From an uncultured Desulfobulbaceae bacterium (GTDB taxonomy: Bacteria > Desulfobacterota > Desulfobulbia > Desulfobulbales > Desulfocapsaceae), in contig CAISPV010000043.1 of the NCBI GenBank assembly GCA_903887485.1, forward strand, positions 1-33,627: 33,627 nucleotides of DNA. The letters are read 5' to 3'. The position numbers and the translations under genes are program-made. The first letter of the stretch is position 1; the number at the start of each line of letters is the position of its first letter. Below, in pieces: positions 1-33,627 of this stretch. The notes beneath the pieces were generated by a model. The model worked only from the letters and a program-made list of their open reading frames with translations, had not been told where the DNA came from and searched no databases.

Positions 1-624
1 GGGCATGAACACTGGGTCAACAGCGTGGCCTTTGACAGCACGGGCCAACGCATCGTCTCAGGGGCATGGGACAACACCATCCGCATCTGGGACGCCGGCT
101 CAGGTGAATGCCTTGCCATCCTCAAGGGACATGAAGGCTCGGTCACCAGTGTGGTCTTTGACAGCACGGAAAAACGCATCGCCTCAGGGGCATGGGACAA
201 CACCATCCGCATCTGGGACGCCGACTCCGGTGAATGCCTTGCCATCCTCAAGGGACATGAAAGCCCGGTCACCAGCGTGGCCTTTGACAGCACGGGAAAA
301 CGCATCGCCTCAGGGGCATGGGACAACACCATCCGCATCTGGGACGCCGGCTCCGGTGAATGCCTCGCCATCCTTAAAGGGCATGAACACTGGGTCAACA
401 GCGTGGCCTTTGACAGCACGGGCCAACGCATCGTCTCAGGGGCAAGAGACAACACCATCCGCATCTGGGACGCCGACTCCAGTGAATGCCTCGCCATCCT
501 CAAGGGACATGAAGGCTCGGTCTCCAGCGTGGCCTTTGACAGCACGGGAAAACGCATTGTCTCAGGGGCAGAGGACAACACCATCCGCATCTGGGACGCT
601 GAGACTGGCGAGTGCCTGCGATGT
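1..624 (+). repeat. Five tandem 126-bp repeats encoding WD40 blades
   Basis: The period is exactly 126 bp (42 codons) with very high nucleotide identity. Units 1 and 4 are closest: both read GHEHWVNSVAFDSTGQRIVS and share most silent positions. This indicates recent amplification or gene conversion between blades. The array continues off the left edge, so the copy number here is a minimum. Confidence 0.9.
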
Positions 625-810
625 AACTGGGCAAACGAGAGTGGCGAGATCACAGGCCATGCTGTGTGGCGGCCGCCACGGCCCCATGACCTCGCCGACA
701 CGGGGGAAGTTCTTTCCGTTGGCGGCGATGCCTGGCGCCTGCTCGCCTGGCAGGTCTGGGACTTTCCCGGCGCGCCGGGCCAGTGGACCCGCCTACCGCT
801 GGTGTATTAG
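1..810 (+). CDS. WD40-repeat protein, C-terminal part (5' end outside window)
   Basis: The reading frame is open from the first base, so the true start lies upstream. It encodes five consecutive 42-residue WD40 units (1-126, 127-252, 253-378, 379-504, 505-about 624). Each has a GH near its start, a V.SVAFDSTG strand and an IRIWDA closing strand, then a 60-residue non-repeat tail containing GDAWRLLAWQVW. WD40 units form beta-propeller blades that bind proteins or ligands. The units are almost identical in DNA and differ mainly at a few positions: the residues after GHE, and W, R or E before DN. Such high-identity propellers usually sit behind NACHT, NB-ARC, TIR, caspase-like or kinase domains, but the N-terminal domain cannot be seen here, so its role is unknown. 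The tail is not repeat-like. The stop is TAG at 808-810. WD40 identity is certain; overall function is not. Confidence 0.9.
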   Translation, partial: GHEHWVNSVAFDSTGQRIVSGAWDNTIRIWDAGSGECLAILKGHEGSVTSVVFDSTEKRIASGAWDNTIRIWDADSGECLAILKGHESPVTSVAFDSTGKRIASGAWDNTIRIWDAGSGECLAILKGHEHWVNSVAFDSTGQRIVSGARDNTIRIWDADSSECLAILKGHEGSVSSVAFDSTGKRIVSGAEDNTIRIWDAETGECLRCNWANESGEITGHAVWRPPRPHDLADTGEVLSVGGDAWRLLAWQVWDFPGAPGQWTRLPLVY

Positions 811-821
811 CCCTCACACCG

Positions 822-989
822 TCAGCCATTACTGCACCGCCACCAGTGGGCGAACAGGCCGTCGCCACGAGCCAACTGCTCGAAGCTGCCGCGCTCGACG
901 ATACGGCCCTGGCGAAAGACGAGGGTCTCGTCAGCGTTGCGGATAGTGGACAGCCGGTGGGCTAGCTCAAGGTGCTGGGGACGTCTGGT
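822..989 (-). pseudogene. Remnant of an ABC transporter ATPase C-terminus
   Basis: Read on the minus strand, this short frame encodes ELAHRLSTIRNADETLVF, then RQGRIVERGSFEQL, and stops at 822-824. That is the H-loop histidine region and the strand after it, as in ABC exporter nucleotide-binding domains (usual form IAHRLSTIRNAD followed by GRIVE.G.H.EL). The frame is closed upstream by TAA at 990-992, and the Walker A, Walker B and signature motifs are absent, so only the last 56 codons remain. It is convergent with the WD40 gene and sits in the same GC-rich patch. It is a decayed or truncated gene end, probably left by a rearrangement. Confidence 0.75.
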
Positions 990-1216
990 TTATTTTCATC
1001 GTGATCTTTTGGGAAAAACCCTCTATGATTACCAACCATTGTCCCCGCTCATCTGCATATCAGTTGCGCCTGGATACGGGAAGATCAGCGGATAGAAGAG
1101 CTCAACTGGGAGGAAATGGCCACAAACCGCAATGTTCATTTTATTGATCCCCTCCCCCTTTCTCCTCCGGTAACAGTGGCAACACTCATCAACCCATCTT
1201 GTCAGGAACCATATAC
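990..1216. other. Intergenic stretch without a recognisable gene
   Basis: Between the ABC remnant and the DUF188 gene there is no ORF with recognisable protein character. Base composition changes here from the GC-rich left patch to that of the rest of the window, so a rearrangement boundary may lie near 990-1010. No clear promoter was identified. Confidence 0.4.
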
Positions 1217-1690
1217 ATGCATATTCTGGTTGACGCCGATTCCTGCCCCGGAATCATCAAGGAGATCCTGTACCGGGCCGCGGAGAGGACTGGGACCCGG
1301 ATGACCCTGGTGGCGGATCGTCCGCTGACGGTTCCTGAATCCCTCCATATCAAAAGGATTCAGGTCAGCCCTGGACTCAATGCGGCGGACGCCCGGATCA
1401 TTGCCCTGGTGCAGCCCGGCGATCTGGTTATCACTGATGATATCCCCCTGGCCTCGGCAGCAGTTGGCAAGGGAGCTCTGGTGCTCAACCAACGGGGCGA
1501 GATGCTGCAGGAAGAAAATATCGCCGAACGGCTCTCGGCCCGGGACTTCATGACTGAACTGCGGGAGTCCGGCATCGACACCGGGGGCCCGGCGCCCCTG
1601 AGCCAGAGGAATCGACAATCTTTTGCCAATCAACTGGACCGGCTTCTGGTTCAGATCAAGGCAAAAACCATAATTACACCTCAAGGATAA
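1217..1690 (+). CDS. YaiI/YqxD family protein (DUF188, UPF0178)
   Basis: The 157-residue product begins MHILVDADSCPGIIKEILYR and contains ITDDIPLA near residue 80 and a RDFMTELRESG segment, the conserved blocks of the YaiI/YqxD (DUF188) family. The family has a PIN-like fold with conserved acidic residues, which suggests nuclease activity, but no function is established. The ATG at 1217 is preferred over the TTG at 1199 because the family starts at MxIxVDADxCP and AGGA lies upstream at 1203-1206. It is the first gene of a same-strand group; terC begins 4 bases after its stop, so co-transcription is likely. Confidence 0.9.
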   Translation: MHILVDADSCPGIIKEILYRAAERTGTRMTLVADRPLTVPESLHIKRIQVSPGLNAADARIIALVQPGDLVITDDIPLASAAVGKGALVLNQRGEMLQEENIAERLSARDFMTELRESGIDTGGPAPLSQRNRQSFANQLDRLLVQIKAKTIITPQG

Positions 1691-1694
1691 ATAC

Positions 1695-2456
1695 ATGGAA
1701 TGGCTTGCTTCCCCTGAAACCTGGATGGCCCTTGTCACCCTGACCGCGCTCGAGATTGTCCTCGGGGTCGACAATATCATCTTCCTTGCCATTCTGGTCG
1801 GCCATCTTCCCAAAGGCCAGCAAGCTAGGGGCAGAACCATCGGTCTGGCCATGGCCATGCTCACCCGGATCGGCCTTCTTTTTTCCATAACCCTGATCAT
1901 GCGCCTGACCCATCCCTTTGTCACCCTGTTTGGGCACGGAATCTCCGGCCGCGACCTGATCCTGATCGGCGGCGGCCTGTTCCTGCTTGCCAAAAGCACC
2001 ATGGAAATCCATGAAAGTCTGGAGGGAGATACCCTTGAGGGACAGTCCAGCCATAAAAAATTCGCCTCTTTCTGGCCCACCATCGTCCAGATCATGATCC
2101 TGGATATCGTCTTTTCGCTGGACTCGGTGATTACCGCAGTCGGACTTTCCAACCAACTGGCAATCATGGTCGCCGCCATTGTTATGGCAGTGGGGGTGAT
2201 GCTCTTTCTGGCCGGCGCCATCTCCGACTTTGTGGAGAAACATCCCACCGTCAAGGTCCTCGCCTTAAGTTTTCTGCTGCTAGTGGGCATGGCCCTGATC
2301 GGTGAAGGCTTCACCTTCCATATTCCCAAGGGCTATATCTACTTCGCCATGGCCTTTTCAGTCTTTGTGGAGATGCTTAACATCCGACTGCGGGCCAAGA
2401 GAGTGGAACCGCTGCATCTGCGCAAATCCGTCCCTATAGATCTGGACGTCGAATAG
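1695..2456 (+). CDS. TerC family integral membrane protein
   Basis: The 253-residue protein is mostly hydrophobic, with about seven membrane segments. It carries the TerC signature acidic stretches LEIVLGVDNIIF (residues 20-31) and LDIVFSLDSVITAVG in the second half, where membrane-embedded Asp and Glu are thought to bind metal ions. TerC proteins are linked to tellurite resistance and, for the Alx/MntP-like and YceF/YkoY types, to Mn(II) export that supports metalation of exported proteins. The substrate here is unknown. AGGA lies 7 bases before the ATG. The C-terminus is short and lacks CBS or CorC domains. It is tightly spaced with the DUF188 gene before it and the flavoprotein gene 2 bases after it. 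Confidence 0.92.
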   Translation: MEWLASPETWMALVTLTALEIVLGVDNIIFLAILVGHLPKGQQARGRTIGLAMAMLTRIGLLFSITLIMRLTHPFVTLFGHGISGRDLILIGGGLFLLAKSTMEIHESLEGDTLEGQSSHKKFASFWPTIVQIMILDIVFSLDSVITAVGLSNQLAIMVAAIVMAVGVMLFLAGAISDFVEKHPTVKVLALSFLLLVGMALIGEGFTFHIPKGYIYFAMAFSVFVEMLNIRLRAKRVEPLHLRKSVPIDLDVE

Positions 2457-2458
2457 CC

Positions 2459-3490
2459 ATGCATTTTCATACGGTCATTATCGGCGCGGGGCCCGGCGGT
2501 CTGGCCTGCGCCAGGATGCTTGCTGATCACGGCATTCAGACCCTGATCATTGAACGGCATGAGACCATCGGGGCCAAGGTGTGTGCCGGTGGGATCACCT
2601 GGGGCGGGCTGATCAGCCGGGTACCGCAAGATCTTGCCGAAAAGTCCTTTCCGGTACAGCACATCATCACCCGCCTCCAGAAGGTGCGCATTGAAGAGCC
2701 GACACCGATCATTGCCACGGTCAATCGGGTGAAACTCGGCAATGATATGGCGCAACAGGCCATTGCAGCCGGGGCCGAGATCATGACCGGCTGGCAGGTC
2801 AAGGGGATCAAAGGGCAGACCCTGATTATTGAGGAGAAAAACAGCAGAAAAAAGCAGGAAATCAGCTTTGATTATCTAGTGGGGGCAGACGGCTCAAACT
2901 CGCTGGTACGCAGACATCTGGGACTTACGAGCAACAAGATGGGCATCGGCATCAACTATCAGATCAACGGCGATCTGCAGAAGATGGAGTGGCACCTGAA
3001 CAGCCGGTTTTTCAGGAACGGCTATGGCTGGATCTTCCCCCATGGCAATACCGTCTCCATTGGTGCCTATGTCCCGAGATCCGTAATGCCTGCCCAGCAG
3101 TTAAAAAAAGGTCTGATTGCCTGGGCCAAGACCTGCGGATTTTCTCTTGAAAAAGAACAGGCGAGGGCCGAATATATCAACTATGATTACCAGGGCTGGA
3201 AATTTGGCAGGATCTTTCTCATTGGCGATGCCGCAGGTCTGGCCTCGGGGTTGACCGGCGAGGGTATCTACCCGGCCATCATCTCCGGGGAAGAGGCAGC
3301 CCGCACCATCCTTGATCCTGAGCACAGCACTGCGGTAATGGCAGGCCTGCTCCGCAAGCACCGCCTGCACAGCCGCATGGCAGACTGGACTGGAGCGAGC
3401 CCCACCTTCAACGTCATTGCCGGAGAAGTCGTGACTTTGGGGCTGCGATATGGTTTAATCAAATTCAGCAAACTGGAGATGGCGGTCTGA
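2459..3490 (+). CDS. Geranylgeranyl reductase family FAD-dependent oxidoreductase
   Basis: The 343-residue product opens with the FAD dinucleotide-binding motif IIGAGPGGLACARMLADHG followed by ERHETIGAKVCAGG. It has YLVGADGSNSLVRR in the middle and IFLIGDAAGLASGLTGEGIY near residues 255-275, the second FAD-contact motif of the group 2 aromatic-hydroxylase-like fold. The GYGWIFP motif is typical of geranylgeranyl reductases, which saturate isoprenoid double bonds of chlorophyll, archaeal lipid or quinone side chains. In a non-photosynthetic bacterium the substrate is unknown; menaquinone or another polyprenyl compound is possible. The start is 2 bases after the terC stop, so the two are probably co-translated. 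A small cytochrome gene follows after 49 bases. Confidence 0.85.
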   Translation: MHFHTVIIGAGPGGLACARMLADHGIQTLIIERHETIGAKVCAGGITWGGLISRVPQDLAEKSFPVQHIITRLQKVRIEEPTPIIATVNRVKLGNDMAQQAIAAGAEIMTGWQVKGIKGQTLIIEEKNSRKKQEISFDYLVGADGSNSLVRRHLGLTSNKMGIGINYQINGDLQKMEWHLNSRFFRNGYGWIFPHGNTVSIGAYVPRSVMPAQQLKKGLIAWAKTCGFSLEKEQARAEYINYDYQGWKFGRIFLIGDAAGLASGLTGEGIYPAIISGEEAARTILDPEHSTAVMAGLLRKHRLHSRMADWTGASPTFNVIAGEVVTLGLRYGLIKFSKLEMAV

Positions 3491-3539
3491 CAACAATGCC
3501 ATTTCACTCATTAACTTTTCAGCACTCAGAACGAAAGCC

Positions 3540-3809
3540 ATGGCAACCCCTCATAAAAAGAACAAGACACTCTTTCTGAATATCGCCTTTGTCCTCGTCG
3601 GCGCCGCTATTCTCTTTTTCCTCTTCAACGCCCCGAAAGAGACCACAAAAAAACTGCCAAAAGATGCGAACCACAGCCGCTTCCAGGACATGAAGAAAAA
3701 AGAGGCGGAAAAATTCTGCATGGAATGTCATGCCCCGGGAGGAGAGTATCCCCTTCCCCAAGGCCACCCCCCCAAATATCGCTGTCTTTTCTGCCATAAG
3801 AGAAACTGA
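3540..3809 (+). CDS. Small membrane-anchored diheme cytochrome c
   Basis: The 89-residue protein has one N-terminal membrane segment (about residues 11-30, uncleaved anchor or signal), then a basic linker and two heme c sites, CMECH (60-64) and CLFCH (82-86), in a compact domain of about 35 residues. The pattern PLPQGHPPKY.C between the hemes supplies a histidine that could be a distal ligand. It would face the periplasm. It follows the flavoprotein gene by 49 bases and may be in the same transcript, but a functional link is inference. It matches no cytochrome family I can name. The ATG at 3540 has only a weak ribosome site. Confidence 0.82.
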   Translation: MATPHKKNKTLFLNIAFVLVGAAILFFLFNAPKETTKKLPKDANHSRFQDMKKKEAEKFCMECHAPGGEYPLPQGHPPKYRCLFCHKRN

Positions 3810-3837
3810 CCGCACCATCAAACCGCTCTGGCGCCAA

Positions 3838-4338
3838 TCAATTCAAGAGATGCTTCTGCCCACGTTTCTGCCTGATTTTTATAAAGAAACGCAACGAGAG
3901 AAAATAACTGGCAAGAGCACAGGGAAGCGCCAGGACTGTACCCCCGACAACCAGGACAATTGCCGCCTCATAGCCAAGCCCGACAAGGGCCTCGATGGAT
4001 TTCTGAAACCCCGGATGTTGCAGCAGGATATCAAGCACTCCCTTGATGCGGCTCCAGGTAAGCTCATACGGCGTCAAGGCATTGCCGATAATGGTGGCAA
4101 GATAATACTGGGGCACATACGTTATTGGATTACAGACGAGAAGACTTCCCAGCAAGGCCGCAATGGTCGAGCTTCTGGTCACTAACGTAACCGGGATAAT
4201 AACAATAGTATGCAAAGGCATGGTGGGAGTGATGCCAATAAAAATGCCGATGGCCGTACCCAGGGCCAGGGATTGGGGATCCCCCTTTAACCGCATGAAT
4301 TTCAAATAATAATATCTGGCACTTCGTTTCGGATTCAT
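3838..4338 (-). CDS. DUF2062 membrane protein
   Basis: From the ATG at 4338 the product has 166 residues: a basic N-terminus (MNPKRSARYYYLKFMRLKGD), then GTAIGIFIGITPTMPLHTIV and further hydrophobic segments, including CNPITYVPQYYLA, and a C-terminal membrane helix before a basic tail. The GxxxGxFxGxxP block and the NP motif are typical of DUF2062, a small inner-membrane family of unknown function that is sometimes fused to glycosyltransferases. The frame stays open up to 4437, but that start would overlap tsaD by 83 bases; 4338 leaves a 16-base gap and fits the family N-terminus. It is transcribed after tsaD and convergent with the diheme cytochrome gene. Confidence 0.82.
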   Translation of the reverse strand: MNPKRSARYYYLKFMRLKGDPQSLALGTAIGIFIGITPTMPLHTIVIIPVTLVTRSSTIAALLGSLLVCNPITYVPQYYLATIIGNALTPYELTWSRIKGVLDILLQHPGFQKSIEALVGLGYEAAIVLVVGGTVLALPCALASYFLSLRFFIKIRQKRGQKHLLN

Positions 4339-4354
4339 CTGCTCGTCTATTTTT

Positions 4355-5356
4355 TTAAAGTTGAGAACGGGAGTACACATCCTGTTCATAAGAGCCTGGC
4401 GCTGATCCTTGAGAGTAATAAAAACCGGCCATGGCAATCATCGCCCCATTATCGGTACAGAAAGAGGGACGGGGGACAAAGAAGGCCTTCCCCTCCTGCT
4501 GACAGCGGCCGGACATCGATTCGCGAAGCCGGGGATTGGCTGAAACCCCGCCACCCAAAACAACCGTCTGCACATTGTGCCTCCTTGCGGCCAGCATGGT
4601 TTTCTCCACCAGGACATCGACAATAGCCTCCTGAAATGAGGCGCAGATATCGGCAAGTTGCAGGGGATTGCCTAACTGTTTGGCCTGATTGCAGTGATTC
4701 AGCACTGCGGTCTTCAGGCCGGAAAAACTGAAATCCAGCGATTCCTCTTCCAGCCAGGCCCTGGGGAATTTAATGGCGGCCCTGTTGCCGGCCTTAGCCT
4801 CCTCAGAAACCCTGGGACCACCCGGATAGGGCAGGCCCAGGAGTTTCGCCACCTTGTCAAAGGCCTCGCCGGCGGCATCATCACGGGTTCTGCCCAGGAG
4901 CGAAAAGGAGGTATGGCTCTGCGCGAGATAGATTGAGCTGGTCCCGCCGGAGACGATGAGGGCAACATAAGGAAATGATGGTTTGTCCTCTTCCAGAAAT
5001 ACTGCCAGCAGGTGCCCGGCCATATGATCAACGCCGACAAAGGGAATTTTAGTAACATAGGAAAGGGCCTTGACATAGGAAAAGCCAACAAGCAGCGAAC
5101 CGATCAGGCCTGGCCCCTGGGTCACCGCGATCAGATCAATATCCTTGAGTGTCACGCTGGCCCGGTCCAGGGCCTCCGTGACGATAGGCACGATAGACTC
5201 AAGGTGTTGACGGGACGCGAGCTCCGGCACCACCCCGCCAAAACGGGTGTGGATCTGATCCTGACTGCTGACCACGCTTGCGAGCAGCGTGTCGCTGTCT
5301 TTCAACACCGCCGCCGCTGTATCGTCACATGAGGTTTCTATTCCCAGGGTGAGCAT
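4355..5356 (-). CDS. tsaD: tRNA N6-adenosine threonylcarbamoyltransferase TsaD
   Basis: The 333-residue product starts MLTLGIETSCDDTAAAV and carries VTQGPGLIGSLLVG, HMAGHLLAVFLE (the two metal-binding histidines of the HxxxH motif), LIVSGGTSSIYL, DDAAGEAFDKVAKLLGLPYPGG and, near the end, FCTDNGAMIAMAG. These are all hallmark blocks of the TsaD/Kae1/Qri7 ASKHA-fold family. With TsaB, TsaE and TsaC it makes t6A at position 37 of ANN-reading tRNAs in the cytoplasm. The glutamate usual in HMEGH is alanine here, which leaves both metal ligands in place. The length is typical. The gene is divergent from moaA and is followed by the DUF2062 gene after 16 bases. No strong ribosome site is visible before the ATG. 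Confidence 0.97.
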   Translation of the reverse strand: MLTLGIETSCDDTAAAVLKDSDTLLASVVSSQDQIHTRFGGVVPELASRQHLESIVPIVTEALDRASVTLKDIDLIAVTQGPGLIGSLLVGFSYVKALSYVTKIPFVGVDHMAGHLLAVFLEEDKPSFPYVALIVSGGTSSIYLAQSHTSFSLLGRTRDDAAGEAFDKVAKLLGLPYPGGPRVSEEAKAGNRAAIKFPRAWLEEESLDFSFSGLKTAVLNHCNQAKQLGNPLQLADICASFQEAIVDVLVEKTMLAARRHNVQTVVLGGGVSANPRLRESMSGRCQQEGKAFFVPRPSFCTDNGAMIAMAGFYYSQGSAPGSYEQDVYSRSQL

Positions 5357-5525
5357 AGTATGAATTCTTTGAAAAACCTTTGGAGAAAAAAGAGGAAGCC
5401 GCCATTCAAAAATAACTGTAATATCTCTTGGCAGAAGCAGAAGATTCAGAGTAATAAAAGCTTTTTATATATGATCCCTTTTGGAGAAAAAGTCAACGTC
5501 CGCCCAGATCAGGAATCCTTACATC

Positions 5526-6599
5526 ATGTATTCATCAGCAACAGCAACTATGCAAACAGGTAAGCGAGACCAAGGTCAAGCTTCGGCACAACTTGTCGAT
5601 CAATATTCCCGGACCATCTCCTATCTCCGTCTCTCCATCACTGATCGCTGCAACCTGCGTTGTCTTTACTGCATGCCCCAGCAGGGAATAAATGCATCCT
5701 CTCTCGTGAAATGCGCCGATCTGCTCAGTTATGAGGAGATGCTGCGGATCGTCGGGATTGCCGTCGGCATGGGCATGAACAAACTGCGCCTGACCGGCGG
5801 CGAGCCGCTGGTCAGAAACGGGATCATGGATTTTATCCACAGTCTGGCCGGAATCAAGGGGCTGGAGGATATCCGCCTGACCACCAACGGCGTCCTGCTC
5901 CACGAAAAGGCGGCGGAGTTGTACAGCGCCGGGATCAGAAACCTGAATATCTCGCTCGACTCCATGCAGCCCGAACGGTTTAAAGCCATCACCGGGGCAG
6001 ACCTCTTCGATCAGGTCTGGCAGGGAATCCAGACGGCCTGCGATCTGGGGTTCAATGTCAAACTCAACATGGTGGCCATGAAGGGGATCAATGATGATGA
6101 GTTTGCCGATTTCGCCAGACTGGCAACGCAACGGCCGATGCAGGTGCGATTCATCGAATTTATGCCCATCGGCAATAAGGAAAGCTGGGACAGGTCGCGG
6201 TTTATTTCCGCCGGTGAGCTCAAAGAAATATTCTCGACCCTGGGAACCCTGGAGCCGGTTGCCGGTTCACGGATGGAAGGACCGGCCCGAGTCTATCAAC
6301 TGACGACAGCGGATGGAAAAAGCGGCCGGATTGGTTTTATCAGCCCCATCAGCCACCACTTCTGCGACCAGTGCAACCGGCTGCGCCTGACCTCCGAGGG
6401 AAGGCTGCGGGCCTGCCTGCTGCACAACCATGAAACCGACCTGAAGGCATTAGTGCGCCAGGGCGGCACCGACAGCGATATCCAGGCGGCAATCCAGCAG
6501 ACCATCCTCAATAAGCCCAAAGGCCATACCCTGCAGGATGACCTGGCCGGGAATGATCAGGTCAACTGTCAGGGCCAGATGTCACGCATCGGCGGCTAA
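5526..6599 (+). CDS. moaA: GTP 3',8-cyclase MoaA (molybdenum cofactor biosynthesis)
   Basis: This radical SAM enzyme converts GTP to 3',8-cyclo-GTP, the first step of molybdopterin synthesis. The N-terminal cluster motif is CNLRCLYCMPQQG, preceded by RTISYLRLSITDR. The second [4Fe-4S] site near the C-terminus is CDQCNRLRLTSEGRLRAC (CxxC then C after 13 residues). LRLTGGEPLVR and LNISLDS are present, and the protein ends in the conserved Gly-Gly tail (SRIGG) needed for activity. The ATG at 5526 is chosen because AGGA lies at 5511-5514; a longer frame from 5481 exists but lacks support. The 357-residue product has about 20 extra N-terminal residues compared with usual MoaA. No other moa gene is nearby, although the fmdE gene further on is also linked to molybdenum or tungsten enzymes. 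Confidence 0.97.
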   Translation: MYSSATATMQTGKRDQGQASAQLVDQYSRTISYLRLSITDRCNLRCLYCMPQQGINASSLVKCADLLSYEEMLRIVGIAVGMGMNKLRLTGGEPLVRNGIMDFIHSLAGIKGLEDIRLTTNGVLLHEKAAELYSAGIRNLNISLDSMQPERFKAITGADLFDQVWQGIQTACDLGFNVKLNMVAMKGINDDEFADFARLATQRPMQVRFIEFMPIGNKESWDRSRFISAGELKEIFSTLGTLEPVAGSRMEGPARVYQLTTADGKSGRIGFISPISHHFCDQCNRLRLTSEGRLRACLLHNHETDLKALVRQGGTDSDIQAAIQQTILNKPKGHTLQDDLAGNDQVNCQGQMSRIGG

Positions 6600-6618
6600 G
6601 CCATTAGAGCAAAATAGT

Positions 6619-6704
6619 TATGCCATCTAATAATGGCAAGAATGGCATACAAGGAGCTGTAACGTAATGATCAAGACAATAATGGTTATTCCGTAACGGC
6701 TCCT
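6619..6704. terminator. Two hairpins between convergent moaA and pheA
   Basis: TATGCCAT (6619-6626) pairs exactly with ATGGCATA (6642-6649). A longer imperfect inverted repeat pairs 6652-6664 with 6692-6704 (11 of 13 positions) and reaches into the 3' end of pheA. Their place between two converging genes suggests transcription ends here in one or both directions. Neither stem has a long T tract, so this is a weak call. Confidence 0.4.
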
Positions 6705-7789
6705 AAGCTTTCAAAGCAGGGGTACGATCCCAGCCATTCAAAGTAGGAACAGATCTCCCGCAGGCGGTCACAAGCCCGCTTGATCTTCTCATCTTCCACA
6801 TGACCCATCATATCAAGGAAAAACAGATACTTCCACTGCTTACCCTTGATCGGACGCGACTCGATCTTGGCCAGATTGATATCTTCCTCTGAAAGCACCG
6901 TCAGCACCTCATTCAGGGCCCCAGGCCGATCCATGAGCCCCAAAAGCAGCGAGGTGCGGTCAGTGCCGCTGGGCGAGGGCGAATGGTCACCAATGACCAG
7001 GAAGCGGGTGGTGTTGCCCCGGTAATCCTCAATCCCCTTCACCACCACCTGCAGATCATAGGTCTTGATGGCAAGAGAAGAGGCAATGGCCCCGATATTT
7101 GGGTTGTTGGCAGCCATCTGGGCGGCGACCCCGGTAGAGAAAACCGGCTGGATCGGTATCTGCGGCAGGTGTTTACGCAGCCATTCACGGCATTGGGCCA
7201 GGGGCTGGGGATGGGAAGCCACGGTCTGGATATCCTCAATGTTACCCGAATGGCAGACCAGGTTATGGCTGATTTCGAGCAGCACCTCGCCACAGATCTT
7301 GACCTTGTACTTCATAAACGAGTCAAGGGTGTTAAAGATCGAGCCCTCGATCGAATTTTCCACCGGGACAATGCCGTAGTGCGTCCGGTTCTTCTCCACC
7401 TCGGAGAAAACATCGTCAATGGACTCCATGGGCTCAAAGGTCGCGGAGTGGCCAAAGTACTTCACTCCGGCCAGATGACTGAAGGTGGCCTCGGGCCCAA
7501 GATAGGCGACGGCGATTTTTTTCTGGGAAAGGCGGCAACTGGTGATGATCTCATTAAAGATGGATCGCAGGGCGGTCTCAGGAAAGACACCGTTGTTCAT
7601 CGCTGTCAGCCGCTCATAGATCTGCCGTTCCCGCAAAGGGTCCCATTTGGCCCGGTTGCTCTCGTTTTTCAACCTACCGATCTCCCTGGCATGACCGATC
7701 CGCTCCTTGAGAAGAGAGACTATCTGATTATCAATCGCGTCAATCTGTTCCCGCACCTGGGCAATATCCGGTTTCTTTTCAGTTGCCAT
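6686..7789 (-). CDS. pheA: Bifunctional chorismate mutase / prephenate dehydratase (P-protein)
   Basis: The 367-residue protein has three domains. Residues 1-90 form an AroQ-type chorismate mutase (IDAIDNQIVSLLKERIGHAREIGRLK, with the later ERQIYERL helix). Residues about 93-275 form the prephenate dehydratase domain (VAYLGPEATFSHLAGVKYFG, YGIVPVENSIEGSIFNTLD, and NTTRFLVIG, which contains the catalytic TRF motif). A C-terminal ACT domain follows (SLLLGLMDRPGALNEVL, INLAKIESRPIKGKQWKYLFF, including the ESRP motif that binds phenylalanine for feedback inhibition). Together they convert chorismate to phenylpyruvate. AGGAAAGAG precedes the ATG. A perfect 12-bp inverted repeat lies in the leader (7813-7845). 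No other aromatic pathway genes are adjacent. Confidence 0.97.
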   Translation of the reverse strand: MATEKKPDIAQVREQIDAIDNQIVSLLKERIGHAREIGRLKNESNRAKWDPLRERQIYERLTAMNNGVFPETALRSIFNEIITSCRLSQKKIAVAYLGPEATFSHLAGVKYFGHSATFEPMESIDDVFSEVEKNRTHYGIVPVENSIEGSIFNTLDSFMKYKVKICGEVLLEISHNLVCHSGNIEDIQTVASHPQPLAQCREWLRKHLPQIPIQPVFSTGVAAQMAANNPNIGAIASSLAIKTYDLQVVVKGIEDYRGNTTRFLVIGDHSPSPSGTDRTSLLLGLMDRPGALNEVLTVLSEEDINLAKIESRPIKGKQWKYLFFLDMMGHVEDEKIKRACDRLREICSYFEWLGSYPCFESLGAVTE

Positions 7790-7812
7790 GCTCTTTCCTG
7801 TTTAGTACCTTA

Positions 7813-7845
7813 GAAATTCGTTTCTTGTTTTTTGAAACGAATTTC
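7813..7845 (-). promoter_or_regulatory. Perfect 12-bp inverted repeat upstream of pheA
   Basis: GAAATTCGTTTC at 7813-7824 is the exact reverse complement of 7834-7845, with a 9-base spacer. It lies 24 bases before the pheA start codon on the minus strand. It could be a leader hairpin or a protein-binding operator. In the pheA direction the loop is A-rich and no T tract follows, so it is not a plain terminator. Confidence 0.55.
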
Positions 7846-8000
7846 GTGAAGGTAATTATCCCGTTTACCGGGGTTAGTATTGATGAGTTCAATAATATTG
7901 AATATCTTAAGTAGAAACTTAAATACAGGTGAAAGAATTTAGGTGAAAGAAAAAAGTATGTCAAGCTGTAAAAAGGTTGATATAAGACCAAGGTGTGCGA

Positions 8001-8025
8001 TAAGATCAAAAATTATCTTTATAAT
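8001..8025 (+). promoter_or_regulatory. Candidate promoter for the DUF39 gene
   Basis: A perfect TATAAT lies at 8020-8025, 41 bases before the DUF39 start codon, with a poor -35 (GCGATA at 7997-8002, 17-base spacing). An alternative is TTGATA at 7977-7982 with TAAGAT at 8001-8006 (18-base spacing). The AT-rich context favours a promoter here. Confidence 0.45.
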
Positions 8026-8066
8026 CGACAAGCAGCAAGCACCCATTTCCTTGAGAGCGACCAGAT

Positions 8067-9266
8067 ATGAGCAATATCCAAAAGACCTATGAAGAGATTA
8101 ACGCCAGGATCAAATCGGGTGAGGCCGTAGTGGTAACCGCCGAAGAGATGGTGGACATCGTTCGGGCCAAGGGACCGGAGCAGGCCGCACGCGAGGTCGA
8201 TGTGGTGACCACCGGCACCTTCTCCCCCATGTGCTCGTCCGGCGCCTTTTTTAATTTCGGCCAGATGACCCCGACTATTAAGGCCTCACAGGTCTGGCTG
8301 AACAAGGTTCCAGCCTATGCCGGCCTGGCGGCGGTCGATGCCTATATCGGGGCAACGGAACCGGCAGAGGATGACCCGCTCAACAAGGTCTATCCCGGCG
8401 AATTTCGTTACGGCGGCGGCCATGTAATTGAAGATCTGGTGGCCGGACGAAAGGTCTTTCTTGAGGCCAAGGGCTATGGAACGGACTGCTATCTGGGCCG
8501 CAAAATGCAAAAGGAAGTGACTCTGGCCGATCTCCCCTATGCCTTATTGTGTAATCCGCGAAACGCCTACCAGAATTATAACTGCGCGGTCAACCTCTCG
8601 GACAAGACCGTTCACACCTATATGGGCATGCTCAAGCCCCATTGTCGTAATGCCAATTACTGCAGCGCCGGGGAACTGAGTCCCCTGCTCAATGATCCCC
8701 ATTACCAGACGATCGGGATGGGAACCCGCATCTTCCTTGGCGGCGGGATCGGTTATGTCACCTGGCACGGGACCCAGCATAATCCCAATGTCCCGCGCAC
8801 CGAAGGCGGCGTGCCACGCAAGCCGGCCGGCACAATCATGGTGCAGGGCGACCTGAAGCAGATGTCCGCCAAATGGCTGCGCGGGGTCTCCATCCTCGGC
8901 TATGGCAATACAATGGCCGTTGGTCTGGGAATCCCCATCCCCATCCTCAACAGCAAGATGGCGGCCTACACCGGGGTCTCTGACGCCGAGATCTTCACCC
9001 AGGTCATTGACTATGGCTATGATTACTCCAATGGCATTGCCCGCAACTACGGTGAGGTCAGTTACGCCCAGCTCAAATCGGGCTCAATTGAGGTGAACGG
9101 CAAACAGGTGCCCACCGCCCCGCTCTCCAGTATGGTCAAGGCCAGGGAGATCGCGGAGACCCTCAAGGGCTGGATCAGGGATCGCAAGTTTCTGCTCAAC
9201 CAGCCGGCCCAGTTGTTGCCTGACGCGGACATGATGAGCACGGGTGAACAGGGCTCTGAAAAATAA
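8067..9266 (+). CDS. Homocysteine biosynthesis protein (DUF39 / HcyBio family)
   Basis: The 399-residue product matches the DUF39 family: TTGTFSPMCSSGAFFNFGQ near residues 48-66 with conserved Cys56, GYGTDCYLGRKM with Cys141, then GMGTRIFLGGGIGYVTWHGT and a C-terminal GVSDAEIFTQVIDYGYDY. In methanogens and sulfate reducers this family, with a ferredoxin-like partner, is needed to make homocysteine from aspartate semialdehyde and a sulfide-derived sulfur source, replacing O-acylhomoserine routes. The two cysteines are the likely sulfur-handling residues. The usual NIL-ferredoxin partner gene is not next to it. Instead a LarE-like gene starts 23 bases before its stop, so the two are probably translated together. 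The stop is TAA at 9264-9266. Confidence 0.93.
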   Translation: MSNIQKTYEEINARIKSGEAVVVTAEEMVDIVRAKGPEQAAREVDVVTTGTFSPMCSSGAFFNFGQMTPTIKASQVWLNKVPAYAGLAAVDAYIGATEPAEDDPLNKVYPGEFRYGGGHVIEDLVAGRKVFLEAKGYGTDCYLGRKMQKEVTLADLPYALLCNPRNAYQNYNCAVNLSDKTVHTYMGMLKPHCRNANYCSAGELSPLLNDPHYQTIGMGTRIFLGGGIGYVTWHGTQHNPNVPRTEGGVPRKPAGTIMVQGDLKQMSAKWLRGVSILGYGNTMAVGLGIPIPILNSKMAAYTGVSDAEIFTQVIDYGYDYSNGIARNYGEVSYAQLKSGSIEVNGKQVPTAPLSSMVKAREIAETLKGWIRDRKFLLNQPAQLLPDADMMSTGEQGSEK

Positions 9267-10080
9267 ACTAGCCAGATTACAAGAACTACTGCAGGCCACC
9301 GGAAAAGTTGCCATTGCCTTTTCCGGTGGCGTCGATTCCACCCTACTCCTGCGGGTGGCCTGCGATACCCTGGGGCCAGAGAAGGTGACTGCCCTGCAAG
9401 CGGTTTCCTGTCTTATTCCTGAACACGATCTGCTCAAGACGAAAAAACTGGTAACCGCCCCGGAAAATGGCATCCATTGTTCTTACCAGATCGTGCCGGT
9501 ACAACCATTGCATTGGCCCGAATTTGTGGTCAACTCGGAACAACGCTGCTATTTCTGTAAAAAAAGGATCTACGGGGCCTTGCTCGCAACGATGAGACAA
9601 GATGTCCATTCCACCACCCCGGAATCTTCATCTCGCTTCGCTTGCCTGCTGGATGGCACCAACACCGATGACCTGCAAGAGCATCGGCCGGGATTGCTGG
9701 CCATCCAGGAGCTTTCCGTGGAAACACCGCTGGCCCAGGCCGGTCTCGACAAAAAAGATATCCGCTCTCTGGCCGGAAAACTGGGACTGACAAACTGGAA
9801 TCAACCTTCAAATTCCTGTCTCGCCACTCGCATACCGGTTCATCAACAAATCACCAGTATCCTTCTGGGGCATATAGCGCAAGCGGAAGAGTTTCTCCAG
9901 AAAAAGGGTTTTATCGGGTGCCGGGTAAGACCTGGGCAAGACACGGTTGAGGTTCAGGTTATGACCCATGACCTTGAGCGCTTTCTTGCAGAATCTTCAC
10001 GTCTTGAAATCACTAAACACCTTGCAACTATTGGTTTTAGCAATGTTTTTCTTGACTCAAAAGGGCGAGACAATGTTTAA
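9244..10080 (+). CDS. larE: LarE-like ATP-dependent sulfurtransferase (PP-loop), iron-sulfur type
   Basis: The 278-residue product has the PP-loop ATP site IAFSGGVDSTLLLRVA near residues 24-39, CYFCKKRIYGALL around residue 101, LLDGTNTDDL, and NQPSNSCLATRIP in the second half. LarE adenylates and sulfurates the nickel-pincer cofactor precursor of lactate racemase. Enzymes with three cysteines (CxxC plus the one in SCLATR) hold a [4Fe-4S] cluster and use it to supply sulfur repeatedly, instead of sacrificing their own cysteine; that arrangement is visible here. No larA, larB or larC is in the window. The GTG at 9244 overlaps the DUF39 gene by 23 bases, so its cellular role may be tied to homocysteine synthesis. 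The symbol reflects homology, not proven function. Confidence 0.88.
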   Translation: MNRALKNKLARLQELLQATGKVAIAFSGGVDSTLLLRVACDTLGPEKVTALQAVSCLIPEHDLLKTKKLVTAPENGIHCSYQIVPVQPLHWPEFVVNSEQRCYFCKKRIYGALLATMRQDVHSTTPESSSRFACLLDGTNTDDLQEHRPGLLAIQELSVETPLAQAGLDKKDIRSLAGKLGLTNWNQPSNSCLATRIPVHQQITSILLGHIAQAEEFLQKKGFIGCRVRPGQDTVEVQVMTHDLERFLAESSRLEITKHLATIGFSNVFLDSKGRDNV

Positions 10081-10247
10081 AGGAATCTGAAAAAGTTATT
10101 TTTTTGGAGCAACATCATTTTTCCTTGATTCGTACCTTCGATTCAATTATGCTCTTTTACGTATGTGAAACGTCACAGCTTGATTTTAAAGGAGTGTAAG
10201 AAGGTCAATGGTTATTAAAAAGATTAGAGAAAAGAGTTCTTTTTCTT

Positions 10248-10276
10248 TTGACAATTCAATTCGCTTCTATTAAACC
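10248..10276 (+). promoter_or_regulatory. Candidate promoter for the HU gene
   Basis: A perfect TTGACA (10248-10253) is followed after 17 bases by TAAACC (10271-10276), a weak -10. It lies 80 bases before the HU start, in an AT-rich region. A strong ribosome site, GGGAGG, precedes the ATG at 10357. Confidence 0.4.
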
Positions 10277-10356
10277 ACTATCAAGTATTGTGGGAGGAAG
10301 GGGAACGACACTGTCTGCCCCTGTAAACTAAAGAATTATTTTTCCGGGAGGGATCC

Positions 10357-10629
10357 ATGAACAAGAAGGAATTAGTTGAAAGTATTGCAGGTGCCGCCGA
10401 CATCAGTAAAGCCGCAGCAGAGAAAGCATTGAATGGAACCCTTGCCGCCGTTGCCGAGGCATTGAAGAAAGGTGACAAGGTAACACTTGTCGGTTTTGGC
10501 ACTTTTTCCGTATATAAACGTGAAGCCCGTACTGGCCGGAATCCCCAATCTGGAAAAGCTATCAAGATTCCTGCGAAGAATATTGCCAAATTTAAGGCTG
10601 GATCCAAACTTTCCGAAGCTATCAACTAG
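10357..10629 (+). CDS. hup: HU family DNA-binding protein
   Basis: The 90-residue basic protein has the full HU pattern: MNKKELVESIAGAADISKAAAEKAL (helix-turn-helix dimer part), GDKVTLVGFGTFSVYKRE, the arm signature ARTGRNPQSGKAIKIPAK with the intercalating proline, and the closing FKAGSKLSEAI. It binds and bends DNA without strong sequence preference and organises the nucleoid. Its length is exactly that of the family. It has its own likely promoter and a strong terminator at 10775-10807, so it is probably a single-gene unit between larE and the cobalamin operon. HU rather than IHF is indicated by the arm sequence and length. Confidence 0.97.
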   Translation: MNKKELVESIAGAADISKAAAEKALNGTLAAVAEALKKGDKVTLVGFGTFSVYKREARTGRNPQSGKAIKIPAKNIAKFKAGSKLSEAIN

Positions 10630-10774
10630 ACCACCCACAATCAATTGTTCTTGTTTCTTTGTTGAGTATATAGCCTTTATTCAGAAAACTGTCAGACGTG
10701 AAGGGTTAATATTTTTCACAGCTGGACGGCTTGACCGTTCAACGAGATAGAGTAGATTGATGTTGGATTGAAAA

Positions 10775-10807
10775 GCCGTACAGTAATTTACTGTGCGGCT
10801 TTTTTTT
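10775..10807 (+). terminator. Rho-independent terminator after the HU gene
   Basis: GCCGTACAG (10775-10783) pairs with CTGTGCGGC (10791-10799), with one G-T pair, around a 7-base AT loop. It is followed by eight T residues (10800-10807). It separates the HU gene from cbiD. Confidence 0.92.
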
Positions 10808-10835
10808 ATGATTAACATGCAATGAGCTTTCGTGG

Positions 10836-11942
10836 ATGAAAAAATTACGGTCAGGATACACTACCGGGGCCTGCGCCGCTGCCGCCGCCAAGGCGGCGAC
10901 CCTCATGCTGATCAGGGAACAGGCTCAGGATCAGGTTGACATCCCCTTCCCCGATGGAACGCGAGTCTCTTTTCAACTCTGCGCCTGCCGGTGGTCTGAT
11001 CCAGCTCACACCACAACCCTTGCCGCCGTGATCAAGGATGCAGGCGATGACCCGGATGTGACCAACGGGGCACGAATCGAGGCTGAAGTCAGATTTGTCC
11101 CGCAGGACAGACAACAAGATGAGCAGATAAGCATTTACGGCGGCAAAGGTATTGGCACCGTAACCAAACCCGGACTTGCCATTCCCGTGGGTGAGCCCGC
11201 GGTGAATCCGGTCCCGCGGAAGATGATCCGGGAGGCAGTGACTGAGGCCCTTTCCCTGTCTGCCATTACCGCCGACAGATCCGTGGCCGTCACCCTCTCC
11301 ATTCCCAACGGTGCGGAACTGGCTGAAAAGACCCTGAACCACCGACTGGGGATTGTTGGCGGTCTTTCCATCCTGGGGACGACCGGAATCGTCAGGCCCA
11401 TTTCGGCTGAGGCCTGGACTGCCACCATCAGCGCCTCAATGAATGTTGCCCATGAAGCAGGGGTGAAAGAAATAGTTCTCTCCACCGGCAGGACCTCAGA
11501 ACTTGCAGTACAGAAGCATCTCCTGCTGCCCGATGAAGCCTATGTAATGATGGGCGATTACCTCCATTTTTCACTGAAAGATGCCAGATTACATGGCTTT
11601 ACCGCCATCCATCTGGCGGCCATGTGGGCCAAGGTGCTGAAAGCGGCCATGCGCATCCCCCAGACCCATGTCCGTCATGGCGCCCTCGAAGTTGACAATG
11701 CCATCTCTTTTCTGGCGACCTTGGGGACTGCGCCTGCTGTCCTGAACAGACTTGCCGGATCCAATACCGCGCGCGAGATCTATGAACGGCTGATCGCTAT
11801 GGACGCCCATGACACTGTCAGGAAGGTCTGCTGCGCGGCCCGTGATTATTGCCAGGAGGTGTCCGGTCTGCCCGTCACGGTCTATCTTGTGCACAGTTCC
11901 AGACAGATTGTTGAATCGGTGGCGGGGAACCTCTCCAAATGA
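10836..11942 (+). CDS. cbiD: Cobalt-precorrin-5B (C1)-methyltransferase CbiD
   Basis: The 368-residue product starts MKKLRSGYTTGACAAAAAKAA, the N-terminal signature of CbiD, and contains KGIGTVTKPGLAIPVGEPA, LGIVGGLSILGTTGIV and STGRTSELA. CbiD uses SAM to methylate C-1 of cobalt-precorrin-5B in the anaerobic corrin pathway. It is the first gene of a four-gene cobalamin operon; its TGA overlaps the next ATG in an ATGA arrangement (11939-11942). The presence of CbiD instead of CobF shows the early-cobalt route, as expected in an anaerobe. No cobalamin riboswitch was recognised in the 205 bases between HU and cbiD. Confidence 0.96.
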   Translation: MKKLRSGYTTGACAAAAAKAATLMLIREQAQDQVDIPFPDGTRVSFQLCACRWSDPAHTTTLAAVIKDAGDDPDVTNGARIEAEVRFVPQDRQQDEQISIYGGKGIGTVTKPGLAIPVGEPAVNPVPRKMIREAVTEALSLSAITADRSVAVTLSIPNGAELAEKTLNHRLGIVGGLSILGTTGIVRPISAEAWTATISASMNVAHEAGVKEIVLSTGRTSELAVQKHLLLPDEAYVMMGDYLHFSLKDARLHGFTAIHLAAMWAKVLKAAMRIPQTHVRHGALEVDNAISFLATLGTAPAVLNRLAGSNTAREIYERLIAMDAHDTVRKVCCAARDYCQEVSGLPVTVYLVHSSRQIVESVAGNLSK

Positions 11943-13207
11943 ACCAAACAGCAAAACAAACAGTCGTGCATCTCATTGGAGTGGAGAGCTCCGGGGTGTT
12001 TTCTGATCCATCAATCATTGATCTCATCCGCAGTTGCCGGGCGCTGGTTCTCTCCAAACGGCATCGGACATTGCTTGCCCCACTCCTTGACGATCTTTCA
12101 GCAGTACGCCTGATCCCCATTACCCCGGTGCAGGATGCCTTGGAACAAGCGGCCCGGGAATTGACACATGGCGATGTGGTGGTTCTGGCCAGCGGCGATC
12201 CGCTTTTTTTTGGGATTGGCCGCACCCTGCTCCATTTCTTTAACCCTGCCCGGATCGTAATCCGTCCGGCGCTCTCCTCCATGCAACTCGCTTTTGCCCG
12301 CTTCAAGATCCCCTGGGATGACGCCGGATTCCTCTCCCTGCATGGACGCGAGACAAAAAACCTTGCCGCCTCCATCCTGACCCATGATAAGGTCTTCCTT
12401 TTTACCGATCAACACTCCAGTCCTGACCGGATTGCCGGATCATTACTGACTGAATGCGGCAGCGGGATCGATGCCGAGTATATTCTGCACGTGGCGGAAA
12501 ACATAGGAATGATTGATGAACGCTTACACACCGGCACCCTCTCCGAGATTGCCAAACAGGGCTTTGGCCCCCTCAATGTCATGATCCTGATGAAGACAAA
12601 AGCCTCGCGGTCACCCATGGTTCCCTGCTTTGGCCTGTCGGAAGATGAGATCACCCACAGTCGAGGACTGATTACCAAAAATGAGGTACGGGCCGCAAGC
12701 CTGCATGCCCTGCGGCTGCCACGACAGGGGGTGCTCTGGGACGTGGGCGCCGGCTCCGGTTCGGTAGGCCTGGAGGCGGCCCGTCTTTTCCCTGAACTTC
12801 AGGTCTTTGCCGTGGAACGGGAAGATGAACAGGTTGAAAACATCCAGAAAAACCGCGAACAATTCCAGACCTGGAATCTGCAGGTACTCCATGGCAGCGC
12901 CCCTGACGCACTGGCAGCTCTGCCGGCCCCGGATCGGGTCTTTATCGGCGGCAGCGGCGGGCAGATCCTTGCCATTATTGACCATGCGGCAGAGAGACTA
13001 ACTCCGGGGGGCAGGATGGTTGTCAATGCAGTTCTCGAAAAAACGACGCAGGAGGCCCCACAATACCTCCATGAGAATGGACTGAAAGTCACCCTCAGCG
13101 AGATCAAGGTCGTGCGGCGCTGCTATCCAGATCAGGGCAGTCAGACCTTGCACCCCATTACCATTATTGTCGGCCAGAAAATCGACCAGGAGAAAACAGA
13201 TGAATGA
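11939..13207 (+). CDS. cbiET: Fused CbiE-CbiT cobalt-precorrin-7 methyltransferase (CobL type)
   Basis: The 422-residue protein joins two enzymes. Residues 1 to about 215 are a CbiE-type tetrapyrrole methylase (VHLIGVESSG, VVVLASGDPLFFGIGRTLLH, the GDPxFFG motif that binds SAM). Residues from about 230 onward are a CbiT-type class I methyltransferase (NEVRAASLHALRLP, then the SAM site LWDVGAGSGSVGLEAARLFP and VFIGGSGG). Together they methylate C-5 and C-15 of the ring and remove the acetate carboxyl at C-12. The domain order equals that of CobL of aerobic bacteria, but the neighbours place it in the cobalt-early pathway. Translational overlaps exist at both ends (4 bases with cbiD, 8 bases with cbiF). 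Confidence 0.95.
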   Translation: MNQTAKQTVVHLIGVESSGVFSDPSIIDLIRSCRALVLSKRHRTLLAPLLDDLSAVRLIPITPVQDALEQAARELTHGDVVVLASGDPLFFGIGRTLLHFFNPARIVIRPALSSMQLAFARFKIPWDDAGFLSLHGRETKNLAASILTHDKVFLFTDQHSSPDRIAGSLLTECGSGIDAEYILHVAENIGMIDERLHTGTLSEIAKQGFGPLNVMILMKTKASRSPMVPCFGLSEDEITHSRGLITKNEVRAASLHALRLPRQGVLWDVGAGSGSVGLEAARLFPELQVFAVEREDEQVENIQKNREQFQTWNLQVLHGSAPDALAALPAPDRVFIGGSGGQILAIIDHAAERLTPGGRMVVNAVLEKTTQEAPQYLHENGLKVTLSEIKVVRRCYPDQGSQTLHPITIIVGQKIDQEKTDE

Positions 13208-13976
13208 GTCCCATCGGCAACCGGTTGCCTTTGTCGGGGCAGGGCCAGGAGACGTGGAGCTGATAACCGTGAAGGGCAGACGACTGCTTGATCATGCCGA
13301 TTGTATCGTCTATGCCGGCAGTCTGGTCAATCCGGCAATCCTTACCGGATGCCAGGCCGAAATTCATGATTCCGCGACGATGAATCTGGAAGAGATCATT
13401 GAGACCATGGCAACTGCCTGGCGCAATGGTCAATCGGTGGTCCGCCTGCACACTGGCGACCCTTCCATCTTCGGGGCCATTAAAGAGCAGATGCAGAGGC
13501 TGGACGCCCTCGAAATTCCATACATTGTGGTGCCGGGAGTCAGCTCCGCCTTTGGCACTGCCGCCGCCTTGAAGGCGGAACTGACCCTGCCGGAAATAGC
13601 CCAGACGGTCATCATCACCCGGCAGGAGGGCAGGACTCCGGTACCCGATCTTGAAAAATTACGACTCCTGGCCACCCATCAGACCACCATGCTCATCTTT
13701 CTTTCCGTATCGATGATTGAGACTGTGGTCCTTGAGCTGCTGGCCGGCGGCTATCCTCAAGATACTCCGGTGGCTGTGGTGGAAAAGGCAACCTGGTACA
13801 ATGAACGGATCGTCATGGGAACGCTTGCCGATATCGCCGCCAGGATCCGCGAGGCCGGGATCTGCAAGACCGCAATCATCTGCGTGGGCCGGGTCTTTGC
13901 TGATCTGCCGCTTGCGGCCGTATCCAAACTCTATGACAAGGAGTTCAGCCATGGTAGCCGTACCGCCAAAGGGTAA
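13200..13976 (+). CDS. cbiF: Cobalt-precorrin-4 (C11)-methyltransferase CbiF/CobM
   Basis: The 258-residue protein is a tetrapyrrole methylase: VAFVGAGPGDVELITVKGRRLL at the start, then DCIVYAGSLVNPAIL, RLHTGDPSIFGAIKEQM (SAM-binding GDPSxYG-type loop) and YIVVPGVSSAFGTAAALKAEL. These match CbiF/CobM, which methylates C-11 of cobalt-precorrin-4. AGGAG at 13188-13192 supports the ATG at 13200, 7 bases on; the frame could extend to 13167, but the family N-terminus and this site favour 13200. The 3' end overlaps cobO by 26 bases. Confidence 0.95.
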   Translation: MNESHRQPVAFVGAGPGDVELITVKGRRLLDHADCIVYAGSLVNPAILTGCQAEIHDSATMNLEEIIETMATAWRNGQSVVRLHTGDPSIFGAIKEQMQRLDALEIPYIVVPGVSSAFGTAAALKAELTLPEIAQTVIITRQEGRTPVPDLEKLRLLATHQTTMLIFLSVSMIETVVLELLAGGYPQDTPVAVVEKATWYNERIVMGTLADIAARIREAGICKTAIICVGRVFADLPLAAVSKLYDKEFSHGSRTAKG

Positions 13977-14502
13977 GGAATCCACCACAGGACTGATCGC
14001 CGTCTTCACCGGCAACGGCAAAGGCAAAACCACAGCGGCGCTGGGTCTGGCCTTCCGGGCTCTGGGCCACGAACATCGGGTCTGTATCATCCAGTTTATC
14101 AAGGGAAGCTGGCAGTACGGCGAACTTGTGGCCGCCACGCGGTTCAAGCCCCTGCTTGACTTTCATGTGATGGGCCGGGGTTTTACCTGGAAGTCCGATG
14201 ACCTGGAAAAAGACAAGGCCGCAGCCCGTGAGGCCTGGGAGTTCACTGTTCAAACCATCCGGGAGAACAGGCATGAGCTCGTTGTCCTCGACGAGCTCAC
14301 CTATCTGTCCCATTACCAGATCATTGACGAAGAGGAGATCCTTGCCGTTCTCCGCGACAAACCGGCTGCCATGCATATCGCCATCACCGGCCGCTATGCC
14401 TCTGAGGCCATGATCGAACTCGCCGATCTGGTCACCGAGATGCGGGAAATCAAGCATCCCTTCCAGAACGGAGTCAAGGCGCAGAAAGGGATGGAGTTTT
14501 AA
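13951..14502 (+). CDS. cobO: Cob(I)yrinic acid a,c-diamide adenosyltransferase
   Basis: The 183-residue protein has the P-loop variant FTGNGKGKTTAALGLAFRALG near the N-terminus, then VCIIQFIKGSWQYGE, LVVLDELTYLSHYQIIDEEE (Walker B-like) and AIAITGRYA-type and DLVTEMREIKHPF segments. These are diagnostic of the CobO/BtuR/CobA class. It transfers the 5'-deoxyadenosyl group of ATP to cob(I)alamin or its precursors. AAGGAG at 13938-13943 sits 7 bases before the ATG. It is the last gene of the operon; no strong T-rich terminator follows. Confidence 0.96.
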   Translation: MVAVPPKGKESTTGLIAVFTGNGKGKTTAALGLAFRALGHEHRVCIIQFIKGSWQYGELVAATRFKPLLDFHVMGRGFTWKSDDLEKDKAAAREAWEFTVQTIRENRHELVVLDELTYLSHYQIIDEEEILAVLRDKPAAMHIAITGRYASEAMIELADLVTEMREIKHPFQNGVKAQKGMEF

Positions 14503-14669
14503 GCCTGGTGCAAAGAAATTCATCACGCCCATACCTTTGGTGGGAGTGAGTTTAAAGGACGGGATGAGGGTTACTATATCAGAGAGAATTTCTCTCTTCA
14601 TTATGGCCAATTTGGGTCTTGACTCTCAGCTCCGCACCACCGCTGCCATTTTCCGCTGGCCTGGCTCGA

Positions 14670-15173
14670 TCAGCCATTGTTACAAAGTCCTGAGAAAATT
14701 TCGCGTAACACTCTTTCATCAATTTCTTCCATCAGCCGTTCTTCATATTCATCATTATCCAGTTCTGTCACGATGACCGCCTCTGATTGCCGGCTATCTT
14801 CCACACCACTAATCAGAGGAACTTGTGTAACTTCAATATAATCCTGATAGTCACGGTTGTTTTCTATCCAGCGCTGACAGTCGTCGTGGCTGCCGATATA
14901 GGTGAAGATCAACCGCCTTCCCCTTTTCAGGGCGACGAGCCGGAAGCCGCAGGAAAGGTCATACTTGCGGCAATCATTCAGACGCAGTTCCCCGCTGTGG
15001 GTGCGTTTGCATTCCGCCTCCTCATGTCGGGGGTTTATCTGCAGATCAGCAATAATCTGCCTTGCCCGGTCGGCGACAATGCGTTCGATTTTTCCGGCCT
15101 TGGCCATGTAGGCCAAACGTTTAGTAAATAAGCGGGTGTGATGGATCTCCAATGAGATTATTTTCATGATCAT
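14670..15173 (-). CDS. RelE/ParE-like fold protein with acidic C-terminal extension
   Basis: The 167-residue product (ATG at 15173; 15167 is equally possible) has an N-terminal region of about 110 residues resembling RelE-type toxins: early KRLAYM helices, RLNDCRKYDLSCGFRLVAL where RelE proteins have the LxGxxxxRxxxGxYRxxY strand, then LIFTYIGSHDDCQRWIENN. The last 50 residues are acidic (DNDEYEERLMEEIDERVLRE) and are not part of usual RelE toxins. No antitoxin-like gene lies on either side, and no clear ribosome site is visible. It may be an orphan toxin-like protein or a protein of unrelated function that uses this fold. Family assignment is by pattern only. Confidence 0.6.
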   Translation of the reverse strand: MIMKIISLEIHHTRLFTKRLAYMAKAGKIERIVADRARQIIADLQINPRHEEAECKRTHSGELRLNDCRKYDLSCGFRLVALKRGRRLIFTYIGSHDDCQRWIENNRDYQDYIEVTQVPLISGVEDSRQSEAVIVTELDNDEYEERLMEEIDERVLREIFSGLCNNG

Positions 15174-15424
15174 ATTATTTAGCAGGGCTGGGATGTTGTA
15201 CTGTCCGGCTGTTCCGGCATAGGCTACACGTCATTCGACAGGTCTTTGTTTTAATGTGCCTTATTACGTTCATAGTTTTCGCTTTCTTCTCTTTGTATGG
15301 AGCCAAGTCAACAACCGCAGGAGGTGCCGGCACTGTCCGGTGTTGAACTTATACAGTCAAAAGGACCGAAAGGGATGGTGCGGTTGCCGGAGGCGATTGC
15401 ATGGTTGTTTTTTGGGGCGGCCTA

Positions 15425-16249
15425 CTATTTTTGGCAGCCGCAGCCAGTCTGGTTTTTCTTGTTCATCAGGGGCTGAATGCAGGAGGTGAAGAAAAGCGAG
15501 GCCAGGGAGCCACCCGTGAGCGGCCCCAGCACATAAACGGTCAAGAAGCCGTACCCGGCATCGGGCATGGCGGCCTGTCTCCAGCCCGCCAGCCAAGCAA
15601 ACAACCGGGGCGAAAGGTCGCGCGCCGGATTGAGTCCGGCCTGAGTAAGCGGCGCCAGGATACAGATAATGACGGTGACGGTGAGGCCGATGAACAGTGG
15701 GGCCAGGGCTTCATCCGGCCGACCGACGTTGCAACCCTCGGTCAGGGAAAAGATGAGGAATACCAGAATGAAGGTGCCCACCGCTTCGGCACCAAAGGCA
15801 TTCATGCTGCTAACCATAGCGACTGCGCCAGCGCCGGGGTTGGGATAAAACTCACCAAAGAGCATGGCGGTTCGCACCGATTCGGGAGTGCCGCGCACAA
15901 TACCGTGAACGCTTTCATAGGCGGCAATGGAGGGTCCGAAGAGGAGATAGAGCAGGCAGGCCGCCAGAAAGGCCCCGGCAAACTGGCCGCCCAGATAGGC
16001 CGGGAGTTTGGCCGGAGCCATGCGCCGCCCGATGACCATGGCCAGACTGACCGCGGGATTGAGATGCGCGCAGGAGAGATGCCGGGTGGCGTAAATTGCC
16101 AGGGTGACTCCGATGCCCCAGATGGCCGCCACCTGAAAAAGTCCGGAATGGGCGGAAAACAGGACAGCGGCAGCCACCGAACCACAGCCGAAAAAGACCA
16201 GTATACAGGTGCCGATGGCTTCACCGGCAAAGTCATGGAGTCGATTCAT
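15425..16249 (-). CDS. MIP family channel, glycerol facilitator type
   Basis: The 274-residue membrane protein has about six membrane helices and the two half-helix NPA loops, SCAHLNPAVSLAM and AGLNPARDLSPRLF. The aspartate after the second NPAR is a mark of glycerol facilitators, so passage of glycerol or other small neutral solutes is more likely than water alone. AGAGG precedes the ATG at 16249; the frame extends to 16378, but the family N-terminus (FAGEAIGTCILVFFGCGS) begins just after 16249. The C-terminus ends in an unusual GCGCQK. Two stop codons (15425-15427 and 15422-15424) follow each other. It is the last clear gene of the leftward group after the IscA-like gene. Confidence 0.93.
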   Translation of the reverse strand: MNRLHDFAGEAIGTCILVFFGCGSVAAAVLFSAHSGLFQVAAIWGIGVTLAIYATRHLSCAHLNPAVSLAMVIGRRMAPAKLPAYLGGQFAGAFLAACLLYLLFGPSIAAYESVHGIVRGTPESVRTAMLFGEFYPNPGAGAVAMVSSMNAFGAEAVGTFILVFLIFSLTEGCNVGRPDEALAPLFIGLTVTVIICILAPLTQAGLNPARDLSPRLFAWLAGWRQAAMPDAGYGFLTVYVLGPLTGGSLASLFFTSCIQPLMNKKNQTGCGCQK

Positions 16250-16387
16250 AATGTTGAGCCTCTCATGGGGCAAGATGGGGAACGACGATCCAGACGTATC
16301 GGTAAACTGGTCACCGTCGCCCCCCATTGGATTCGGATACATTGAGGAAACAGGCAAAAGCCCCGGCCTGATGACCAAGGCTCTTTT

Positions 16388-16744
16388 TCAACAACCGCAG
16401 GATCCACTCGAACAAGAACCGGTAGAGCAGGAACCGCCACGGCCCAGTTTTTTCTCCGAAGTTACGGAAAAACCACCGCTGCCACTCCCGCCACCGCAGC
16501 CGCAGGAAGGCTTGATGTAGTCGACCATAATGGCGCCGGTGGTGGCAAATATCGCGTCATCAACCAGAAAGGTAACCCCGTCATTTTCAAACACCTTGTC
16601 GGAGTCCTTTTTATCATCCAGCCCAAGCCCCAGACTGGTGCCGGAGCAACTGCTCTGCATGACCACCCGGACGGCCGAGTTGATGTCGTTTTTTGCCAGA
16701 TACTCCTTGAGGTTTTCAATTGCTGATTCCGTTACTTGAAGCAT
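16388..16744 (-). CDS. IscA/HesB-like protein with cysteine-rich tail
   Basis: The 118-residue product starts MLQVTESAIENLKEYLA and has VVMQSSCSGTSLGLGLDD and VDYIKPSCGCGGG, which match the HesB/IscA fold: one cysteine in the middle and a C-terminal CGC that binds iron or an Fe-S cluster. Beyond the fold there is a glycine-rich linker and a tail GGSCSTGSCSSGSCGC with four more cysteines spaced every four to five residues. AAGGAGA lies 6 bases before the ATG, which decides the start against a longer frame to 16810. It lies between mvhD and the facilitator gene, in the same direction as hdrA, so it may help mature or repair the Fe-S clusters of those proteins. That link is inferred. Confidence 0.85.
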   Translation of the reverse strand: MLQVTESAIENLKEYLAKNDINSAVRVVMQSSCSGTSLGLGLDDKKDSDKVFENDGVTFLVDDAIFATTGAIMVDYIKPSCGCGGGSGSGGFSVTSEKKLGRGGSCSTGSCSSGSCGC

Positions 16745-16861
16745 GGTGTTCTCCTTTTTTTGTTGTGATGGGGCTGTACCCATCAATTCATTGCAGAAAG
16801 AATTCTCCATTAAACCCTTCCCGTTGTAAATTTTAGTAATCCAGTCATTCTGTGGTGCTGC

Positions 16862-17473
16862 TCATAGGGCAGACTCTCCAATCAGTTCGGTCAAAACCTT
16901 ATCGCACTTGTCATGCACCAGCCCGGCAATGGTTGAGCGCGAGAAATCTGCCCCCTTCATCATCTCCTTGGAGGCGCTGATCAGGCTCATTCTGACCTTG
17001 CGATCTTTGGCCGTTGCTGCCGCCATGGCCAGTTTTTCGCGCAACAACGTTGGGTCGATGCCTTCGCTTTTTCCCAGTGGCCCCAAGGTTGCGGCCTGTT
17101 CCGTAAACCGGGTGATGATCTTGACAAAATTCGGTCCTTCGGCTGCCGATGCCCATTCAATAAGGAAACGCTGGCTGTTTATCTTCAGCCGGGCCAGGGT
17201 CTCATGCACCAGGGCGGCGGTGACCAGGGCATGGTAGTTGCCATCCTGATAGTGGCACTCACCCGGATGACAGCCGCCGACAAAGATGGCGTCCGCCCCT
17301 TGGGCCAGTCCTTCCAGGGGAAAGGATGGATCAAGCCTGCCGCTGCACATCATGCGAATGACCCGCAGGTTCGGCGGGTACTGGTAGCGGCCCACGCCTG
17401 CTGAATCGGCGGCGGTGTAACAGCACCAGTTGCATAAAAAGCCTAAGATCTTCGGTTGGTAGGGTTTATTCAT
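16862..17473 (-). CDS. mvhD: MvhD/FlpD-type [2Fe-2S] electron-transfer subunit
   Basis: The 203-residue protein contains ILGFLCNWCCYTAAD, RVIRMMCSGRLDP and VGGCHPGECHYQDGN, the conserved cysteines of the MvhD domain (methyl-viologen-reducing hydrogenase delta subunit). It carries a [2Fe-2S] cluster and passes electrons from a hydrogenase or dehydrogenase to HdrA. The domain fills the first 130 residues; the rest is a helical extension (LREKLAMAAATAKDRKVRM). AAGGA precedes the ATG at 17473. It is downstream of hdrA on the same strand, separated by 133 bases that contain an inverted repeat. No hydrogenase or hdrB/hdrC gene is in the window. Confidence 0.9.
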   Translation of the reverse strand: MNKPYQPKILGFLCNWCCYTAADSAGVGRYQYPPNLRVIRMMCSGRLDPSFPLEGLAQGADAIFVGGCHPGECHYQDGNYHALVTAALVHETLARLKINSQRFLIEWASAAEGPNFVKIITRFTEQAATLGPLGKSEGIDPTLLREKLAMAAATAKDRKVRMSLISASKEMMKGADFSRSTIAGLVHDKCDKVLTELIGESAL

Positions 17474-17498
17474 GATTTTTTCCTTGTTGTAAAAATAA

Positions 17499-17616
17499 AG
17501 GTGTATAGGCTGAAGACTGAAGGAAGAGCACTGCAAAACATATGACACGTCAGTTTCGGTAGCATTTCAGCCTTTGTTCTTTAACCTTCAGTCTTCGGCC
17601 TTCAGTCTAAACACCT
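17499..17616. repeat. Inverted repeat of CTGAAG heptamers between hdrA and mvhD
   Basis: A left arm at 17499-17525 (AGGTGT, then GGCTGAAGACTGAAGG) faces a right arm at 17577-17616, whose reverse complement has AGGTGT, then CTGAAGGC and GAAGACTGAAGG. Each arm is built of 7-base steps of the form CTGAAGR. The right arm includes the hdrA stop codon (17607-17609). The RNA could fold into a long hairpin between the two genes and act as a processing or partial termination site, or it may be a copy of a dispersed genomic repeat. Confidence 0.6.
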
Positions 17617-20600
17617 ATTTCTCTGCCAAAGGCCGCGATCTGCGCCCGGATACCGTCCAAGGTGAAGCGCCCCATGTCGATAGCCATGGTCGGACAGCGG
17701 GCGGCGCACACCCCGCAGCCCTTGCAGGAAGCGGTCAGGGTATGGGCCTTGCGGGGCTTGACCTCCTTGTCGATGGTGATGGCCTTGTAGGGGCAGAAGG
17801 TTTCGCAAGCCCCACAGCCGATACAGAGCTCGGCATCGACATGGGAAACGATGGGCTCAGGCGAGATCGAACCCTTGGCCAGAGGCTGGCAGGCCCGACC
17901 GGCTGCGGCCTGGGCCTGGGCAATGGTCTCGTCCATCGATTTGGGGGCATGGGCCAGGCCGCAGACAAAGATCCCGTCCACCGCCATATCCACCGGCCGC
18001 AGTTTGACGTGGGCCTCCAGATAGAATTTATCGGCGGTCACCGGTACCTTGAGCATCCGGGATAGGAGCGAGGGATCTTCCGGGACAATACCCACTGATA
18101 GCACCAACAGATCGGTATCCAGCTCCACCTCTTCGCCCAGCAGCGGATCGTAACCCACCACCTTCAGCGGGCTTGACTTGCTGCGTCCCTGGCTGACCCT
18201 GGGCGGATTCTCCGGGGCATAGCGGATGAAGATCACACCCAACTCACGGGCCTGGCGGTAATCGTCCTCCAGGAAGCCGTAGGCCCGCATGTCGCGGTAA
18301 TAGATAAAGATGGTCAGCTCCGGGTTCATGGCCTTGAGGCGCAGGGCGTTCTTCAGGGCCTGGCCGCAGCAGACCCGGCTGCAGTAGGCCAGATCAGCAC
18401 CTCGCGAACCCACGCACTGGATCATCACCACCTGTTTCATCTTGGTGGAGAGCGGACGGCCGGATTTCAGCCGCTGTTCCAGTTCCAGCTGGGTTAGCAC
18501 CCGCCCAGACTCGCCGTACAGATATTGCTTGGGTTCATAGGGCCTGCCGCCGGTGGCGATCACCATGACCCCGTGATTGACCACCTCGCTGCCCGCCTTC
18601 TCGGCGGTTGTTGTGGCGACTGTGGTGGTGAAGTTGCCCACATAGCCGGAGACACTGGCCACTGTTGCCTTAGTGCGCACACTGATCAACGGATGGGTTT
18701 TCACCTTGTGGGCCAGATCCGCTACGGCCTGGCGCGGATTGCGGCCAAAACGGTCGGCAGTGAGCAACATAGCCTGACCGCCGAGGGTATCCCTCTGCTC
18801 GACCAGGGTCGTTGGAAATCCCTGTTCGGCAATGGTCAGCGCCGCGGTCATACCGGCCAGGCCGCCGCCAATGACGAGAGCCGAGGGCGTTACCGGCAGC
18901 CGTTGTTCCGGCAGGGCGGTGAGATGGGCCGCCTTGGCCACGGCCATGCGCACCAGATCCTTGGCCTTGGCGGTGGCCGCCTCGGGCTCGTGCATATGGA
19001 CCCAGGAACATTGATCGCGGATATTGGCCATCTCAAACAGGGCGCGGTTCAGGCCCGCATCCCGCAGGGTGGCCTGGAAGAGCGGTTCATGGGTGCGCGG
19101 GGTGCAGGCGGAGACGACGATCCGGTTGAGCCGGTGTTCGCGGATGATATTGACCAGATGTTGCTGGGTGTCCTGGGAGCAGGAATAGAGGTTATCGGTG
19201 GCATAAACCACGCCGGGCAGGTCTCGGGCATAATCGCGCACCGCCCGCACATCGACGACACCGGCGACATTGATGCCGCAATGGCAGACAAAGACGCCGA
19301 TACGGGGCTCTTCCTTGGAGATGTCGCGCTCTTCGGGAAAGACCGCCTTGGTCATCGCCGTGCCGCGGGCCGCGACCAGTTGCCCTGAACAAAGGGCCGC
19401 CGCCCCGCCCGCCTGGGTGACCGAATCCGGGATATCTTTTGGCCCCTGGAAGGCACCGATCACATAGACGCCGGGGCGGCTGGTGACAAGCGGCGCGTAG
19501 GTATCCGTCCGGGCAAAGAGGTAGCTGTTCAGATCAATGCCTGCGGCCTGGCCAAGCTGCTCGGCATCGTCCGGCGACTCAATCCCCTGGGAGAGGACGA
19601 CCAGATCAAACTTCTCGTAGTGATGTTTCCCGTCCTCGGTGGCCCAGGTGAGCAGCAGGCCGCCGTCAAAGACATCCTCCACCTTGGGCGGCCGGGCGTA
19701 GATTACCCGGAAGTTGTTTTCGGCGGTGGCCCGCTCGCGGGCGGCGTCAAAGCCCTTGCCGTGGGTGCGGATATCCATGTAAAAGAGGGTGATCTCGGCG
19801 CTGGGGTCATGCTCACGGGCCAGGGTCGCCTGCTTGATGGCGTACATGCAGCAGACCGAGGAACAGTAGTTGTTGCCGCAGGTCTGGTCGCGGGAGCCGA
19901 TGCACTGGAGAAAGGCGATTTTTCGGGGGTGCTTGTGGTCTGAGGGGCGGAGAATCGCGCCGCCCGTGGGGCCGGAGGCACACATCAACCGCTCGTGCTC
20001 GAAGGCGCTGAGCACATCGGCGAACCTGCCCCAGCCATAGCGGCCCAGCACCTCCTTGCTGATCCGGCCCAGGCCCGGCGCCAGGATGACGGAACCGACC
20101 GCCAGCTCAAGGATCTCTTCCTTCTGGTCGAAACGGATGGCCTTGGCCTGGCAGGCCAAGGCGCAGAGGCCGCAGGTCTGGTAGTTGAGCATAAGGCAGG
20201 ACTTGGCATCAATATAATAGCTGGTGGGCACGGCCTGGGCGTAATCGATGTGGGCGGCGTTGGAGATCCCGAGATTCTCGTTGTAGTCATCGCCGATCTG
20301 CTTGAGGCAATAGAGGGTACACTGGCCGCAGCCGGTGCAGACTTCCTCGTCGATGTACCGCGGCTCTTTTCTGATCCTGGCGGTAAAGCTGCCGGGGGTG
20401 CCGTCTAACGAGAGCAGTTCCGACTTGGTCAGGATCTCGATATTGGGATCGCGGCCCGCCTCAACCAGCTTGGGGGCGAGGATACAAAGCGAGCAGTCGT
20501 TGGTGGGAAAGGTCTTGTCCAGCCGGGCCATGACTCCGCCGATGGCGCCGGATTTTTCGACGAGATAGACCTTGAGGCCGAGTTCAGTGAGATCAAGTGC

Positions 20601-20687
20601 GGCCTGGACTCCGGCCACCCCGCCACCCACCACCAGAACCGCACCGACCGTTTTTAAAGCGGAGGGAGTGGAAATAGAAGCGTGCAT
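17607..20687 (-). CDS. hdrA: Long HdrA-like iron-sulfur flavoprotein with two HdrA units
   Basis: The 1026-residue protein contains two HdrA-type units. Unit 1: FAD site LVVGGGVAGVQAA (18-30), DCSLCILAPK (64-73), a ferredoxin-like CTGCGQCTLYC (117-127) and CGLCALACQAKA (172-183), then QCIGSRDQTCGNNYCSSVCC (261-280). Unit 2: canonical HdrA start RIGVFVCHCGINVAGVVDV (462-480), second FAD site LVIGGGLAGMTAA (604-616) and CVGSRGADLAYCSRVCC (758-774). The C-terminus holds two [4Fe-4S] motifs, CIGCGACETFC (955-965) and CKGCGVCAARC (988-998). HdrA proteins bifurcate or relay electrons between ferredoxin, MvhD partners and disulfide reductases. AAAGGAGGAG fixes the start at 20687. mvhD is next in the operon; hdrB and hdrC are absent, so its electron acceptor is unknown. 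Confidence 0.93.
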   Translation of the reverse strand: MHASISTPSALKTVGAVLVVGGGVAGVQAALDLTELGLKVYLVEKSGAIGGVMARLDKTFPTNDCSLCILAPKLVEAGRDPNIEILTKSELLSLDGTPGSFTARIRKEPRYIDEEVCTGCGQCTLYCLKQIGDDYNENLGISNAAHIDYAQAVPTSYYIDAKSCLMLNYQTCGLCALACQAKAIRFDQKEEILELAVGSVILAPGLGRISKEVLGRYGWGRFADVLSAFEHERLMCASGPTGGAILRPSDHKHPRKIAFLQCIGSRDQTCGNNYCSSVCCMYAIKQATLAREHDPSAEITLFYMDIRTHGKGFDAARERATAENNFRVIYARPPKVEDVFDGGLLLTWATEDGKHHYEKFDLVVLSQGIESPDDAEQLGQAAGIDLNSYLFARTDTYAPLVTSRPGVYVIGAFQGPKDIPDSVTQAGGAAALCSGQLVAARGTAMTKAVFPEERDISKEEPRIGVFVCHCGINVAGVVDVRAVRDYARDLPGVVYATDNLYSCSQDTQQHLVNIIREHRLNRIVVSACTPRTHEPLFQATLRDAGLNRALFEMANIRDQCSWVHMHEPEAATAKAKDLVRMAVAKAAHLTALPEQRLPVTPSALVIGGGLAGMTAALTIAEQGFPTTLVEQRDTLGGQAMLLTADRFGRNPRQAVADLAHKVKTHPLISVRTKATVASVSGYVGNFTTTVATTTAEKAGSEVVNHGVMVIATGGRPYEPKQYLYGESGRVLTQLELEQRLKSGRPLSTKMKQVVMIQCVGSRGADLAYCSRVCCGQALKNALRLKAMNPELTIFIYYRDMRAYGFLEDDYRQARELGVIFIRYAPENPPRVSQGRSKSSPLKVVGYDPLLGEEVELDTDLLVLSVGIVPEDPSLLSRMLKVPVTADKFYLEAHVKLRPVDMAVDGIFVCGLAHAPKSMDETIAQAQAAAGRACQPLAKGSISPEPIVSHVDAELCIGCGACETFCPYKAITIDKEVKPRKAHTLTASCKGCGVCAARCPTMAIDMGRFTLDGIRAQIAAFGREIGV

Positions 20688-20834
20688 AGCTCCTCCTTTG
20701 CTGTACGTTATACCGGAAAAACATTTCCGGATCTGCCGCGGCTCTCTACAAGCAACCGCAAACAACGTCAGCGAACAAGGAGGGGAAAACTACCTGGTTA
20801 GCGCCTGAGACCGTTCATGGGAGGCAGGAGAGCC

Positions 20835-20885
20835 GCAATATCGTCCATCCCGAACCGGGACGGCCGGCGTGTGCCGGGGTATTGC
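20835..20885. ncRNA. Possible structured RNA: compact three-way junction
   Basis: GCAATA (20835-20840) pairs with TATTGC (20880-20885). They enclose two perfect small hairpins, TCCCG-aac-CGGGA (20848-20860) and CCGGC-gtgt-GCCGG (20864-20877). Together these form a closed three-way junction of 51 bases. It lies in the 455-base gap between divergent hdrA and fmdE, about 150 bases ahead of the hdrA start on the minus strand. It matches no RNA family I recognise, and chance pairing in GC-rich DNA is possible. Confidence 0.3.
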
Positions 20886-20948
20886 TCAGACGTGGGGCAA
20901 TCTGTGTGTCAAAACGACTCTCCAAAGATATGAAATAACGATGATATA

Positions 20949-20985
20949 GCGCCTGACTGTCTTGCATGACAAGACCGTCAGGCGC
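20949..20985. repeat. 16-bp hairpin in the hdrA-fmdE gap
   Basis: 20949-20964 (GCGCCTGACTGTCTTG) pairs with 20970-20985 with a single mismatch and a 5-base loop. No T tract follows on either strand, so a simple terminator is unlikely. A second, smaller stem (GGTGTC 21043-21048 with GACACC 21066-21071) lies further on and overlaps the likely fmdE promoter. Confidence 0.55.
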
Positions 20986-21063
20986 TGAGATTCGAGCCAT
21001 ATAACCAGATTTTTTTTGATATGACAACCAGAAAAAAACGCAGGTGTCGCCAACATCCAGTGG

Positions 21064-21092
21064 TTGACACCGGAACTGTGCAGAAGTAAAGT
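21064..21092 (+). promoter_or_regulatory. Candidate promoter for fmdE-hisHF
   Basis: TTGACA at 21064-21069 is a perfect -35. After 17 bases comes TAAAGT (21087-21092), four of six matches to a -10. A GACACC/GGTGTC stem (21043-21071) overlaps the -35, so a DNA-binding regulator could act here. The fmdE ribosome site GGGGAGA is at 21129-21135. Confidence 0.5.
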
Positions 21093-21142
21093 AAACACTT
21101 TCACATGGTTGTTTCACCAATGAATCACGGGGAGAAATGTAA

Positions 21143-21736
21143 ATGGAATCATTTGAGGCGTTACTTGAGATATCAACCAAGATTCATGGTCATATCTGCG
21201 CCGGTCAGGTGATCGGGGTGCGGATGTCGATGATCGGCCTGGAGGCCATCGGTATTCAAGACCCCAAGGGACTGGACCGGAAGAAACTCTACGTCCTGGT
21301 TGAGATTGATCGCTGCGCCACCGATGCCATCCAGTCCGTCACCGGCTGCAGCCTGGGTAAACGCTCCATGCGCTGGGTCGATTACGGGATCATGGCCGCC
21401 ACCTTTGTCAATCTGGACACCGGCAAGGCGGTACGGATTGTTGCCCGTGAAGAGTCGCGGGAGCTCTCAAAAAAATATTGCCCTGAGATCGAGAACAAAT
21501 ACGCGCGGCAACTCGACGCCTACCGGATCATGCCCCAGGAGGAACTCTTCACTGTCGAAGAGGTAACCGTAACGATCCCTGAACAGGATATGCCGGGACG
21601 TCCTCTCAAGCGCATCCAGTGTCAGTCCTGTGGCGACTGGGTCCAGGATTGCCGCGATGTCGAACAGGACGGCAATCTGCTGTGCCGGGGCTGTGCCCAT
21701 GGCAAATACTACACAAAGATAGGAACGAAGGGATAA
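21143..21736 (+). CDS. FmdE family protein with C-terminal zinc ribbon
   Basis: The 197-residue product begins with the FmdE domain: TKIHGHICAGQVIGVRMSMIGLE (HGHxCxG metal-binding motif near residue 14), VEIDRCATDAIQSVTGCSLGKRSM and DYGIMAATFVN. The C-terminus carries a zinc ribbon, CQSCGDWVQDC and LLCRGCAHG. FmdE is encoded with molybdenum formylmethanofuran dehydrogenase in methanogens, but related proteins in bacteria have no settled function; a role in molybdopterin enzyme maturation or metal handling has been suggested. No Mo- or W-dependent dehydrogenase gene is adjacent. The hisHF fusion gene begins 10 bases after its stop and is probably co-transcribed. Confidence 0.9.
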   Translation: MESFEALLEISTKIHGHICAGQVIGVRMSMIGLEAIGIQDPKGLDRKKLYVLVEIDRCATDAIQSVTGCSLGKRSMRWVDYGIMAATFVNLDTGKAVRIVAREESRELSKKYCPEIENKYARQLDAYRIMPQEELFTVEEVTVTIPEQDMPGRPLKRIQCQSCGDWVQDCRDVEQDGNLLCRGCAHGKYYTKIGTKG

Positions 21737-21745
21737 GGGCTTACC

Positions 21746-23338
21746 ATGATAACACTCCTTGATTACGGCGCCGGCAATGTCCGCAGCGTCAGAAACGCCA
21801 TTGCCCGCTTGGGCTATACGGTTCGTGACGTCCAGGGCCCGCAGGATATCCTTACTGCCGAAAAACTGATCTTCCCAGGGGTTGGCAGCTTCGGCTCGGT
21901 CATGCAACGCCTGCAAAAAGACGGCCTGGTGGAACCTCTCATTGAGCGGATCCGCCTCAACAAACCCTTTCTTGGCATCTGTGTCGCCCTGCAGGCCTTG
22001 TTTGCAGGCAGCGAGGAATCACCGGGCGTGGCCGGGCTCGCCATCCTGCCCGGCCAGGTCAAACGGTTCACCACCCGCGATCTCTCTGTGCCCCAGATTG
22101 GCTGGAACGGGATTGTTCTTCACAAGGAATCTCCTATCCTCAAGGACTATCATGACCAGAAGCTCTATTTTGTCCATTCCTACCGGGCATCAATCGCTGA
22201 TGTCGGCCCGGACTGGCTGCTTGCCACCACCGATTACGGCGAATCCTTTGTCAGTGGCGTCGAAAAAGGGAACGTCACCGCCTTTCAGTTCCATCCCGAG
22301 AAAAGCGGCGAGGCCGGGCTGGGCATCCTCAAGAATTATCTTGACTCCCAAGGCCGGGAATCGATCACAGTACGCCCTGCCCTGCCTGTTACCACTGAAA
22401 AAACACATATTGCCAAACGAATCATTGCCTGCCTGGATGTGCGCACCAACGATTCAGGCGATCTGGTGGTGACCAAAGGCGACCAATACGATGTGCGCAA
22501 TGAAGGTGAGGTGCGCAACCTGGGCAAGCCGATTGAACTCGCCCGCCGCTACTATGAAGAGGGTGCCGACGAGATCACCTTCCTCAACATCACCGGCTTC
22601 CGGGATTTTCCCATGCAGGATCAACCCATGCTTGAGGTCCTGCGGCGCACCTCGGAGAACGTCTTTGTGCCGCTGACCATCGGCGGCGGTATCCGTGAAT
22701 TCACTGATTCAACCGGCAAACATTATTCCCCGCTCGATGTGGCCGCTGAATATTTCCGCTCCGGGGCCGACAAGATCTCCATCGGCAGTGACGCCGTGTA
22801 CGCTGTGGAGGAATACCTGCAGGCAGGCAAGCGGAGCGGCAAAAGCGCTATTGAACAGATCTCTTTTGTTTATGGCGCCCAAGCCGTGGTCATCTCCGTT
22901 GATCCCCGGCGGGTCTATGTCCATGCCCCGGAAGATACCACCCACACCACCATCCAGACCGCAATCCCCGGGCCACAGGGAGAGAGGTACTGCTGGTACC
23001 AGTGCACCGTCAAAGGCGGCAGAGAGGGACGCGATATTGATGCAGTACAATTGACCAGCACGTGCGAACTGCTGGGGGCAGGCGAGATCCTCCTCAACTG
23101 CATTGACAGGGATGGAACCAACAGCGGTTTTGATCATGAACTGATCAGACAGGTGCGGGGGGCGGTCTCCATTCCGGTGATCGCCTCATCAGGTGCGGGG
23201 TCGGCCCAGCATTTTGTCGATGTCTTCCTGGAGACCGATGTGGAGGCGGCGCTCGCTGCCGGCATCTTCCATCGTCAGGAGGTCCCGGTCAGTGAGGTCA
23301 AAGAGGCCATGCGCAGGAATAATATCGAGACCCGGTGA
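21746..23338 (+). CDS. hisHF: Fused imidazole glycerol phosphate synthase HisH-HisF (HIS7 type)
   Basis: The 530-residue protein joins the glutaminase and cyclase subunits of imidazole glycerol phosphate synthase, which makes IGP and AICAR from PRFAR in histidine synthesis. The HisH part (about 1-205) has MITLLDYGAGNVRSV, FPGVGSFG, the nucleophile loop FLGICVALQALF (Cys79) and FQFHPEKSG. The HisF part (from about 218) has RIIACLDVRTN, KGDQYDVR, LTIGGGI, VVISVDPRRVY and IPVIASSGAG. The cyclase contains the long insertions of fungal and plant HIS7 (HYSPLDVAAEYFRSGADKIS, and TAIPGPQGERYCWYQCTVKG). Most bacteria have separate, shorter HisH and HisF. Three decayed copies of sequence from this gene's end or from the junction after it occur downstream. 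Confidence 0.95.
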   Translation: MITLLDYGAGNVRSVRNAIARLGYTVRDVQGPQDILTAEKLIFPGVGSFGSVMQRLQKDGLVEPLIERIRLNKPFLGICVALQALFAGSEESPGVAGLAILPGQVKRFTTRDLSVPQIGWNGIVLHKESPILKDYHDQKLYFVHSYRASIADVGPDWLLATTDYGESFVSGVEKGNVTAFQFHPEKSGEAGLGILKNYLDSQGRESITVRPALPVTTEKTHIAKRIIACLDVRTNDSGDLVVTKGDQYDVRNEGEVRNLGKPIELARRYYEEGADEITFLNITGFRDFPMQDQPMLEVLRRTSENVFVPLTIGGGIREFTDSTGKHYSPLDVAAEYFRSGADKISIGSDAVYAVEEYLQAGKRSGKSAIEQISFVYGAQAVVISVDPRRVYVHAPEDTTHTTIQTAIPGPQGERYCWYQCTVKGGREGRDIDAVQLTSTCELLGAGEILLNCIDRDGTNSGFDHELIRQVRGAVSIPVIASSGAGSAQHFVDVFLETDVEAALAAGIFHRQEVPVSEVKEAMRRNNIETR

Positions 23339-23477
23339 ATTTTAAGTTCATTCGTATTTAAGTTGAAAGTTTCGGACTAAGCAGTCCGCAGTGTTGATGG
23401 ATTTTAAGAAGAAAATATCCAACATCCTTCTAATCCGTAGACTGCTGATTGGATCACGCCTGGACTACAAATAAAAT

Positions 23478-23512
23478 AAAGCACTTAGCTCTATTTGAGC
23501 TAGGTGCTTTTT
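23478..23512 (+). terminator. Rho-independent terminator after hisHF
   Basis: AAAGCACTTAGCTC (23478-23491) pairs with GAGCTAGGTGCTTT (23497-23510) with one G-T pair and a 5-base loop; T residues end the stem and continue to 23512. It lies 140 bases after the hisHF stop. Confidence 0.82.
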
Positions 23513-23950
23513 CGTTCCGTCAGATACCGGTCAGGATGAGATCGTGCTACTCCGGCATCATCAATATACTCAAAGAACCTGGCGTCCGCCTCTTCTCTTC
23601 ATTCAATAACGTATAGCCGCTGAAAAACTGCAAAAGAGGAAAACTATAGGAGGGTGGGATATTAATTCCCAAAATTTTCCAGGGCATTGCTTTTTTTTTG
23701 AGTATATGCAACTGTATTATATCAGCTAAGAAAAGACTTCGTGCGTTCTGGTCAAATGGAAGCATTCGACCGAATCAGCCTATCACAAATATTCGTAAGA
23801 TTCTTCAATACACTGTCAGACGGTAAAAATAAATCTCCAGACATCAAAAGAAGGAGGTGCAAACAACGCGAGACTTTACCGAACAAGCCATAAATGTTTA
23901 GATATATTCAGAATCACAAAAAAAATTAATCTAAAGTAAGGGGGGGAAAA
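23513..23950. other. AT-rich stretch before the beta-barrel gene, no gene seen
   Basis: After the hisHF terminator there are 438 bases without a convincing ORF. A 72-codon minus-strand frame (23547-23765) has no recognisable features or ribosome site. The stretch probably carries the promoter of the outer-membrane protein gene, but no clean -35/-10 pair stands out. Confidence 0.4.
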
Positions 23951-24580
23951 ATGAAAAAAATTATTTTAGCTATTGCTTGTTGTGCAACACTACTTTCTAT
24001 CTCTTCCGTGGCATACAGCGCCGAAGGCCTATATGTGAGCGGTAATTTAGGTCTTGCAATTCCCAATAATTCTGATGTGACTTTTTCTGACAGTCCAGGT
24101 GCAACCTTGACTGTCGAATCAAACAGTGGCTTAGCCCTTGCTGGTGCCATAGGATATGGCCTAAGTAACAATGTTAGACTTGAGGCCGAGGTTGCATATC
24201 AGAAAAATGATATGGATAAAATGAAAATATTAGGTGTTGGCTTGGATATAAATGGTGACACATCAAGCCTGGCCTTATTGTTAAATGGCTACTATGATTT
24301 CAAGAATAAAAGCGCATTCACCCCATTCATTGGCGGTGGTATTGGAATAGCAAAAGTTAATATGAGTGACGTAACTCTCTTTGGTCTCCCTATAGGCTCA
24401 AGTGATGACGACACGGTTTTTGCCTATCAGGTTGGCGCCGGTGTTAGTTATGCCGTAAACGAAAAAGTTAGCATCGACGTTAAATATCGTTACTTTGCGA
24501 CTTCAGACCCAGAGTTTGGTACCTCGACCATGGAATATTCAAGCCACAACATTTATGCCGGCGTCAGAGTAGCATTCTGA
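23951..24580 (+). CDS. Small outer-membrane beta-barrel protein
   Basis: The 209-residue product has a clear signal peptide (MKKIILAIACCATLLSISSV, cleavage near AYSA-EG) followed by alternating beta strands: GLYVSGNLGLAIPN, LALAGAIGYGLSNNVRLEAEVAYQ, SLALLLNGYYDF, TPFIGGGIGIAKV, FAYQVGAGVSYAVNEKVSIDVKYRYF. It ends with YAGVRVAF, whose terminal phenylalanine is the assembly signal of outer-membrane barrels. The size fits an eight-stranded barrel of the OmpA/Opa or OmpW-like superfamily. A G-run ribosome site (GGGGGG) precedes the ATG. Its function is unknown. It lies between hisHF and a decayed copy of the hisHF end, in AT-richer DNA. Confidence 0.9.
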   Translation: MKKIILAIACCATLLSISSVAYSAEGLYVSGNLGLAIPNNSDVTFSDSPGATLTVESNSGLALAGAIGYGLSNNVRLEAEVAYQKNDMDKMKILGVGLDINGDTSSLALLLNGYYDFKNKSAFTPFIGGGIGIAKVNMSDVTLFGLPIGSSDDDTVFAYQVGAGVSYAVNEKVSIDVKYRYFATSDPEFGTSTMEYSSHNIYAGVRVAF

Positions 24581-24599
24581 TATTTTTATTATCCGTTAT

Positions 24600-24639
24600 A
24601 AATACCAGGGGCAAATTCCATATATTGCCCCTGGTATTT
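24600..24639 (+). terminator. 15-bp perfect hairpin after the beta-barrel gene
   Basis: AAATACCAGGGGCAA (24600-24614) pairs perfectly with 24625-24639 around a 10-base loop. Stem ends are A/T pairs, giving T residues at the 3' side. It lies 20 bases after the stop codon, as expected for a terminator. Confidence 0.8.
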
Positions 24640-24767
24640 AACACCTCTTCCGCTTTAGTATCTCCAGGCCTTGGTTCAGAGAAGTGACTCCGATCGTTGG
24701 AACAGTATTTCACCTTTTTTAAGTGGAATCTTTGCTTGATTTCAAGCTGCCTGTTCAACCGTCGGCA
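24640..24767. other. Short stretch of unknown origin before the hisHF remnant
   Basis: No gene is supported between the terminator and the hisHF-like sequence. A minus-strand frame here (LNRQLEIKQRFHLKKVKYC) has some protein-like character and could be a gene or transposase fragment, but it matches nothing I can name. Confidence 0.3.
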
Positions 24768-24916
24768 GCATCACGGTGTCGGTCCAGCATTTTGTCGATA
24801 TCTTCCAGAAGACCGATGTGGAGGTGGCGCTCGCGGCCGGCATCTTCCATCGGCAGGAGGTTCCGATCAGTGAGGTAAAAGAGGCCATGCGTAGAAAAAA
24901 CATCGAGCCCCGGTGA
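24768..24916 (+). pseudogene. Decayed second copy of the hisHF 3' end
   Basis: From about 24768 the sequence repeats the end of hisHF (23201-23337). It encodes QHFVDIFQKTDVEVALAAGI and HRQEVPISEVKEAMRRKN, then EPR and TGA, compared with QHFVDVFLETDVEAALAAGI in the real gene. By hand alignment the last 132 bases differ at 14 positions, about half of them silent. There is no upstream coding sequence and no start. TGACCAA follows the stop, as also at 28915, whereas the intact gene is followed by different DNA. Confidence 0.92.
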
Positions 24917-25113
24917 CCAACTCAAAAAGGAATGCGGAGAAAAGCATCAACTCTTCGTCATCGGCAAAGATATTGTCTGTCTGTCGTCATGCAGAGGACG
25001 TTTTTACTGTGTTGGTTTTGAAGTGAGGAGAGAGAGATGTTTCCAAACATAATATAGATATTCAGATTTTCTGAATTGGGGTGATTGATAATAATAATAT
25101 GAACCACGACACT
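24917..25113. other. Post-remnant spacer with old terminator-like sequence
   Basis: 24920-24950 resembles 25862-25900: both have a TCAA, a GAGAAAAG and a CTTTTC/CTCTTC-TTCGTC block in the same order. This is interpreted as the ancestral spacer after hisHF. The remainder to 25113 shows no gene. Confidence 0.45.
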
Positions 25114-25455
25114 TCACATTCCATTCATTTTAGAAATCTCCACAGAAACAGGACATAAGCAGAGAGATAATTCATTCATGCCCTGTTCTGTAATATCAGA
25201 ACGATACAAACAATTTCCTAAACAATAGGGTTTTTCCTTCACCACTATTCCATCACCCCTTTTTTTACCTATAGCCATACATTGAGGAAAAATCGCACAC
25301 GAGGATAAGCAGCCGTGTTTATGGCGGCACTGTTTTGTGCTTTTCATAATCTCTTCAGGAATTTTATACATCATTTCTATCGCTCCGCTGACAAAAGATA
25401 ACGACTTTTCGCATATCATGAATACCGAATTCCAGTCTGGATTATTCGTCTTCAT
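25114..25455 (-). CDS. Cysteine-rich small protein of unknown function
   Basis: The 113-residue frame has no signal peptide or membrane segment. Its cysteines lie in a non-random series: CRHKHGCLSSCAIFPQC (about residues 43-59), PYCLGNCLYR and LCLCPV near the end. This suggests a zinc or iron-sulfur site. I do not recognise the family. No good ribosome site is visible before the ATG at 25455, so the start is uncertain. It is the only gene between two hisHF/GGDEF junction remnants, and no partner is adjacent. Spacing of cysteines and codon-like composition are the main reasons for calling it real. Confidence 0.55.
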   Translation of the reverse strand: MKTNNPDWNSVFMICEKSLSFVSGAIEMMYKIPEEIMKSTKQCRHKHGCLSSCAIFPQCMAIGKKRGDGIVVKEKPYCLGNCLYRSDITEQGMNELSLCLCPVSVEISKMNGM

Positions 25456-25855
25456 CTATATTAGTTTGAGGTAGCAATTTCCCATCAAGCAAACTGACCG
25501 ATTTTTAAAATTCAAGCTGTCTCATAAAGACTCATAGCTTACCATGCCTAACTCCCGACAGGTTTAGTCTGTGTCATATGTCATTTGCTTGCATCAAATA
25601 ACCATAAGAAAAAACATGCAAGGATTGATCCGAAAAGACGACAGGTGCTATTGTAATTCTCTATTGTGTTTAATAACAGTATGTTGCAGGCTTATTATCA
25701 TAAGAACAATATGCGAAGACGGATGTGACCACTAAATAAAATGGTTGATTGAGAGGTTGGTTGGGTGATTTAACGCAGGGGACTTGAAAGGAGGGAGGGG
25801 GCGCACAGTTAAACTAACCTTAACACTTCGTTGAGTTCTGATTTGGCAAGGGTAT
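25456..25855. other. AT-rich stretch without a recognisable gene
   Basis: About 400 bases upstream of the cysteine-rich gene carry no supported ORF, RNA gene or clear repeat. It may hold the promoter of that gene on the minus strand. Confidence 0.35.
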
Positions 25856-25879
25856 GCACCAAGTCAAGAACGAAGCTGA

Positions 25880-25897
25880 GAAAAGTACTAACTTTTC
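25880..25897. terminator. Hairpin in a copy of the hisHF-GGDEF spacer
   Basis: GAAAAGT (25880-25886) pairs with ACTTTTC (25891-25897) around ACTA. The A-run and T-run on either side fit a bidirectional terminator between convergent genes, which is what this spacer would have been originally. Confidence 0.5.
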
Positions 25898-25904
25898 GTC
25901 CTTA

Positions 25905-25953
25905 TACTCAACTTAGCTCATCGTGATCATTGCTGGAAATCATAGTTAATGGC
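25905..25953 (-). pseudogene. Decayed copy of the GGDEF gene 3' end
   Basis: 25906-25942 matches 28931-28967, the last codons of the GGDEF gene, at all but 4 of 37 positions, including CTCATCGTGATCATTGCTGG. On the minus strand it still encodes ISSNDHDELS followed by TGA, against ISSNDHDEFS and TAA in the intact gene. Weaker similarity continues to about 25953. No further part of the gene is present. Confidence 0.85.
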
Positions 25954-26007
25954 GTCATATTTTCTTGTAGTTTTATTTAAAAAAAATATACACTGAAAAT
26001 AATGCAA

Positions 26008-26139
26008 CTCTTGCAAAATGATCAATATGTCATTCCCGAGTGCTTTTTTCGGAAATCCATTATTGCAAATTCAACCTGTTAAAGATTCCCGCCTACGTGG
26101 GAATGACAGCTTTGGATTTAATTCGTCATTTTGCAAGAG
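26008..26139. mobile_element. MITE-like element with 14-bp terminal inverted repeats
   Basis: CTCTTGCAAAATGA (26008-26021) is the exact reverse complement of 26126-26139. Inside lies a second inverted pair, GTCATTCCCG (26029-26038) and GGGAATGAC (26099-26107). The 132-bp unit is non-coding. GTCATTCCCG/GGGAATGAC-type ends are common in dispersed palindromic repeats of environmental Proteobacteria and Desulfobacterota. It lies about 55 bases after the GGDEF remnant and 150 bases before the first HAMP gene. Confidence 0.7.
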
Positions 26140-26290
26140 GCCCTAATATATACTTTTATGATTTTTTACTTTTTCCAGGGTTCGCTCAGCTAAACGAAAA
26201 TACTGTAAAATAGCATTCCACGAAGTCTGCGCTTACCTCTTTATTATTTGATATTTTTCCAACAACAGACAGGCCTGACAGGTGACAATA

Positions 26291-26839
26291 ATGAGAAATA
26301 TTTACACCCACAAATCCTGGTTCAAGAGCCGAGTACTCTTTGGCCTGAGTATATTCTGTATCACAGGCTTTGTAACGACCCTTGCCGTCCTGTACTTCAC
26401 AATGCAACAGAATATCGGCCCCACCTACGCTATAGGTATCAAAATGCTCACAGCCCTGAGACAGGATATTCTCTACAAGGCTTTGACAATTTTCGGAATC
26501 ACCTTTCTCTTTATAATCATCGGCATTCTTATTCTGGCCATGCTCTATTCACACCGGATAACAGGCCCCCTCTATCGGCTGACCCAATTCGTAAAAAAAG
26601 TAACAGAGGGCCACCTGAATGAAAGGGCCGGCATAAGAGATACAGATGTCATACACCCTGTGGCCGATGAACTGAATGAACTGGTAAGTGTGTATCACAA
26701 CAAATTCCAAGAAATCAAAGAAGAAGTTAAAACCTTGGAAACATTGACTGCTAAGATGGACACAGGCGAGGAAACCCTTTCCAAAATAAAAAAGAAGGCA
26801 AAGGAAATTCGTCAACTGACCGAACAATTCCAATTATAA
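26291..26839 (+). CDS. HAMP-domain membrane protein without output domain (1)
   Basis: The 182-residue protein has a membrane helix at about 15-37, a short periplasmic loop of about 25 residues, a second helix at 64-87, then a HAMP domain (HRITGPLYRLTQFVKKVTEG, with the conserved proline) and a C-terminal coiled coil rich in Glu and Lys (EIKEEVKTLETLTAKM, KIKKKAKEIRQL). There is no kinase, cyclase or methyl-accepting domain, so the signal must pass to a partner through the coiled coil. The ATG at 26291 is chosen over GTG at 26282 because AGGTGA lies 5 bases before it. A seven-heme cytochrome gene follows after 87 bases; the same order recurs at 27871-28856. Confidence 0.85.
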   Translation: MRNIYTHKSWFKSRVLFGLSIFCITGFVTTLAVLYFTMQQNIGPTYAIGIKMLTALRQDILYKALTIFGITFLFIIIGILILAMLYSHRITGPLYRLTQFVKKVTEGHLNERAGIRDTDVIHPVADELNELVSVYHNKFQEIKEEVKTLETLTAKMDTGEETLSKIKKKAKEIRQLTEQFQL

Positions 26840-26926
26840 TGGCGCCGCAGATCAGCACAGATTTTAAAAAATTTTCATTGGCCAATTGATACGTCCCCGC
26901 AGGAAGTACCCATTAGGATGTAAATT

Positions 26927-27778
26927 ATGTTTTTTGAAAAAAAATCAATCCTAACAATATTGTCAATGAAACATTCTACCATTATATGGGGTTTATTATT
27001 TAGTCTTTTCGCTGCGTTGATAGCATATTGTCTCGGGTCGAATCCCCATGATTTTTCTCAATCTCAATGCAAGCTCTGCCACACCGGGGAGCCAAATTCA
27101 CCGGAATTTTTGACTGTCAAAAGCTCCTCTTTGACATGCAAAACTTGTCATAAGGAGATATTTGAAAGTGGATTTATGCATCCTGTTGATATAATACCTG
27201 AGAAAGTTACTGTCCCAAGGGATATGCCCCTCTCCAACAACGGATTATTAACCTGCAATACCTGCCATAATGTTCATGCTGATTACAAAAAGTCCTCCAA
27301 CTTTCTGCGCCGGCAAGAGCTTCCGCGTATTTTTTGTGTGATTTGTCACAGTGATGGCAGTATGGGCCACAGCCATGCGTCGACTCTGGCTGTGGCCCAT
27401 TTCTCTGCAAGTCACACTGCTTCCGAAAGTGGGCTGACCGGCCCCCTCGACGCCATATCAAAAAACTGTCTCAGCTGTCACGATGGCACCCAGGGATCTT
27501 CAGTCCCAATAAATACGGGCAACTGGGATCACAGCAGCAGTTTTTCCGGACCAACACTTGGCAAAAAACATCCTATCGGCATTCATTATGAGCAGGCTCG
27601 ATTGAGATCAGGTCGAAAAACAGATTTACGCCCCATCAGTGAAGTCGATAAACGGATTAACTTTTTTGATGGTCAAATCGGATGTGGCTCCTGCCACAAT
27701 CCTTATAGCCAGGGCCAAGATCACCTGGTTATGAGCGACAGGCGCAGTGCGCTCTGTTTTTCCTGTCATATGATGTAA
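26927..27778 (+). CDS. Seven-heme cytochrome c
   Basis: The 283-residue protein has an N-terminal membrane segment (about residues 18-36) acting as signal or anchor, and seven heme c sites: CKLCH (48), CKTCH (71), CNTCH (110), CVICH (137), CLSCH (181), CGSCH (253) and CFSCH (277). It would be periplasmic and attached to the inner membrane. Residues 45-141 align with most of the four-heme protein at 28437-28856 (shared HP, TVP, L-N-G, CxTCH, LRR and C-x2-CH spacing), so one derives from the other by duplication or by loss of the C-terminal three-heme half. AGGA lies ahead of the ATG. It pairs with the HAMP gene before it. Confidence 0.9.
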   Translation: MFFEKKSILTILSMKHSTIIWGLLFSLFAALIAYCLGSNPHDFSQSQCKLCHTGEPNSPEFLTVKSSSLTCKTCHKEIFESGFMHPVDIIPEKVTVPRDMPLSNNGLLTCNTCHNVHADYKKSSNFLRRQELPRIFCVICHSDGSMGHSHASTLAVAHFSASHTASESGLTGPLDAISKNCLSCHDGTQGSSVPINTGNWDHSSSFSGPTLGKKHPIGIHYEQARLRSGRKTDLRPISEVDKRINFFDGQIGCGSCHNPYSQGQDHLVMSDRRSALCFSCHMM

Positions 27779-27870
27779 TGGAATCGTAAAAAACTTCATG
27801 GATCCAGTACCAAGAATACATAAATTCGAATATCGAAATTCGTGTTTGCCCTCTTTATCAGGAGATAATC

Positions 27871-28440
27871 ATGACACAACGACATTATAAACGCAGAAAC
27901 TACTTTATCGACAAAAAGACCCAGTCTAAATTCATGGCCGCTTTTGCACTCTCCTCCCTGATTTCGGCCATTGCAGCAGTTTTCATTTTTGTCTTTCTTT
28001 CCCAAACAAAACTCGAGAAGACCATGTATACCATGAGGTTACCCGAAACAACCCTGGCCGACCTGCTTTTCGAGGAAATGGTATTAACCACAGGCATTGC
28101 TGTCATTGTGGTTATCTTATTATTCAGCTACACACTTATTAAAATATTTTCAAGAATTGAACACCCGTTGATCAAATTAAAAGGAGCTATTCTGAAAATC
28201 AAAGAAGGAAACCTGAGAGACACTGTTGCCTTAAGGAAAAATGAGGAGTTTCAGGACTTTGCCCATACACTTGATAAAATGAGAACAGCATTGAGAACAA
28301 AAATTCAGGTCATACAAATCAACAGCGAAAATCTCAGCAGGGTTGGTGAGGGAGATAAACAGGACAGCACTACCCTTACAGAAGAATGTCATAGTCGTCT
28401 GAAAACAATAAAACAAGAGTTGGAGTTGCTGAAGCTATGA
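27871..28440 (+). CDS. HAMP-domain membrane protein without output domain (2)
   Basis: The 189-residue product has a basic N-terminus (RRNYFIDKKTQSKFM), membrane helices at about 23-44 and 70-91 with a short periplasmic loop, a HAMP domain (SRIEHPLIKLKGAILKIKEG, then NLRDTVALRKNEEFQDF) and a C-terminal coiled coil ending KQELELLKL. It has the same layout as the protein at 26291 and similar HAMP sequence, so the two are probable paralogues. AGGAGA precedes the ATG. Its TGA overlaps the ATG of the four-heme cytochrome gene (ATGA at 28437-28440), which indicates translational coupling and a shared role. Confidence 0.88.
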   Translation: MTQRHYKRRNYFIDKKTQSKFMAAFALSSLISAIAAVFIFVFLSQTKLEKTMYTMRLPETTLADLLFEEMVLTTGIAVIVVILLFSYTLIKIFSRIEHPLIKLKGAILKIKEGNLRDTVALRKNEEFQDFAHTLDKMRTALRTKIQVIQINSENLSRVGEGDKQDSTTLTEECHSRLKTIKQELELLKL

Positions 28441-28856
28441 AGCAATTTCTTTACCTTTTCACTCTTCTGCTTCTCTTGCCTCACAATGGCCTGGCAGCTT
28501 CAAAAACACCCCATGACGACGCTGAAATCCGCTGTCTTGACTGTCACATCAAACTGCCCCTTGAAAGAGTTGCCCTGTCCTTTTACAGTGATATCCCCTC
28601 AATTTGCCAGACATGCCATAAAAACTATCCCTGCAAGGACGATTCTGAAACAAAAAACGGCTACATTCATCCTATTAACATGACGCCCAGCATGACTGTT
28701 CCCAACGACCTGGTGTTGGACAATAAAGGACAAATAAGCTGCATTACCTGCCACTTTTACCACGACAAGGGAAAAGCCGCGTTACTTCCTCATAGCCACT
28801 ATTTGCGCCGTTCTTCAGTGAAACGATTATGTATGAGTTGTCATAGAAATATATAG
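28437..28856 (+). CDS. Four-heme cytochrome c
   Basis: The 139-residue protein has a typical signal peptide (MKQFLYLFTLLLLLPHNGLA, cleavage near LAA-S) and four heme c sites: CLDCH (33), CQTCH (57), CITCH (102) and CMSCH (132). It would be a soluble periplasmic cytochrome, unlike its seven-heme relative with an N-terminal anchor. GYIHPINMTPSMTVPND and HYLRRSSVKRLC match GFMHPVDIIPEKVTVPRD and NFLRRQELPRIFC of the larger protein. It overlaps the HAMP gene by 4 bases. It could be a redox sensor partner or an electron carrier; the sequence does not decide. Confidence 0.9.
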   Translation: MKQFLYLFTLLLLLPHNGLAASKTPHDDAEIRCLDCHIKLPLERVALSFYSDIPSICQTCHKNYPCKDDSETKNGYIHPINMTPSMTVPNDLVLDNKGQISCITCHFYHDKGKAALLPHSHYLRRSSVKRLCMSCHRNI

Positions 28857-28869
28857 CTATCCGTTTTCA

Positions 28870-28917
28870 GGTCAGTGAGGTTAAAGAGGAAAAAGGAATA
28901 ATATCGAGATTTGATGA
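28870..28917 (+). pseudogene. Third remnant of the hisHF 3' end
   Basis: GTCAGTGAGGTTAAAGAGG (28871-28889) and GGAATAATATCGAGA (28895-28909) match 23288-23331, the last codons of hisHF, with a small deletion between them, and end at a TGA followed by CCAA as in the copy at 24914. It sits directly beside the intact 3' end of the GGDEF gene, so this is probably where the ancestral hisHF-GGDEF junction is best kept. Confidence 0.8.
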
Positions 28918-28932
28918 CCAAACCAAGAACAC

Positions 28933-29796
28933 TTAACTGAACTCATCGTGATCATTGCTGGAAATCACCCTGTTACGGCCTTGGCTCTTTGCCTGATACA
29001 GGGCCTTATCGGCACGTTCGACTATGGCGGCGGCGGTATCCCCGTCACCAGAAAACTGGTACCCGGAAACGCCAATGCTGACGGTGATATAGATGGCAGG
29101 CCGGTTTTCTTTCAAATCCGACCCTACCAGCATCGTCTCTTCAACTTTCCGACGTAACCGCTGGGCCAGTTCAACCGCATGCACCACCGTGGTATTTGGC
29201 AGGATCACCAGGATCTCCTCCCCTCCATAGCGGATCACAACATCAAGTTCACGCACAGAGTCGACAATCACCGTCCCCAGTTTTTTTAAGACCATATCAC
29301 CAACCTGATGACCATAGGTATCGTTGATCTTCTTGAAAAAATCAATATCAAGGAGAAAGATGGAGAATGGCAGTTCATATCTTCTGGCCCGCTGGAGCTC
29401 TTCCGTAAGCCTACGATCAAGATATCGACGATTGTAAATCCCCATTAATGGATCAGTGATAATCTCCCGCTCAAGGAGAAAAATCCGCCGCAGATCAATG
29501 GCTGTTTCCAAAGAAAGCGAACAGACCATAAAGACAAAAATGGCTCCGCCAAAAAATATCCAGGGGACAACAAGATCGGCAATGGAATGGATGGTGACTG
29601 GGCCATGTAGAAAGGAATAACGAATATAGCCTGCAATAAATATAAAGATCAAAATGGACAGGATTTTCCACCGGGTCTGAACTTTTCCCACAGGCAACTG
29701 CTGAATAATCGCCTTGACCGGGCCAAGGGACATAAACAGAAGGATTATGCCCACAATTATCAAGCCGATTTCAATCCCAAAAAAATTATTCTGCAT
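28933..29796 (-). CDS. Membrane-bound diguanylate cyclase (GGDEF)
   Basis: From the ATG at 29796 the product has 287 residues: three membrane helices (IEIGLIIVGIILLFMSLG, ILSILIFIFIAGYI, WIFFGGAIFVFMVCSL), a short linker and a GGDEF domain (DPLMGIYNRRYLDRRL, FFKKINDTYGHQVGDMVL, active site RYGGEEI). GGEEI is an active variant of the motif, and RELD five residues ahead is the intact inhibitory site for cyclic di-GMP. It should make cyclic di-GMP from two GTP under control of the membrane part, which resembles no sensor I know. Starts at 29829 (ATG) and 29844 (GTG) are also possible. It is convergent with hisHF and the inserted segment. Confidence 0.9.
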   Translation of the reverse strand: MQNNFFGIEIGLIIVGIILLFMSLGPVKAIIQQLPVGKVQTRWKILSILIFIFIAGYIRYSFLHGPVTIHSIADLVVPWIFFGGAIFVFMVCSLSLETAIDLRRIFLLEREIITDPLMGIYNRRYLDRRLTEELQRARRYELPFSIFLLDIDFFKKINDTYGHQVGDMVLKKLGTVIVDSVRELDVVIRYGGEEILVILPNTTVVHAVELAQRLRRKVEETMLVGSDLKENRPAIYITVSIGVSGYQFSGDGDTAAAIVERADKALYQAKSQGRNRVISSNDHDEFS

Positions 29797-29943
29797 CTGC
29801 CTTTTTATCCCCTTGGAAACTTGACACATCCACCCTTCTTCCACGCTGGATCATATCCATGATAATAAAAATTAAGGGCTCAGGAAGCAAAAAGCATAAA
29901 AAATGTGCTCACCTTCCAATCACTCTGTCCTATTTTTTTACGG

Positions 29944-32589
29944 TTACAACAGGCTTTTCTGCACCAATTCATACACCCCGGCCGACAGACCCTGCTGTCC
30001 GGCAATTCTCTCCATCTGTTCCTGCATCAGCTGCTTTCTGCTTGTATCATAGCGTTGCCAGCTTGTAAAGGGAGTCATTAACCTGGCGGAAATATGCGGA
30101 TTGATGGGGTCAAGGGTGAGAATCTGCTCGGCCAGAAAGGCATATCCAACGCCGGACGCTGCATGGAAACGCACATGATTGCCCGTACCGAAAGCACCAA
30201 GCAGGGCCCGCACCTTATTGGGATTATTGAGGGAAAAGGCAGGATGGGTCAGCAGGTGTTTTACGGTCTCCAGGGTATCCTCAAGGCTTGAGGTGGCCTG
30301 CAGGGTCAGCCACTTATCAACCACCAGGGGTTCTTCCTGCCACTGCCGGTAAAAATCATCCAAGGCTTCCTGCCGCTCCGGCACCGAACAATGGGCAAGG
30401 GCGCTCAGGGCGGCTATCACATCGGTCATATTGGCCTTTTGCTCATACTGTTTCACCGCCAGATCCAGATAATCAGCGGGCAAGGGATCCTTGGCCAAAA
30501 GAGAGGAAAGACATATATTTTTCAGGCTCCTGCGGCCCATGGCCTCGGGCGTCAAGGCGTAGCCGACGATCTCCCTGCACTCTTCATAGACCTGATGAAG
30601 ATCCTGGCTGAGCTGCCGGGCCAGTTCACTCCTGACAAACTGACGGGCCAGGAACAGATTATCAGGATCAATCACCTCCATCTGCAACGCCAGGGTGGTT
30701 TCAGCAGGGAGGCTCAGGGCCTGGGCCAGGTAAGCGAAGCGGTGTGAAGACTCCGGTAGCGCTTTATCACTGCCCTGTTGCAAATTAAGGCGCAGGGCAT
30801 GGACAAACGAGGGATCAAGAACAGGAACACCACCCTGTTGCAAGGTGTGTACGCATTCCAGGATAATGGATTCACTGAGCCGGTTGGCGGCATCCCACCG
30901 ATTGAACAGGTCACGATCATGGGCCATGAGAAATGTCAGCTCCTCCCGCCCCTGAAAAGGCTCCACTTTGACCGGGGCCGAGAAACCGCGCAGGAAAGAG
31001 AGTGTTGGCCTTTCGGCAAGGCCTGAAAAACTGAAGGACTGTTGTTCCTCCCGCAACTGCAGCAGGGTTTCCGGCACCTCCATGTCATTACCTCGGCCAT
31101 CCAGGAGACCAATATTCATGGGGAGATGAAAAGGTTGTTTCACCTCCTGCCCAGGTGTCGAGGCGCAGCTCTGCTGAACCGTCAGGGTGTACTTTCCATG
31201 TTGCCCATCCCAGGATTCAGAGACACGCAGAACCGGGGTGCCAGCCTGGCTGTACCAGTGCTTGAACTGCTCCAGATCAACCCCGGCGGCATCGCTCATG
31301 GCCGCCACAAAATCATCACAGGTCACGGCCTGGCCGTCGTGTCTGGCAAAATAGAGATCCATGCCCCGGCGAAACCCTGGCGCGCCAAGCAGGGTGTGCA
31401 TCATGCGGATTACCTCCGCCCCTTTGTTGTACACCGTAACCGTGTAAAAATTATTGATCTCCACGTAGGAATCGGGCCTGACCGGATGGGCCATGGGCCC
31501 GCTGTCCTCCTTGAACTGAAAGGTGCGCAGAACCCGAACATCACCAATACGTTGCACAGGGCGCGAATTCATATCCGCTGAAAACTGCTGATCCCTGAAC
31601 ACGGTGAGGCCCTCTTTCAAGCTGAGCTGAAACCAGTCACGGCAGGTGACCCGGTTACCCGTCCAGTTATGGAAATACTCATGGGCAATGACCCCTTCAA
31701 CACCCAGATAATCCTGATCGGTCGCCGTTTCCGGACTGGCGAGGACATACTTGGAATTAAAGACATTCAGGCCCTTATTTTCCATGGCCCCCATATTGAA
31801 ATCATCAACGGCCACGATCATGTAGCGGTCGAGATCATACTCAAGGCCAAAGACATCCTCGTCCCAGAGCATGGCCTTGTGCAGGGACTGCATGGCGTGG
31901 CCGCACTTCCCCTGATTCCGGGGCTCCACATAGATCTGCAGGAGAACAGTCCGGCCGGATCGGGTGACAAAGCTCTCCTCAAGACAGACCAGAACGCCTG
32001 CCACCAGGGCAAAGAGATAACAGGGTTTGGGAAAAGGGTCCTGCCACACCGCAAAGTGCCTGCCACCTTCCAGGACGCCCTGCTCCACCAGATTGCCGTT
32101 GGAAAGCAGGACTGGACAGGTTTGGGTGTCCGCCTCAATCCGGGTGATAAACCGGGCCATCACATCAGGCCTGTCCTGGTAAAAGGTAATCTTGCGAAAC
32201 CCTTGCGCTTCGCACTGGGTGCAGTAGTTGCCGCTGGAGCGGTACAACCCTTCAAGCGCGGTATTGCGATCCGGGAAGATGCGGGTCGTAATCTCCAGGA
32301 CAAAGGTATCCGGGACGGAATGGAGAGTAATTCCGGCATCCGTCAGCACATACTCATGGGCCGCAAGTGGCCTGGCATCAAGAGTGATAGCCAGAAGTTC
32401 CAGTTCCTGACCATCCAGAAACAGGGATCTTTCATCCGCAGTCTGCTCAGGATTACGCCTGAAATGAGACCTGGCTGTGACCAGGGTGTCATTCGGGTAC
32501 AGTTGAAAGGTCAAGGCAATCTCATCGGTGAGATAGCTGGGTGCGGTATAATCATGCCGGTACAAAGTCGGCGGTGTCTGCTGGCTCAT
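29944..32589 (-). CDS. pepN: Aminopeptidase N (M1 family)
   Basis: The 881-residue product matches E. coli PepN in length and order: substrate motif NMGAMENKGLNVFN, zinc site VIAHEYFHNWTGNRVTCRDW (HExxH with the downstream glutamate in LKEGLTVFRD), and GFRKITFYQDRPDVM and YCTQCEAQGFR in the N-terminal domain. It is a cytoplasmic zinc enzyme that removes N-terminal residues from peptides. GAGGAA lies 6 bases ahead of the ATG at 32589, which decides it against the longer frame to 32619. It runs toward the GGDEF gene on the same strand with about 100 bases between them and is divergent from dapL. Confidence 0.97.
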   Translation of the reverse strand: MSQQTPPTLYRHDYTAPSYLTDEIALTFQLYPNDTLVTARSHFRRNPEQTADERSLFLDGQELELLAITLDARPLAAHEYVLTDAGITLHSVPDTFVLEITTRIFPDRNTALEGLYRSSGNYCTQCEAQGFRKITFYQDRPDVMARFITRIEADTQTCPVLLSNGNLVEQGVLEGGRHFAVWQDPFPKPCYLFALVAGVLVCLEESFVTRSGRTVLLQIYVEPRNQGKCGHAMQSLHKAMLWDEDVFGLEYDLDRYMIVAVDDFNMGAMENKGLNVFNSKYVLASPETATDQDYLGVEGVIAHEYFHNWTGNRVTCRDWFQLSLKEGLTVFRDQQFSADMNSRPVQRIGDVRVLRTFQFKEDSGPMAHPVRPDSYVEINNFYTVTVYNKGAEVIRMMHTLLGAPGFRRGMDLYFARHDGQAVTCDDFVAAMSDAAGVDLEQFKHWYSQAGTPVLRVSESWDGQHGKYTLTVQQSCASTPGQEVKQPFHLPMNIGLLDGRGNDMEVPETLLQLREEQQSFSFSGLAERPTLSFLRGFSAPVKVEPFQGREELTFLMAHDRDLFNRWDAANRLSESIILECVHTLQQGGVPVLDPSFVHALRLNLQQGSDKALPESSHRFAYLAQALSLPAETTLALQMEVIDPDNLFLARQFVRSELARQLSQDLHQVYEECREIVGYALTPEAMGRRSLKNICLSSLLAKDPLPADYLDLAVKQYEQKANMTDVIAALSALAHCSVPERQEALDDFYRQWQEEPLVVDKWLTLQATSSLEDTLETVKHLLTHPAFSLNNPNKVRALLGAFGTGNHVRFHAASGVGYAFLAEQILTLDPINPHISARLMTPFTSWQRYDTSRKQLMQEQMERIAGQQGLSAGVYELVQKSLL

Positions 32590-32639
32590 TGATTCCTCAT
32601 TGTCTTTATCCTGCATCAATCATCAGGCTGTCTTGACGG

Positions 32640-32668
32640 TTGACAGCTATTTTAGAAGCCGTTATAAA
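32640..32668 (+). promoter_or_regulatory. Strong promoter for dapL
   Basis: A perfect TTGACA (32640-32645), a 17-base spacer and TATAAA (32663-32668, five of six) point toward dapL. Transcription would begin near 32675 and leave a leader of about 175 bases. Confidence 0.75.
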
Positions 32669-32718
32669 ACGAGCAAAGCTTTTCGTGTTCTTTTTATTTA
32701 CGGATTCTTATACCGCTT

Positions 32719-32786
32719 CAAATAAACAGCCAATCTGTTCCGGCTGGTTATTTGAGTGGCGCCTGGCAAATAACATATTATTTTTT
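32719..32786 (+). promoter_or_regulatory. Possible transcription attenuator in the dapL leader
   Basis: Segment 1 (32719-32731, CAAATAAACAGCC) pairs with segment 2 (32742-32754, GGCTGGTTATTTG) at 12 of 13 positions. Segment 2 also holds GTTATTTG (32747-32754), which pairs perfectly with segment 3 CAAATAAC (32767-32774). Segment 3 is followed by an AT stretch ending in six T residues (32781-32786). The two pairings exclude each other, as in an antiterminator/terminator switch. No known riboswitch or leader peptide was recognised. Confidence 0.45.
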
Positions 32787-32851
32787 ACAACGGCTCAACT
32801 CTTCAATCGAGAAGCTCCATCCACCATAACAAATTAAAGAGACATTGTCCC

Positions 32852-33627
32852 ATGATCACCATCAACGAAAATTATCTCAAGCTCCAGGCCTCGTATCTCT
32901 TTTCCAATATCGCCAAACGAGTGACCGCCTTTCAGCAGGCCCATCCTGAAAAAGATATCATACGGCTGGGGATCGGCGATGTGACCCGCGCCCTGCCCCC
33001 GGCCTGTATCGCCGCCTTTCATAAGGCGGTGGATGAAATGGGAACTGATAGCAGCTTCCGCGGCTATGGCCCGGAACAGGGTTATGGTTTCCTACGTGAG
33101 GCTATTGCCAAACATGACTTCCAGGCCCGGGGCGCAGAAATATCTGCTGACGAGATCTTTATCAGTGACGGGGCCAAATGCGATACCGGCAATATCCAGG
33201 AGCTCTTCACCCAGGATATCAAGGTGGCCATCCCCGACCCGGTCTATCCGGTCTATCTCGACACCAATGTCATGGCTGGCCGTACCGGGAACTTTGTCGA
33301 TGGCAGGTATCAGGGACTGGTCTATCTCGACTCCACCAAGGCCAATAATTTTGTACCGGCCCTGCCCTCTGAAGATGTGGATCTGATCTATCTCTGTTTT
33401 CCAAATAATCCCACAGGATCAACCATTACCAAAGATGAGCTAAGCTTATGGGTGAAGTACGCCAAAGAGAAAAAAGCGCTGATCCTTTTTGACGCCGCCT
33501 ATGAGGCCTTCATCCGCGACGAGTCCCTGCCCCATTCCATCTATGAGATCGAAGGGGCCAGGGAAGTGGCCATTGAGTTCCGCTCCTTCTCCAAGAGCGC
33601 GGGCTTCACCGGCACTCGCTGCGCCTA
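32852..33627 (+). CDS. dapL: LL-diaminopimelate aminotransferase (3' end outside window)
   Basis: The frame is open from ATG at 32852 to the right edge (258 codons). It begins [20 protein letters not shown] and contains [53 protein letters not shown] and [12 protein letters not shown] with the lysine that binds pyridoxal phosphate. These are the DapL blocks. DapL converts tetrahydrodipicolinate directly to LL-diaminopimelate with glutamate, bypassing the succinylated or acetylated steps, for lysine and peptidoglycan. This route is common in Desulfobacterota, Chlamydia and plants. The ribosome site is weak (AAAGAGA). About 150 residues are missing. Confidence 0.96.

Follow-up and report, generated by a model that had tools for sequence, protein, structure and literature searches.

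Integration within the 3′ part of a metabolic gene by an element that supplies a replacement end is known from e14 at icd in Escherichia coli, where the displaced 163-bp end remains as a pseudogene fragment on the far side of the element (consulted parts of PMC6379469). Accretion of IMEs and ICEs, in which tandem elements at the end of one target gene are generally decayed CIMEs that have lost their integration genes, has also been described, as has SGI1 at the 3′ end of the protein gene thdF, with a secondary site and tandem arrays (both in the consulted parts of PMC5704250).

Here we analysed a window, the whole 33,627-nt stretch of contig CAISPV010000043.1 from an uncultured Desulfobulbaceae bacterium, in which apparently foreign modules lie between hisHF and a GGDEF gene. 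We consider it probable that elements with a tyrosine integrase use hisHF as their attachment site and carry a spare hisHF 3′ end, and that the window holds a decayed pile of them. This kind of element is already known. As at icd, a duplicate gene end lies at the far border and an intact gene at the near one, but the target is hisHF, the carried end would reach ~350 nt (117 codons) and several tails stand in tandem. Moreover, e14 is a prophage, whereas none of the nine proteins of the element in genome G114 that were scanned against Pfam matched a phage structural family. Tandem, decayed elements at one target-gene end recall IME/ICE accretion; however, long coding tails form the borders at this locus, and none of the same nine proteins matched a conjugation, mobilisation or relaxase family. 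CIMEs keep attL and attR, whereas no core was found beside the window tails in nine comparisons, and hence we do not file the window modules as CIMEs. SGI1 resembles this locus in its position at a protein gene's 3′ end, in having a secondary site and in its tandem arrangement, but its arrays are copies of one element and the modules here are different and decayed. The att sites of SGI1 are short.

What stands out is that a histidine-biosynthesis gene is the likely target of the integrase and that the end carried along would be unusually long. We found no paper on hisF or hisHF as an integrase site; published tables of mapped sites (PMC7192596) may list hisF, and the sole mention of hisF in the consulted parts of PMC7545054 is an E. 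coli island near hisI/hisF.

Repeated gene ends between hisHF and the GGDEF gene

The features of the interval are as follows.

21746–23338, + strand: intact hisHF (HisH–HisF fusion, 530 aa; TIGR01855, TIGR00735; best solved-structure match 1jvn, HisHF), the probable target gene
22991–23013, + strand: putative attachment core within hisHF (nt 1246–1268), suggested by the start points of extra copies
23340–23442, − strand: remnant of an ISL3-type transposase end, immediately downstream of hisHF, 83% match to G000 C36
23951–24580, + strand: cargo 1, outer-membrane beta-barrel gene, homologues (66–67%) in G008, G009 and G011
24679–24741: 63-nt repeat, 92% identical to G000 C106
24774–24916, + strand: extra hisHF tail d (hisHF nt 1451–1593), 89% identical over 143 nt, ungapped
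24917–24959: spacer copy behind tail d, resembling 25858–25900
25114–25455, − strand: cargo 2, a 113-aa cysteine-rich ORF that has relatives in G000 C78 (74%) and G016 (62%)
25858–25942: middle junction, spacer (25858–25900) plus GGDEF 3′ end (25906–25942), from sequence comparison with shuffles
26008–26144: MITE-like dispersed repeat, eight further matches (80–92%) in its own genome
26282–28856, + strand: cargo 3, genes for two HAMP-like proteins, each followed by one for a multihaem cytochrome
28866–28917, + strand: extra hisHF tail e, very short, adjoining the native spacer
28933–29844, − strand: intact GGDEF gene, the other flank of the empty site

Each repeat was compared against 300 dinucleotide-preserving shuffles, and tail d, tail e, the second GGDEF tail and the spacer pair all scored above 300/300 of them, so that the repeated junction remnants proposed in the initial annotation are real and the tails do align better than shuffled sequence. 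The second hisHF tail, placed there at 24768–24916, starts at 24774; the aligned part of the third (28870–28917) is 28870–28909, 40 nt matching hisHF nt 1542–1585 at 82%; and the second GGDEF tail (25905–25942) lies at 25906–25942, with 34/37 positions identical to 28931–28967. The likeness of the spacers (24917–24950 and 25862–25900) was also recovered, 24916–24959 against 25858–25900 scoring 41 (shuffles: mean 14.5, maximum 25). TGACCAA at the stop is common to tails d and e, as annotated, and is absent from the intact hisHF copy. Behind hisHF the DNA does turn AT-rich, G+C being 0.51–0.59 at 21.5–23.5 kb vs 0.37–0.48 at 23.5–29 kb. The four junction copies thus consist of an intact hisHF end; a hisHF end with spacer; a spacer with GGDEF end; and a very short hisHF end joined to the native spacer and the intact GGDEF gene. 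To the left of the middle junction (25700–25862) no hisHF tail was found, 165/300 shuffles scoring as high. Third codon positions account for 8/16 differences between tail d and intact hisHF, and tail e is probably the old native hisHF end.

The G000 C36 copy of the ISL3-type remnant encodes a DDE_Tnp_ISL3 fragment, and the cysteine-rich ORF matched no family in Pfam or NCBIfam at E 0.001. The gene order of cargo 3 recurs in G013 C47 at 74–86% identity in a different context, with no protein-level match to hisHF or mgm, an unrelated gene of the Lcl_C family, across the 13 kb searched there. The beta-barrel homologue of G009 sits within the mgm locus of that genome, behind a weak hisF core fragment.

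Filled and empty sites in relatives

Among 17 genomes of the genus, 11 have hisHF and the GGDEF gene on one contig and were used for gap counts; hisHF and the aminopeptidase gene lie on different contigs in G003, G005, G006 and G009, and intact hisHF was not found in G007 and G010. The gap is 18–428 nt in 7/11 and 1.4–5.6 kb in 4/11, and an extra hisHF tail is present in all four large gaps (>1.4 kb) and in none of the seven small ones. The site is empty in G015 and G004, with 18 nt between the two genes, and nearly so in G014, G016 and G013 (80–101 nt; G013, 101 nt), while the gene content of the filled gaps (the window, G002, G008 and G011) differs among all four. These gaps support the insertion hotspot suggested earlier, with an empty junction in relatives and variable cargo. 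In G002, G114, G008, G011 and the window a duplicate gene end occupies the far border and intact hisHF the near one. On our reading, extra hisHF pieces occur in 10/17 genus genomes and in G114.

Two filled sites still bear an integrase between the borders. In G002 the order is hisHF, integrase (Pfam Phage_integrase and Arm-DNA-bind_3), cargo, a 344-nt tail and GGDEF. In G114, intact hisHF is followed by 18.8 kb with a Prim-Pol/PriCT_2 (primase) gene, an integrase and a SIR2-like gene, and then by three hisHF tails in tandem, at 33581, 35552 and 36654. The window has tandem borders too, tails d and e, separated by different cargo, and no integrase was found in it. In G006 C37, by eye, right-end-like DNA precedes the tail, and the stretch behind the tail is common to G002 and G011, the G011 stretch having the same secreted-protein ORF; this arrangement is as expected between two tandem elements.

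A phage origin gained no support from scans of viral_contigs with the G114 hisF tail and the G114 integrase, which gave no relative; identity was 29% for the top-ranked phage record and 70% for the top-ranked plasmid record, from Pseudomonas. For integrase relatives (loci L130–L138), ORF lists were made for two, the loci were searched for hisHF, mgm and cargo genes, and hisHF was searched in five of their genomes. In G005 a hisF piece has a type IIG restriction-like gene as its neighbour; together with the SIR2-like gene of G114, this makes the site worth searching for defence genes in these bacteria.

Start points of the tails and their origin

From 22 candidates we obtained 21 extra copies (G003 C7 gave no match), in a set that omits G083 C54, G018 C668, G080 C289 and G112 C86, whose contigs end within the tail. 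Ten start at hisHF nt 1241–1246, ten later, including tails d and e, and one earlier (G005 C301, which reaches upstream past the core to nt 1151). The claim that incoming DNA carries a hisHF end is supported by this common start and by the extra tails in filled gaps. DNA upstream of the core-start copies is of two types: a related element-end sequence (G002 C22, G006 C37 and the first and third tails of G114; by eye), and the mgm terminator, in six copies that may go back to one event and include the weak second copy of G009 (E 0.02). The late starts (tail d, nt 1451; the extra tail of G008, 1450; the first of G009, 1429; G002 C39, 1426) could reflect decay or a second breakpoint. Since hisF fragments lie behind mgm in G004, G008, G009 and G010, the hisHF tail travels. 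Extra mgm tails exist as well, 4/6 starting exactly at mgm nt 851, and in G004 C303 a related integrase (58%) lies beside one.

In the model that we favour, integrative elements with a tyrosine integrase would use the 3′ third of hisHF as their attachment site, each bringing a spare copy of the gene end that runs from ~nt 1244 to the stop codon (up to 117 codons). Upon integration at the core, hisHF would gain this in-frame replacement, presumably the end now in use, and the old end would be displaced to the far side of the element, where it would serve as target for the next, building a pile with tails between elements. Integrases and most tails would later be lost, and the window's own tails, d and e, would be leftover borders of such integrations. 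The grouping of the G011 and G002 tails against their gene bodies, described below, also favours this model. Because the tails are coding fragments, insertions can be counted and ordered, so that the tails offer a readable fossil record.

Several results count against this model or bear on its details, among them the late starts, the upstream reach of G005 C301 and the mgm terminator common to six core-start copies. A tblastn search of the window with 12 proteins (two integrases, the primase and nine other G114 ORFs) gave a best E of 0.06, and none of the nine comparisons made next to the window tails, for a core or for the right end of an element, went beyond chance, the best, a right-end match at 25700–25860, being equalled by 5% of 200 shuffles. 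The native-looking spacer of G008 stands behind its proximal tail and not the distal one, which counts against the mechanism, and the proximal tail of the window does not look imported, its last 143 nt being 95% identical to those of G004, a close relative. Simple integration would not by itself yield the duplicated spacer and GGDEF end.

These duplicates would be expected if the hisHF–GGDEF junction had been duplicated locally in tandem and then received insertions (IS, MITE, cargo) and decayed, with no site-specific element in the window, where IS and MITE remnants were found and an integrase was not. We regard this as unlikely for the locus as a whole, considering that other genomes have similar tails, of which about half share one breakpoint, and that gap size tracks tail copies across the 11 genomes. 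For the hisHF tails it is not the best reading because an unrelated locus also holds hisF pieces and integrase genes adjoin some of the tails; for the spacer and GGDEF end, local duplication or flank capture may apply because hisHF integration alone does not yield them. The initial annotation, which offered both a hotspot and tandem duplication, is in this sense partly supported. Somewhat less likely still is homologous recombination with relatives' DNA carrying cargo beside a hisHF end, in which that end would supply the homology at one flank while the other flank was joined illegitimately; it would accommodate the spacer and GGDEF end in the junction copies, the 11/21 copies that start away from nt 1241–1246 and the recombination of hisHF elsewhere (G000/G004, change point at nt 573), but homology-driven joining would not favour 10/21 starts within 6 nt, and integrases lie beside tails in G002 and G114. 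An assembly artefact is very improbable: the genome is in 124 contigs, and contigs end inside a tail in G005, G083 and G018, but the window copies differ by 11% and the extra pieces recur in 10/17 genus genomes and G114.

Possible exchange of the hisHF 3′ part between lineages

Tentatively, elements may also swap the C-terminal part of hisHF (from codon ~415) between lineages, the swap outlasting the element and leaving hisHF of the genus a patchwork; if so, mobile elements reshape a core enzyme. The pairs and clades for this analysis were picked after inspection of the identity matrix. The G013 tail is 89–90% identical to those of G000, G004 and G015 and the body 80–82%, at a nearly empty site. 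The tail tree joins these four weakly (55/14; 66/89 with distal tails), and the body rejects the group (p 0.002). The body also rejects G000+G004+G015 without G013 (p 0.016), and nothing is rejected with G008 added (p 0.19), so that tree support for a G013 swap fails. Because the addition of G008 removes the rejection, we rate the swap reading, and slightly the main explanation, lower.

In change-point tests of 14 pairs, three of the five with G013 change at nt 1228–1321 (p 0.005–0.015), those with G014 and G001 not being significant; G011/G016 changes at 1272 (p 0.01) and G009/G003 at 1196 (p 0.025). The strongest change point of all is that of G000/G004, and other pairs also change elsewhere; hence recombination is not confined to the tail. 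For G011 and G002, whose sites are both filled, the body tree rejects their grouping (p 0.015) and the tails group at 60/82, rising to 96/95 with two distal tails added.

Filled and empty hisHF-GGDEF sites

The window contains, besides the HisH-HisF fusion gene hisHF (stop at 23338), several partial repeats in an AT-rich stretch:

24774-24916, hisHF end copy (tail d), 143 nt, 89% identity
25858-25900, second copy of the spacer of about 43 nt behind tail d
25906-25942, copy of the GGDEF gene end, 37 nt
28870-28909, hisHF end piece (tail e), 40 nt, 82% identity

The hisHF, GGDEF-end and spacer similarities each scored above 300 of 300 dinucleotide-preserving shuffles. The 16 differences between tail d and hisHF fall at 8 third, 4 first and 4 second codon positions, which is a modest bias and no proof of past selection. 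A MITE-like repeat (26008-26144) has eight more matches in the same genome (80-92%); a further match (85%) lies upstream of hisHF in G001. Positions 1-810 appear, from their translation only, to encode WD40-like repeats continuing past the left edge.

In 11 of the 17 genomes of the genus (that of the window counted in), hisHF and the GGDEF gene share a contig.

Gap between hisHF and the GGDEF gene (G numbers are compared genomes)
18 nt: G015, G004
80 nt: G014
85 nt: G016
101 nt: G013
195 nt: G012
428 nt: G001
1428 nt: G011; one ORF, 197 aa
2304 nt: G008; two Lcl_C-domain genes
4418 nt: G002; integrase, radical-SAM gene, small ORFs
5594 nt: the window's genome; beta-barrel gene, cysteine-rich ORF, HAMP/cytochrome operon

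An extra hisHF tail is present in all four large gaps (1428-5594 nt) and was found in none of the seven small ones (18-428 nt), and the cargo is unlike among the four filled gaps.

Integrase-bearing elements and breakpoints

In G002, a tyrosine integrase ORF (Pfam Phage_integrase and Arm-DNA-bind_3) begins 0.14 kb past the hisHF stop, and as a query against the named genomes it gave 11 loci. A 74% relative lies in JAHIVT010000121.1 (G114, a metagenome-assembled genome titled 'Proteobacteria bacterium'), where an intact hisHF at 13187-14773 is followed by 18.8 kb with a Prim-Pol/PriCT_2 gene, the integrase, a SIR2-like gene, a phosphoesterase-domain protein and, by our reading of the ORFs, intron, IS and PEP-CTERM genes. 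Immediately past the integrase, hisHF tails stand at 33581, 35552 and 36654, three in all, the middle one decayed; between them we read a toxin-antitoxin-like pair and a PEP-CTERM-like one. This layout is the anatomy of the window with the machinery still in place.

In PADLOC, the SIR2-like and phosphoesterase-domain genes of G114 (locus L149, 9244-10290 and 1932-5357) match models for defence proteins that are either known or candidates. Cargo of G002 (L038, 1866-3651) includes an ORF of 101 aa, with no family assigned, and a radical-SAM/SPASM gene. The top NCBIfam match of the latter, the subtilosin maturase AlbA, is far under the cut-off; the two genes are possibly a peptide-modification pair.

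We compared 22 candidates with the window hisHF; one had no match, leaving 21 extra copies. Ten begin at nt 1241-1246, ten later (nt 1323-1542) and one, in G005, at nt 1151. The block common to the core-start copies opens in most with TGCTGGTAYCAGTGCAC, and we read it as the attachment core. Upstream of four of these ten lies related, element-end-like DNA (G002 C22, G006 C37, first and third tails of G114, the likeness in the third being limited to the last part of the upstream DNA); the other six follow the terminator region of mgm, an unrelated Lcl_C-family gene (G001 C208, G004 C199 and C303, G008 C95, the second copy of G009, G010 C31). Because of this common upstream DNA, a single event may lie behind all six; the ten core starts are not ten independent events. 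The later starts are consistent with 5′ erosion, and the first copy of G009, by eye, retains a core piece beside a tail starting at 1429. Since four copies, including tail d, begin at 1426-1451, a second breakpoint is possible. In G005 (C301, L048), an ORF running into the hisF fragment that starts at nt 1151 adjoins a type IIG restriction-methyltransferase-like gene, whose C-terminus gives an AbiEi-like match.

A second locus, mgm

The gene mgm encodes 311 aa with an Lcl_C domain and is present as a single full copy in 16 of the 17 genomes. Its 3′ end is a second hotspot, with extra tails of some 26-28 codons. Of six extra mgm tails compared, four begin exactly at nt 851, and three of these four (G004 C303, G004 C241, G008 C14) have an integrase gene or remnant related to that of G002 at a distance of about 0.25 kb. 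The loci of this hotspot are G004 C303, C241 and C199 (L121, L115, L103), G008 C14 and C95 (L116, L049), G009 C7 (L044) and G002 C32 (L117). Fragments of hisF stand behind mgm in G004, G008, G009 and G010. The extra mgm tails of G004 C303, G001 C208 and G002 C32 are likewise followed by such fragments. Related integrases thus appear to target two gene ends, with pieces of one target travelling to the other. Purely local duplication at hisHF would not put hisF pieces at mgm.

A short terminator-like sequence, AAGGCAGGGTC..GGCTCTGCCTT (query 46-79 of L049:1880-2056), is dispersed across genomes of the family and also occurs immediately past hisHF in G114.

Proposed integration and tail exchange

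We propose that a circular element bearing a hisHF end would recombine at the chromosomal core, so that the 5′ part of hisHF stays and is joined to the element's end while the old end is displaced to the border on the far side. A following element would integrate likewise at such an end, and later decay would strip integrases and most of each tail. The principle is known, being that of e14 at icd (PMC6379469) combined with accretion at an attachment site (PMC5704250); the hisHF target, a carried end of this length and the two-locus traffic of pieces were not met in the open-licence literature searched.

In G006 C37, by eye, right-end-like DNA is followed by a tail and then by DNA also present in G002 and G011, in G011 including the same ORF, as expected between two neighbouring elements. 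In the window, the oldest native end is probably tail e, which adjoins the native spacer, with tail d probably an inner border. The second copies of spacer and GGDEF end imply that flanking DNA was copied too, perhaps captured in a faulty excision, perhaps duplicated; a native-looking spacer follows the proximal tail in G008, which would fit elements carrying some flanking DNA.

Were the resident end replaced by that of the element, tail and body would be expected to differ in history. In the body tree (nt 1-1243), G011 with G002 was rejected (p 0.015) and G011 joins G016 (98/95). In the tail tree, G011 and G002 group (60/82; 96/95 with two distal tails added), both tails being proximal ends of filled sites, and the G002 distal tail falls elsewhere. 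Identity of G013 to G000, G004 and G015 rises from 80-82% in the body to 89-90% in the tail, with a change point at nt 1228-1321 in three of five G013 pairs; the G013 tree test with G008 included rejected nothing. Due to the choice of groups once data were known, and to recombination elsewhere in hisHF (G000/G004 change at nt 573), these comparisons are only suggestive of tail exchange by elements. The exchanged part is conserved in alignment out to 1jvn, and probably holds a catalytic aspartate of HisF.
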